Positions 1 to 46,800 of a stretch of DNA of 46,800 nucleotides are shown here, piece after piece (the stretch's first letter is position 1; each line of letters opens with the position of its first letter). Made by a program: the position numbers and the translations under genes. The DNA is taken from NCBI GenBank assembly GCA_016214055.1, contig JACRPE010000019.1:1-46800 (forward strand), in the 5' to 3' direction. Below the pieces are notes generated by a model. It searched no databases, was not told where the DNA came from, and saw only the letters and a list, made by a program, of their open reading frames with translations. This stretch comes from Candidatus Roizmanbacteria bacterium. GTDB taxonomy: Bacteria > Patescibacteriota > Microgenomatia > UBA1406 > GWC2-37-13.

Positions 1-117
1 ACGAATAGATTTCATAGTTGCACTATTGTACAGAGGGATGTTTTCAAACAGAGAGAAGATCTTTATGGAGTGATTTGCAATACCTTTTCCCATGAATAAA
101 ATACATCCCTAAAAGTC
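1..117. other. left edge, no confident gene
   Basis: Frame 1 on the plus strand is open from the window edge to a TAA at 97-99 (32 codons), so this could be the 3' tail of a gene that begins outside the window. The peptide matches no family I recognise. No terminator with a U-tract is visible between it and the convergent regulator gene that ends at 118. Confidence 0.25.
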
Positions 118-426
118 TCATATGTATCGTAACTTATTCATTACCCGCTTGTACCCGCCGCATCCATGATTGAGCCAATGCGCAACACGAGTGACCGTAG
201 TAGTGGAGGATCCGGTCTCTTTTGCTACTTTCAGATAAGAATATCCTTTGAGAAGGAGACGGACCATCTCTAAACGGTTTGCAAACTCCTCAATTTCGGC
301 GATAGTCAACAAGTCACGTAGAAAGTTTGCAACATCTTCCTTACTTTTGAGAGAAGCAAACGCCTCAACCAGCCTCTTTTCCTTTTCATTTCTGGGCTGA
401 AATGATTCGTTTTGATTATTCGTCAT
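118..426 (-). CDS. TrpR/YerC-family transcriptional repressor, probable histidine regulator
   Basis: A 102-residue, all-helical DNA-binding protein of the TrpR superfamily, YerC/YecD branch. The helix-turn-helix is near the C-terminus, around the stretch KVAKETGSSTTTVTRVAHWL. I start it at the ATG at 426, because a -10 box (TACACT, 433-438) sits exactly six bases upstream. An in-frame ATG at 447 would lie upstream of that -10 and gives a seven-residue longer form. The gene is divergent from the histidine operon, and the two -35 boxes are separated by one base. In Firmicutes, YerC-type proteins have been proposed as histidine-biosynthesis regulators, which fits this position. A perfect 11-bp palindrome (433-443) covers its own -10, suggesting autoregulation. 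That it binds histidine is inference. Confidence 0.85.
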   Translation of the reverse strand: MTNNQNESFQPRNEKEKRLVEAFASLKSKEDVANFLRDLLTIAEIEEFANRLEMVRLLLKGYSYLKVAKETGSSTTTVTRVAHWLNHGCGGYKRVMNKLRYI

Positions 427-432
427 AATTCC

Positions 433-460
433 AGTGTAACACTTCACGGGAACAAATCAA
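433..460 (-). promoter_or_regulatory. promoter of the TrpR-family gene with palindrome
   Basis: On the minus strand, TTGATT (455-460), a 16-base spacer and TACACT (433-438), then six bases to the ATG at 426. The -10 lies inside AGTGTAACACT (433-443), a perfect 5+1+5 palindrome that may be an operator. Confidence 0.6.
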
Positions 461-461
461 C

Positions 462-490
462 TTGACAATTACGTATTTGTGTGTTAATAT
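462..490 (+). promoter_or_regulatory. sigma70 promoter of the histidine operon
   Basis: TTGACA (462-467), exactly 17 bases, TAATAT (485-490). This is a near-consensus housekeeping promoter. The predicted start of transcription, 6-7 bases further, falls on the A of the leader-peptide ATG at 497. The inverted repeat TGTTA-N6-TAACA (482-497) covers the -10 and is a candidate repressor site. It shares the half-site GTGTTA with the palindrome at the divergent promoter. Confidence 0.8.
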
Positions 491-496
491 GATAAC

Positions 497-571
497 ATGA
501 AACAGAAAAGAGTATCTTCAAATTCCTTCCATCATAACCCGCATTTCTTGCGCGGGAAATTAATCATGTAA
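497..571 (+). CDS. histidine leader peptide (HisL-like)
   Basis: A 24-codon ORF starting at the predicted transcription start and ending at TAA 569-571. It contains FHHNPH: two adjacent His codons (530-535) and a third at 542-544, all CAT. The His-codon stretch leads straight into arm A (538-542) of the RNA hairpin that would release the antiterminator. Position, histidine content and overlap with alternative RNA structures match leader peptides of amino-acid operons such as hisL. It is too short to judge by homology. With no room for a Shine-Dalgarno sequence, translation would have to be leaderless. Confidence 0.65.
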   Translation: MKQKRVSSNSFHHNPHFLRGKLIM

Positions 572-617
572 CGATAATTACATTTCCTACCCACCCGCGC
601 ATGTTCGCGGGTTTTTT
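538..617 (+). promoter_or_regulatory. transcription attenuator of the his operon
   Basis: Four RNA arms are visible. Arm A (538-542, CCCGC) pairs with arm B (552-556, GCGGG). Arm B extended (549-556) pairs perfectly over 8 bp with arm C (594-601). Arm C (593-599) pairs over 7 bp with arm D (606-612), followed by a six-T tract (612-617). A ribosome stalled at the tandem His codons (530-535) would cover A, free B to pair with C, and prevent the terminator. A ribosome reaching the stop at 569 would cover B and allow the C:D terminator. This is the textbook attenuation layout; its operation here is inferred. Confidence 0.75.
593..617 (+). terminator. intrinsic terminator of the his leader
   Basis: A 7-bp GC-rich stem (593-599 with 606-612), a six-base loop, and T612-617. 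It lies 20 bases before hisG, so it can only be a conditional terminator. Confidence 0.8.
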
Positions 618-636
618 ATTTGTATAAAACATATCT

Positions 637-1515
637 ATGAAAAAACTAAACAATGAGAACTTAAAATTAGGAGTTCAAAAGAAAGGCCGCTTAACCGAAG
701 AGGCAATAGATTTTCTCCGTTCAGCTGGCCTCGGATTTGAAAGTTATGGTCAGAGATTATTCTCAACCTGCCGCAATTTTCCGTTGGAAATAATATATGT
801 ACGGGATGATGATATCCCGGATTATGTCGAATCCGGTGCGGTAGATTTAGGAATAGCAGGCTTAAACCTTATAAATGAGGTTCAACCTCGGGTTACTCGG
901 TTGCTTAATCTTGGATTTGGTTATTGTTCGCTGTGCCTTACCGCTCCTAAAGAATCAAATATCGTTTCACCTCGAGAATTTGAAGGAAAGACGATTGCAA
1001 CATCATATCCGAACTCGACAAAAGCTTTTTTTGAAAAAATAAATATCAAAGTTAAGATTATGAAGATAAGTGGCTCAGTTGAAATTACTCCCATATTGGG
1101 AATTGCTCAGGGAGTGGTTGATATTGTATCCACAGGGAGTACTCTCGCGTTAAATGACCTAAGAGTGGTTGAAAAATTATATAACTCTGAGGCAATACTT
1201 CTTGCAAATTCTAAGTCAATCGCCAATCCGAAGAAACAAAAGACAATTGATTCATTACTCATGCGATTAAAAGGTGTATTGGCCGCAAAAAACTATAAAT
1301 ATGTCATGATGAATGCTCCCCAAGCGATATTAGCGAAGATAAAAAAGACTACTCCTGGCTTAAAATCTCCTACCATATCTCCCCTAGCCACTCCGGGCTG
1401 GATTTCAATTCAGACAGTCATACAAGAGGATATATTCTGGGAAACCATCGAAAAATTAAAAGCGCTTGGCGCTTCCGATATTTTAGTATTACCCATTGAG
1501 AAATTAATAGTATGA
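637..1515 (+). CDS. hisG: ATP phosphoribosyltransferase, long form
   Basis: First enzyme of histidine synthesis: condenses ATP and PRPP to phosphoribosyl-ATP. At 292 residues it is the long (HisG-L) form. A two-lobed periplasmic-binding-protein-like catalytic domain (about 1-210) carries the PRPP loop DIVSTGSTL at 162-170. An ACT-like C-terminal regulatory domain (about 215-292) follows. The long form needs no HisZ partner, and none is seen here. The regulatory domain predicts feedback inhibition by histidine in addition to attenuation. No clear Shine-Dalgarno precedes the ATG. Its last four bases overlap hisD (ATGA). Confidence 0.95.
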   Translation: MKKLNNENLKLGVQKKGRLTEEAIDFLRSAGLGFESYGQRLFSTCRNFPLEIIYVRDDDIPDYVESGAVDLGIAGLNLINEVQPRVTRLLNLGFGYCSLCLTAPKESNIVSPREFEGKTIATSYPNSTKAFFEKINIKVKIMKISGSVEITPILGIAQGVVDIVSTGSTLALNDLRVVEKLYNSEAILLANSKSIANPKKQKTIDSLLMRLKGVLAAKNYKYVMMNAPQAILAKIKKTTPGLKSPTISPLATPGWISIQTVIQEDIFWETIEKLKALGASDILVLPIEKLIV

Positions 1516-2807
1516 AAGTAATAAAACTCACCGATCTTACAAAACAGGATTATAAAAGAATTGTGAACCGATCTGCCGGAAACAATGAAAAGATTTTGCC
1601 TGAAGTTAAGAAAATAATGCAAGATGTGCAGGCGAAAGGTGACGTGACTATTATGGCAAAATACCAATCACGATATGGGCGTGATAATTACCAATCAATC
1701 AAGGTTACAGATGAAGAAATAAGAAATGCATATCAAAACATTAATAAAGAAACAATCACTGCATTGAAGCAAATGATTAAAAATATAACCCTTGTCCAAA
1801 AGGCTCAATTGCCAACAAAAAAAGATGTAGTTGTCAGGTCAGAAAAAGGAATTAAGGTCTGGAGAGAATGGCGTCCCATAAGGAAAGTGGGGTTGTATAT
1901 TCCTGGAGGCAAAGCTATCTATCCATCATCAGTATTGATGAGTGCAATTCCTGCGCAGATTGCGGGGTGCTCAGAAATAATTATGTGCTCTCCACCTGGG
2001 GGCGATGGACAGATTCCTACGGCAACCCTTGTTGCGGCAGACGTGCTTGGCTTAAAAAATATATATAAAGTTGGTGGTGCTGAGGCGATTGCCGCTATGA
2101 CTTACGGCACAGAAACAGTTCCCAATGTCTATAAAATTTTTGGTGCCGGTAACTCTTATGTGACTGCCGCTAAGATGTTGGCTCTGGAAAGAATTAGCAT
2201 TGATATGCCCGCAGGACCCTCTGAAGTATTTATTATTGCTGATGAAACGGCAAATCCCAGATTTGTTGCCGCAGATTTGATCGCAGATGGAGAACACGGA
2301 GAAGATTCTGCTTGTGTTTTGCTTACCACATCAAAAAATATTGCTGAAAAAACTATAGTTGAAATTGAAAAACAGCTGATAGAACTTGAGACGCGAAATC
2401 GGGCAAGGGAATCGTTACGAAGATATGGACTATTTGCGGTGGCTGAGGACATAGATGAAATTGTGAAGTTTACTAATGAATATGCACCTGAACACTTGGA
2501 AATTATGACAAAAAATCCTGAGAGACTCGTCAAAAAGATCACCGATGCAGGGTCTGTCTTCTTAGGAAGTTGGACAACTAAATCGAGTGGAGATTATGCA
2601 ACGGGTGCAAATCACGTCTTACCAACCGGTGGTATGGCCAAGATGTATCCCCCTTTGGGTGTGGATTCCTTTGGCAAATGGATGCAGGTTCAAAAGTGTA
2701 CAAAAGTTGGGTTGAAAAATATAAGAAAAACGATTGAAACTATTGCATCAGTCGAAAAATTGCCGGCACACAAACAATCAGTATCTGTCCGATTTATTAA
2801 AAATTAA
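1512..2807 (+). CDS. hisD: histidinol dehydrogenase
   Basis: Oxidises histidinol to histidine in two NAD-dependent steps, the last of the pathway. The length of 431 residues is normal. Visible features are the EHG motif with zinc ligand H262, the catalytic pair E327-H328 (YAPEHLE), D361 in SSGDYATG, and H420 near the C-terminus. The position equivalent to zinc ligand Gln259 of the E. coli enzyme appears to be Asp (ADGEH), a conservative ligand change. The start ATG overlaps the hisG stop, so translation is probably coupled. Confidence 0.95.
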   Translation: MKVIKLTDLTKQDYKRIVNRSAGNNEKILPEVKKIMQDVQAKGDVTIMAKYQSRYGRDNYQSIKVTDEEIRNAYQNINKETITALKQMIKNITLVQKAQLPTKKDVVVRSEKGIKVWREWRPIRKVGLYIPGGKAIYPSSVLMSAIPAQIAGCSEIIMCSPPGGDGQIPTATLVAADVLGLKNIYKVGGAEAIAAMTYGTETVPNVYKIFGAGNSYVTAAKMLALERISIDMPAGPSEVFIIADETANPRFVAADLIADGEHGEDSACVLLTTSKNIAEKTIVEIEKQLIELETRNRARESLRRYGLFAVAEDIDEIVKFTNEYAPEHLEIMTKNPERLVKKITDAGSVFLGSWTTKSSGDYATGANHVLPTGGMAKMYPPLGVDSFGKWMQVQKCTKVGLKNIRKTIETIASVEKLPAHKQSVSVRFIKN

Positions 2808-2815
2808 TTTGACCT

Positions 2816-3904
2816 ATGAAAATGACCGATTTAAAACAATTTATCAGACAAGACTTAATAAAATTTGAAGAATATAAAGCGGTACCATCCGCATACGATA
2901 TTGCATTAGATAATAATCTAGCAATAAATGAGATTGATAAGCTTGATGCGAATGAGAATGTATTCGGACCCTCATCAAAACTCAATAGAGAGTTGGCGCG
3001 ATTCAAGGGCTATCAATACTATCCCGATCCTGAATACAAACGATTGAGACGAGCGATTGGAAATTATGTAAATGTTCCCGAAGATTATATTTTGGTCGGC
3101 TCGGGTGGGGATGAGCTTATTGATCTACTTCTGAGGCTTATCATTGAACCGGGTGATGAGGTGATAAACAGTCCTCCCACGTTTGGAAGTTACTCGACAT
3201 CAACCATATTAAACCGTGGAATACTCGTAGATGTTCCAAGGAAAAAAGGTTTTGGAATAAATACAAAAAAGGTATTGAGGTCAATAAACAGTAAAACAAA
3301 GCTTATTATCCTTTGCAATCCGAATAACCCCTCAGGAAATATAACAGACAAAAAAGATATCGAGCAAATTCTTAAAGCAGGAAGACTCGTATTGGTTGAT
3401 GAGGCCTATTTTGAATTCTCAAAGCAAACAACTCTACCTTTAATCAAGAAATATCCAAACCTTATTATCCTCCGCACTTTCAGCAAATGGGCAGGAATTG
3501 CCGGACTGAGATTGGGTTATTTGATTGCATCCCCCATTTTCATTAGGCAGTTAACAAAGATTAAGTCACCCTATAACATAAATGTTGCAGCTGAAATAGG
3601 TGGGATGATAGCGTTAGATGATATTAACTATCAACAAAGTATCATTGAGGAAATCATCAAGGAAAGAAAAAGATTATTGAGAAATTTATCTAGAAATATA
3701 AACTTATTAGTTTACCCGTCATTTGCCAACTTTATATTTCTACAGGTTAAAGACTTTGCTTTCCCTAAACTGAAATTATTATTTCAGAAAAATATAATAG
3801 CAGTTCGATCCTACGATTCTACTCTCACCGGAAAAGCATTTCGTATAACTATCGGCTCCCCCCAGCAAAATAAGAAGATATTAGAAATACTAGACAACAT
3901 ATGA
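2816..3904 (+). CDS. hisC: histidinol-phosphate aminotransferase
   Basis: A PLP enzyme converting imidazole-acetol phosphate to histidinol phosphate with glutamate as amino donor. At 362 residues it is a fold-type I aminotransferase of the HisC branch. Seen are the N-terminal DANEN-GPS substrate-binding segment, the glycine-rich GSGGDE phosphate loop near residue 97, CNPNNPSG near 168, DEAYFEF near 195, and the Schiff-base lysine K224 in TFSKWAGIAGLRLGY. It starts eight bases after hisD and ends in an ATGA overlap with the HAD gene. Confidence 0.93.
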   Translation: MKMTDLKQFIRQDLIKFEEYKAVPSAYDIALDNNLAINEIDKLDANENVFGPSSKLNRELARFKGYQYYPDPEYKRLRRAIGNYVNVPEDYILVGSGGDELIDLLLRLIIEPGDEVINSPPTFGSYSTSTILNRGILVDVPRKKGFGINTKKVLRSINSKTKLIILCNPNNPSGNITDKKDIEQILKAGRLVLVDEAYFEFSKQTTLPLIKKYPNLIILRTFSKWAGIAGLRLGYLIASPIFIRQLTKIKSPYNINVAAEIGGMIALDDINYQQSIIEEIIKERKRLLRNLSRNINLLVYPSFANFIFLQVKDFAFPKLKLLFQKNIIAVRSYDSTLTGKAFRITIGSPQQNKKILEILDNI

Positions 3905-4542
3905 GACGAACTTTTGATGGAATCATATTCGATATGGATGGGATACTCGTTAATGTGACAAGGTCATATCGGGAAGCGATGAGGATGACTGCGAGTAAAT
4001 TCCTTTGTCGTGAAGTCTCTAAAATCGAAGTTGATAATATAAAAAATAAAATAGGAATGAATAATGATTGGGATGCAACATACGCACTTATAAATAATTC
4101 TGCAATTCCTTATGCAAAAGTAAAGAAATATTTTCAAGAACTGTATTTAGGGAATAAAGAGAGAAAAGGGTTCATAGACAATGAACCATTACTTATTTCA
4201 AAACAAATATTAACCCGAATAATGAAGAAATACGGAAAGTTAGCAATTGCTACAGGCAGACCTAGGTTAGAAGCTGAATACGTAATTAAAAAGAATAAAT
4301 TAAATGGATTGTTCAATTCTATTGTTGCTATGGAAGATGTTGCAAGTGGTAAACCAGCGCCGGACATACTTATTAAAGTTATCAGTAAATTGAAATTAAA
4401 AAATACCGTTTACATTGGAGACAGTCCAAGTGATGTTATCTCTGCACAAAATGCAGGAATTCCATGCATATACGTTGGGACACAAAATATTGGTTCGATC
4501 ACGTGCTCCTCAATATTACAAGTTATCGAATATTTATTATGA
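3901..4542 (+). CDS. HAD phosphatase, probable histidinol-phosphatase
   Basis: A 213-residue haloacid-dehalogenase-superfamily phosphatase, subfamily IA, with an alpha-helical cap. Motif I is FDMDG (nucleophile D11, acid D13), motif II ATGRP, motif III the lysine in SGKPAPD, and motif IV GDSPSDV. It sits between hisC and hisB with 4-bp overlaps on both sides, exactly where the histidinol-phosphatase moiety of bifunctional hisB lies in enterobacteria. No DDDD-type HisB-N, PHP-type HisK or inositol-monophosphatase-type HisN is present in the window. Assignment as the missing phosphatase rests on this context and is strong inference, not proof. Confidence 0.8.
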   Translation: MRRTFDGIIFDMDGILVNVTRSYREAMRMTASKFLCREVSKIEVDNIKNKIGMNNDWDATYALINNSAIPYAKVKKYFQELYLGNKERKGFIDNEPLLISKQILTRIMKKYGKLAIATGRPRLEAEYVIKKNKLNGLFNSIVAMEDVASGKPAPDILIKVISKLKLKNTVYIGDSPSDVISAQNAGIPCIYVGTQNIGSITCSSILQVIEYLL

Positions 4543-5129
4543 AAAGATATTCAAAGATTGAAAGAAAAACAAATGAAACTCAGATAAATATTGCTCTAAA
4601 TATCGATGGAATAGGAAGAAGAACAATTAATACCCCTATTGGATTTCTTAATCACATGTTGGACCTTTTTACCAAGCACGGATTATTTGATCTAAACATT
4701 TCGGCTAAAGGAGATACTTTTATCGATGAACACCACACGGTTGAGGATATTGGCATCGTATTGGGTCAGGTGTTTCTTGAAGCCTTGGGAGATAAAAAAG
4801 GAATCAATCGATATGGATTTTTTATCTTGCCCATGGATGAGGCAGTGGCAACCGTTGCCATAGATTTTTCCGGTCGCTACGCATTTAAACTTGACTGCGA
4901 GTTTATCAGGGAAAAAGTGGGAGACCTCAGCACCGAACTCGTCTATGATTTTTGGGGTGCCTTTGCACAGAGTGCCAAGGTCAATTTATTTATAAAAGTC
5001 GAAAACGGAAGGAATGATCACCACAAAATTGAGGCGATTTTTAAGGCAACTGCCCGTGCAATTCGCGTGGCCTGTGAACTAGATAAAAGATCGTTACAAA
5101 ATATTCCGTCAACGAAAGGAGTCTTATGA
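4539..5129 (+). CDS. hisB: imidazoleglycerol-phosphate dehydratase
   Basis: Mn-dependent dehydration of imidazole-glycerol phosphate. It is 196 residues, monofunctional, when started at the ATG at 4539, which overlaps the upstream stop as ATGA. The reading frame is open further upstream (ATG at 4464), but that part would lie wholly inside the HAD gene and has no counterpart in the family. The internal duplication typical of the fold is visible as two metal-binding motifs, DEHHTVEDIG near residue 70 and DHHKIEAIFKA near residue 165. Confidence 0.95.
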   Translation: MKRYSKIERKTNETQINIALNIDGIGRRTINTPIGFLNHMLDLFTKHGLFDLNISAKGDTFIDEHHTVEDIGIVLGQVFLEALGDKKGINRYGFFILPMDEAVATVAIDFSGRYAFKLDCEFIREKVGDLSTELVYDFWGAFAQSAKVNLFIKVENGRNDHHKIEAIFKATARAIRVACELDKRSLQNIPSTKGVL

Positions 5130-5743
5130 TTATCATCATCGATTACGGTTTGGGAAATTTGGGAAGCGTGAAAAACGCCCTGGATAAACTGGGTATAGAA
5201 TCGATGGTCTCATCATCAATAAGTGACATTGAAAAGGCGGATGGTCTCATCATTCCCGGGGTCGGGTCAGCGTCTGAGGGTATGATAAATTTACAAGAAT
5301 CAGGATTGGGTAAAGTAATTCGAGAACAAATTGAGATGGAGAAACCGTTTTTAGGAATCTGCCTGGGAATGCAACTATTCTTTTCCTCAAGCGAAGAAGG
5401 CAATACAAAATGTCTCAATGTAATTGCGGGTAAAGTTAAAAAGTTTAGAACAGAACTAAAAGTTCCACAAATTGGATGGAATCAAGTGAAAAAAAAATCA
5501 TCAAGGTTATTTAGGGGAATAAAAAATAATAGTTACTTTTATTTTGTTCATTCCTATTTTTGTCAACCTAAAGAATCAGGATCGGAAATAGGAATAACTG
5601 ATTATGGAATAACTTTTTGTAGTGCGATTGAGAATGAGAATGTATTTGGCGTTCAATTCCACCCTGAAAAAAGCGGAGAGAATGGACTCAAATTATTAAG
5701 TAATTTCAAGGACATCGTCTATGCAAATAATACCGGCAATTGA
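5126..5743 (+). CDS. hisH: imidazole glycerol phosphate synthase, glutaminase subunit
   Basis: Class I glutamine amidotransferase supplying ammonia to HisF. It has 205 residues. Catalytic Cys79 lies in the nucleophile elbow GICLGMQLF, and His-x-Glu in GVQFHPEKSG near residue 178 completes the triad. It overlaps hisB by four bases and hisA by 23. HisA lies between the two subunits of the HisH-HisF synthase. Confidence 0.95.
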   Translation: MIIIIDYGLGNLGSVKNALDKLGIESMVSSSISDIEKADGLIIPGVGSASEGMINLQESGLGKVIREQIEMEKPFLGICLGMQLFFSSSEEGNTKCLNVIAGKVKKFRTELKVPQIGWNQVKKKSSRLFRGIKNNSYFYFVHSYFCQPKESGSEIGITDYGITFCSAIENENVFGVQFHPEKSGENGLKLLSNFKDIVYANNTGN

Positions 5744-6434
5744 TATAAAAGATGGAAACTGTGTGCGCCTTTTCCAAGGTGATTATACAAAAGAAACTAT
5801 CTATGCAGATAGTCCTGTTGCCATGGCTTTAAAATGGAAAAAACAAGGGGCTAAGATGCTCCACGTCATAGACTTGAGTGGTGCAAAAAAGGGAAGATCC
5901 ATGATCGGCAACGACCTTAAGCAAATAATAAAAAAGGTGACAATCCCAATTCAGGTCGGTGGAGGTATTCGAACTCCTGACTCAATTAATCAATTAATTA
6001 AGTCAGGTGTGGCAAAAGTTATATTGAGTACTTATGCAATAGAAAACATGATTTTGCTCAAAAAAATCGTAGATCTTTATGGTGATAAGATTGCTGTTTC
6101 ACTTGATGTACTTGACGGAAAGCTAATGAAAAATGGATGGTTAGAGCAAAGTGATATTACTTTAACTTCAACCATAAAAAAACTGGGAAAAATGGGAGTT
6201 GAAACCATTATTTATACTGATATCACCCGTGACGGAACTTTAACCGGTCCGAATTACAAAATAATAGAGAAAGTGAAAAAATGCACAAAAATGAGACTAA
6301 TTATTGCAGGTGGAGTATCGTCGATTGAACAAATAAATAAGTTAAAAATAATTGGGGTTGATGGGGTTATTATCGGGAAGGCATTATATGAAGAAAAAAT
6401 AATTCTAAAGGAGGTACTGAAATATGTTAGCTAA
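5721..6434 (+). CDS. hisA: ProFAR isomerase
   Basis: A (beta-alpha)8 barrel that performs the Amadori rearrangement of ProFAR to PRFAR. It has 237 residues. The catalytic aspartates are visible in IPAIDIKDG at the N-terminus and YTDITRDGT near residue 168. Phosphate-binding loops are QVGGGIR near 78 and AGGVSS near 194. It starts 23 bases inside hisH and overlaps hisF by 11 bases, after a strong Shine-Dalgarno-like AAAGGAGG just before hisF. Confidence 0.95.
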
Positions 6435-7188
6435 ACGTATCATCTCATGTCTTGATGTAAGAGATGGCCGAGTAGTGAAGGGGGTCAATTTTGTTAATTT
6501 ACGAGACGGCGGAGACCCGGTTGAAATGGGTAAATTTTACAATGACCAAGGGGCTGATGAGTTAGTTTTTTTGGATATTACCGCCTCAAGCGATAATAGG
6601 AAAATAATAATGAATGTTGTGGAGAAAGTGGCTAAACAGGTATTTATTCCTTTTACCGTCGGAGGAGGTATTCGAACCGTTGACGATATGAGGTCTACTC
6701 TTCTTGCCGGTGCTGATAAAGTAGCGATAAATACTGCGGCATTAACCAACCCTAACCTGATAAGTGAGTGTGCAAATATATTTGGGAATCAATGCGTTGT
6801 CCTTGCGATTGATGTAAAACAAAATAAAAATAAGTGGGAAGTATTTGTAAATGGCGGCAGGACGCCAACAGGAAAAAATGCACTTACATGGGCAAAACTG
6901 GCAATAAAACTCGGGGCAGGAGAAATACTTTTAACCAGTATGGACCAGGATGGTACTAAGCTCGGATATGATCTTGTTTTGACTAAACAAATATCTGAAG
7001 TGGTGAGTGTTCCCGTTATCGCATCAGGTGGGGCTGGAAATAAACAAGATTTTTATAACGTCTTTACACAAGGAAAAGCTGATGCCGCGCTTGCCGCGTC
7101 ACTATTCCATTTTGGAGAATTAAAAATAAAAGATTTGAAGAAATATTTATTAGATATGAAGTTACCAATTCGAATTTATAAATCATGA
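6424..7188 (+). CDS. hisF: imidazole glycerol phosphate synthase, cyclase subunit
   Basis: A (beta-alpha)8 barrel paralogous to HisA. It uses HisH-derived ammonia to form imidazole-glycerol phosphate and AICAR. It has 254 residues, with catalytic Asp in [14 protein letters not shown] and in [10 protein letters not shown] near residue 176, and phosphate loop VGGGIRT near 81. AAAGGAGG about eight bases before the ATG is one of the few good Shine-Dalgarno sequences in the operon. Its end overlaps hisI by four bases. Confidence 0.95.
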
Positions 7189-7481
7189 AAAATGAACTAA
7201 TCCCAACCATTATTCAGGATGTGAAAACTCTGGAGATCTATATGCTGGGTTACAGTAATCAAGAATCATTACAAAAAACTAAGACGACAGGAAATGTATG
7301 GTTTTACAGCCGTAGCAGGAGAAGGCTGTGGATGAAAGGAGAAAAGTCGGGTAATATATTAAAGGTTGAGGAGATATATTTTGATTGTGATCAGGACTCA
7401 ATCCTGATTAAAATTTCCCTGCAGGGTAATGCTGTATGTCACACAGGAAATAAATCATGTTTTTTTTATAAATTAAAATAA
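7185..7481 (+). CDS. hisI: phosphoribosyl-AMP cyclohydrolase
   Basis: A zinc enzyme that opens the adenine ring of PR-AMP. It has 98 residues and is a stand-alone form, not fused to HisE. Visible are the start of the motif [18 protein letters not shown], the Mg/Zn site DCDQDS, and the zinc cysteines in [12 protein letters not shown]. The protein is slightly short at its N-terminus relative to many homologues. Overlap with hisF is ATGA. Confidence 0.93.
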
Positions 7482-7484
7482 TAT

Positions 7485-7781
7485 ATGACTATAGATGAGC
7501 TGTACAAAATAATTAAGGATCGCAAACAAAAAATGCCTGAGGGATCTTATGTAGCTTCATTGTTTACTGAGGGAAAGGATCGCATAATCCAGAAGGTTGG
7601 GGAAGAGGCTGTCGAGGTGGTCATTGCAGGAAAAAACTCGGACCGTAACAGAATTATCGAGGAAAGCACTGACCTCATATTTCACTTATTAACGCTTCTT
7701 GTCAACGAAAGGATCACTCTTGGAAATATTTATGAAGAGCTCGAGAAAAGATCAAATGGGTTGTTGACAAAAAAGCAATGA
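7485..7781 (+). CDS. hisE: phosphoribosyl-ATP pyrophosphatase
   Basis: An all-alpha NTP pyrophosphohydrolase (MazG-like fold) converting PR-ATP to PR-AMP. It has 98 residues. Metal-binding acidic residues are visible in KVGEEAVEVVIAGK and EESTDLIFHLLTLL. It is the last gene of the histidine operon, three bases after hisI. The promoter of the next transcription unit lies inside its 3' end. Confidence 0.93.
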   Translation: MTIDELYKIIKDRKQKMPEGSYVASLFTEGKDRIIQKVGEEAVEVVIAGKNSDRNRIIEESTDLIFHLLTLLVNERITLGNIYEELEKRSNGLLTKKQ

Positions 7782-7792
7782 TTGCCTACAAT
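7764..7792 (+). promoter_or_regulatory. promoter of the sugar-gene unit, inside hisE
   Basis: TTGACA (7764-7769), exactly 17 bases, TACAAT (7787-7792), then eight bases to the ATG at 7801. The -35 is inside the hisE coding sequence. It separates the following genes from histidine control, although read-through is possible because no terminator is seen after hisE. Confidence 0.75.
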
Positions 7793-7800
7793 ATCAATAT

Positions 7801-8355
7801 ATGTCAAACGTACTGACTCTTGATGATGTTGATGAACAAATTCATTCCCAGGTATACAAACAGGACTATTCACCTGTGGCAATTATTGACGGCGTAAAAG
7901 TCGTTGACTTTAAACACTTTATAAGCGACGAGGGTGATTTTGCGGAAGTCGTGAGAATAGACGATAAGGGAGAACTTGTTCAAGTACCCGGTTTTAAGAT
8001 CGCACAAATCAATCGGACTCATATATTCCCCGGCTCAGTCAAGGCGTGGCATATGCACTTTAGTCAGGACGAAATTTGGTATGTCCCTCCTGCGTTTCAA
8101 CTTTTTGCCGGCCTGTGGGATGTGAGGAAAAATTCTTCCACCACCAAAAAAACAATGAGGATTAACCTGGGAGGTGGAAATTCAAGGTTGCTGTTTATTC
8201 CCCGGGGAGTTGCACACGGATCGATGAATCTCAGTAGTCAACCTGTTGAACTTTTCTATTTTGTGAACCAACAGTTTAATCCACAAGACCCTGATGAGAA
8301 GAGAATTCATTGGGATGCGGCAGGCAAGGAATTCTGGACTCCTGAACGGGATTAA
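7801..8355 (+). CDS. RmlC-like cupin, dTDP-sugar epimerase family
   Basis: A 184-residue cupin resembling dTDP-4-dehydrorhamnose 3,5-epimerase. Conserved-looking features are KAWHMHFSQDEIWYVP (catalytic-base-type His near residue 80), a LLFIPRGVAHG strand-turn near 140, and the C-terminal HWDAAGKEFW that resembles the I-x-W-D/N-P end of RmlC. It is followed three bases later by a DegT aminotransferase, a pairing common in pathways for amino- or deoxysugars. RmlA, RmlB and RmlD are not in the window, so the exact sugar cannot be named. It might instead be a sugar ketoisomerase of the FdtA/WxcM type. Confidence 0.7.
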   Translation: MSNVLTLDDVDEQIHSQVYKQDYSPVAIIDGVKVVDFKHFISDEGDFAEVVRIDDKGELVQVPGFKIAQINRTHIFPGSVKAWHMHFSQDEIWYVPPAFQLFAGLWDVRKNSSTTKKTMRINLGGGNSRLLFIPRGVAHGSMNLSSQPVELFYFVNQQFNPQDPDEKRIHWDAAGKEFWTPERD

Positions 8356-8358
8356 ACT

Positions 8359-9471
8359 ATGCAAGCTACCCAAAAAATTGTTTTTAATGAGGTTGGCTTA
8401 AGGGCACTTCAGCAAAAAGCAAGACTATTGTTGTGTTTTTCTTCAGTAATTGATACGGGACAATTTCTTCAGGGACCTGAGAATGACAAACTTAAAATGT
8501 CATTAAAAAAATATCTTAACGGTTTATATGTTCATCTCGTTTCCTCCGGTCATGATGCGCTTTTATTAAGCCTCATTTCACTCAACCTTATTAAAACTGA
8601 TGAGATTATCGTTCCTGCCAATGCGTATCCCACCTCTTTTCCTGTTTCATTATCAGGCGCCAGAATGGTCTTGTGCGATGTTGATGTAAACGGCCAAATG
8701 AGCTTTGAAAGTCTGAAGAAAATGATAACTCAAAATACAAAGGCCATCATTCTCGTTCATATGTATGGTCTGGTCGGAGATATTGAAAAAATAGTCGCAT
8801 TAGCAAAGGAAAAAAATATCATATTGATAGAAGATTGTGCGCAGGCATACGGCTCAAAGTTCAAGAATAAACACATTGGAACTTTGGGAGATATCGGATG
8901 TTTTTCCTTTTACCCGACAAAAAATTTAGGAACGCTAGGTGATGGCGGTGCCATTGTAACAAGTAATAAAGCCTATTCTGACCGTGTAGAAATGCTTAAA
9001 TCGTATGGGGAAAGGTCAAGATATGCCAGCCAGACTATAGCCGGCCATAGTAGACTTCCCGAAATACAAGCCGGGGCATTGAATATATATCTTGAAAGCC
9101 AGGAATCAAACGAAGAAAAAAGAAAACAGTTATTTTTGTATTATTTGAATAAGATCAAAAAGGCTGGGATATCAATTCGCACGTTTCTATCTCATCCAGA
9201 TTCTGATCCGGTTCCTCACTTATTCGTGATTGAAGTAAAAAAGAGAGACAATTTGCAAGCTTACCTGGCACAACATGGTATTGAAACCCATGTGCATTAT
9301 CCTCACCCCATTCATCTTGTGCCTGCGTTTCATAATCTTGGATATAAAGAGGGAGATTTTCCTCAAGCAGAGCATCTTTGCCGAAATTGCCTGAGCCTTC
9401 CCTTTTATTCGTTTATGACGGAAGATCAGGTTGACTATATTGTTTCTAAATTGCAGGCATTTTATGGTTAA
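8359..9471 (+). CDS. DegT/DnrJ/EryC1/StrS sugar aminotransferase
   Basis: A PLP-dependent aminotransferase acting on nucleotide-activated keto-sugars. It has 370 residues. Seen are the SSGHDALLLSL cofactor segment near residue 62, LIEDCAQAYGS near 156 (aspartate holding the pyridine nitrogen), and the Schiff-base lysine K188 in SFYPTKNLGTLGDGGA. With the upstream cupin it probably makes an amino-sugar nucleotide for the glycosyltransferases downstream. The last eight bases contain the start codon of the next gene. Confidence 0.88.
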   Translation: MQATQKIVFNEVGLRALQQKARLLLCFSSVIDTGQFLQGPENDKLKMSLKKYLNGLYVHLVSSGHDALLLSLISLNLIKTDEIIVPANAYPTSFPVSLSGARMVLCDVDVNGQMSFESLKKMITQNTKAIILVHMYGLVGDIEKIVALAKEKNIILIEDCAQAYGSKFKNKHIGTLGDIGCFSFYPTKNLGTLGDGGAIVTSNKAYSDRVEMLKSYGERSRYASQTIAGHSRLPEIQAGALNIYLESQESNEEKRKQLFLYYLNKIKKAGISIRTFLSHPDSDPVPHLFVIEVKKRDNLQAYLAQHGIETHVHYPHPIHLVPAFHNLGYKEGDFPQAEHLCRNCLSLPFYSFMTEDQVDYIVSKLQAFYG

Positions 9472-10597
9472 AAAAATCCTTATTTTTTTTATTTCCTGGC
9501 GTGTACTGACTTTTGTTCTTGCTTTATTAGCGCGCCCTTTTATATCTCCACAATTGACTTTTCTTGCAGGTAAGTTTGGTATTTCACTTCCCTATTTTCT
9601 CCACGTATGGGGCAATTTTGACGGGACTCACTACCTTGAGATTGCAAGACGCGGTTATCAGACGTGGGAGCAGGGATTCTTTCCTCTTTACCCTTTTTTT
9701 GTATTTATGTTGCAGAAGGCCAGCTATTTGCCCTATCTCTTGGTTGCGCTGATTGTTTCAAATATGTCTTTTTTCATAGCAAGTTTTTTATTTTACAAGC
9801 TTCTTTTGATTGATCACAAGGAAAAAGTCTCAACTTTATTTTTTTTGTGTGTTTTCTTATGGCCAACTTCATTTTTTTATGGGGCCGTTTACAATGATTC
9901 ATTATTTTTAGTATTAACACTTTGCACCATGTATTTCGCCCGACGAAATAAATGGGTTCTTTCGTCACTTGTGGCGTCTTTTGCAACGCTCGCCCGCTTG
10001 AATGGCTTGGCTCTTGTGATATTCATCATTGCTGAATACATGGAGCAAAAAAATATTGTTTTTCCCTTCAAGAGGAAAGATATTATTGGTGCTTTGAACA
10101 GCAAACTTTATGCGATCCTTCTTATTCCTCTTTTCTTTGCGGGATATCTTGGTTTTATTCATCTGCGGTTTGGTAACTGGCAACTGTTGTTCACCTCAAT
10201 GAGCATCTGGGGCCAGGATAAGACGGTGTTTCCTCTTCAGGTTGTGTGGCGATACATAAAAATCGTGTTACTCTATCCTACTTTTCAATTTACCTATTGG
10301 GTGGCAGTCATCGAATTTGGTGCATTTCTGCTTTATGTATTAATTATTTTTTATTCCTATCGGAAGATCAGATGGTCATACTGGATATTTTTCATACTTT
10401 CCGTCTTGATCCCCTCCCTCACCGGAACTTTTCAGGGTATGCCCCGTTATGGACTTCACCTGTACCCGCTCTTTTTATCACTCGCTCTTCTTCTTGAAAA
10501 GAAATCGCTTCCCATTAAAATGATTTATTTTATTATCTCATTCCTCCTACTCATATTTTGTTTGTCATTTTTTACCCGCGGGTATTTTATAGCATAA
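9464..10597 (+). CDS. PIG-V-like membrane mannosyltransferase
   Basis: A 377-residue polytopic membrane protein of the GPI mannosyltransferase 2 (PIG-V, GT76) type, which uses a polyprenol-phosphate sugar donor outside the membrane. The diagnostic NFDGTHYLEIARRGY motif follows the first membrane segment. About nine further hydrophobic segments are visible. I chose the ATG at 9464, overlapping the DegT stop (ATGGTTAA); an in-frame ATG at 9431 would extend into DegT. The next gene is a polyprenol-phosphate sugar synthase type GT2, which would supply exactly such a donor. Confidence 0.75.
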   Translation: MVKKILIFFISWRVLTFVLALLARPFISPQLTFLAGKFGISLPYFLHVWGNFDGTHYLEIARRGYQTWEQGFFPLYPFFVFMLQKASYLPYLLVALIVSNMSFFIASFLFYKLLLIDHKEKVSTLFFLCVFLWPTSFFYGAVYNDSLFLVLTLCTMYFARRNKWVLSSLVASFATLARLNGLALVIFIIAEYMEQKNIVFPFKRKDIIGALNSKLYAILLIPLFFAGYLGFIHLRFGNWQLLFTSMSIWGQDKTVFPLQVVWRYIKIVLLYPTFQFTYWVAVIEFGAFLLYVLIIFYSYRKIRWSYWIFFILSVLIPSLTGTFQGMPRYGLHLYPLFLSLALLLEKKSLPIKMIYFIISFLLLIFCLSFFTRGYFIA

Positions 10598-11308
10598 ATG
10601 AATAAACTAAAAGGTCTTTCCCTCTTTTTTCCCGCATTAAATGACGCCCAAATACTGCCAGAATTAATTAAAAAAGCAGATAATGTTGCGAAAAAATGCG
10701 CTTATCAATATGAAATTATTGTCATAAATGACGGGTCGTCAGACAACACAGAAGATGTTCTTACGGAATTAGGAAATAAATACCCTCACCTCTCGGCCAT
10801 TCATCACCGAAAAAACAAGGGGTACGGAAGTGCTCTTATCGAAGGATTTAATCGAGCAAAAAATGATTGGGTATTTTACACTGATGGCGACGGACAGTAT
10901 GATCCGAGCGAATTAATCAAGCTTGTTGAAGAAATAGATGAAAGAACGGACATTATTAATGGGTTTAAATTAACCCGGGAGGATGATGTCTTAAGAAGGA
11001 GTGCGGGTTGGCTTTATAATAGGCTTCTTCAATTGATTTATCATCCGCCTGTTTCTGATGTTGACTGTGATTTTAGATTAATAAAAAAGTCTGTGCTCAA
11101 TAAATTTGTTTTGACTTCTCACTCCGGACTCATTTGTTTGGAGCTGGTATTAAAGTTAAAAAAAGCCGGAGCAAAATTCAAAGAAGTGGGTGTATCTCAC
11201 TATAAAAGAAGATACGGAAAATCACAGTTTTTCAACCCGAGGCATCTTCTCTCGACACTCCGTGAGCACGTAGCTTTTTATCTAAATCAATTTTCGACCA
11301 CCTCCTGA
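10598..11308 (+). CDS. GT2 polyprenol-phosphate sugar synthase (DPM1-like)
   Basis: A 236-residue soluble family 2 glycosyltransferase resembling dolichol-phosphate mannosyltransferase. The GT-A fold shows VINDGSSDNT near residue 44, KGYGSALIEGF near 76, and the metal-binding DGDGQYDP near 97. No C-terminal membrane segments are seen, so it is the minimal DPM1 form. ATG follows the previous stop directly (TAAATG). Its 3' end overlaps the convergent methyltransferase gene by 77 bases. Confidence 0.85.
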   Translation: MNKLKGLSLFFPALNDAQILPELIKKADNVAKKCAYQYEIIVINDGSSDNTEDVLTELGNKYPHLSAIHHRKNKGYGSALIEGFNRAKNDWVFYTDGDGQYDPSELIKLVEEIDERTDIINGFKLTREDDVLRRSAGWLYNRLLQLIYHPPVSDVDCDFRLIKKSVLNKFVLTSHSGLICLELVLKLKKAGAKFKEVGVSHYKRRYGKSQFFNPRHLLSTLREHVAFYLNQFSTTS

Positions 11309-11867
11309 ATAGATCTGTCTGCTCATCATGAGTTAAACAAAACGAGTTCTTTTTCTGCCTTTGACGGGATAATTCATAGAGCATTACTCCAACTGAAACA
11401 GATAAGTTGATACTGTCAACAAACCCACTCATCGGAATGTAAACAAGTTCATCGGCCATCTTTTTCGCCGTCTCTGATATCCCAAACCCTTCATTGCCGA
11501 ACACAATGGCGTTCTTCTGTTTGTTGAAATCAATTTCAGATAAGGTTTTTGCCTTAGGATCAATGATTGTTGCAATAATCTTAAATCCTTGCTCTCTAAG
11601 AGAGGAATAACAATCGGCGGATTTTTCCCAACATACAGTATCAACCCATTTATTTGCTGAGGACGAAGTGACCTTCCCTAACTCTTTCGGATTAAATATT
11701 TTCTCAGTTTCAAAGACAACATGTGCGGTCTGGATACCGAATGCGTCACAGTTTCGAATTGCGGCAAGTGCATTATGCGGATCGTGAATGTTTTCAAGGA
11801 CGATGACATCCTGAAAACGATGGGAAATTACATCTTGAAAACGTTGACCTCGCTCCTCGGTGATCAT
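11232..11867 (-). CDS. SpoU/TrmH-family RNA methyltransferase
   Basis: A 211-residue SPOUT-fold enzyme, presumably a 2'-O-methyltransferase of tRNA or rRNA using SAM. Motif 1 is NALAAIRNCDAFGI near residue 34, motif 2 IVFGNEGFGIS near 120, motif 3 MSGFVDSINLSVSVGVMLYE near 146. The knot-forming C-terminus is complete. The N-terminus has a tandem repeat, RFQDVISH-RFQDVI (residues 9-22), from a 24-bp duplication. A -10 box TATAAT (11873-11878) lies five bases before the ATG and overlaps the stop of the upstream hydrolase gene. TrmH (Gm18) is the closest guess by length. Confidence 0.85.
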   Translation of the reverse strand: MITEERGQRFQDVISHRFQDVIVLENIHDPHNALAAIRNCDAFGIQTAHVVFETEKIFNPKELGKVTSSSANKWVDTVCWEKSADCYSSLREQGFKIIATIIDPKAKTLSEIDFNKQKNAIVFGNEGFGISETAKKMADELVYIPMSGFVDSINLSVSVGVMLYELSRQRQKKNSFCLTHDEQTDLFRRWSKIDLDKKLRAHGVSREDASG

Positions 11868-11873
11868 AAGATA

Positions 11874-12650
11874 TTATACTTGTAGATTTTTTTTAAAAAA
11901 CTCAAGAGTAGATTGAAATGCCTTTTCTTGAATCACCCCTTTTTCATGAAACCCGTGAGCTGCCCCATCAATCGTCACCAATTCACCAACTCCTTTAATA
12001 TATTCCCTACTATCTTCATAAGGAACATGTTTATCTTTAGTTCCATGGAGAATTACGATGGGAATGTTTATTTTTTTTAATTCTTTGTATGGAAAAAGGG
12101 GTTCCATTTCGTCAAACAATTGCTTACCGATAATATATTTTGCACTTCCAAGTGTAGTCCATCCTTTTTCTTCAAAATCTTGTCTCATATGACCGACTTT
12201 GTCTTTTACCCAGTCGGTTGTTGCGTGAAGAAAACAATGATCATAATTCAATACCGGATTCCAGAGACATAAACATTTTATTTGCTCTTGTTGTTTTGAG
12301 GAGTATAGGATTGAGGCCCCTCCTCCAAATGATGCGCCAAGTAATCCGATTTGAGTATACCCTGAGCTTTTTACTTCATTTATCGCCGCAGTGATATCAT
12401 CTATTTCTCCCTGGATAGTCAAATCAACCGATTTCCCCCCACTTTCTCCTGATCCGCGAAAATCAAAACGGAATACGGCAAAGCCATTATCTTTCAATAA
12501 CTCTGCCAATGCAACGAAAACTCCGCTTTCATCTTTATTAGCTGTTATGCCATGAGCAAGAATAATCGCTTTGTTGGTAGGAGCTTTTGGCAAGTGCCAC
12601 ACTCCACAAAGCTTTATACCGTCTGTTGACTTAAAGAAGATTTTATTCAT
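11874..12650 (-). CDS. alpha/beta hydrolase, esterase-like
   Basis: A 258-residue cytoplasmic alpha/beta hydrolase with the full triad: nucleophile Ser in LLGASFGGG near residue 107, Asp in LHGTKDKHVPY near 208, and His in DGAAHGF near 235. The oxyanion-side HG is in ILAHGITANKDE near 33. It resembles feruloyl-esterase or peptidase-S9-like serine hydrolases. The substrate is unknown. It ends within the promoter of the following methyltransferase gene. A perfect 14-bp inverted repeat lies just before its start. Confidence 0.8.
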   Translation of the reverse strand: MNKIFFKSTDGIKLCGVWHLPKAPTNKAIILAHGITANKDESGVFVALAELLKDNGFAVFRFDFRGSGESGGKSVDLTIQGEIDDITAAINEVKSSGYTQIGLLGASFGGGASILYSSKQQEQIKCLCLWNPVLNYDHCFLHATTDWVKDKVGHMRQDFEEKGWTTLGSAKYIIGKQLFDEMEPLFPYKELKKINIPIVILHGTKDKHVPYEDSREYIKGVGELVTIDGAAHGFHEKGVIQEKAFQSTLEFFKKNLQV

Positions 12651-12660
12651 GGTGTGTTTA

Positions 12661-12704
12661 CACTGTAAAGGTAATTAGCTTATTATTTGGTTACCTTTAC
12701 AGTG
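12661..12704. repeat. perfect 14-bp inverted repeat between tRNA and hydrolase
   Basis: CACTGTAAAGGTAA (12661-12674) and its exact reverse complement (12691-12704), separated by 16 bases. The right arm overlaps the tRNA discriminator and last acceptor base. No T-tract follows on either strand, so it is not a standard intrinsic terminator. It may be a processing hairpin for the tRNA 3' end, an operator for the hydrolase, or a small insertion footprint. Confidence 0.7.
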
Positions 12705-12774
12705 GCTGGGGCGGGATTCGGACCCACGATCTATCGCTTATGAAACGAGTGCTCTACCACTGAGCTACCCAGCC
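12703..12774 (-). tRNA. tRNA with CAT anticodon (elongator Met or Ile2)
   Basis: A cloverleaf can be drawn on the minus strand: acceptor GGCTGGG/CCCAGCC (7 bp), D arm GCTC/GAGC with loop AGTGGTA, anticodon loop TTCATAA, and T arm GTGGG/CCCGC, with discriminator A73. A G1:C72 pair and the lack of three G:C pairs in the anticodon stem argue against an initiator. CAT could also be Ile2 if C34 is changed to lysidine. Oddities: the T-loop reads TCCGAAT, so position 55 is C instead of U; the top anticodon-stem pair is C.U and the bottom one U.G. CCA is not encoded. Confidence 0.9.
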
Positions 12775-12779
12775 TTTAC

Positions 12780-12807
12780 TGTCATCCCCGCGAAGGCGGG
12801 GATCCAG
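12780..12807. repeat. single-hairpin copy of a dispersed palindromic repeat
   Basis: TGTC followed by the hairpin ATCCCCGC-gaag-GCGGGGAT and CCAG, directly upstream of the tRNA and of the GT2 gene. It has the same TGTC-ATCCC...GGGAT design as the 54-bp element inside the Elp3-like gene at 45827, and belongs to the widespread GTCATCCC-type of bacterial palindromic repeats. Confidence 0.65.
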
Positions 12808-12823
12808 TATAATTATACATTAT

Positions 12824-13726
12824 ATGGCTACAAATTCCCTCGATTTATCGATTATCATCATATCTTTCAATACTAGACAAACAACTCTTAATTGTCTTCG
12901 CTCAGTAATAGGATCGTTAAAAAACTCCCCTCTTAAGTATGAAATACTCGTAGTTGATAACGCATCAACTGATGGATCACAAGAAAAAATTTCCCTCCTT
13001 CGTCGAGACTTCGGAGGGCAGGCAAATTTCAAAATCATCTTAAATAAAGAAAATGTCGGTTTTGCTAAAGCTAACAATCAAGCTGTTAGGATGGCAAATG
13101 GAGCTCATATTCTACTCTTAAACTCAGATACGGTTGTGCTTGATGATGCAATAACGGCTATGTATAACTTTATTGTACAGAATTCCACCGTTCATTTCCT
13201 TGGCCCCAAGCTTTTTAATAAAGATATGACTCCCCAGGCATCAACTGCACCCTTTTATACTCTTCCCGTTGTCTTTGCCGCACTCTTTCTTAAGGGTGAC
13301 CATTGGGGTGCAAGCCGCTCATCTCCTGATAAGACGGTTAAAAGCGACTGGGTATCCGGAGCCTGTATCATGACAAAAAAAGAGTATTTTGACAAAATAA
13401 AGGGATTTGACGAGAAAATATTCATGTATATGGATGAGGTCGATCTCCTCTATCGTGCCAAAAAAGCAGGCTACGATACCTATTTTTATCCTCAAGCCCG
13501 CCTTATCCATTTAGGATCCGCCTCAAGCAACGGAAAGACCTTTCCCATCCTTCAGGTATATAAGGGATTTCTCTTTTTTTACCGGAAACATTATTCACGC
13601 TTGAGCCTCATTTTACTCAAAATTATGTTACAATTAAAAGCACTGATCGCTCTTATTATAGGGTATATTATAAATAGTGATTATCTCAAAAAAACATATG
13701 CGGAAGCTTTTAAACTGGCTCGATAA
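12824..13726 (+). CDS. GT2 glycosyltransferase, rhamnosyltransferase-like
   Basis: A 300-residue family 2 glycosyltransferase of the WbbL/RfbF-like group. N-terminal IIIISFNTRQTTLNCLRSV, VVDNASTDGS near residue 44, the NVGFAKANNQA donor segment near 76, the LLNSDTVV metal site near 97, and the acceptor-side WVSGACIMTKKEYF plus MYMDEVDLLYRAKKAGY near 200 are all present. The C-terminal hydrophobic stretch may associate with the membrane. A TATAAT (12808-12813) stands ten bases before the ATG. First gene of the 11-kb surface-polysaccharide cluster. Confidence 0.85.
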   Translation: MATNSLDLSIIIISFNTRQTTLNCLRSVIGSLKNSPLKYEILVVDNASTDGSQEKISLLRRDFGGQANFKIILNKENVGFAKANNQAVRMANGAHILLLNSDTVVLDDAITAMYNFIVQNSTVHFLGPKLFNKDMTPQASTAPFYTLPVVFAALFLKGDHWGASRSSPDKTVKSDWVSGACIMTKKEYFDKIKGFDEKIFMYMDEVDLLYRAKKAGYDTYFYPQARLIHLGSASSNGKTFPILQVYKGFLFFYRKHYSRLSLILLKIMLQLKALIALIIGYIINSDYLKKTYAEAFKLAR

Positions 13727-15239
13727 CAACCTCATCAAACTTCTCTGTATCGGGTATATTTTCGTCATCCCCCTGTACCCTAAACTCCCCGTAAAAATGA
13801 TTAATTACACCTATATTGCCGTACGCGTGGAAGACTTTTATGTGGCCGCACTTGCCATCATCTTTTTCATTCAGTTACTCCGAAAAAAGATTACTTTGCA
13901 AAAAAAATTCCTTATCCCATTTCTCATCTTTTGGGTGGCTGTTTTTACTTCGTTTGTATGGGGATTCTTTGTCCAGAAAACCATCCTCTTTAAACACCTC
14001 GGCCTTCTCCATTCCCTTCGTCGAGTTGAATATATGAGTATGTTCTTTATATTTGCGTCCTCGATCCGGTCAAAAAAAGATTTTCTTTTCTATCTCCGCA
14101 CCGTCATCTTTGCCCTTTTTACTGTGGGTGTTTATGGTATCGGCCAGAAGTTTTTGGGCTGGCCTGCGGTACAAACCATGAATCCTGAGTATGCAAAAGG
14201 CTATATATTGATACTTGATGCCAACGCACGCATATCTTCGACTTTTGGCGGACATTATGACTTGGCCGCATATCTGGTATTTGTACTCCCCTTAGTCCTT
14301 TCCTGTTTTTTCTACTTTAAGGCAAAATGGTGGTATTTTCTCGTGTTTCTCATATCTCTTTTTGCTTTGCTCCTCACCGCATCCCGTGTATCCTTTGGAG
14401 CATATGTAGTGTCGACGTTTCTCTTTCTACTCGTCATGCGTAAATTTAAAATGTTTTTTATTGTTGCCCTTATTACTGCAGCTCTTACTTTTACCCAGGG
14501 TACTCTTACAAGCCGGCTTACCCGCACCTTTCAGCAAAAACAAATCTATATTGACAAGACAACCGGTCAAACGACCGTCCCAAGACGACTGAAACCCGAT
14601 GAACTTCCGGTCGGGGATTATGTAATGAATAAACAAAACACAGCAGACAGCGCGGTTGATGTTAATTCCGGAGTCGCCTTGAACTCAAAAGATCTGAAAG
14701 ATATTATGGCAAATCTCCGTGATCAAGTGCGGGAGGATGCCCGTCAGCAGGGAAGAACGCTCACTCAGGCAGAAGAGGATGCCCTAGTTGAGAAAACATT
14801 CCGAAATCTTAAGGTGGTTACCACAATGCTTCCCGACATTTCTTTTGCAACCCGTTTGCAGGTTGAGTGGCCGCGGGCAATAAATGCTTTTTTGAAAAAC
14901 CCGCTTTTGGGTAAAGGCCCCTCATCTATCACTGAGGCAACTGATAATGACTTTTTAAGAAATTTGGGAGAGTTCGGATTATTTGGAACGCTTAGCTTTA
15001 TTGCAATCCTCTTCTTAGTTTCACAAAAGGTTTGGATAAAGGCACGGGAAAAGAATAACGAGGAAAGTATTATTCTTTATGCACTGCTTTTCTCTTTGTT
15101 TGGCCTCCTCATCAACGCCACATACATCGATGTATTTGAGGCGTCAAAGGTTGCCTACAATTTTTGGATGATCTTTGGCCTATTTGGCGGATATGTGTTG
15201 CTTGAATCGAAGAAAGTCTTGAAAATGAAAAGGACATGA
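13698..15239 (+). CDS. O-antigen ligase / Wzy-like membrane protein
   Basis: A polytopic membrane protein of about 513 residues with roughly eleven hydrophobic segments, in the O-antigen ligase/polymerase (Wzy_C) superfamily. A long hydrophilic loop of about 115 residues, rich in charged residues and with a helix like ANLRDQVREDARQQGRTL, separates segments in the C-terminal half. It ends in the NPLLGKGPSSI...DNDFLRNLGEFGLFG motif typical of the family's outer loop. ATG 13698 was preferred to GTG 13677; both overlap the preceding gene. It would join or polymerise lipid-linked glycans on the outer face. Confidence 0.75.
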   Translation: MRKLLNWLDNNLIKLLCIGYIFVIPLYPKLPVKMINYTYIAVRVEDFYVAALAIIFFIQLLRKKITLQKKFLIPFLIFWVAVFTSFVWGFFVQKTILFKHLGLLHSLRRVEYMSMFFIFASSIRSKKDFLFYLRTVIFALFTVGVYGIGQKFLGWPAVQTMNPEYAKGYILILDANARISSTFGGHYDLAAYLVFVLPLVLSCFFYFKAKWWYFLVFLISLFALLLTASRVSFGAYVVSTFLFLLVMRKFKMFFIVALITAALTFTQGTLTSRLTRTFQQKQIYIDKTTGQTTVPRRLKPDELPVGDYVMNKQNTADSAVDVNSGVALNSKDLKDIMANLRDQVREDARQQGRTLTQAEEDALVEKTFRNLKVVTTMLPDISFATRLQVEWPRAINAFLKNPLLGKGPSSITEATDNDFLRNLGEFGLFGTLSFIAILFLVSQKVWIKAREKNNEESIILYALLFSLFGLLINATYIDVFEASKVAYNFWMIFGLFGGYVLLESKKVLKMKRT

Positions 15240-15240
15240 T

Positions 15241-16701
15241 ATGGAAAAAAACCGTTTTAGAAAAATTGATGTTGTTATATTGGGATGCATTCTCGCGGTT
15301 GCTCTGATATTCAGATTATATAAGGTAACCGCACCCCTTTCAGATGCCTACTCATGGAGACAGGCGGATACTGCGGCCGTTGCACGGAACTTTGTCAGAA
15401 ACGGTTTTACTTTGTTTGAGCCTCATTATGATGATCTTTCCAGCATCCAATCCGGATCAGAAAACCCGACCGGTCTCCGCTTTGTTGAATTCCCCATATA
15501 CAACGCCATGTTTGCAGGGTTATATACGCTCTTCCCATTTCTTCCGGTTGAGGTCTATGGAAGGCTCGTAACAATATTTTTTTCCCTTCTCATAATCTCC
15601 TTCATTTATTATTTACTTTTGAAAGAACACTCACGTTTGAGTGCGGGTATGGGTGCTATTATTTATAGCGTATTTCCTGCATTTGTATTTTTCTCTCGGG
15701 TTGTGCTTCCGGAAACCACCGCCATTGCCTTTTCTTTTTTATCTATCCTTTTTCTTTATTGGTGGCAGAATCAAAAGAAGGTCCATATTGCATTTATCCT
15801 GTTTGCTTTATCAACACTATGCTTTGCACTTAGCATTCTCATAAAACCTACCGTTATATTTTATGGAATTGCACTCCTTTATATATTTATTTCAAAATAT
15901 AAGTTCAATCTTCTGAAAAAATTCGATTTTTATCTTTATTTTTTTCTTGCCGCTTTACCTTTTATTCTTTGGAGATTATATATTGATAAGTTCCCTGAAG
16001 GCATTCCATCCAGTGACTGGCTCATAACAAGTGTAAACACCTTTGAGGGTCAGAAAATAATCTTCATGAGGCCTGCTTTTTTCAGATGGGTGTTCTATGA
16101 ACGGATCAATCTTATGATATTCGGCGGATATATGACGGCGTTTTTTGTGGCCGGCATTTTTACCCGGTTAAAGAAATATTTTATCCACACCCTTCTTCTA
16201 GGTGCTTTTGCATACCTTTTTGTTTTCCAAGGTGGTAATGTCCAACACGAGTACTATCAGACTGTTATCTTTCCCCCTCTTGCAATGTTTGCCGGCATCG
16301 GGATAGCGATATTCATGAAAGACAGGAAAAATTTTCTTCATCCCGTCATCGTGTATCCTGCCATTGTCGTACTTGCCGCACTTTCCATCATGTTCTCATA
16401 TTATTATAAAGTCAAAGATTTCTACACCTATCCTGAGGATCTGAACCAGATGGCAAAAATACTCGACACTTTTACCAAGCCAACTGACAAAGTTATTACG
16501 GACCGGCTCGGCGATACCACGCTTCTTTATCTGGCAGACCGCCGCGGAGCACCTATGTTGTATAAGACAATTGAACAATTAAAATCAGACGGTTATACCT
16601 ACTACATGACTGACAAAAAAGAGATAATAGCTGAATTAAAAACAAAGAAACAGTACCCGGTCTTGTTTGAAAATAGTCAGTTTGTCCTCTTCAAAATATG
16701 A
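15241..16701 (+). CDS. PMT/ArnT-type membrane glycosyltransferase (GT39/83-like)
   Basis: A 486-residue polytopic glycosyltransferase using a polyprenol-phosphate sugar donor. The first outer loop holds DAYSWRQADTAAVARNF and the FVEFPIYNAMFAGLY segment, which match the loop of the PMT_2/ArnT group. About eleven membrane segments and a C-terminal soluble domain of roughly 90 residues follow. It starts one base after the ligase gene and ends in ATGA with the next gene. Confidence 0.75.
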   Translation: MEKNRFRKIDVVILGCILAVALIFRLYKVTAPLSDAYSWRQADTAAVARNFVRNGFTLFEPHYDDLSSIQSGSENPTGLRFVEFPIYNAMFAGLYTLFPFLPVEVYGRLVTIFFSLLIISFIYYLLLKEHSRLSAGMGAIIYSVFPAFVFFSRVVLPETTAIAFSFLSILFLYWWQNQKKVHIAFILFALSTLCFALSILIKPTVIFYGIALLYIFISKYKFNLLKKFDFYLYFFLAALPFILWRLYIDKFPEGIPSSDWLITSVNTFEGQKIIFMRPAFFRWVFYERINLMIFGGYMTAFFVAGIFTRLKKYFIHTLLLGAFAYLFVFQGGNVQHEYYQTVIFPPLAMFAGIGIAIFMKDRKNFLHPVIVYPAIVVLAALSIMFSYYYKVKDFYTYPEDLNQMAKILDTFTKPTDKVITDRLGDTTLLYLADRRGAPMLYKTIEQLKSDGYTYYMTDKKEIIAELKTKKQYPVLFENSQFVLFKI

Positions 16702-17897
16702 AGATCCTGATGTTGACCCCTTATCTTCCGTACCCTCCGGCATCAGGGGGCCAAATCAGAACTTTAAACCTACTTAAATACCTACGGGCCAAGAATGAGA
16801 TAACCCTCATCGCGCTTTATAAAAATGACAGTGAAAAAAAATATCTTCCCTACCTGAAACCTTATTGTAAAGAAGTGTATCTGTGTAAAAGGCCGGAGAA
16901 AGCCTGGCAACCTGAGAATATTTTCAGATCTATATTTTCAGTCAACCCGTTTCTCATTGTGAGGAATTATTCTTCCCAGGCAACCTCAACTCTCAAAGAA
17001 CTTATTACCAAGGAGAAATTTGATGTAATCCACGCAGAGACATTTTATATCATGCCTCACATACTTGAAACTGACACTCCCATCTTATTGGTCGAACAAA
17101 CGATTGAGTTTAAGGTATACCAGCATTATGTGAACTCGCTTCCTTTTTTCATCAGACCGCTTTTCTCTATGGATATTATCAAACTGAAATACTGGGAGCG
17201 GTATTACTGGCGTAAGGCTTTTTTGGTGGGAGCAGTCTCGGAATCGGATCGCATGACCATAACCGGCCTTGAACCATCCATCAAGCCGGTGATTATCCCC
17301 AACGGCGCCGGTGAAGAGATGATTGTTGATAAGCTTGAATCAAAAAAAATAAACCGTCCTATTCTTCTTTTTGTGGGGAATTTTTTCTGGTTACAAAATA
17401 CAGAGGCCGCAAAATATCTTATCGATAAGATTTATCCATTGCTTGCCCAAGCAATACCTTCGATTCAACTAGTAATAGCCGGTCAAAATGCACGTGATAA
17501 GTTAAGAATACCTGACAGAGAACACATTAAGATTCTTGATATCGACCCAAATGATTCTGAATTGGTTAAAAAAGTGTATGCAAATTCAACCGTTTTTGTT
17601 GCCCCCATATTTGGACCGGGGGGGACGAGGTTGAAAATCTTGGCGGCTATGTCAAGCGGTCTGCCTATTGTGACAACACAAACCGGAATTGAAGGATTGG
17701 ATATAAGCAACAATAAACATGTCCTTATTGCAAACACTCCCCTTGAATTTGTAGCGCAAATAAAAAAAATACTGAGCAATAAAGATACCTATGATAAGAT
17801 ACGGAAAAATGCTTATGAATTGGTAAAAGAAAAATATAACTGGAAAAAAATTGCAGCGGAATTGGAAATTGCCTATCAGCGAATAAAAAAAGCCTAA
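16698..17897 (+). CDS. GT4 glycosyltransferase
   Basis: A 399-residue GT-B fold glycosyltransferase. The N-terminal acceptor domain begins LMLTPYLPYPPASGGQIRTL, a typical GT4 opening. The C-terminal donor domain has LLFVGNFFWLQN near residue 225 and FGPGGTRLKILAAMSSGLPIV near 310. This replaces the usual E-x7-E motif by a version with Gly-Gly-Thr, as in sugar-nucleotide transferases of the Stp1/WreK type. Donor unknown. Start overlaps the previous stop. Confidence 0.8.
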   Translation: MKILMLTPYLPYPPASGGQIRTLNLLKYLRAKNEITLIALYKNDSEKKYLPYLKPYCKEVYLCKRPEKAWQPENIFRSIFSVNPFLIVRNYSSQATSTLKELITKEKFDVIHAETFYIMPHILETDTPILLVEQTIEFKVYQHYVNSLPFFIRPLFSMDIIKLKYWERYYWRKAFLVGAVSESDRMTITGLEPSIKPVIIPNGAGEEMIVDKLESKKINRPILLFVGNFFWLQNTEAAKYLIDKIYPLLAQAIPSIQLVIAGQNARDKLRIPDREHIKILDIDPNDSELVKKVYANSTVFVAPIFGPGGTRLKILAAMSSGLPIVTTQTGIEGLDISNNKHVLIANTPLEFVAQIKKILSNKDTYDKIRKNAYELVKEKYNWKKIAAELEIAYQRIKKA

Positions 17898-17899
17898 CT

Positions 17900-19000
17900 A
17901 TGAAAATAGGTATAGATATTTCTCAAATCGTATACGAAGGCACCGGTGTGGGACGGTTCGTGAATGGATTAACCGAAGCCGTCTTGCATTATGATTCCGG
18001 TAATGAGTGGACTTTCTTCTTTTCATCTCTCCGTCAAAATCTTAGCCCTCAATTAAAAAATAATATCAAAAAAAGCTGCCATCATTTATTGGAGTATAAA
18101 CTCCCCCCCACTGCCCTGTCTTTTTTATGGAACTCCATCCACCGGATGAAGGTGGAAAAACTTGTGGGAGTGCAGGATTGGTTTATCACATCCGATTGGA
18201 CTGAGCCGCCCTCACATATGAAAAAGGCCACCATCGTCCATGATCTTGCATACCTAAAATATCCGGAGACTGTCTACGCAAAAATTTTGCAAACGCAAAA
18301 ACAAAGAATGCATTGGGTGAAAAAAGAGTCAAGTATCATATTTGCAGATTCCGAGACAACCAAGCATGATGCCGTGAATTTTTGCGGACTTGATGAAAAA
18401 AAACTATTCGTCAATTACCCGGGCGTACAATTTCCTTCTTCATCTGCCGAGGAAGTAACACGAGCCCATACTCGTTTCGGGCTGGGCAAACCATTTATAT
18501 TGACTGTCGGGAAGATTGAGCCGAGAAAAAACCTGAAAAGATTAATCGATGCATTCACCCAAATAGATAATGGCAACGTTGAATTAATTATTGTGGGTCA
18601 CCAGGGATGGGACACGGAAACATCAAAGAAACAGTCTCAATCTAAAAATATAAAGTTTTTAAGTTATATTACCGATCTTGAATTATCCGCACTTTACTCC
18701 TCTTGTTTGTTTTTTATATATCCTTCACTTTATGAGGGGTTTGGATATCCCCTGGTTGAGGCAATGAAATGTGGGGCGGCAGTAGCTACATCAGACGGTT
18801 CGTCGATGAGGGAGATCGGACGGAATTGTACGCTTCTTTTTGATCCAAAAAATACAAACGAAATTTCATCAGTTTTGAAAAAACTTATCGAAGATGGTGA
18901 TTTACGGAACAAATTAAAAAAACAGGGTATAATGAGGGGTCGTGATTTTGCCTGGAAAAATTATTATGATAGGATGATGGAGGTCCTGATAAAACATTAG
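17900..19000 (+). CDS. GT4 glycosyltransferase
   Basis: A 366-residue GT-B enzyme. N-terminal IGIDISQIVYEGTGVGRFVNGL is the usual mannosyltransferase-like opening. In the donor domain are ILTVGKIEPRKNLKRLI near residue 200 and the E-x7-E motif YEGFGYPLVEAMKCG near 282. It begins two bases after the preceding gene. It is similar in build to the next gene, which suggests a tandem duplication; whether they act on successive sugars cannot be told from sequence. Confidence 0.85.
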   Translation: MKIGIDISQIVYEGTGVGRFVNGLTEAVLHYDSGNEWTFFFSSLRQNLSPQLKNNIKKSCHHLLEYKLPPTALSFLWNSIHRMKVEKLVGVQDWFITSDWTEPPSHMKKATIVHDLAYLKYPETVYAKILQTQKQRMHWVKKESSIIFADSETTKHDAVNFCGLDEKKLFVNYPGVQFPSSSAEEVTRAHTRFGLGKPFILTVGKIEPRKNLKRLIDAFTQIDNGNVELIIVGHQGWDTETSKKQSQSKNIKFLSYITDLELSALYSSCLFFIYPSLYEGFGYPLVEAMKCGAAVATSDGSSMREIGRNCTLLFDPKNTNEISSVLKKLIEDGDLRNKLKKQGIMRGRDFAWKNYYDRMMEVLIKH

Positions 19001-19014
19001 TTACCTAAGTACTT

Positions 19015-20133
19015 ATGATAATCGGAGTAGACGGTAATGAAGCAAATGTTCGGGAAAAAGTAGGAGTATCTGTTTATACATTAAAACACCTTTATTACTT
19101 TCAAAAAAACGCTTCTTCAAATGTAAGGTTCGTCGTCTATTTAAAGAAACCCCCCATTAATGATCTGCCCGATGAAACACCATACTTTAAATATAAAGTC
19201 GTAAACGGCTCATTCCTCTGGTCCCAAATATTTCTGCCGCTTGAACTGTTGAAAAATAGGTTTTCTCGGGAGCGGATCAATGTATTTTTTTCACCCGCCC
19301 ATTACTCACCGCGGTTCTGTTTTTGTCCTTCGGTCGTAACCATTCACGACGTGGCCTACCTTCATTATCCTGACGAGTTTCTGAAAAAAGATCTGTATCA
19401 ACTGAAGAATTGGACAGATTACTCGTTACACAATGCAACTAAAATCATAACCGTTTCAAAAACTACTAAAAAAGATGTCATGCGCTTTTATCGCACCCCT
19501 GAGAATAAAATCGATGTGGTATATAACGGGTTTGAAAAAGAAATTGATGATCATGCCCTACCGGGAAGCGATAATGAGATGACTCCTCCCATCCCTTCTC
19601 CTTACGTGCTTTATGTGGGCACTATACAACCACGAAAAAATATTATCGCACTCATCCGCGCCATGACCGTACTCAATAAAATTCATCCTGAGTTTACCTT
19701 GGTTATCACCGGCAAAAAAGGCTGGCTTTTTGACCAAATTTTTAAAGAGGCAAGGAATCTATATCTTGAGAATAAAATAATTTTTACCGGTTATGTAACT
19801 GATGAGGAATTAGTAACTCTTTATCAAAAGGCTTTTTGTTTTGTGCTCCCCTCTTTTTATGAAGGGTTTGGTATTCCGGTACTTGAGGCTATGAGTTTTG
19901 GATGTCCGGTCATCTCTTCATTCTCCTCAAGCCTTCCTGAAGTGGGAGGAGAGGCCATGCTTTATTTTGATCCGGATAACCATAGCGAACTTGCGGATAA
20001 AATCGTTCTTTTGGAAACGGATAATAAACTCCGGAGTGAACTGATAAAGAAGGGTAGGCAACGAATAAAGCTATTCTCCTGGAATAAATGCGCAAAAGAA
20101 ACATTAAAAATCCTCACATCCCTTCATGGATGA
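19015..20133 (+). CDS. GT4 glycosyltransferase
   Basis: A 372-residue GT-B enzyme with IIGVDGNEANVREKVGVSVYTL at the N-terminus, YVGTIQPRKNIIALI near residue 200, and the E-x7-E motif YEGFGIPVLEAMSFG near 285. It shares architecture and many motifs with the gene before it (for instance THDVAYLHYP against VHDLAYLKYP). Its last eight bases overlap the next gene. Confidence 0.85.
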   Translation: MIIGVDGNEANVREKVGVSVYTLKHLYYFQKNASSNVRFVVYLKKPPINDLPDETPYFKYKVVNGSFLWSQIFLPLELLKNRFSRERINVFFSPAHYSPRFCFCPSVVTIHDVAYLHYPDEFLKKDLYQLKNWTDYSLHNATKIITVSKTTKKDVMRFYRTPENKIDVVYNGFEKEIDDHALPGSDNEMTPPIPSPYVLYVGTIQPRKNIIALIRAMTVLNKIHPEFTLVITGKKGWLFDQIFKEARNLYLENKIIFTGYVTDEELVTLYQKAFCFVLPSFYEGFGIPVLEAMSFGCPVISSFSSSLPEVGGEAMLYFDPDNHSELADKIVLLETDNKLRSELIKKGRQRIKLFSWNKCAKETLKILTSLHG

Positions 20134-21265
20134 AAATAAAAAACTGCGGATTGCCATGTTCTTTTCTTCCAACCCCACCTCAGCCGGCGGAGTACAGGAA
20201 CATGTGCGCTATTTGTCTGAGGAATTGAGAAAAAGGGGTCATGAAGTGACTCTTTTTGGGCCCGAGGGAAATGCAAAACAGTACAAGAACTATCACCCCA
20301 TAGGGTACACCATACAAATACCGCTCCCGAACGGCAACTGGACAAGTATCCAAATGCTCAAACCTTTTTCTGATATAAATAAGATTTTTTCAAAAAATAA
20401 ATTTGATGTTCTTCACATACAGGAACCCTATATCCCCATCCTCGGGTGGCAGCTGGTTGATGCAACCAATATCCCAAAAGTAAGCACCTTTCACTCAGCG
20501 TGGGATGATACTTCTATTATCAACGCCCTCAACGGTATCGTTCCCTTGTTCAAAGATAAATTTTCCGAGAAGATGGGTGCCGCAATCTTTGTTTCCCGCA
20601 TTACTCAAAAAAGGTGGGAAGGTCTTTGTACAAAAAAAGTCTCACAACACATCGTATATAACGCCGTGGACCGTGAGTCGTTCTATCCTATACCGCAGAC
20701 AAAAAGAAATAAAATTAAACTTCTTTTTTTGGGACGTATGGTCCAGAGAAAGGGGGTTATCTATTTGTTGGAAGCATTCCGCATGATTGCCCGTAAATTT
20801 CCCCATGCGGAGTTGGAATTTGTGGGAGGAGGACCGGAGGTACAAACAACCTTGTCCTTTATCAAAAATAACCGCCTCGAAAAGCAAATAAAATACCGGG
20901 GGGAGGTCTTTGGAAATAAGAGAATACATTTTTTTCAGGAGGCGCAAATATTTTGTGCACCCTATTTTGATGAGGCATCCCCTCTCACCATACTTGAGGC
21001 AATGAGTTGCGGTTGTACCATAGTCGGATTTCAAAATGAGGCGGTTAAGGAATCACTCGGCACCTATCCAAACTTTGAACTTATGGTTGAGCAGAAAAAT
21101 ACCAGGGCTCTTGCCCAGGCGTTGACAAAAGTGCTAACCGACTCCCGACTTCGGGATGACATAAGAGATTGGTGCATAGGTGAAAGTCAAAAATATGCAT
21201 GGAGTCTCGTGGCTGAGCAAACTGAGAAAATTTACTTGAGCATTTTAAAACAGAATCATGCGTAA
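20126..21265 (+). CDS. GT4 glycosyltransferase, PimB-like
   Basis: A 379-residue GT-B enzyme whose N-terminus (MFFSSNPTSAGGVQEHVRYL) resembles phosphatidylinositol mannosyltransferases. Donor-domain motifs: LLFLGRMVQRKGVIYLLEAF near residue 192, FVGGGPE near 232, and the E-x7-E-type DEASPLTILEAMSCG near 287. The 3' part contains a short palindrome at 21143-21161 discussed under rejected observations. It overlaps its neighbours by eight bases at each end. Confidence 0.85.
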   Translation: MDENKKLRIAMFFSSNPTSAGGVQEHVRYLSEELRKRGHEVTLFGPEGNAKQYKNYHPIGYTIQIPLPNGNWTSIQMLKPFSDINKIFSKNKFDVLHIQEPYIPILGWQLVDATNIPKVSTFHSAWDDTSIINALNGIVPLFKDKFSEKMGAAIFVSRITQKRWEGLCTKKVSQHIVYNAVDRESFYPIPQTKRNKIKLLFLGRMVQRKGVIYLLEAFRMIARKFPHAELEFVGGGPEVQTTLSFIKNNRLEKQIKYRGEVFGNKRIHFFQEAQIFCAPYFDEASPLTILEAMSCGCTIVGFQNEAVKESLGTYPNFELMVEQKNTRALAQALTKVLTDSRLRDDIRDWCIGESQKYAWSLVAEQTEKIYLSILKQNHA

Positions 21266-22766
21266 AGTTTTGTTGTCTTTGCTTTTGCGGGTCTTTCATC
21301 TTCATAAAAGCTCCGTGCCCATCGAAAAAAAAGGGTTAATAGTCATCCTTGTTGACGGTCTCAGTTACGACATATTCAAACGTTCCCTGGAAAAGAAACA
21401 AGGCAGTTTTTTTTCAAAGCTTATAAAAAAAGGGTATTCGGTTTATCCGTATTTCTGCGGAGTCCCTGCTTCTACTGCGGCAACGGAGGCCGAACTATTC
21501 TTCGGAGCAAGTGAAAACATTCCAGGATTTACTTGGTATGATAGGTCCTTGTCTCAGTTTGTCAGAGGCAATCGGGGTAAGAGTATTGTGGGGTTTGAAC
21601 ACGACATGAAAAAGAAGGCCAATCTCCTCAAATCAGGGTCATGTATATTGGGTATTTATTCCGCAGGTGCTACCCAATGCGATCTCTCGGGGACAGAATT
21701 GAATCTCAAGTCCCCTATGAAAGCTTTCCGTAAACTTCATTACTTACTTTTCATTTTTCTTAATCCGGTTCGTCTTTTATTAACGTGCTACCTGATAGTA
21801 ATAAGTATGTCCATGAGTGTTTATATATCGAGTAAAGAGCGATCAAAGAAGAAATTAATTACTCTGCTGAAGTCTGCATTTTCGCGTATATTTCTTGGAA
21901 ATATCGCCAGTTACATAGCCGAGCTTGAAATAGCGCGAGAGACTCCTGTTCTTTTTATAGATTATGTGCTCTATGATGAATTTGCTCACGAATACGGAGT
22001 AGATGATAAGATATCATACTCATCAATTCGACTCATAGACTGGTATTGTGAGTCATTGTATAAAACTGCAAAAAAGTCAAAAAGAAAATATGATTTTATT
22101 ATTCTTTCCGATCACGGACAGACTCAATCGCGCCCCCTTGATAAATCAAGCCGCCTTGAAAACATCGTCCAAAACGCTCTCAATGACCCATCCTATCATG
22201 TGTTGAGAACATTTGGATTCTCATCCCCGCCTCAAAAAAGTAAGAACGTCTTCCTTGTACCGGCGGGCTCATCTGTCCAGGTATATTTTTCAGAAACTTT
22301 GAAAAAACCATATCTTCTCGGAGGCCTTGAAGAGACATTTCCCCATATTATTGATCGGTTATTAAAAAATCCGGAGATCGGTTGGGTATTGGTGAGACAG
22401 GGAAATGACAAACAATTATTAATGGGTAAAAAAGGAAGTGTTGAGTTTACAAATGGGAGGGTTCTGAAGACAACCGGCTCTCCTTTTGTTGGCTTACCGG
22501 TAGATAAAAGAGCGTTGATGTCACTTGCCCGTTATGCGTCGTTTGAGAATAATGGGGATCTGGTATTGTTTGGAAATATTGACGATGATGGTAAATTATA
22601 TGCTTTTGAGGAACATAAAGGAACGCATGGGGGATTTTATGGAGATATGACCAAGCCTTTTATATTAACTGATAACAAATCCGTCATACATCAAATAAAG
22701 AGAGATGATGATATGAGGGTTGTGTTTGAATCAATCCGATCAAGTTATGGTGCGGATAAACTATAA
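21258..22766 (+). CDS. alkaline-phosphatase-fold phosphodiesterase/transferase
   Basis: A 502-residue protein of the alkaline phosphatase / type I phosphodiesterase superfamily. Metal-site residues are visible in VILVDGLSYD near residue 32, the nucleophile-type Thr/Ser in PASTAATEAE near 70, DYVLYDEFAHEYG near 240 and LSDHGQTQSRP near 285. A hydrophobic stretch of about 40 residues (near 160-200) interrupts the domain and probably anchors it to the membrane. Within a polysaccharide cluster it may add or remove phospho-substituents. The substrate is unknown. Confidence 0.7.
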   Translation: MRKVLLSLLLRVFHLHKSSVPIEKKGLIVILVDGLSYDIFKRSLEKKQGSFFSKLIKKGYSVYPYFCGVPASTAATEAELFFGASENIPGFTWYDRSLSQFVRGNRGKSIVGFEHDMKKKANLLKSGSCILGIYSAGATQCDLSGTELNLKSPMKAFRKLHYLLFIFLNPVRLLLTCYLIVISMSMSVYISSKERSKKKLITLLKSAFSRIFLGNIASYIAELEIARETPVLFIDYVLYDEFAHEYGVDDKISYSSIRLIDWYCESLYKTAKKSKRKYDFIILSDHGQTQSRPLDKSSRLENIVQNALNDPSYHVLRTFGFSSPPQKSKNVFLVPAGSSVQVYFSETLKKPYLLGGLEETFPHIIDRLLKNPEIGWVLVRQGNDKQLLMGKKGSVEFTNGRVLKTTGSPFVGLPVDKRALMSLARYASFENNGDLVLFGNIDDDGKLYAFEEHKGTHGGFYGDMTKPFILTDNKSVIHQIKRDDDMRVVFESIRSSYGADKL

Positions 22767-22767
22767 T

Positions 22768-23775
22768 ATGAGTATGAGAAGCATACAGAGTCTTGATGAT
22801 ACGTTTGATAAAAAGAAATTTAATAATGTTGCACTTCATCCTCTTCAGGCATGGGAATGGGGGGAGGCACGAAAGAAGATGGGAATAAAGGTGGTGAGGT
22901 TGGGAGTGTTTGAAAAAGATACTCTTGTTGAAGTCTATCAAATGACCATCCATTCCGTTGGCCTGGGTTATAAAATAGGCTATATTCCCCGGTCAATATT
23001 TCCTTCCAAGGACGTGCTAAGCTTTCTATCTTCGTATGGACAAAAAAACAATCTAATATTTGTCAAAATCGAACCGTATGTTGAAGTGGATTTCAATTTT
23101 CAAAATTCAAATTTCAAATTAATTAAATCTCCTCATCCCCTCTTCCCACCTTGGACGCAAATGCTTGATCTCACCCAACCTGAAGATGATCTGTTAAAAA
23201 ATATGAAGCAAAAGACGAGATATAATGTGAAACTTGCGCAAAAAAAAGGTGTCGTGGTAAAAGAGATGTCAAGCCCGAAAGGTTTTGAGATATTTCAAAA
23301 ACTATACTTCGAGACGTGCCGCCGTCAGAAATATTTTGGTCATACGAAAGAGTATTACGAAATAGTTTGGAACAGTTTAAAAGACGGCATTGCCCATATT
23401 TTGATTGCTTTTTATGAGGATACTCCCCTTGCCTCATACGAGTTGTTTAAATTCAAAGATGTTTTTTATTATCCTTATGGCGGCACTTCAGAATCACACC
23501 GCAATCTTATGGCGGCAAATCTTCTCATGTGGGAGGCAATCCGTCTGGGAAAAAAACTCGGGGCTACTAAGTTTGATATGTGGGGATCTCTTGCGCCACA
23601 TTACGACGTGCAAAACCCATGGGCGGGCTTCACCCGTTTTAAAGAAGGATACGGCACCACATTTACCGAGTTTGTTCCCGGATTAGACCTTGTGGTTTCC
23701 TCTCCGCTTTACTCCGCTTATAATATTGTATATGGATTGAGAAATTTCTACCTGGGTCTCAGACAGGCAGTTTAG
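22768..23775 (+). CDS. FemAB-like aminoacyltransferase / peptidoglycan bridge protein
   Basis: A 335-residue protein of the FemAB/FemX type: two GNAT-like domains that move an amino acid from aminoacyl-tRNA to the peptidoglycan precursor. Supporting segments are the N-terminal HPLQAWEWGEARKKMG, KQKTRYNVKLAQKKGV near residue 150, YPYGGTSESHRNLMAANLLMWEAIRLGKKLGATKFDMWG near 250, and GFTRFKEGYG near 300. ATG 22768, two bases after the previous stop, gives the family N-terminus; an ATG at 22720 would add 16 residues within the upstream gene. The 3' end overlaps the convergent GNAT gene by 17 bases. Confidence 0.85.
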   Translation: MSMRSIQSLDDTFDKKKFNNVALHPLQAWEWGEARKKMGIKVVRLGVFEKDTLVEVYQMTIHSVGLGYKIGYIPRSIFPSKDVLSFLSSYGQKNNLIFVKIEPYVEVDFNFQNSNFKLIKSPHPLFPPWTQMLDLTQPEDDLLKNMKQKTRYNVKLAQKKGVVVKEMSSPKGFEIFQKLYFETCRRQKYFGHTKEYYEIVWNSLKDGIAHILIAFYEDTPLASYELFKFKDVFYYPYGGTSESHRNLMAANLLMWEAIRLGKKLGATKFDMWGSLAPHYDVQNPWAGFTRFKEGYGTTFTEFVPGLDLVVSSPLYSAYNIVYGLRNFYLGLRQAV

Positions 23776-24736
23776 TGTCATTATTTAATATTGAATTGAT
23801 AATTTGATATTCCCTGTCATCACTGCAGTAGACCGGTGATATGCCCGGTTTGATGACGTCCATTCTTGCGTGTATGACAGGTGGCGCTTCTCCTTTAAAG
23901 AATTTGACAAACCAGGATCCTTGTACCGGCATAATCCCTACAGGAATACATCCTGCTTTAATCAGTGCCTCTTGTTGAGAAACATCATTGATATCGATGA
24001 GCCCGATATGTTCATCAATCTTTATGCATTCTGCGGCATTATCAACAAGCCTATGATTAATGTTTAACTCAATGCCCGGATTTTTACCGGCAATTATTTC
24101 AGCTAATCTTTTAACCGCATAGGGAGCATTATTGGGTAAAGAAATTGACAGTTTTTTTCCCTTTTGCATAATAATTGAATCAACTTCTCCCCAATCATAT
24201 TGCTCCCCTCCACTTCCCTGTTCCTGATACAGATGGGGCGAAACGCCGATCACCGCAATCTGCATCCCGTTTGCCTCAGCCACTCTCCTTGCCGCTCCCG
24301 CCACACTCGTTCTGTTGTAGGACCTCCCCGTATATACATATTCAGCGCCAATCTGTATAGCCTGTTTTAAAGCGCCATCCATTGCCAGCTCCCCATAACC
24401 CTTACCCGGCTGATTGGTAAATACTCTCCCCCGTTCCCAAAGACCGAGTTTATTTCTGACTAACGCGGCATGAGCAACAATTTCTCCATTCTCGTCACGA
24501 ACAACCGACGAATACATGTCCCCTCTTGCAATCGCCAGACCCAGTTCGCCTTCCGGCATCCAACTCTGAGGTTTCCTCAATGCTAAGTAAGGATATATAC
24601 ATCCATTATTGTCTTTATCTGGCCACGCATATTTACAGCATGAAATGATTGCGTCAGCATCATGAGGAGACACAGGACTCCTTAAAATCTCATATATTTG
24701 CTGTTTAAAATCTAATTTTTCCATACATAAATTCAC
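23759..24736 (-). CDS. GNAT-like acetyltransferase domain protein of unknown substrate
   Basis: About 325 residues from GTG at 24736, or 321 from ATG at 24724. Residues 60-170 look like a GNAT fold: strand EIVAHAALVRN, then GRVFTNQPGKGYGELAMDGALKQAIQIGAEYVYTG, where the Q/P-x-K-G-x-G segment would bind acyl-CoA. The C-terminal 150 residues match nothing I recognise. It is preceded by a 200-nt leader with two hairpin terminators and three small ORFs, unusual investment for one gene. The 3' arm of the nearer terminator supplies the only Shine-Dalgarno-like sequence. Confidence 0.6.
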   Translation of the reverse strand: MNLCMEKLDFKQQIYEILRSPVSPHDADAIISCCKYAWPDKDNNGCIYPYLALRKPQSWMPEGELGLAIARGDMYSSVVRDENGEIVAHAALVRNKLGLWERGRVFTNQPGKGYGELAMDGALKQAIQIGAEYVYTGRSYNRTSVAGAARRVAEANGMQIAVIGVSPHLYQEQGSGGEQYDWGEVDSIIMQKGKKLSISLPNNAPYAVKRLAEIIAGKNPGIELNINHRLVDNAAECIKIDEHIGLIDINDVSQQEALIKAGCIPVGIMPVQGSWFVKFFKGEAPPVIHARMDVIKPGISPVYCSDDREYQIINSILNNDTKLPV

Positions 24737-24743
24737 AATTAAT

Positions 24744-24767
24744 AAAAAACCTCCCTTTCCGGGAGGT
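24744..24767 (-). terminator. intrinsic terminator T1 just upstream of the GNAT gene
   Basis: Minus-strand hairpin: ACCTCCC (24767-24761), loop GGAAA, GGGAGGT (24755-24749), then T residues to 24744. It lies 8-13 bases before the GTG start, so it must be conditional for the gene to be expressed. The leader segment GGGAGG at about 24808-24803 could pair with its 5' arm as an antiterminator. Confidence 0.75.
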
Positions 24768-24786
24768 ATCTGTGCTTGTATAAATT

Positions 24787-24843
24787 TTAAGACGCTACAA
24801 ATCCTCCCAATGCGCGGGTGTAGTTGTAGTAGTTTTTACGCAA
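24787..24843 (-). CDS. possible aromatic leader peptide (TTG start)
   Basis: An 18-codon ORF, TTG at 24843 to TAA at 24789-24787, containing the run NYYNY followed by TRALGG. AAGGAGG, the 3' arm of terminator T2, stands ten bases upstream. Its Tyr codons (24831-24820) lie in a segment, CTACAA, complementary to TTGTAG (24801-24796). That pairing would sequester the antiterminator candidate. Too short to confirm. Confidence 0.35.
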   Translation of the reverse strand: MRKNYYNYTRALGGFVAS

Positions 24844-24881
24844 ATAAAAAAAACCTCCTTGCGGAGGTGTATGTCTATCAT
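24795..24881 (-). CDS. possible small leader ORF with Thr run
   Basis: A 28-codon ORF from ATG 24881 with GGAGGG eight bases upstream. It contains EVFF and a run of five Thr codons (KTTTTTPAHW). It runs through terminator T2 and overlaps the TTG ORF in another frame; at most one of the two is likely to be used. Confidence 0.3.
   Translation of the reverse strand: MIDIHLRKEVFFICVKTTTTTPAHWEDL
24846..24868 (-). terminator. intrinsic terminator T2 downstream of lon
   Basis: Minus-strand stem ACCTCC (24868-24863), loop GCAA, GGAGGT (24858-24853), then a seven-T tract (24852-24846). It may end the lon transcript, or act as the first of two conditional terminators in the GNAT leader. Confidence 0.75.
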
Positions 24882-24897
24882 AATAAATACCCTCCGC

Positions 24898-24948
24898 CTA
24901 AAACGGAGTCGTGGTTAAAAATCTATAAAAAATGTTGCTCTTTTCCAT
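24898..24948 (-). CDS. possible leader peptide with Phe/Tyr codons
   Basis: A 16-codon ORF from ATG 24948 containing NIFYRFL. It begins within about three bases of the transcription start predicted from the promoter at 24958-24985. Its stop codon falls in the hairpin CTCCG/CGGAG (24892-24908). Confidence 0.3.
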   Translation of the reverse strand: MEKSNIFYRFLTTTPF

Positions 24949-24957
24949 ATAACCTAT

Positions 24958-24985
24958 AGTTTATAATAAATTTTTTAATTGTCAA
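24958..24985 (-). promoter_or_regulatory. candidate promoter overlapping the lon stop codon
   Basis: On the minus strand, TTGACA (24985-24980), 16 bases, TAAACT (24963-24958). The -35 overlaps the stop codon of lon. It would give the GNAT gene its own transcript with a leader of about 215 bases. Confidence 0.5.
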
Positions 24986-27381
24986 GACCCACTCTTAACC
25001 GTCCTCGGCAGATGGGTTAAGGCCACCGGGAGAACGTCGTCAAGATTCTCAACATACACAAACTTCAGTCCTTTTAAAATATAGTCAGGAATATCTTCAA
25101 GATCTTTTTTATTATCTTTGGGAAGAATGATTGTTTTAATCCCCGCCCTATGTGCGGCTATCACTTTTTCCTTAACTCCACCGATCTCAAGTGCTCGCCC
25201 TCTCAGCGTAATCTCTCCCGTCATTGCAACATCGCGCCTAAAAGGAGTCTTAGTTAGGGCAGATAACATGGCGGTTGCAATTGCCAATCCGGCAGAGGGG
25301 CCATCTTTCGGAACTGCACCTTCAGGTACGTGCACATGAATGTCAAAGTTATGAAAAAAGTCTTTTTTGAGTCCAAACTTTTCCCAACGGGAACGGATAT
25401 AGGAAAGAGCCGCCTGACATGACTCCTTCATGACATCGCCCAAATGTCCTGTTAAAGTCAAAACACCTTTACCCGGCATAATGGCAACTTCGATAAAGAG
25501 AATATCTCCTCCCGCCTGAGTCCATGCAAGCCCGGTCGATATACCTATGGTATTTTTTCCTTCAATTATTTGATTTGAATATTTATAGGGGCCTAAATAC
25601 TTAGAAACGTCCGTCGTGGTAACTGCTTTTTTGGTAATTTTCTTCTCAACTATTTCACGGGCAATCTTACGGAATACCCCCGCAACTTGGCGTTCAAGTT
25701 CGCGCACTCCCGCCTCACGGGTGTAACGGCGGATGATCGTCTTCATGGCCGCATCATGGACTTGCACTTCAGCCGTTGACAAACTATGGGCATCTATTTG
25801 TTTTTTAACCAAATAATCTTTCACAATGTGGAATTTTTCGTCTTCCGTATAACCAGGGAAGTTGATGATCTCAAGCCGGTCAAGTAATGCTTCGGGAATG
25901 GTATCTAACATGTTGGCTGTCGTAATAAAAAACACATCTGAAAGATCAAAAGGAACCTCAAGATAGTGATCTGAAAAAGCATGATTCTGCTCGGGGTCAA
26001 GTGCCTCAAGAAGTGCCGCAGATGCATCTCCCCGGTAATCACGTCCGATTTTATCTATTTCATCGAGCATAAATAACGGGTTTTTTGTCCCCGCCTGCTT
26101 GATGCCTTGGATAATCCGTCCGGGTAAAGCGCCCACATAAGTACGTCTATGTCCACGAATCTCTGCTTCATCACGAATACCCCCTAATGACATTTTGACA
26201 AATTTTCGGTCAAGTGCACGGGCTATGGAACGACCAAGTGAAGTCTTTCCGACTCCGGGAGGACCTACAAAACAAATGATTGTTGGCTGGTACTCTTTTT
26301 TCTTCTTTTCTGCATTTCCATCCTTTTGGGCAACCTCAGCCTTTTGTCTTCGGAGCTCAATAACCGCAAGATATTCAAGTATGCGCTCTTTAATCTTTTT
26401 CAATCCGAAATGATCTTCGTTTAATATTTTTTCCGCCTGCTTGATATCCACATTACTTGTTGAGGTTGTTGACCAAGGAAGGTCCACCAACCAATCAAGA
26501 TAGGTCTTAACATATGAGGCTTCAGGATTGAACTGAGACATTTGACTGAGCCGTTTGAGCTCTTTTAACGCTTTTTCCTCCACTTGTTTTGGCATTTTTG
26601 AGGCAATTATTTTGTCACGATATTCTTTCAGGTCTTTGTCCTCGCCTCCCCCGAGCTCTTCCTCAATCGTCTTCATCTTTTCTTTCAGAAATGTCTCCTT
26701 CATTCCTTTTTCAAATTTACGCTGAGTCTTTGCTGATATGTTTTGTTCAATCTCAAGAATTTTGACTTCTTTATTGATATAATCCACTTCATTTATCAAT
26801 CTCATCTTTAGGTTGTTTTCCTCCAAAAGCAGTTGTTTTTCTTTTTCTTTAATGTCGAGAACCATGGCGATATGATAGGAGAAATCCTGAGGTGTTCCGA
26901 CATTTAATATATTCATGAGGAATACAAAATCCACAGCTTTCCCCAAGTTGATTGCTTTTTTTACCTGAAGGGAGATGTGCTTAACCATTGCTTGGAGTTC
27001 ATTATCATCGTCAAGGATCTCTTCTACTTTTTCAACTGTTCCCTCAAAATAAGGTGTCTCTTTAGTGTATTCAGTGATCCTAACTTTTTCAACCCCCTTA
27101 ACTAATGCATTTATCTCTCCCTTTTCGCCAACTACTGTCTTTTCAATAGTTGCAATGACTCCGATATCATACAGATCCTCCTTTTTTGGGTCCTCGACTG
27201 AGGAGCTTCTTTGCATAACTAAAACAATTCTTTTATCCTTCTTCAATGCTTCATTGATAGTCGTAATACTCTTCAGTCTTCCAAAGATGAGAACATTTTC
27301 TGTTTTAGGAAATACGATACCGTCACGGACTGCGATGATGGGAAGTGTTGTTTGATTTGGTGAACCCATAAGAAATGCCAT
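24982..27381 (-). CDS. lon: Lon ATP-dependent protease
   Basis: A 799-residue LonA: N-terminal substrate-recognition domain (about 10-210), coiled linker, AAA+ module with Walker A GPPGVGKT near residue 375 and Walker B LFMLDEIDKIG near 435, and a C-terminal serine protease domain with the Ser-Lys dyad (GPSAGLAIATAM near 700 and GGVKEKVIAAHRAG near 745). Full length. It degrades misfolded and regulatory proteins in the cytoplasm. Its sigma70 promoter is overlapped by an inverted repeat with CIRCE geometry, suggesting HrcA-type heat-shock control. Confidence 0.96.
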   Translation of the reverse strand: MAFLMGSPNQTTLPIIAVRDGIVFPKTENVLIFGRLKSITTINEALKKDKRIVLVMQRSSSVEDPKKEDLYDIGVIATIEKTVVGEKGEINALVKGVEKVRITEYTKETPYFEGTVEKVEEILDDDNELQAMVKHISLQVKKAINLGKAVDFVFLMNILNVGTPQDFSYHIAMVLDIKEKEKQLLLEENNLKMRLINEVDYINKEVKILEIEQNISAKTQRKFEKGMKETFLKEKMKTIEEELGGGEDKDLKEYRDKIIASKMPKQVEEKALKELKRLSQMSQFNPEASYVKTYLDWLVDLPWSTTSTSNVDIKQAEKILNEDHFGLKKIKERILEYLAVIELRRQKAEVAQKDGNAEKKKKEYQPTIICFVGPPGVGKTSLGRSIARALDRKFVKMSLGGIRDEAEIRGHRRTYVGALPGRIIQGIKQAGTKNPLFMLDEIDKIGRDYRGDASAALLEALDPEQNHAFSDHYLEVPFDLSDVFFITTANMLDTIPEALLDRLEIINFPGYTEDEKFHIVKDYLVKKQIDAHSLSTAEVQVHDAAMKTIIRRYTREAGVRELERQVAGVFRKIAREIVEKKITKKAVTTTDVSKYLGPYKYSNQIIEGKNTIGISTGLAWTQAGGDILFIEVAIMPGKGVLTLTGHLGDVMKESCQAALSYIRSRWEKFGLKKDFFHNFDIHVHVPEGAVPKDGPSAGLAIATAMLSALTKTPFRRDVAMTGEITLRGRALEIGGVKEKVIAAHRAGIKTIILPKDNKKDLEDIPDYILKGLKFVYVENLDDVLPVALTHLPRTVKSGS

Positions 27382-27402
27382 AATTTTGCTCGTAAAGAGC
27401 TC

Positions 27403-27436
27403 TTAGCAGTATAGCAAAGTATCTGCTAACTGTCAA
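27403..27436 (-). promoter_or_regulatory. lon promoter with CIRCE-like HrcA operator
   Basis: On the minus strand, TTGACA (27436-27431), exactly 17 bases, TATACT (27413-27408), then 26 bases to the ATG. The inverted repeat TTAGCAG-N13-CTGCTAA (27403-27429) spans spacer and -10. CIRCE is TTAGCACTC-N9-GAGTGCTAA. The outer six bases of each arm and the 27-bp total length match, while the inner three of each arm diverge. Confidence 0.65.
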
Positions 27437-27451
27437 ATGGTATTAATATTC

Positions 27452-28303
27452 TCAAATAAAATCACCTAAAAGACCTGCGAGATCCTTTGGTTTGCTCTGC
27501 GATACAAGTGTCGAATCAGCCAGTTGGGGAAGGTGCTCGTGATATGCCGGTCTGTCTTCCTTATAGAGTATTCCTAGGGGAAACTTCTCTTCGTGGAACT
27601 CAAGAGCTTTTCCGAGTGCCGTAACTTTATTGTTTGGCTGATAATCCGGTCCCAGTTTGTATGACTTTTGCATGTAATAGGGATAGGTATTTATTTTGTT
27701 AAAAGTAACACAGGGTTGGAGTACGTTAACAATTGAGAAACCCTTGTGTTGAAATGCTGATTTCATCGTTTCAATCATGTGGGGGGCATTGCCCGCAAAT
27801 GCCTGCGCAACAAACGTAGCTCCTTGAGTTATGGCAAAACTCAACGGATTGACCGGCATTTCAATGATTCCGGCTGGTGTTGATTTTGATTTATATCCTT
27901 TTGATGCGGTCGGCGCAACTTGCCCTGTGGTTAATCCGTATACACTATTGTCATGAATAATTGCAGTAATATCATGATTTCCCCGGCATCCGTGAAGAAA
28001 ATGGTTGCCCCCTTCACCATAAAAATCTCCGTCTCCTGCAACTACGATAGTCTTCATCTTGTGATTGGAAAGTTTAAACCCGATTGCCACGGGAAGTGCT
28101 CTTCCGTGCAGACCATGGCTTGCGTAGGCATTCAAAAAATCATTCATGTTGCCTGAACATCCTATCCCGAAGGAGACAAATACTGATGATGGAGACAATC
28201 CCATCTGCACAAGGGCAGACTTTATCGCCACTCCGATCCCCCAATTACCACACCCGGGACACCAGGTAGGTTGATAGCCGGTAAAATCCTGTATTGTTGA
28301 CAT
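27452..28303 (-). CDS. 2-oxoacid:ferredoxin oxidoreductase, beta subunit
   Basis: A 283-residue thiamine-diphosphate-binding beta subunit (PorB/KorB type). The N-terminal WCPGCGNWG provides cysteines for an iron-sulfur cluster. The TPP motif is GDGDFYGEGGNHFLHGCRGNHD near residue 90, followed by NSVYGLTTGQ. With the alpha subunit three bases upstream it oxidatively decarboxylates a 2-oxoacid to acyl-CoA, reducing ferredoxin. Pyruvate or 2-oxoglutarate cannot be distinguished by eye. Last gene of the SUF-Kor transcription unit; no terminator is obvious after it. Confidence 0.9.
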   Translation of the reverse strand: MSTIQDFTGYQPTWCPGCGNWGIGVAIKSALVQMGLSPSSVFVSFGIGCSGNMNDFLNAYASHGLHGRALPVAIGFKLSNHKMKTIVVAGDGDFYGEGGNHFLHGCRGNHDITAIIHDNSVYGLTTGQVAPTASKGYKSKSTPAGIIEMPVNPLSFAITQGATFVAQAFAGNAPHMIETMKSAFQHKGFSIVNVLQPCVTFNKINTYPYYMQKSYKLGPDYQPNNKVTALGKALEFHEEKFPLGILYKEDRPAYHEHLPQLADSTLVSQSKPKDLAGLLGDFI

Positions 28304-28306
28304 ATA

Positions 28307-30025
28307 TTATTTTAAAATGAAATTAACTATCTCCTCCATTGAGATGGGCCGCCCGTCGTATTTAAGTATCGTTTCTTTGAGATCAACACTGAGCTCCATC
28401 CTCAAAAGTTTTCCAAACTGGGCCGTTGAATTATTTTCAACGAGAATATATCTCTTTTCTTTGTTAAAAAATGGTAAAACCGTTTCTTTATCCATAGGAA
28501 ACATGTGGGTAAAGTGGAGAAGCGCCGTCTTTATTCCTTTTCCCTGGAGGATGCGTTGCGCTTCCTGTACCGGACCCTTGGTTGATCCCCAAGCAACAAA
28601 AATAATCTCTGCACCATCCATATCTCCGTAGATTTTGGGAGGTGAAAAATGCGATTTAAGATATGTTTGCGTTTTACGCGCCCGCTTATCCACTTGATGT
28701 ATACGGTCTAAAGCCTCCTCAGTTGTATGGCCGTCTTCCAGATGTTCGTATGAATTTGACTGGTAATATGCTCCCTCTGCGCCGGGAATGAGATGGGGCG
28801 ATATCCCGTCATCGGTAATCCGATACCGCAGATAAGGAGACTGATCGACGGCAGTAATCTGTTTTCCTCTGTTTGGCTTATACTCTTTCATGTGTTTTTC
28901 AACTAGCCCTTTTGAAAGGCTCCGGTGTGACTCGGACAGTAACATGTCTGACATGACTATCACGGGGACCTGATAAATATCTGCCAGATCAAAAGCTTTG
29001 ATAGTCAACTCAAACATCTCATCGTTATCTCCCGGGGCAAGTACAATTTTAGGAAATTCACCATGACCTGCATGTACTGCAAATAAAAGATCTCCTTGTT
29101 CGGTCCATGTCGGCATGCCCGTTGCAGGACCCGATCGCTGTGCAAGAAATATGACGAGGGGAATTTCTGCAATTCCAGCAAACGATATCGATTCAACCAT
29201 GAGGGCAAACCCACCTCCTGAAGTACCAACTGAGGAGCGCACTCCGGCAAGCGATCCGCCGAGCGCGGTATTGATGACCGAAATCTCATCTTCTGCGTGA
29301 CGTACTACCATGTTTGTTTTTCCCTGCCATCCGGCAAGCACGGTAAGAACAGTTGAGGAGGGTGTCATGGGATAGGCAACATATAATCGGCAATCGGCGA
29401 CCGAGGCGGCAAGCGAAAATGTTTCATTTCCGCTTATCACCAATTGAGGGGGATTTTCCCTTTTTACTAATAAAGGCTTGATGTATTCTTTATAATTTGC
29501 CAAAACATAGTTGTAACCTGCTTCAGCAAACTGCTTATTGACGTTTACAACCGCCTCACCCTTTCTTCCAAACTGGGACATGAGGAGCTCATAAAGTACC
29601 GCGATGTCAGCGCCAAGCAGAGCTAAAGATGCGCCAAGGGCAATTGTGTTCTTCATGACAACCTGGCCTTTCAATTCCGATAGGGTTTTTTTAAGTGGAA
29701 TATGGATTTTGATTACAGAGTCTACAATCTCAAACTCATCCTTGTCATACAACACTAAACTACCTGACCCGAGTTTATCTTTATGAAAAGTGTAAGTATC
29801 TTTATTTAAACAAACAAGCATGTCTATGGTTTGTTTGAGGCTGTATACCGGTTCATCAGAAAAACCGACGTTGTATGTATTATGCCCTCCTCTGATCAGG
29901 GATGGATACTGAATATAATCAAAAATAAAATAGCCTAAACGGCTTGCGATTTTGGAAAAGAAAGTTCCCGTGGTGAGAATACCAAAACCGGCCTCACCGC
30001 CAATTTTCCATAGATATTGCGACAT
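28307..30025 (-). CDS. 2-oxoacid:ferredoxin oxidoreductase, fused gamma-alpha subunit
   Basis: A 572-residue KorA-type subunit with the gamma domain (about 1-190, opening WKIGGEAGFGILTTG) fused to the alpha pyrimidine-binding and transketolase C-terminal-like domains (VAYPMTPSST near 237, RHAEDEISVINTALGGSLAG near 263). I start it at ATG 30025, two bases after the ferredoxin stop; a longer frame to 30088 would overlap the ferredoxin gene. There is no delta (dicluster ferredoxin) subunit, so the small ferredoxin upstream is the likely electron acceptor. Confidence 0.9.
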   Translation of the reverse strand: MSQYLWKIGGEAGFGILTTGTFFSKIASRLGYFIFDYIQYPSLIRGGHNTYNVGFSDEPVYSLKQTIDMLVCLNKDTYTFHKDKLGSGSLVLYDKDEFEIVDSVIKIHIPLKKTLSELKGQVVMKNTIALGASLALLGADIAVLYELLMSQFGRKGEAVVNVNKQFAEAGYNYVLANYKEYIKPLLVKRENPPQLVISGNETFSLAASVADCRLYVAYPMTPSSTVLTVLAGWQGKTNMVVRHAEDEISVINTALGGSLAGVRSSVGTSGGGFALMVESISFAGIAEIPLVIFLAQRSGPATGMPTWTEQGDLLFAVHAGHGEFPKIVLAPGDNDEMFELTIKAFDLADIYQVPVIVMSDMLLSESHRSLSKGLVEKHMKEYKPNRGKQITAVDQSPYLRYRITDDGISPHLIPGAEGAYYQSNSYEHLEDGHTTEEALDRIHQVDKRARKTQTYLKSHFSPPKIYGDMDGAEIIFVAWGSTKGPVQEAQRILQGKGIKTALLHFTHMFPMDKETVLPFFNKEKRYILVENNSTAQFGKLLRMELSVDLKETILKYDGRPISMEEIVNFILK

Positions 30026-30027
30026 AA

Positions 30028-30303
30028 TCAGTTGGGGAAAATACGTTGTCCGTTTTCGTCGGTTATGATAATTGCGGCCACCGGACAAGCTTTTGCCGAG
30101 TCAATGATGGTTTCGCTCGTCTCTTCAACTGCTGTTTTCAGTATGATTGCTTTTGCTTCAGAATCAAGCAGGTAGGTCTTGGGGGCAACGGCGATGCATG
30201 TTGCGGCACCGATACAGAGATCACGATCTACATGAACGGTTAACTTATTAATTTTAACTGGGCCTGAAGGGTTTTTTGGGTCAATCACATCGGCTGGATC
30301 CAT
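30028..30303 (-). CDS. single-cluster ferredoxin with three cluster cysteines
   Basis: A 91-residue ferredoxin with Cys30-Ile-Gly-Ala-Ala-Thr-Cys36 and Cys73-Pro. The second cysteine of the usual C-x2-C-x2-C motif is Ala33. Three ligands suggest a [3Fe-4S] cluster, or a [4Fe-4S] with a non-cysteine ligand. A 20-residue Pro/Asp-rich N-terminal extension precedes the fold. It lies between the SUF genes and the oxidoreductase and probably carries the latter's electrons. Confidence 0.85.
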   Translation of the reverse strand: MDPADVIDPKNPSGPVKINKLTVHVDRDLCIGAATCIAVAPKTYLLDSEAKAIILKTAVEETSETIIDSAKACPVAAIIITDENGQRIFPN

Positions 30304-30315
30304 ATAGTTACTCGG

Positions 30316-30672
30316 CTAAATTAATAATTTTTGAAGCGCCTCAAGGGGCAACAGGGCACACTTGATCCGGTTGGGACCAAGCTCAATCTTCAATAGTTTC
30401 ATCATATCTTTTTTTGTCATATTCTTCAACACTTCTTTTGTTTTTCCTTTTACCCAATCCGTCAGAAGCGATGAGGCCGCCTTCGATATGGCACATCCCT
30501 GCCCCTGAAACCGCACATCTATCACTCTATCTTTTTTTATAAGAACATCCATCTTGATTTTATCGCCGCATAAAGGGTTGTAAACAATCACGGTATTGGT
30601 CGGATTTTGGATATTTCCCGTATTTCGCGGGTTTTCCGCATGGTCTAATATAACTTCCTGGTATATGGTCAT
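30316..30672 (-). CDS. sufU: SufU/IscU-like iron-sulfur scaffold or sulfur-transfer protein
   Basis: A 118-residue member of the IscU/SufU family. The three conserved cysteines are in YNPLCGDK near residue 35, GQGCAISKAASS near 60 and RIKCALLPLEAL near 103. The protein is shorter than B. subtilis SufU. It follows sufS, so by analogy it receives sulfur from SufS and passes it to the SufBCD scaffold. Confidence 0.9.
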   Translation of the reverse strand: MTIYQEVILDHAENPRNTGNIQNPTNTVIVYNPLCGDKIKMDVLIKKDRVIDVRFQGQGCAISKAASSLLTDWVKGKTKEVLKNMTKKDMMKLLKIELGPNRIKCALLPLEALQKLLI

Positions 30673-30680
30673 AGGTTTTA

Positions 30681-31904
30681 TTATTTTAAAATGCGGCTGA
30701 CATCATGCAGGCCGTCAATCAATGCGTCAACATCGGATTGCGTATTGTAAAGGTAAAAGCTTGCGCGTACGGTCGCTGTTAAATTAAGCTCTTCATGAAG
30801 AGGCATGGCGCAATGGTTTCCCGCCCGAACACATATATTTTTCTCGGATAAAATTTGTGCCACATCGTGAGGGTGATATTTTTTAAAATAAAAACTAACT
30901 ATACCGCCTTTATTTTCGGCGTTTTTTGGTCCTATGACGTGAAGATTTTTAAACTCATCACCCAACCTTTTTATTGCGTAGGACGCCAGTTTCTGTTCAT
31001 GATTTTCGATCTCTTTTAATCCCACCTTTTCTAAGTACCGCACCGCTTCTTTTAATGCGATGACCTCCGCAATTGCCGGCGTCCCTGCTTCAAATTTATG
31101 AGGCGTCTCCTTGAATTTAGTATTGCGGACATGAACCTCTGAAATCATCTCACCTCCATAGAGAAAGGGCGGCATTGCATCCAACAATGTTTTCCGTCCC
31201 CACAACACTCCTACTCCTGTGGGACCCAACATCTTGTGGCTTGAAAATGCTAAAAAGTCACAGCCCAAATCTTGCACATCAACTTTCCGGTGGGGCACTG
31301 CCTGAGCCGCGTCAACTATTGTAATGATTGATGGGTTAATTTTTTTAGCGTTTTGAATGATCTTTTTAATTTCGTTTGCGACTCCTAGGACATTTGAAAC
31401 GTAGGTGAGGCAGAGAATTTTCGTTTTCTTGGAAATATATTTTTCTAAATGTAACACGTCAAGCCCGCCGTCTTTATCAAGTTTGATGACCGCTAATTTC
31501 CCTCCTTTTTTTATGAGAAGTTGTTGCCACGGAACAAAGTTTGAGTGGTGTTCCATAATGGTCGTGGCTATTTCATCTCCTTTTTTGATGATCTCCTCAC
31601 CCAGGGAATAACACAGCAGGTTTAAAGATTCAGATGTGTTGCGGGTAAAGATAACTTCCTCAGAGCTCTTTGCGTGAATAAATGACACAATGATTTCTCT
31701 CGTTTTTTCGTACTCTTCAGTTGCGCGCTCTGACAGGTGATAAATTCCCCTGTAAATATTTGCGGAGTAGGTTTCATAATACTCCCGAAGTTTATCGATG
31801 ACTATTTTCGGTTTTAAAGAAGTTGCGGTCGAATCAAGATATATTAATTCAGGAATATTCTTAAAAATGGGAAAGTCTTTTTTTATTGTGTCAGGGTTAA
31901 GCAT
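30681..31904 (-). CDS. sufS: SufS cysteine desulfurase
   Basis: A 407-residue PLP enzyme releasing sulfane sulfur from cysteine. It is a class II (CsdA/SufS) form. N-terminal YLDSTATSLKP, MEHHSNFVPWQ near 117, the PLP lysine in AFSSHKMLGPTGVG near 225, and active-site Cys in VRAGNHCAMPLHEEL near 362. It overlaps the end of sufD by eight bases. Confidence 0.95.
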   Translation of the reverse strand: MLNPDTIKKDFPIFKNIPELIYLDSTATSLKPKIVIDKLREYYETYSANIYRGIYHLSERATEEYEKTREIIVSFIHAKSSEEVIFTRNTSESLNLLCYSLGEEIIKKGDEIATTIMEHHSNFVPWQQLLIKKGGKLAVIKLDKDGGLDVLHLEKYISKKTKILCLTYVSNVLGVANEIKKIIQNAKKINPSIITIVDAAQAVPHRKVDVQDLGCDFLAFSSHKMLGPTGVGVLWGRKTLLDAMPPFLYGGEMISEVHVRNTKFKETPHKFEAGTPAIAEVIALKEAVRYLEKVGLKEIENHEQKLASYAIKRLGDEFKNLHVIGPKNAENKGGIVSFYFKKYHPHDVAQILSEKNICVRAGNHCAMPLHEELNLTATVRASFYLYNTQSDVDALIDGLHDVSRILK

Positions 31905-32499
31905 AAGGCTTTAGTATAGAATATTTATAAGGTTCTATCTCTTGAACTCCTGAATCAGATATTTTGGAAAACATATTTTCGATGAACCCCCCCACCATCA
32001 TGAATTCCGCCCTCTTTTTATCCACACCCCTTGCCTGAATATAAAACAATTCCTGTTTGCTCAATTTTCCGGTTGTTGAACCGTGGGTGCAGTATACATC
32101 GTTGGCCAAAATCTCCAAATCTGGCTTGGAACTGACAAATACATAGGGTGATAAAAGAAGGTTCTGATTTTTTTGGTACGCATGAGTACCTTGGGCTGAT
32201 TTTTCAATCCGAATCATGCCTTCATAGAGAAATGCAGAGTCATCATCGAATACTCCCTTGATGAGAAGGTTTGATTGCGAGTTGGGAACTCGGTGGTGTT
32301 GGACTGTCTTCACTTTAAATGAATCTTTTTTATGCCCCGTATACAATCCATATATCTCGAGTTCAACTCCTTGTTCCCGGATATCAAACGCCAGCTCTCC
32401 CGAAAGATTGTGAAAAAATACGACGTATTTTCCGGGTTTTTCAAAAACAATACCCTTCCCGGATTCCTTTTTTATGTGAATGAATGTTACAGGTCTCAT
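31897..32499 (-). CDS. sufD: SufD-like protein, shortened
   Basis: A 200-residue SufBD-fold protein of about half the usual SufD length. The C-terminal signature is kept: NDVYCTHGSTTGKLSKQELFYIQARGVDKKRAEFMMVGGFIENM. The N-terminal helical part and much of the beta-helix are missing. SufD pairs with SufB in the SufBC2D scaffold, so the complex here must be smaller on one side. It starts 18 bases after sufB ends; no frameshift upstream suggests decay. Confidence 0.8.
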   Translation of the reverse strand: MRPVTFIHIKKESGKGIVFEKPGKYVVFFHNLSGELAFDIREQGVELEIYGLYTGHKKDSFKVKTVQHHRVPNSQSNLLIKGVFDDDSAFLYEGMIRIEKSAQGTHAYQKNQNLLLSPYVFVSSKPDLEILANDVYCTHGSTTGKLSKQELFYIQARGVDKKRAEFMMVGGFIENMFSKISDSGVQEIEPYKYSILKPYA

Positions 32500-32516
32500 G
32501 TTACAAGTTTAATAAT

Positions 32517-33914
32517 TTATCCCACACTTCCGGACATTTCTAAATTGATTAAACGGTTTAATTCAATAGAATACTCGAGGGGAATCTCTTTCACAACCGG
32601 GCTGATAAACCCGTTCACCAGAAGACCTTCTGCGTCAGGCTTACTTATACCGCGAGATTGTAAATAAAATAATTTTTCCTCACCGATCCTCTCAACAGTT
32701 GCCTCATGTTGGACCTCCACATCCTGTTCTTTGATGCGCATGGTGGGATAGGTATCAGACCGGGAATCAGGATCCAGGAGGAGTGCGTCGCATGAAACAT
32801 AGGATGAGGAATTTTTTGCTCCCGGCATAATTTGTACGAGTCCCCGGTATGAAGTCCGTCCTCCGTCTTTGGCAATGGATTTTGAGATTATCCGCGAAGA
32901 AGTGTTCGGCGCAAAATGAATCATCTTTGCCCCGGCATCCTGGTGCTGATCTTTTCCTGAATACGCAATGGAAAGCACCTCACCGCGCGCTCGCTCACCT
33001 TTCAAATAGACGGCAGGATATTTCATGGTTACCTGGCTTCCTAAGTTGCAGTCAACCCATTCCATGATGGCGTCTTCCTCGGCAACCGCCCGCTTAGTTA
33101 CCAGATTAAAAACATTTTTGCTCCAGTTTTGGACCGTGGTATATCTCACTCGTGCATTTTTCTTCACAAAAATTTCCACAACCGCACTGTGTAGAGAACT
33201 TTTGGTATAGATGGGTGCGGTACATCCCTCGATGTAATGGACGTAAGATCCCTCCTCGGCGATTATCAGTGTTCTTTCAAACTGGCCGAAACGCTCCGCA
33301 TTCATACGGAAATATGCCTGAAGAGGAAGGTTTACTTTCACTCCGCGAGGGATGTAAACGAATGACCCCCCCGACCAAACCGAGGAATTCAATGCCGCAA
33401 ATTTATTGTCAGTATAGGGAATAAGGGTTCCGAAATACTGTTTCACCAGTTCCGGGTGCTTGCGCAACCCCGTGTCCATATCACAAAAAATAACCCCTTT
33501 TTTATCCAGCTCCTTGTGTATGCTCTCATATACCACTTCCGATTCATATTGAGCACTCACTCCGCTTAAGAATTTTTTTTCCGCCTCCGGCACCCCTATG
33601 CGGTCATACGTATTTTTAATTTCATCAGGAAGTTCTTCCCAGGTTCCCACCTGTTTGTCAGTGGCGCGGATAAAATAAGTTATGTCATCAAAATTTATTT
33701 TGGAAAGGTCACCTCCCCATGGGGGCATTTTCTTTGAGAGGAAGTAATGATATGCCTTTACCCGATAGTCCAACATCCACTTGGGTTCTGATTTGAGTCC
33801 GGAAATCGCCCGTACGATGTCCTCGGATAAACCTTTTTTTGCCGTGAATACATTCTTCTGGGGCATGGAGAACCCATACTTATACTCAAACTCAAGAGTG
33901 TTGTCTTTTGCCAT
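32517..33914 (-). CDS. sufB: SufB Fe-S scaffold subunit
   Basis: A 465-residue full-length SufB, core of the SufBCD assembly complex. Recognisable segments are GGSFVYIPRGVKVNLPLQAYFRMN near 180, EGCTAPIYTKSSLHSAVVEIFVKKNARVRYTTVQNWSKNVFNLVTKR near 230-275, and the C-terminal HEATVERIGEEKLFYLQSRGISKPDAEGLLVNGFI. It begins eight bases after sufC. Confidence 0.96.
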   Translation of the reverse strand: MAKDNTLEFEYKYGFSMPQKNVFTAKKGLSEDIVRAISGLKSEPKWMLDYRVKAYHYFLSKKMPPWGGDLSKINFDDITYFIRATDKQVGTWEELPDEIKNTYDRIGVPEAEKKFLSGVSAQYESEVVYESIHKELDKKGVIFCDMDTGLRKHPELVKQYFGTLIPYTDNKFAALNSSVWSGGSFVYIPRGVKVNLPLQAYFRMNAERFGQFERTLIIAEEGSYVHYIEGCTAPIYTKSSLHSAVVEIFVKKNARVRYTTVQNWSKNVFNLVTKRAVAEEDAIMEWVDCNLGSQVTMKYPAVYLKGERARGEVLSIAYSGKDQHQDAGAKMIHFAPNTSSRIISKSIAKDGGRTSYRGLVQIMPGAKNSSSYVSCDALLLDPDSRSDTYPTMRIKEQDVEVQHEATVERIGEEKLFYLQSRGISKPDAEGLLVNGFISPVVKEIPLEYSIELNRLINLEMSGSVG

Positions 33915-33922
33915 AAAATTGG

Positions 33923-34633
33923 TTACAAATTTTCAAATCCTTTTTCCTCAATGACGCTCAGAAGTTCTTTCCCCCCCTCCTTTACCAGACTACCGTCTTT
34001 GAGAATGAGAACTTTATCAGGAGAGATGTATTTAAGAATACGTGAATTGTGGGTTATGAAGATGATTGTTTTATTTTTCTTGAATGTTTTCATGAAAGTT
34101 GATATTGTTTTAAGTGCATCAACATCCACACCCGTATCTACCTCATCAAATATTGCAACTTTTGGATGAAGAACGGCGGCCTGGAGTACTTCAATCTTTT
34201 TGCGCTCGCCACCAGATGATCCGTCGTTCAATGATCGCTCAAGAATGTCTGACCGTATCTTTAATTTTTTAGCTTCCCGTAGCATTTCCTTTTTCAACTC
34301 ATATGCTCCTTGTTTTCCGGCAAGGGCAACACGAAGGAGTTGAAACACGGTTACTCCCTGTAAAGAAAGCGGAGATTGGAAAGAAAGAAAAATGCCGGCC
34401 TTTGCTCTCTTATCCGGCGATAAATCAGTCACGTTTTTCTTATCTAAAATAATCCTGCTCTTGCTGTCTAACGAATAGTGAGGATGCCCCATGATACAAT
34501 TTGCGAGGGTAGATTTCCCCGATCCGTTGGGACCCATGATGACATAGATGCTGTCATCTTTAAAGTTATAAGAAAAATCCTTAAGGATCGTCTTGCTTTG
34601 TACGCGTGCCGTGAGGTGTTGTATGTCAAGCAT
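33923..34633 (-). CDS. sufC: SufC ABC-type ATPase
   Basis: A 236-residue soluble ABC ATPase of the SUF complex. Walker A is MGPNGSGKSTLAN near residue 34, the signature SGGERKKIEVLQ near 144 and Walker B AIFDEVDTGVD near 164. The last has the E-V-D-T-G variant normal for SufC. It begins two bases after the regulator stop codon. Confidence 0.96.
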   Translation of the reverse strand: MLDIQHLTARVQSKTILKDFSYNFKDDSIYVIMGPNGSGKSTLANCIMGHPHYSLDSKSRIILDKKNVTDLSPDKRAKAGIFLSFQSPLSLQGVTVFQLLRVALAGKQGAYELKKEMLREAKKLKIRSDILERSLNDGSSGGERKKIEVLQAAVLHPKVAIFDEVDTGVDVDALKTISTFMKTFKKNKTIIFITHNSRILKYISPDKVLILKDGSLVKEGGKELLSVIEEKGFENL

Positions 34634-34635
34634 GG

Positions 34636-35034
34636 TTAGAATAAATCTGAAAGTTTCGTCGACTTAAGCTGTTTTAATACAATGTCATTGAGCTTTGAAC
34701 GGATGCCATGCTGATGCTGACACACTTTTTCATACTTGCAACGAGGGTGAGATTTTTTGAGACATTTTAAGAAGTCCATGTTTGTCTCGAAGATATGAAA
34801 AAAATCATAAAGCGATACGGATTCGATTGTGGGTGATAAGATATATCCACCGACCCGCCCTTCGCGGCTAATCAACAGCTTATTGCTCACGAGAGTTGCC
34901 GCTATCCGGGCTAAAAACCTCCGGGGAAGATCGGTATTCTCAATAAGCTCCGAGAGAGGAGTATAGTTTTTTTTCCTTGCCAACTGGGCTATGATGATGA
35001 GTGCGTAATCTGATTTTTTGCTTATTGTTAACAT
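34636..35034 (-). CDS. Rrf2/IscR-type iron-sulfur regulator of the suf operon
   Basis: A 132-residue Rrf2-family winged-helix regulator: MLTISKKSDYALIIIAQLARK at the N-terminus, recognition wing GRVGGYILSP near 60, and three cysteines near residues 90-105 (LKCLKKSHPRCKYEKVCQHQHG) spaced as in cluster-binding IscR. It probably senses Fe-S status and controls its own promoter and suf. A near-consensus promoter lies just upstream, with the -10 eight bases before the ATG. Confidence 0.9.
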   Translation of the reverse strand: MLTISKKSDYALIIIAQLARKKNYTPLSELIENTDLPRRFLARIAATLVSNKLLISREGRVGGYILSPTIESVSLYDFFHIFETNMDFLKCLKKSHPRCKYEKVCQHQHGIRSKLNDIVLKQLKSTKLSDLF

Positions 35035-35042
35035 ATACTCCT

Positions 35043-35071
35043 ATTGTAGTAGTTTAAGAAGTATTTTTCAA
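35043..35071 (-). promoter_or_regulatory. promoter of the suf operon
   Basis: On the minus strand, TTGAAA (35071-35066), exactly 17 bases, TACAAT (35048-35043), then eight bases to the ATG at 35034. The -35 overlaps the tsaD stop. An AGGAG lies between the -10 and the ATG, too close to the -10 to be wholly within the mRNA. Confidence 0.7.
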
Positions 35072-36117
35072 GTTGAATTTACAAGGGGGAAACGGGGAAG
35101 GCGGTCAAGTGTTTCATTGTCTTCAACAAAAATGCCTTTTTCCGCTTTGTAATAAGCGGCGACACCGATCATGGCCGCGTTATCTCCCGTTAAATAGGGA
35201 TAAGGAGGGAATAAAATAGAACCGTCGTGTTTTTTTACGAGTTTCCTGAATTTATTTCGAAGATAGGTATTGGCAATAACACCTCCCCCGACGATAATGT
35301 TTTTTATGCACGTTTGTTTTATTGCATCTTCCGTTTTTTTTATGATCGTCTCAAACACTGCCTCCTGGAATGAACTTGCGATCTCTTTAATTTTACTTAT
35401 CTTTTCTTTCTCGGGCATTATTTTTAAAAAGTAGAATAATGATGTTTTCAATCCGGAAAAAGAAAATTGCAAATTCTTACTGTGTAACATCGGACGGGGA
35501 AAATGATACTCATCAATATTCTTGACTTCCTGCGCGAGCCGTTCGATCACTGCTCCACCCGGATATCCAAACCCGAGCATGCGAGCAGCTTTATCCAGTG
35601 CTTCCCCCGCCGCATCATCTATCTTTTCACCTAATATTTCATAGGTGATGTGGCCCTTCATAAGAACGATGTCCGTATGGCTACCGGAAATGATGAGAGC
35701 TAAATAGGGAAAAGAAAAATCTCGCAATGGGTTGCCTTTACCATTCTGTACAAATGAAGAATAAATATGTCCCTCCAAATGATTCACAGGAATAATTTTT
35801 TTGTTATATTTCAGAGATAATTCTTTTGCCTTTCTCATACCCACCTCAAGCGCCATAGCAAGTCCGGGACCTTGAGTAACGGCGATATAGTCTATGAGTT
35901 GAAATGCGTGGGATCCGAGTTTACTCTTCCTCAAAGTCTCCTCAACCACAAAATCAATCCTCTCCTCATGCGCGCGCTTGGCAAGGGATGGGACAACTCC
36001 CCCCCATTTTTTATGGATGAGCACTTGGGAATAAATGACGTTTGACAATACTTTTCGCCCCTCAGTTATGGCACACGCCGTCTCGTCACAAGAAGTATCA
36101 ATGGATAGAATTACCAT
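35068..36117 (-). CDS. tsaD: TsaD, tRNA t6A37 threonylcarbamoyltransferase
   Basis: A 349-residue ASKHA-fold enzyme that moves the threonylcarbamoyl group onto A37 of ANN-decoding tRNAs. Metal-binding His pair in VNHLEGHIYSSF near residue 120, N-terminal SIDTSCDETACAI, SGSHTDIVLM near 150, and the C-terminal GGGVIANTYLR and TGDNAAMIG segments. It overlaps the TsaC-TsaE gene by seven bases, so all three functions are translated together. Confidence 0.96.
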   Translation of the reverse strand: MVILSIDTSCDETACAITEGRKVLSNVIYSQVLIHKKWGGVVPSLAKRAHEERIDFVVEETLRKSKLGSHAFQLIDYIAVTQGPGLAMALEVGMRKAKELSLKYNKKIIPVNHLEGHIYSSFVQNGKGNPLRDFSFPYLALIISGSHTDIVLMKGHITYEILGEKIDDAAGEALDKAARMLGFGYPGGAVIERLAQEVKNIDEYHFPRPMLHSKNLQFSFSGLKTSLFYFLKIMPEKEKISKIKEIASSFQEAVFETIIKKTEDAIKQTCIKNIIVGGGVIANTYLRNKFRKLVKKHDGSILFPPYPYLTGDNAAMIGVAAYYKAEKGIFVEDNETLDRLPRFPLVNST

Positions 36118-37160
36118 ATGCGAATCTCCCTCTCTTTCTCATTAATATACTTCATCCCAATATGAATAATTTCTCCTTTACTTTTTAACAAATCATAGAG
36201 CGGTCCCACTTTTTCTCCCCACTCCATAAAAAGTATATTTCCGGGTTTTATATATTCCTCGAGTCCAAGATATTTAAACTCATTGGACTCTTCGATATTA
36301 AATAAATCACAGTGAACGAGCTGCTCAACCCCCCACTTATTAATTTTGTATTCACACGAAATGACATAGGTGGGTGAGGTAATATTTTCAATATCAAAGA
36401 GTTTACCTGCTCCTTTTACAAATATCGTCTTCCCAACTCCCATATCTCCCTCAAGAATAAATACCAATGGCCTATCGGATTTTTTCTCAAGTTGTTTTTT
36501 GATGATAAACTGTGCGATTTTCTCCGTCTCCCCCGAACTTTTTGATATAAATGTCTGGGAATCTTTAATATCAACGTCGCCGTGTCTTACGATTTTAATT
36601 TCAGGAGTTGTTAAATCTATCACCGTCGAAGGTTTATTCCGAGGCAGTTTTCCGCCGTCGACGATAAGGTCTATCATGTCTTTTTTTGACTGGGGAAATT
36701 CATGAAGTAAAGTTTCCACGGAATAATGCGCGGGTCGTCCGGATAGGTTGGCGCTAGTTGCGGTGACGGGTTTTCCAAATGCCTTAACTAATTGGACAAC
36801 GGGAAAAAAGTCGGGAATGCGAACACCGAGTGTCCCTCGCTCAGACTCCAGTTGCGCTTCTGTTTTATGTTTTGATTCGAGTATGACTGTAAAAGGACCA
36901 GGCAATAATTTTTCTAGTAATGTTTGGTGCTTACCAAGAGATATATATTGATTCATCATCTCGAAATCAGAGACGAAAACTGAAATCGGTTTACCGATGG
37001 GTCTGTTTTTAAAACCGATAAGTTTTGCGACTGCATTTTTATTTGTCGAATCAACAAGAGCTCCATATACGGTATCTGATGGAAATATCACAAGACCGCC
37101 TGATTGCAGGACTTTTATACTTTCATGAATTGCGTTCTCATCAAGAGGTATTGTTCTCAT
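36111..37160 (-). CDS. TsaC-TsaE fusion, t6A tRNA modification
   Basis: A 349-residue fusion. Residues 1-195 are a Sua5/YrdC/TsaC domain that makes threonylcarbamoyl-AMP: FPSDTVYGALVD near 26, KNRPIGKPISV near 51, LPGPFTVIL near 86, TSANLSGRPAHYSVET near 135. Residues 200-349 are TsaE, the ATPase that resets TsaD: Walker A GDMGVGKT at 238-245, SPTYVISCEY near 265, HCDLFNIEE near 283, FMEWGEKV near 312. A short linker joins them and the ORF is continuous. The next gene is tsaD; TsaB is not in the window. Confidence 0.93.
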   Translation of the reverse strand: MRTIPLDENAIHESIKVLQSGGLVIFPSDTVYGALVDSTNKNAVAKLIGFKNRPIGKPISVFVSDFEMMNQYISLGKHQTLLEKLLPGPFTVILESKHKTEAQLESERGTLGVRIPDFFPVVQLVKAFGKPVTATSANLSGRPAHYSVETLLHEFPQSKKDMIDLIVDGGKLPRNKPSTVIDLTTPEIKIVRHGDVDIKDSQTFISKSSGETEKIAQFIIKKQLEKKSDRPLVFILEGDMGVGKTIFVKGAGKLFDIENITSPTYVISCEYKINKWGVEQLVHCDLFNIEESNEFKYLGLEEYIKPGNILFMEWGEKVGPLYDLLKSKGEIIHIGMKYINEKEREIRIW

Positions 37161-37166
37161 TATGTG

Positions 37167-37196
37167 TTGTCAATTCTACCAAAAATCTGCTAAAAT
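37167..37196 (+). promoter_or_regulatory. ftsH promoter
   Basis: TTGTCA (37167-37172), 18 bases, TAAAAT (37191-37196), six bases, ATG 37203. A TAGAAT on the other strand (37178-37173) twelve bases before the TsaC-TsaE start is a possible divergent -10. Confidence 0.65.
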
Positions 37197-37202
37197 GTTC
37201 CC

Positions 37203-39098
37203 ATGATAAACAAAAAAAATGGAAAAGAGGTTAAGAAAAATGACATTAAAAAGATCGCCCAGTTTAAGCTTAACTTCGATTTAAAGAACATGTTTTTTAT
37301 CTTCTTTATCGTTCTTTTTCTCTTCTTTGCCTACCAGTCTATCTCAAAAGAGGTCAAACAAGCCCTTCCTGAAAAGTCGATTACGACGGTAGTCCAGGAG
37401 ATAAAAGATCAGAAAGTGAAAAAAGTGGAGATTGTTGATAATAAAATTCTTATTTTCTATAAAGACGACACCCTCGGAGTTACTTATAAAGAAGCAAGCG
37501 ATAGTTTCTTAAAAACGGTGCGGGACGCAGGAGTCAATCCGGGAAATACTCAATTTGTGGTGAAAGATACTCAGGGATCCAATGGAATCGTGAATTTTTT
37601 GAGCAATATCATTCCCACTATTCTCATGGTTGGTTTCTTTATCTTTTTATTCCGCCAGGCCAGAGGTGCACAGGACTCCGTCTTTTCATTCGGTCAATCA
37701 AGAGCCAAACGGTTTAACAAAGATTTGCCGAAGACAACCTTTAAAGATGTGGCGGGGGTTGATGAAGCAAAAAAAGAGTTAGAAGAAATTGTTGACTTCT
37801 TAAAAAATCCCGAAAAATATAAAAAACTCGGTGCGCGGACTCCAAAGGGTGTTATGTTGGTAGGACCTGCAGGATGCGGTAAGACGCTTCTTGCCCGGGC
37901 TGTTGCGGGTGAGGCCGGTGTTCCTTTTTTCTCGATTGCCGGATCTGAGTTTATGGAAATGTTGGTCGGAATTGGGGCGGCTCGTGTTCGGGATTTGTTT
38001 GCCACTGCAAAAAAAAGTTCTCCATCAATAATTTTCATAGATGAAATTGATGCAATCGGGCGAGCTCGGTCAGTTGGCGCGATGCCCTCCCACGATGAAC
38101 GGGAACAAACACTTAATCAAATACTGGTTGAGATGGACGGATTCACATCAAGCGAGCAAACTATCGTTATTGCGGCTACAAACAGAGGAGATCTGCTGGA
38201 TACCGCACTTCTTCGCCCGGGTCGTTTCGATAGGCGCATAATTGTGGACTACCCTGATGTGGATGGACGAATAGACATTATGAAAATACATGCCGCGGGC
38301 AAGCCGTTTACCAAGGAAGTTGATTGGGACAAAGTTGCAAAAAGAACGGTCGGTTTCTCAGGAGCAGATCTGGAAAATATGTTGAATGAAGCGGCAATCT
38401 TTGCGGCACGTCATGCAAAAGTTGACATAGATATGAGCGATATTGAAGAGGCGGCTACAAAAGTAAAGATGGGGCCGGCTAAAAAACGCATCCAGTCGGA
38501 TATGGATAAAAAACTGACCGCCTATCATGAGGCGGGTCACGCAATCGTAAGTCATTTTTTACCCCACACCGATCCTGTACATCGCATCTCAATCATCTCC
38601 CGGGGTATGGCTCTCGGGTACACACTTATTCCTCCTGCAAAAGATAAATTACATGAAACAAAGACTCATCTGTTGGAAGAAATTGCCGTCATGATGGGGG
38701 GCCGGGCCGCTGAGTTGACTATTTTTAATGAGGTTACGACGGGGGCATCAAATGATTTTGACCAATCAACACGTATCGCAAAAGCTATGGTAGTTGAATA
38801 TGGTATGAGTGAACTTGGTCCCATAAACTTCGGACCCACCATGGATGTGACCGAGTGGGGAAAGACTTATTATGAGCAAAACACCGTATCCCAGGAAGTG
38901 CTGGGTAAAATTGACGGGGAGGTAAAAAAAATACTGCAGACGGGATATGAGAAAGCCGTTCAGATGATCAAGGAAAAAAAAGACATTCTGGATAAAGTTG
39001 CCCAGGAACTTCTGGTTAAAGAAAGCTTGGATCAGGAGGAATTTGAAAAGATTGTAGGCAAAAAAGAAGCGATTGCTACGCTTGCCATCCAAAGTTAA
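37203..39098 (+). CDS. ftsH: FtsH membrane-bound AAA+ zinc metalloprotease
   Basis: A 631-residue protease that extracts and degrades membrane and soluble proteins. Two membrane segments (about 29-47 and 133-151) flank a short outer domain. The AAA+ module has Walker A GPAGCGKT (221-228), Walker [12 protein letters not shown] near 276 and arginine fingers in [10 protein letters not shown]. The zinc site is HEAGH (442-446) with a third ligand in [10 protein letters not shown]. The pore loop reads MLVG, with L254 where E. coli has the aromatic Phe of the FVG motif. The N-terminal 28 residues are Lys-rich. Start fixed by the promoter spacing. Confidence 0.96.
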
Positions 39099-39106
39099 CT
39101 TAATGT

Positions 39107-40033
39107 ATGGAAAAATTGCTTCTGGTAGACGGAAACGCCCTCATGCACCGGGCATATCATGCCCTACCTCCCTTTAAAACTTCAAAAGGGGTTCCGACTC
39201 ATGTCCTGTATGGATTTCTTTCCATGTTGTACAAGGCGGTGACCGACTTTCAACCCCAACATCTTCTCGTGTGTTTTGATACTCCCGCACCTACATTCAG
39301 AAATAAATTACTTGAGTCATATCAGGCTCAACGCCCAAAAATTGACGATGATTTTATCGTGCAAATCCCTTTTGTAAAAGGTGCCCTCGATGCCAGTCAT
39401 GTTGTACATATGGAAAAAGATGGATACGAGGCAGATGATCTGATCGGTACCATTGCTTATCATTATAAAAATAAAGGAAAGCAGGTATTTATTTTATCGG
39501 GTGATAAGGATCTTTTTCAACTCGTAGGTGAAAATATCTATGTCATATCTCCCCAAATCGGTTTTGCAAAAACAAAACTGTACTCCCCCATTGAGGTAAA
39601 AGAAAAGCTCGGTATTGAACCACGCCAAATTCCCGATTATAAAGCAATCGCCGGCGACCAATCTGATAACTACATCGGAGCAAAAGGAATTGGTCCAAAG
39701 ACTACGGTAAAACTTCTCACTCAGTACAAAACCCTCGATAATTTGCTGACCGGGATTGAGTCAATGGATGAAGGAAAAGTAAAGACTATTTTACTTGAGC
39801 ATAAAAAAGACATTATCATCGCAAAGAAATTATCAACTATTGTAACCGACGTTCCCCTGGATTTTGATATTGATCAGACTCATTTTTCCTGGTTTGGCGA
39901 AGGGCTCAAAACATATTTAACCGGTTTTGAAATGTATTCTATGATTAAGCGAATATTTGAAAGAAATCAAAGTGTAAAAAAAGTGGTGGAAGAAAAGAAG
40001 CCTGAACCAAAACCACAATTAAGCTTATTTTAA
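39107..40033 (+). CDS. stand-alone 5'-3' exonuclease with C-terminal clamp-binding motif
   Basis: 308 residues corresponding to the N-terminal 5' nuclease (FEN-like) domain of DNA polymerase I, with no polymerase domain. Metal-binding acids are in LLVDGNALMHRA, CFDTPAPTFRN, DGYEADDLIG and LSGDKDLFQLV; a helix-hairpin-helix segment is DNYIGAKGIGPKTTVKLL near 185. It would remove RNA primers and flaps. After the fold comes a Lys/Glu/Pro-rich tail ending exactly in QLSLF, the consensus beta-sliding-clamp-binding pentapeptide. It follows ftsH by eight bases. Confidence 0.92.
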   Translation: MEKLLLVDGNALMHRAYHALPPFKTSKGVPTHVLYGFLSMLYKAVTDFQPQHLLVCFDTPAPTFRNKLLESYQAQRPKIDDDFIVQIPFVKGALDASHVVHMEKDGYEADDLIGTIAYHYKNKGKQVFILSGDKDLFQLVGENIYVISPQIGFAKTKLYSPIEVKEKLGIEPRQIPDYKAIAGDQSDNYIGAKGIGPKTTVKLLTQYKTLDNLLTGIESMDEGKVKTILLEHKKDIIIAKKLSTIVTDVPLDFDIDQTHFSWFGEGLKTYLTGFEMYSMIKRIFERNQSVKKVVEEKKPEPKPQLSLF

Positions 40034-40034
40034 A

Positions 40035-40418
40035 ATGATTATAACCCCCGACCTTAAACAAAATATCTTTTACGCGCTTTTTTTTACTATTACTCATAAC
40101 GCCCTTGCCTTGTTTTATTTTTGTGGAATGCTTGTTGCTATAGGACTTTCCCTCTATAGACCTTCTCGTAAGTCGATCTTTCTTCTTCTTGGATTTAGTC
40201 TTTTATTATTTGGATTTGAATACAATAAACACATTCTCGAAGGACTCAGGGAACAAACGTTGAATGCGCTCATCACTATACAAGAACATAATAAAGTAAG
40301 AAGAATAATAAACATTATTACCCTTAAACTTCTCCCCTTCTTTCTCCCCGTAGCAGGATGGGGTTTAGTCCTCCTATCAGGCTTCTTGTTTTTCAAAGAA
40401 CAAAAACGTAAAAATTGA
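40035..40418 (+). CDS. small membrane protein, unknown
   Basis: 127 residues, not recognised. Three to four hydrophobic stretches (about 10-40, 45-62, 98-120) predict a small integral membrane protein, with a charged amphipathic segment (EYNKHILEGLREQTLNALITIQEHNKVRR) in the middle and a Lys-rich end. It begins one base after the exonuclease stop, so it is probably co-transcribed with it. Confidence 0.65.
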   Translation: MIITPDLKQNIFYALFFTITHNALALFYFCGMLVAIGLSLYRPSRKSIFLLLGFSLLLFGFEYNKHILEGLREQTLNALITIQEHNKVRRIINIITLKLLPFFLPVAGWGLVLLSGFLFFKEQKRKN

Positions 40419-40443
40419 CTTAATACTCCCAATTTGATAGAAT
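40415..40443 (+). promoter_or_regulatory. promoter of the glmS leader transcript
   Basis: TTGACT (40415-40420), exactly 17 bases, TAGAAT (40438-40443). Predicted start near 40450, giving a leader of about 240 bases before glmS. The -35 overlaps the stop codon of the preceding gene. Confidence 0.7.
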
Positions 40444-40449
40444 TTAATA

Positions 40450-40690
40450 GCTCAGATTGAAGATTTATAAAGAAGAGCGTGTGGGCCTCCGAATCGGAGG
40501 CTTACGAGGAGAGGGCCCTCCGAATCGGAGGGAATCGGAAACAATTCACCAAAATTGTATATCTACGGAAACCCTCAAGGCACAGCTGTTGTCTTGAATA
40601 TGTTTTTTAAACCCCTGCAGTAATGCGGGACCAAAGAAAACATAAAACAGTTCTTCATCCCGAGCTCCATTATTATTTTTATACATATTT
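40450..40690 (+). promoter_or_regulatory. structured 5' leader of glmS, class unknown
   Basis: Contains two nearly identical palindromes, GCCTCCGAATCGGAGGC (40485-40501) and CCCTCCGAATCGGAGGG (40516-40532), then GAATCGGA again, a weaker AAGGCA/TTGTCTT hairpin (about 40578-40596), and a CCC..GCA/TGC.GGG hairpin near 40612-40631. It does not show the conserved core of the glmS ribozyme, nor of RNase P, tmRNA, SRP RNA or a T-box. It may be a riboswitch-like leader or a separate small RNA. A possible secondary -10 (TATACA) lies near the ATG. Confidence 0.45.
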
Positions 40691-42460
40691 ATGTGCGGTA
40701 TATTTGCTGTCGTCAATGATAAACATAATTCAAGTGCCCAAACGGTGCTTGAAGGATTGAAAAAACTTGAGTATAGAGGTTATGATTCATGGGGTATTGC
40801 TATGAAACCAAAAGGGGGACAAGTACTTCAGGTTGAGAAACATATTGGGAAAATCGGGCAGGCTTCAACCTCATTACCCGCAGGCTCAATAGCTATTGGT
40901 CACACCCGCTGGGCAACTCATGGAGGAGTGACCGATACCAACGCTCACCCTCACTTAGACTGTACAAAACAAATCGCCGTCTTACATAATGGTATCGTCG
41001 AAAATTATCAGGAATTGAAAGCAAAACTGTTGACCCAAGGTCATGTTTTTATATCAGAAACTGATACGGAAGTGATTGCTCATCTTATCGAGGAGAAGCA
41101 AAAAACTGCAAAAATTGAGACTGCAGTATTTGAAACTTTTAAAGAACTCGCGGGTTCAAATGCCATTGCGGTGTTGGACAGTAAGACGGAGTCGGTCATC
41201 GCATGCCGCAACGGCTCCCCGCTTGTGGTGGGAATGGGAAAAGATGATTATTATCTTGCGTCGGACGTACCTGCTTTTTTGAAATTTACCAATGCTGTTC
41301 ACTTTTTACTTGACGGGGAGGCGGTAATATTGACGAAGACAGGTGTGTCTCTGCATGATGTTGAAACGCATGAGAAAAAAAATCTGGTCACCCAACATCT
41401 TGACTGGAAGGTGGAGGATGCGGAAAAGGGGGGATTCCCCCACTTCCTTCTGAAGGAAATTATGGAGCAAAAGAAAACCATCCCTAAAACGTCACAAATT
41501 AATGGAGAAGAATTGAAAAAAGTTGCGGATAAAATAAAAATACATAAAAAAGTTGTCATGGTGGCATGTGGTACCGCTTTTTACTGTGCACTCGCCGCAA
41601 AGTATTTTTTTGCACAATCTGGCGTACAAGCTCAAACTTATCCTGCGTATGAATTTTTACCCTTTGCAAAGTTTTGTGATAAAGATACGGTGTTTATCGC
41701 CATATCTCAAAGCGGTGAGACGGCAGACACGTTGATCGCCGCACGAAACGCAAAGAAGGCAGGAGCCTATGTGGTTGCAGTGATTAATGCTCGAGGTTCA
41801 ACTCTTGAACGATTAGCCGATTCCACATTACTCGTGGGAGCAGGACCGGAAATAGCTGTCGTCTCGACAAAGGCTTTCACTTCACAGCTTGCAACGTTAT
41901 ATTTACTTGCCCATGATGTTGGCGGAAATATAGTAACTGCACAAAAAAATCTGAAGCATTTGGGACAAGTACTTGAGGGATGGTTAAATCAAACATTATT
42001 GGATAAGGTAATTGCTCTTGCCAAAAATATATTGAGCCATGAAGATATGTACTTAATCGGCAAGCATTTAAATTATCCGAGTACATTGGAGTTTGCGCTC
42101 AAAATAAAAGAGGCAAGCTATATCCATGCCGAGCCATTTGCGGCAGGTGAGCTCAAGCATGGGGTTATCTCACTCATTCAAAAAGGAACGATTTGCTTTG
42201 TGCTTGCGGGGAATGATGAAGTAAAGAACGAGGTCCTTTCAAGCGCGGCTGAGTTGAGAGCTCGAGGCGGATACATAATCGGTATCGCGCCATTTCAGGC
42301 AACCGAGTTTGATACAACCATACAAACACCGGATGTAGGAGACTTGACGCTTTTTCCAAACGTAATAGTCGGTCAATTGTTGGGATATTTTCTTGGGGTC
42401 GGTCGGGGGACAGATCCCGATAAACCCAGAAATCTCGCCAAAAGCGTGACGGTAAAGTAA
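40691..42460 (+). CDS. glmS: glucosamine-6-phosphate synthase
   Basis: Makes glucosamine-6-phosphate from fructose-6-phosphate and glutamine, the entry to peptidoglycan and amino-sugar synthesis. 589 residues. The N-terminal class II glutaminase begins MCGIFAVVN with Cys2 as nucleophile; GHTRWATHG near 77 and HNGIVENY near 104 follow. Two SIS isomerase domains have ACGTAFYCALAAKYFF near 293 and SQSGETADT near 340, and the C-terminus AKSVTVK is standard. It supplies the polysaccharide cluster and cell wall. Confidence 0.96.
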   Translation: MCGIFAVVNDKHNSSAQTVLEGLKKLEYRGYDSWGIAMKPKGGQVLQVEKHIGKIGQASTSLPAGSIAIGHTRWATHGGVTDTNAHPHLDCTKQIAVLHNGIVENYQELKAKLLTQGHVFISETDTEVIAHLIEEKQKTAKIETAVFETFKELAGSNAIAVLDSKTESVIACRNGSPLVVGMGKDDYYLASDVPAFLKFTNAVHFLLDGEAVILTKTGVSLHDVETHEKKNLVTQHLDWKVEDAEKGGFPHFLLKEIMEQKKTIPKTSQINGEELKKVADKIKIHKKVVMVACGTAFYCALAAKYFFAQSGVQAQTYPAYEFLPFAKFCDKDTVFIAISQSGETADTLIAARNAKKAGAYVVAVINARGSTLERLADSTLLVGAGPEIAVVSTKAFTSQLATLYLLAHDVGGNIVTAQKNLKHLGQVLEGWLNQTLLDKVIALAKNILSHEDMYLIGKHLNYPSTLEFALKIKEASYIHAEPFAAGELKHGVISLIQKGTICFVLAGNDEVKNEVLSSAAELRARGGYIIGIAPFQATEFDTTIQTPDVGDLTLFPNVIVGQLLGYFLGVGRGTDPDKPRNLAKSVTVK

Positions 42461-42464
42461 TGAT

Positions 42465-43049
42465 CTATGATTCAAGAATATAGGCCTCACCTTTTTTTAT
42501 AAGGATGAGGGGGGCGGCGTTGTGCATGTACATTTCACTTACGATGTGAGGAGGTATTCCAAACACTTCCAGCATGCGTCGGATTGTTCCTCCATGTGAA
42601 AATACGGCAACAGTTTTTCCTTTGTGAAGTGTCAGAATCTTTTTGAATTCGCGGATACGCTCCTTCACCGCTTCATTCGTCTCAACTCCGAACTCCTTTT
42701 CCTTTCCCTGAAATGAAAAATTACCCTGTTCGCCGAATTTGGGAAGGTAGCGTCCCACTTCACCAAAGGTCATGCCCTGAAATTTGCCAAAATGCTTCTC
42801 CCTCAACAGATGGGTCGCGTGGATTTTCTTGCCGGAGTGTTTTGATATGACGGCTTCAGCCGTGTGAAGAGCCCGTTTTAAATCAGAGGAGAAGAATGCC
42901 TCGATATCCTCATTCTTTAGAGTCTCTGCCACCTCTTCTGCCTGTTTTTTTCCTGTCTCATCCAAAAGAGTGTCAAGATGTCCCTGCAGAATCCTTTTTT
43001 TATTTTCTGCTGTCTGACCATGACGCACGATGATAATTTTTTTTGGCAT
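42465..43049 (-). CDS. histidine phosphatase family protein (phosphoglycerate-mutase-like)
   Basis: 194 residues with IIIVRHGQTAENKKRILQGHLDTLL at the N-terminus (catalytic His in RHG), FSSDLKRALHTAEAV near 53, LREKHFGKFQGMTFGEV near 82, and the second His in AVFSHGGTIRRML near 149. It could be a cofactor-dependent mutase, or an alpha-ribazole-type or broad phosphatase. A TATAAT (43062-43057) lies seven bases before the ATG. Confidence 0.88.
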   Translation of the reverse strand: MPKKIIIVRHGQTAENKKRILQGHLDTLLDETGKKQAEEVAETLKNEDIEAFFSSDLKRALHTAEAVISKHSGKKIHATHLLREKHFGKFQGMTFGEVGRYLPKFGEQGNFSFQGKEKEFGVETNEAVKERIREFKKILTLHKGKTVAVFSHGGTIRRMLEVFGIPPHIVSEMYMHNAAPLILIKKGEAYILES

Positions 43050-43054
43050 GTAAC

Positions 43055-43066
43055 ATATTATACTAT
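43055..43066. promoter_or_regulatory. shared divergent -10 region, phosphatase and thermonuclease
   Basis: ATATTATACTAT gives TATAAT on the minus strand (43062-43057, seven bases before ATG 43049). On the plus strand it gives TATACT (43059-43064) or TACTAT (43061-43066), nine or seven bases before ATG 43074. No -35 matches consensus on either side. Confidence 0.5.
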
Positions 43067-43073
43067 TGTAGTG

Positions 43074-43628
43074 ATGAAAAAATATTTCGGTCTACTCATA
43101 TACTTGGGAATTGTGTCTGTTCTTTTTGCATCCGGTGTCTATTATTTTCCTACAACGGTTCAGCTTAAAAAAACGTTCAGTGTTCTTCCTACCAAACAAC
43201 CCAAGGCTAAATCTTCTTCCGTAAAAGTATTGAGAGTCGTTGATGGTGATACAATTGAAATTGAGGGGAATTTGAAGCTCCGCTACATCGGCATTGACAC
43301 ACCTGAAACCAAACATCCGACAAAAGGTGTGCAGTGTTTTGGAAAAGAAGCGTCAGATAAAAATAAGGAATTAGTTGAGGGCAAGATGGTCCGTCTGGAA
43401 AAAGATGTTTCGGAGACTGACAGATACGGAAGATTACTGAGATATGTATGGCTTGTGGATGACAACGCCACCGCTTCAGCCGAATTGTTTGTAAATGATT
43501 TCCTGGTGCGGGAAGGATATGCCCATGCCTCCACTTTTCCGCCGGATGTGACCTATTCAAAACAGTTTGTAGAAGCCCAACAGGAAGCGCGGGATAATAA
43601 TCGCGGATTATGGGATAAGTGCCTGTAA
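43074..43628 (+). CDS. thermonuclease (SNase) with N-terminal membrane anchor
   Basis: 184 residues from ATG 43074. One hydrophobic segment (about 4-25) after MKK is a signal or anchor, so the enzyme acts outside the membrane. The staphylococcal-nuclease-like domain has LRVVDGDTIEIE, LRYIGIDTPETKHP (R70, D75, E78 equivalent to R35, D40, E43) and DRYGRLLRYVW (R120 equivalent to R87), all key residues. LVREGYAHAS and NRGLWDKCL close the fold. A likely role is digesting external DNA or RNA for nucleotide uptake. A longer frame from 42978 would overlap the divergent gene. Confidence 0.9.
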   Translation: MKKYFGLLIYLGIVSVLFASGVYYFPTTVQLKKTFSVLPTKQPKAKSSSVKVLRVVDGDTIEIEGNLKLRYIGIDTPETKHPTKGVQCFGKEASDKNKELVEGKMVRLEKDVSETDRYGRLLRYVWLVDDNATASAELFVNDFLVREGYAHASTFPPDVTYSKQFVEAQQEARDNNRGLWDKCL

Positions 43629-43629
43629 A

Positions 43630-44091
43630 TTATATTCTTCGTTTCACGAGTTTAAACACAGGAATGATTTCCCTGATATCTCCGTTCTCTGTCTCGATGA
43701 TATTGGTACCCGATACTTTCTGATACTGCTCAAGGTATCCTGAAAGAAGATCTTGCATATCTTTCATCTCCATTTTTAAATCATTCACCTGAGCCGTCAA
43801 AGCCTCTATTGCAGGGGTTTTAAGAATCCTTTGTTTTTCGGCATTTTTCAATTTTGTGAGATCTTTTACCTTCATGTCCTGTTCGTGATATTTTGCATCC
43901 CCTTCGAATGCATCCTTAAACATCGAATTTTTTTCTTTTAAACTTCCTTTTACCTTATCAATGTCTGCGGCATAACGGTTGATGATAGTCGTAAGCTCGA
44001 GGACATTCATCGAACTCGTTGCACCGGTTGGTTCAACTACTACTTCCTCGGGAGAAATCACTTGGTTTGATAGATCTTTTGAATTATTCAT
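43630..44091 (-). CDS. hypothetical coiled-coil protein
   Basis: 153 residues from ATG 44091 (166 from 44130), not recognised. The middle (about residues 28-130) is highly charged and heptad-like, predicting coiled coil; it ends in a beta-like segment and KLVKRRI. A TATAGT lies nine bases before ATG 44091, favouring that start. The gene is convergent with the thermonuclease gene, one base apart. Confidence 0.6.
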   Translation of the reverse strand: MNNSKDLSNQVISPEEVVVEPTGATSSMNVLELTTIINRYAADIDKVKGSLKEKNSMFKDAFEGDAKYHEQDMKVKDLTKLKNAEKQRILKTPAIEALTAQVNDLKMEMKDMQDLLSGYLEQYQKVSGTNIIETENGDIREIIPVFKLVKRRI

Positions 44092-44136
44092 AGAACATTC
44101 ACTATACAGAATATGACTACAGAATTGCAAGTGAAT

Positions 44137-44409
44137 TTAAGATGCTTTACTATCCCAATATGCGTGCGCCTCAGCCTCCATCTTATCGAGTCTTGTGTAA
44201 TAGTCTGCAAATTCATTAAGATGAGCAAGAGCAATCTTTCCCGTCATCATCATGTCATCATTCGTTACGTTGGTAACGAGATTATCCTTCCCGTGTTCCA
44301 GCTCTACATCCATTCCTCGTCTAAATTGTTCGACGTCAAATTTACTCCAATCAATGCCGAGTGACTCTCCTACTTTTTTTGCCTCGTCTGCCGTGAAATG
44401 ATGTTTCAT
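44137..44409 (-). CDS. DUF5661-like small protein
   Basis: 90 residues. The opening HHFTADEAKKVGESLGIDWSKFDVEQFRRGMDVELEHG resembles the DUF5661 family, common in CPR genomes and phages and without known function. The C-terminal GKIALAHLNEFADYYTRLDKMEAEA is a helical segment usual for it. It lies between two other minus-strand genes. Confidence 0.7.
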   Translation of the reverse strand: MKHHFTADEAKKVGESLGIDWSKFDVEQFRRGMDVELEHGKDNLVTNVTNDDMMMTGKIALAHLNEFADYYTRLDKMEAEAHAYWDSKAS

Positions 44410-44445
44410 AAGATTAAAAAGAAATAATAATGTTCACTCATCATT

Positions 44446-45192
44446 TTAATACATTTTTGCGATCATGTCTTGTATACCTGTGGAATATTGAAACGCTTTT
44501 TTTGGCCGGTTCACAATCTCCAGAGGCAATCCGATCTTTTTACCAAGCTCCCTGAGTATTAATTTTTTAATACTTCCTTGGACAAGATACTGTTGAGGAA
44601 TGGTGAGGGCAAAGTCAACAAATTTCTTTTCAAGATAAGGATTTATAAGTGTAATACCGAAATGACTGGCCATTGCTCCATCTCTTTTTTTATCTATTTC
44701 CAGAAGGGGGAGATCTTTCTTTATTTCCTCATTAATGTTGGTAACTGACTCATACTTATGATATCCCCCGAGAAGGATGTCCGGACCTTGGCCGGTGAAT
44801 ATGTGGGTGACACCAAGCTCTTGAGCTTTTTTAAAAATAAGAAAGTAACCTAGTGCAAGTGACCGTTGCATCAAACTTACATCAATATTATTTTCCCGAA
44901 GCATTTGCTCTATTATAATGTTAAATTGAAGCACGTCTTCTTTAGTAATTTCCACCCATGTATATGATTTTTTTAAATGCTGGCTGACAATATCTATGAA
45001 CACTCTGTCTTTTGTATTATTGGTTCCCATCGATAAAATGGTATATTTCTTAAAGTAAGATGAAACAAAGTAAGCAATTGTTGATGAATCTATACCGCCC
45101 GAAAGTAATAACCCAGGATTTCCATAGAGTTTAGCGTATTCCATAAACAGCTCTGTTAAAATAGAGTTCATTTGGTCAAGGTAAGGTTGCAT
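44446..45192 (-). CDS. asparagine-synthase-like ATP pyrophosphatase domain protein
   Basis: 248 residues from ATG 45192 (254 from ATG 45210). The PP-loop LLLSGGIDSSTIAYFVS near residue 28 and the GQGPDILLGGYHKYE segment near 135 identify the synthetase domain of AsnB. The N-terminal class II glutaminase domain is absent, so it would need ammonia or an external amidotransferase. The C-terminal NRPKKAFQYSTGIQ matches the end of the synthetase domain. I prefer ATG 45192 because TATAAT lies seven bases upstream. Confidence 0.75.
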   Translation of the reverse strand: MQPYLDQMNSILTELFMEYAKLYGNPGLLLSGGIDSSTIAYFVSSYFKKYTILSMGTNNTKDRVFIDIVSQHLKKSYTWVEITKEDVLQFNIIIEQMLRENNIDVSLMQRSLALGYFLIFKKAQELGVTHIFTGQGPDILLGGYHKYESVTNINEEIKKDLPLLEIDKKRDGAMASHFGITLINPYLEKKFVDFALTIPQQYLVQGSIKKLILRELGKKIGLPLEIVNRPKKAFQYSTGIQDMIAKMY

Positions 45193-45198
45193 ATGATG

Positions 45199-45208
45199 TA
45201 TTATACCC
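45199..45208. promoter_or_regulatory. symmetric -10 between divergent genes
   Basis: The palindrome GTATTATAC (45198-45206) reads TATAAT on the minus strand (45205-45200), seven bases before ATG 45192. On the plus strand it reads TATTAT (45199-45204), four bases before ATG 45209. There is no good -35. Confidence 0.45.
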
Positions 45209-46687
45209 ATGTTTTACCCAAAAAATTTCCCCAAACAATACGAACAACCCCTCATTGAACTACTTATTTTGTTGGAAAAGGATTTTAAAAAGAAAATTCC
45301 GACAGATGATAAAAAATTTAACCGTCTTGTTTTAGATAAATTAAGAATGGATGAAGTCCAGCAATATTTTAAAGATATAAAGCCTTCAAACTGGTGGTTC
45401 ACTTTTATTCTCTTACGCCATGAAGAGAGGTTTTCGAAGATATTTATTAATAATATCCAACCTTTTTTAACAAAAACAAAGACTCGCTCAACTTCAGGCA
45501 TCGTCGCCTTAAGTTTGTTTACCAAAGGCGTGGGATGTCCTTTTAGCTGTGTATATTGCCCCAACGAGCCAGGCGTACCTAAAAGTTACTTTTCAGATGA
45601 GCCCGCTGTCATGCGCGCCATCCGTCATAACTTTGACCCGTACAAACAAACTCTTCAACGACTCATAATGTTTGCCCTTTCCAATCATCCAATTGATAAA
45701 GTTGAAATTATTATAAAAGGAGGAACTTTTTCATTTTATCCGAAAGCCTACCGGAGATGGTTTGTAAAAAGGATCTTTGACGCATGTAATGTTGATGTTA
45801 TTGGATATATTAAAACAGGCAACTATTGTCATCCTGAACTTGGTTCAGGATCTAGATCCCGAAATAAATTCGGGATGACAGGTGCGCTGCTCCAAGCACA
45901 AATCAAAAACGAATCGGCAATATCAAGAGTGATTGGTATTAATATTGAAACCCGACCTGACTATATTAATGATAGTGAAATAAAATTCCTGAGAACTCTC
46001 GGAGTGACTCATGTGGAGATTGGGGTACAAATTCTTGACGATGAAGTATATAAATTAATTAATCGTGGACATAAAGTTAAAGACGTTATTTCTGCAACTT
46101 TGCTTCTTAAAAATGCAGGGTTCAAGGTCGGGTATCATCTCATGCCAAATCTTCCCGGATCAAATTCTGGTAAAGATAGAGAGACTCTGGTAAGAACATT
46201 TAATGATGATGATTTTAAGCCGGATCATCTGAAGCTTTATCCCACAACTATCACAAAATATACACAGATTAGCGATTGGTATAAGGAAGGACGATACAAA
46301 CCGTATTCCATAGAAAAATTGGTTGAGATGATTGTTGAATTTAAATCGAAGATTGCCCCCCCGTGGGTCCGGATTGGAAGATTGATTCGCGATATTACGA
46401 CAACCGTTATGGAAGGAGATGGAATCGCACCTAATTTGAGAGAAGTAATACAGGATAAAATGAAAGAACAAAAACTTCACTGTAACTGTATCCGATGCAG
46501 GGAAATAAAAGATCAAAAAGTTATCGGACAAACCCGCCTTCTCATCACAAAATATAATGCCTCGAAAGGTCAGGAATACTTTCTTGAGTTTGTAGATGAG
46601 GTGAATAATATTCTTGGATTCTTAAGACTTCGTATTCCGGAATTTGACAGTAATAATAATGGCTCTAGACTAGCATTTTCTTGCTAA
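45209..46687 (+). CDS. Elp3-like radical SAM protein with truncated acetyltransferase domain
   Basis: 492 residues. The radical SAM core has C110-x3-C114-x2-C117 (GCPFSCVYCPNEP), IIIKGGTFSFYP near 170, IGINIETRPDYI near 245 and VEIGVQILDD near 270. The zinc-type CNCIRCRE near 435 and the first GNAT strands (YFLEFVDEVNNILGFLRLRIP) follow. The reading frame then enters unrelated sequence and stops, so the acetyl-CoA-binding part is missing. Elp3 modifies wobble uridines of tRNA in archaea and eukaryotes and needs both domains. Residues 207-224 are encoded by an inserted palindromic repeat. The gene is probably non-functional, or reduced to its radical SAM half. Confidence 0.85.
   Translation: MFYPKNFPKQYEQPLIELLILLEKDFKKKIPTDDKKFNRLVLDKLRMDEVQQYFKDIKPSNWWFTFILLRHEERFSKIFINNIQPFLTKTKTRSTSGIVALSLFTKGVGCPFSCVYCPNEPGVPKSYFSDEPAVMRAIRHNFDPYKQTLQRLIMFALSNHPIDKVEIIIKGGTFSFYPKAYRRWFVKRIFDACNVDVIGYIKTGNYCHPELGSGSRSRNKFGMTGALLQAQIKNESAISRVIGINIETRPDYINDSEIKFLRTLGVTHVEIGVQILDDEVYKLINRGHKVKDVISATLLLKNAGFKVGYHLMPNLPGSNSGKDRETLVRTFNDDDFKPDHLKLYPTTITKYTQISDWYKEGRYKPYSIEKLVEMIVEFKSKIAPPWVRIGRLIRDITTTVMEGDGIAPNLREVIQDKMKEQKLHCNCIRCREIKDQKVIGQTRLLITKYNASKGQEYFLEFVDEVNNILGFLRLRIPEFDSNNNGSRLAFSC
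45827..45880. repeat. 54-bp double-palindrome repeat inserted in frame in the Elp3-like gene
   Basis: Outer TGTC/GACA ends enclose two hairpins, ATCCTGAA-cttgg-TTCAGGAT (45831-45851) and ATCCCGAA-ataaa-TTCGGGAT (45856-45876), joined by CTAG. The length is exactly 18 codons and the boundaries fall on codon boundaries (codons 207-224), so the reading frame is preserved. It sits in the variable linker before the GINIETRPD strand. Confidence 0.85.
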
Positions 46688-46800
46688 AATAGAGAAATGG
46701 GTTGTAATAACAAGCCAATAAGTAAACATCGGTTGAAAAAGATATTGTTTTGTTTTTCACTTGATCTGACAGCATCTCAGACGGCACTAATTACACTCAT
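46661..46800 (+). mobile_element. left end of an IS1595-like insertion sequence, partial
   Basis: Sequence from about 46661 (GGCTCTAGACTAGC) no longer fits Elp3, and a transposase gene starts at 46697. I place the element boundary near 46661, but no target duplication or second terminal repeat can be checked inside the window. Confidence 0.5.
46697..46800 (+). CDS. IS1595-family transposase, N-terminal fragment at window edge
   Basis: 34 complete codons, open to the window end. HRLKKILFCFSLDLTASQTALITL matches the N-terminal helix-turn-helix of IS1595/ISXO2-type transposases, which typically read F-x-LDLTA-x-Q-x-A-x-LTGLNRNTVNR. A TAAAAT (46685-46690) lies six bases before the ATG and overlaps the Elp3 stop. 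The catalytic DDE domain would lie beyond the window. Confidence 0.65.
   Translation, partial: MGCNNKPISKHRLKKILFCFSLDLTASQTALITL

Follow-up and report, generated by a model that had tools for sequence, protein, structure and literature searches.

The his locus and its leader

The DNA analyzed here, termed 'the window', is a stretch of 46,800 nucleotides from Candidatus Roizmanbacteria bacterium (GenBank assembly GCA_016214055.1, contig JACRPE010000019.1, positions 1 to 46,800, forward strand). The window is an entire contig (C17), and its bases 1–141 also form the beginning of contig C1, another contig of this genome, a repetition that is probably an assembly-graph overlap. The window contains a complete his operon of ten genes, hisG to hisE, and, divergent from it, hisR, a gene for a TrpR-family regulator (Table 1). 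A HAD phosphatase gene (3901–4542) sits between hisC and hisB and may encode the histidinol-phosphate phosphatase that is otherwise missing. Elsewhere in the window, a glmS ribozyme (40465–40654; 53.9 bits, Rfam RF00234) lies upstream of a glmS-like gene at 40691.

The DNA between hisR and hisG contains a promoter with a −35 element TTGACA at 462–467, a 17-nt spacer, and an extended −10 element, TGTTAATAT, that ends at 490, 6 nt before the ATG of a short open reading frame (ORF) with tandem His codons. This promoter position puts +1 at about 497, and the hisG leader peptide therefore is predicted to be leaderless. The ORF is overlapped and followed by four arms, A to D, that can form three helices: A:B (538–542/552–556; 5 bp, −8.6 kcal/mol), B:C (549–556/594–601; 8 bp, of which 7 are G-C), and C:D, which is followed by a U-tract and is the first-listed terminator-like site of window positions 1–8500. 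The full leader RNA has a better fold than 200 of 200 dinucleotide shuffles (z −4.0). An earlier note, made from the letters of the sequence, had described the ORF, the His codons, and the three helices, and had proposed a leaderless start. All of its coordinates proved exact on re-check, and the leaderless start is borne out as a prediction. The note had also named a transcription start downstream of 571 as an observation that would speak against it; we find a conserved promoter upstream of the ORF and nothing pointing to a later start.

Table 1. Coordinates of the his leader, the his operon, and attenuator-like leaders of the same genome (window positions unless a contig is named; each leader peptide is followed by a stop codon)
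Feature	Position	Strand	Basis or remark
hisR, TrpR-family YerC/YecD-type regulator, divergent from his operon	118..447	-	likely start ATG at 426
Sigma-70-type promoter TTGACA-17-TAATAT, extended -10 (TGT)	462..490	+	sequence; kept in relatives
Putative HisR operator, perfect palindrome TGTTAATATGATAACA	482..497	.	over -10 and A of start codon
hisG leader peptide ORF MKQKRVSSNSFHHNPHFLRGKLIM	497..571	+	predicted leaderless; frame and HH kept in 10/10 homologous leaders
Tandem, putatively regulatory His codons CAT CAT	530..535	+	kept in all ten hisG leaders, 0-2 nt 5' of arm A
Third His codon CAT	542..544	+	probably not regulatory; missing from relatives
Arm A (CCCGC)	538..542	+	partner 552-556; A:B covariation
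Arm B (UGCGCGGG), antiterminator 5' arm	549..556	+	8-bp B:C; covariation
Arm C (CCCGCGCA)	594..601	+	common to antiterminator and terminator
C:D predicted intrinsic terminator and U-tract	593..618 (stem 593-612)	+	-12.2 kcal/mol, z -3.2
Complete his operon: hisG, hisD, hisC, HAD phosphatase, hisB, hisH, hisA, hisF, hisI, hisE	637..7781	+	
Attenuator-like Thr leader (TTT) MEKSNIFYRFLTTTPF	24853-24948	-	A:B, B:C, terminator; before gene 23759-24736
Attenuator-like Thr leader (TTTT) MNKYILINTTTTFSC	L163, own-genome contig C20	-	directly before thrS (NCBIfam model)
Attenuator-like Tyr leader (YYY) MKNVVSAKYYYLQP	L171, own-genome contig C1	-	before two-gene unit ending in tyrS (NCBIfam)

Conservation of hisG leaders and covariation across related leaders

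The HisG protein of the window is nearest to HisG of Candidatus Roizmanbacteria and other Microgenomatia, and few genomes of the order have hisG (12 of 83). The alignment of hisG upstream regions that the earlier note had called for comprises the window and nine relatives with readable upstream DNA (n = 10). The results show that, in all ten leaders, an in-frame HH ends 0–2 nt before arm A, and A:B, B:C, and C:D all form. The leader peptides of the relatives (for example, MIENKVSNFEVNHHYPASAG, MLIIIQKQYEVNHHRLAPAG, and MSQQSLNTTVSIHHLLASAG) vary except for HH and, mostly, a short tail such as A.AG before the stop. In 7/10 leaders, the last base of B is also the first base of the stop codon, which lies 12–13 nt further on in the window, L010, and L011; the AUG lies 6–7 nt past the −10 element in 7/10 leaders, with short 5' leaders in L002, L010, and L011. 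The third His codon of the window, which the note had listed with the tandem pair, is present as claimed but is not conserved in the relatives; since it is missing elsewhere, and since a ribosome stalled there would, given the footprint size, cover B, this codon should not promote readthrough.

To assess covariation, a covariance model, R1, was built from seven leaders and used to find many more. The resulting alignment has 40 matches, comprising 37 believable leaders, in which his leaders are mixed with other leaders, and three stray rows. For A:B and C:D together, two-sided changes are observed at 7 of 14 pairs, with 38 two-sided cells versus 8.2 in shuffled alignments (0/500 shuffles as high) and with far lower values for slid controls; the alignment was fitted to these two helices, and related rows in it are non-independent. 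For B:C, which lies outside the covariance model, 21 two-sided cells are observed versus 10.4 in shuffled alignments (0/500 as high). The seven close relatives alone give no information on covariation of A:B and C:D and only a weak signal for B:C; with 40 leaders, covariation is clear. In addition, arm B of the window pairs better with its own arm C than with the C arm of every other leader compared. We conclude that the covariation that the note had looked for in the arms is present across the 40 related leaders, and that pairing, folding, and covariation all support a mutually exclusive antiterminator and intrinsic terminator.

Two of the relatives have a tRNA gene with anticodon loop GTG (His) between the attenuator and hisG (L002, 1394–1467; L011, 1284–1357), and a sensor of charged tRNA-His therefore may control that tRNA's own gene. 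Similar structured-looking stretches, with no Rfam match at gathering, lie between the attenuator and hisG at L003 (about 1376–1495) and L011 (about 1172–1280); they read ATGTAGCTGTTTC... and CCCCG..CCTCGGAGGC..GACGAGGTAAG..GGGG.

Proposed attenuation, probable HisR repression, and alternatives

We propose, with a probability of about 0.9, that a ribosome-mediated transcription attenuator having a four-arm, trp-like layout controls the his operon. According to this proposal, transcription starts at or next to the leader AUG; when His-tRNA is scarce, the ribosome would wait at His codons 530–535, covering arm A, so that, as C emerges, B:C would pre-empt the terminator and polymerase would read into hisG; and when His-tRNA is plentiful, the ribosome would reach the stop codon, over or next to B, so that C:D would form and transcription would end at about 617. 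From the ORF, codons, pairing, conservation, covariation, and operator conservation, all of which are features of the sequence, we infer translation, stalling, termination, HisR binding, and the HisR ligand.

To model the stalled state, we placed the second His codon in the A site and assumed that the ribosome reaches about 15 nt beyond the P-site codon on its 3' side. With this footprint, a ribosome stalled at HH covers A and leaves B free in 10/10 leaders, and, at the point where C has emerged while the ribosome occupies HH, the minimum-energy fold holds every B:C pair in 10/10. For the window, with the ribosome stalled, the energies of B:C and C:D almost coincide (−18.4 versus −18.9), and timing therefore must decide between them. 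With no ribosome, the equilibrium fold is B:C plus A:D, not A:B plus C:D, in 9/10 sequences, including the window, and the off state therefore would rely on a ribosome at B or on A:B forming first. A side helix, 554–560/582–588, competes with arm B in the window. Points against attenuation are that A:B has only 5 bp in the window and that only two His codons are conserved, a smaller number than other his leaders are known to have.

The divergent gene hisR encodes a protein with matches to Pfam Trp_repressor (E 3e-20) and NCBIfam TIGR02531 yecD_yerC (69.8 bits; cut-off 42.2), and a hisR orthologue is present near nearly all his-type leader loci examined. The TrpR-family protein YerC/HisR has been shown to be a histidine-responsive repressor in Firmicutes (PMC9413887). 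The perfect palindrome TGTTAN6TAACA, the core of the putative operator at the his promoter, occurs in a single copy in the 1.2-Mb genome; matches with one mismatch number 55, versus 88 for a control pattern, and are thus no commoner than the control, so that the information lies in the perfect site alone. Where hisR adjoins an HH leader, the putative operator is present near the promoter with 0–1 mismatches, whereas leaders without adjacent hisR (before hisS, pheS, leuA, and others) as a rule have 2–4 mismatches, with the exception of L119, where no hisR is adjacent but a perfect match lies 85 nt upstream of the leader. The divergent hisR and the palindrome over the −10 element and start codon suggest that the his operon is probably under dual control, by HisR repression and by attenuation. 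At high histidine, HisR probably represses initiation through the palindrome.

The presence of hisR and of a conserved operator over the −10 element would also be expected if HisR repression alone regulated the his operon, with the ORF arising by chance and the hairpins being a plain intrinsic terminator, which could have other uses. We consider this explanation improbable, because an in-frame HH precedes A at a fixed distance in 10/10 leaders, because B:C is conserved and covaries, and because the same device occurs with other cognate codons at loci that have neither hisR nor the operator (hisS, thrS, and pheS). Slightly less probable still is an action of the leader peptide through sequence-specific nascent-chain arrest, or an action in trans of the leader RNA or peptide after release, as has been reported for S. 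meliloti trpL: leaderless attenuator RNA with functions in trans provides a precedent (PMC7298713), but, HH excepted, the peptide shows no conservation of residues upstream of A, and a role in trans would add to attenuation, not replace it. Other Microgenomatia have T-box-like leaders at the same place, but we consider it very improbable that a T-box or other riboswitch directly senses tRNA-His or histidine here, since the 121-nt window leader has no recognizable T-box sequence and has no match to Rfam RF00230 (T-box) or to any riboswitch family at gathering or even at E up to 10. We therefore retain ribosome-mediated attenuation, combined with HisR, as the preferred reading.

Predicted attenuators elsewhere and comparison with known systems

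R1 fails to recover the window's own element, because the A:B loop there is longer and the stop lies 13 nt past B. To determine how often such elements are expected by chance, we therefore used a plain structural descriptor (ATG ORF, A:B, B:C of at least 6 bp, C:D, and U-tract) on both strands of the whole 1.2-Mb genome. The results show four sites in the genome, whereas 24 dinucleotide-shuffled genomes have 0.5 sites on average (and at most 2) and the reversed genome has none; these counts are lower bounds, since the descriptor overlooks some true relatives (for example, L002 and L015). The his leader is one of the four sites, and all four have a single-residue run just before A. Attenuator-like leaders with Thr and Tyr codons in the same genome are listed in Table 1; the gene behind the TTT leader encodes a 325-aa protein with no Pfam match. 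For CPR genes of this kind, leader codons could serve as labels that predict the governing amino acid.

Leaders with the same layout also precede other genes in relatives. HHH or HH leaders precede hisS (L119, L127, L133, L134, and L136), Phe codons precede pheS (L131), Phe/Tyr codons precede transaldolase and DAHP synthase (L129 and L222), Leu codons precede leuA (L141), Ile/Val/Leu codons precede an ilvE-like gene (L216), and Thr codons precede thrS; the names thrS, hisS, and tyrS are from NCBIfam searches, and the others were read by eye. In 30 thrS upstream regions, a leader plus terminator has TTT in seven and other triple residues in none. Of 30 hisS loci of the order, only a minority have an HH leader upstream, and none was seen upstream of the own genome's hisS. 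Among the loci read, a Tyr leader near tyrS occurs only in the own genome and a same-genus relative. At the tyrS locus of a same-genus genome (L294), two Tyr leaders stand in tandem, MKTHFSSTYYYFQL and MKNKSKLARQVSYYYYQLLYRRVIM, each of which has a separate terminator. The combination of hisR, operator, and HH leader also occurs before operons with a non-his first gene (L106, L108, L110, L111, L112, L114, L115, L118, L126, L128, and L138; L116 with HQ), and the first genes behind these leaders include those for an aromatic amino acid lyase, a nucleoside hydrolase, a PLP (PALP) enzyme, and several proteins without Pfam match. Across the phylum, an R1 match with E up to 1e-3 occurs in just 2 of 380 genomes, which indicates that the R1 sequence type, as distinct from other sequence types, which would escape R1, is concentrated in Microgenomatia.

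Taken together, we favor the view, with some reserve, that Microgenomatia (Patescibacteria) use ribosome-mediated attenuation as a major mode of regulation, often with leaderless ORFs, for His, Thr, Tyr, Phe, Leu, and Ile/Val genes, and that a portable cassette of hisR and HH attenuator occupies, at the his operon, the place of the T-boxes of other Microgenomatia and is also present before operons of unknown function. The earlier note had regarded attenuation in a reduced CPR genome as unexpected; it is not a lone surprise, in that the same genome and its order apparently use attenuation for several amino acids. Regulation in CPR/Patescibacteria is little explored because these bacteria are mostly uncultured and reduced, and in the literature searched, with preprints and most subscription journals outside its coverage, we found no report of attenuation in Patescibacteria. 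What the sequences suggest is thus apparently a known mechanism in a lineage without earlier report in that literature, combined with HisR and widespread in the order. Leader-peptide attenuators need a ribosome close behind polymerase, and conserved, covarying attenuators therefore indicate coupled transcription and translation here; if attenuation is a major mode in Microgenomatia, close coupling in CPR cells is implied.

The enterobacterial his leader, hisL (Rfam RF00514), like the leader here, has His codons in a short ORF and, before the his operon, an antiterminator and a terminator that exclude each other. However, hisL has a run of seven His codons, whereas the leader here has two conserved His codons, four arms, a predicted leaderless start, and a putative HisR operator joined to it, and the window leader has no match to RF00514 at gathering or at E up to 10 (the only Rfam matches are sub-threshold and to unrelated RNAs). 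The comparison with hisL made in the earlier note thus holds for the mechanism, which is supported, but not for the layout, which is of the four-arm, trp-like kind and not of the longer enterobacterial hisL kind. The trp leader of E. coli has the arm logic 1:2, 2:3, 3:4 and two tandem regulatory codons, with TrpR acting at the same promoter. The leader here shares the arm logic, the two tandem codons, and a TrpR-family repressor gene product predicted to act at the same promoter, and differs in amino acid, in lineage, in leaderless start, and, in most relatives, in having the stop codon at the end of B.

Leaderless attenuators, in which, as predicted here, the leader ORF starts at the RNA 5' end, have been described for S. 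meliloti trpL (PMC7298713) and for Streptomyces lividans leuL, trpL, and ilvL (PMC8079986), in other phyla and with other amino acids and sequences. In Firmicutes, his attenuators with His-rich leader peptides (3–5 His codons in a row) have been predicted, having been sought where HisR and T-box regulation are absent, and TrpR-family HisR has 20-bp palindromes (PMC9413887). The Firmicutes systems resemble the system here in having a His-containing leader before the his operon and a TrpR-family HisR with a palindrome; they differ in that, here, HisR and attenuator would share one promoter, in that there are fewer His codons here, and in that the published HisR consensus is cacTTTAn6TAAAgtg, versus an operator core of TGTTAN6TAACA here.

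T-box-like leaders were identified by eye upstream of hisG in other Microgenomatia (L013, L014, L016–L026, L028, L031, L032, and L034), often with a second terminator-like hairpin and a GTG-anticodon tRNA gene before hisG. The leader at L014 scores 28.8 bits to RF00230 (E 9e-5), far below the gathering score of 93, and T-boxes of this class therefore may escape standard annotation. These leaders occupy the same genomic place as the window leader and, like the attenuator proposed here, would sense tRNA charging, but they are a different RNA; the use of an HH attenuator with HisR at a place that T-boxes occupy in relatives of the same class would clearly exemplify the replacement of one tRNA-charging sensor by another.
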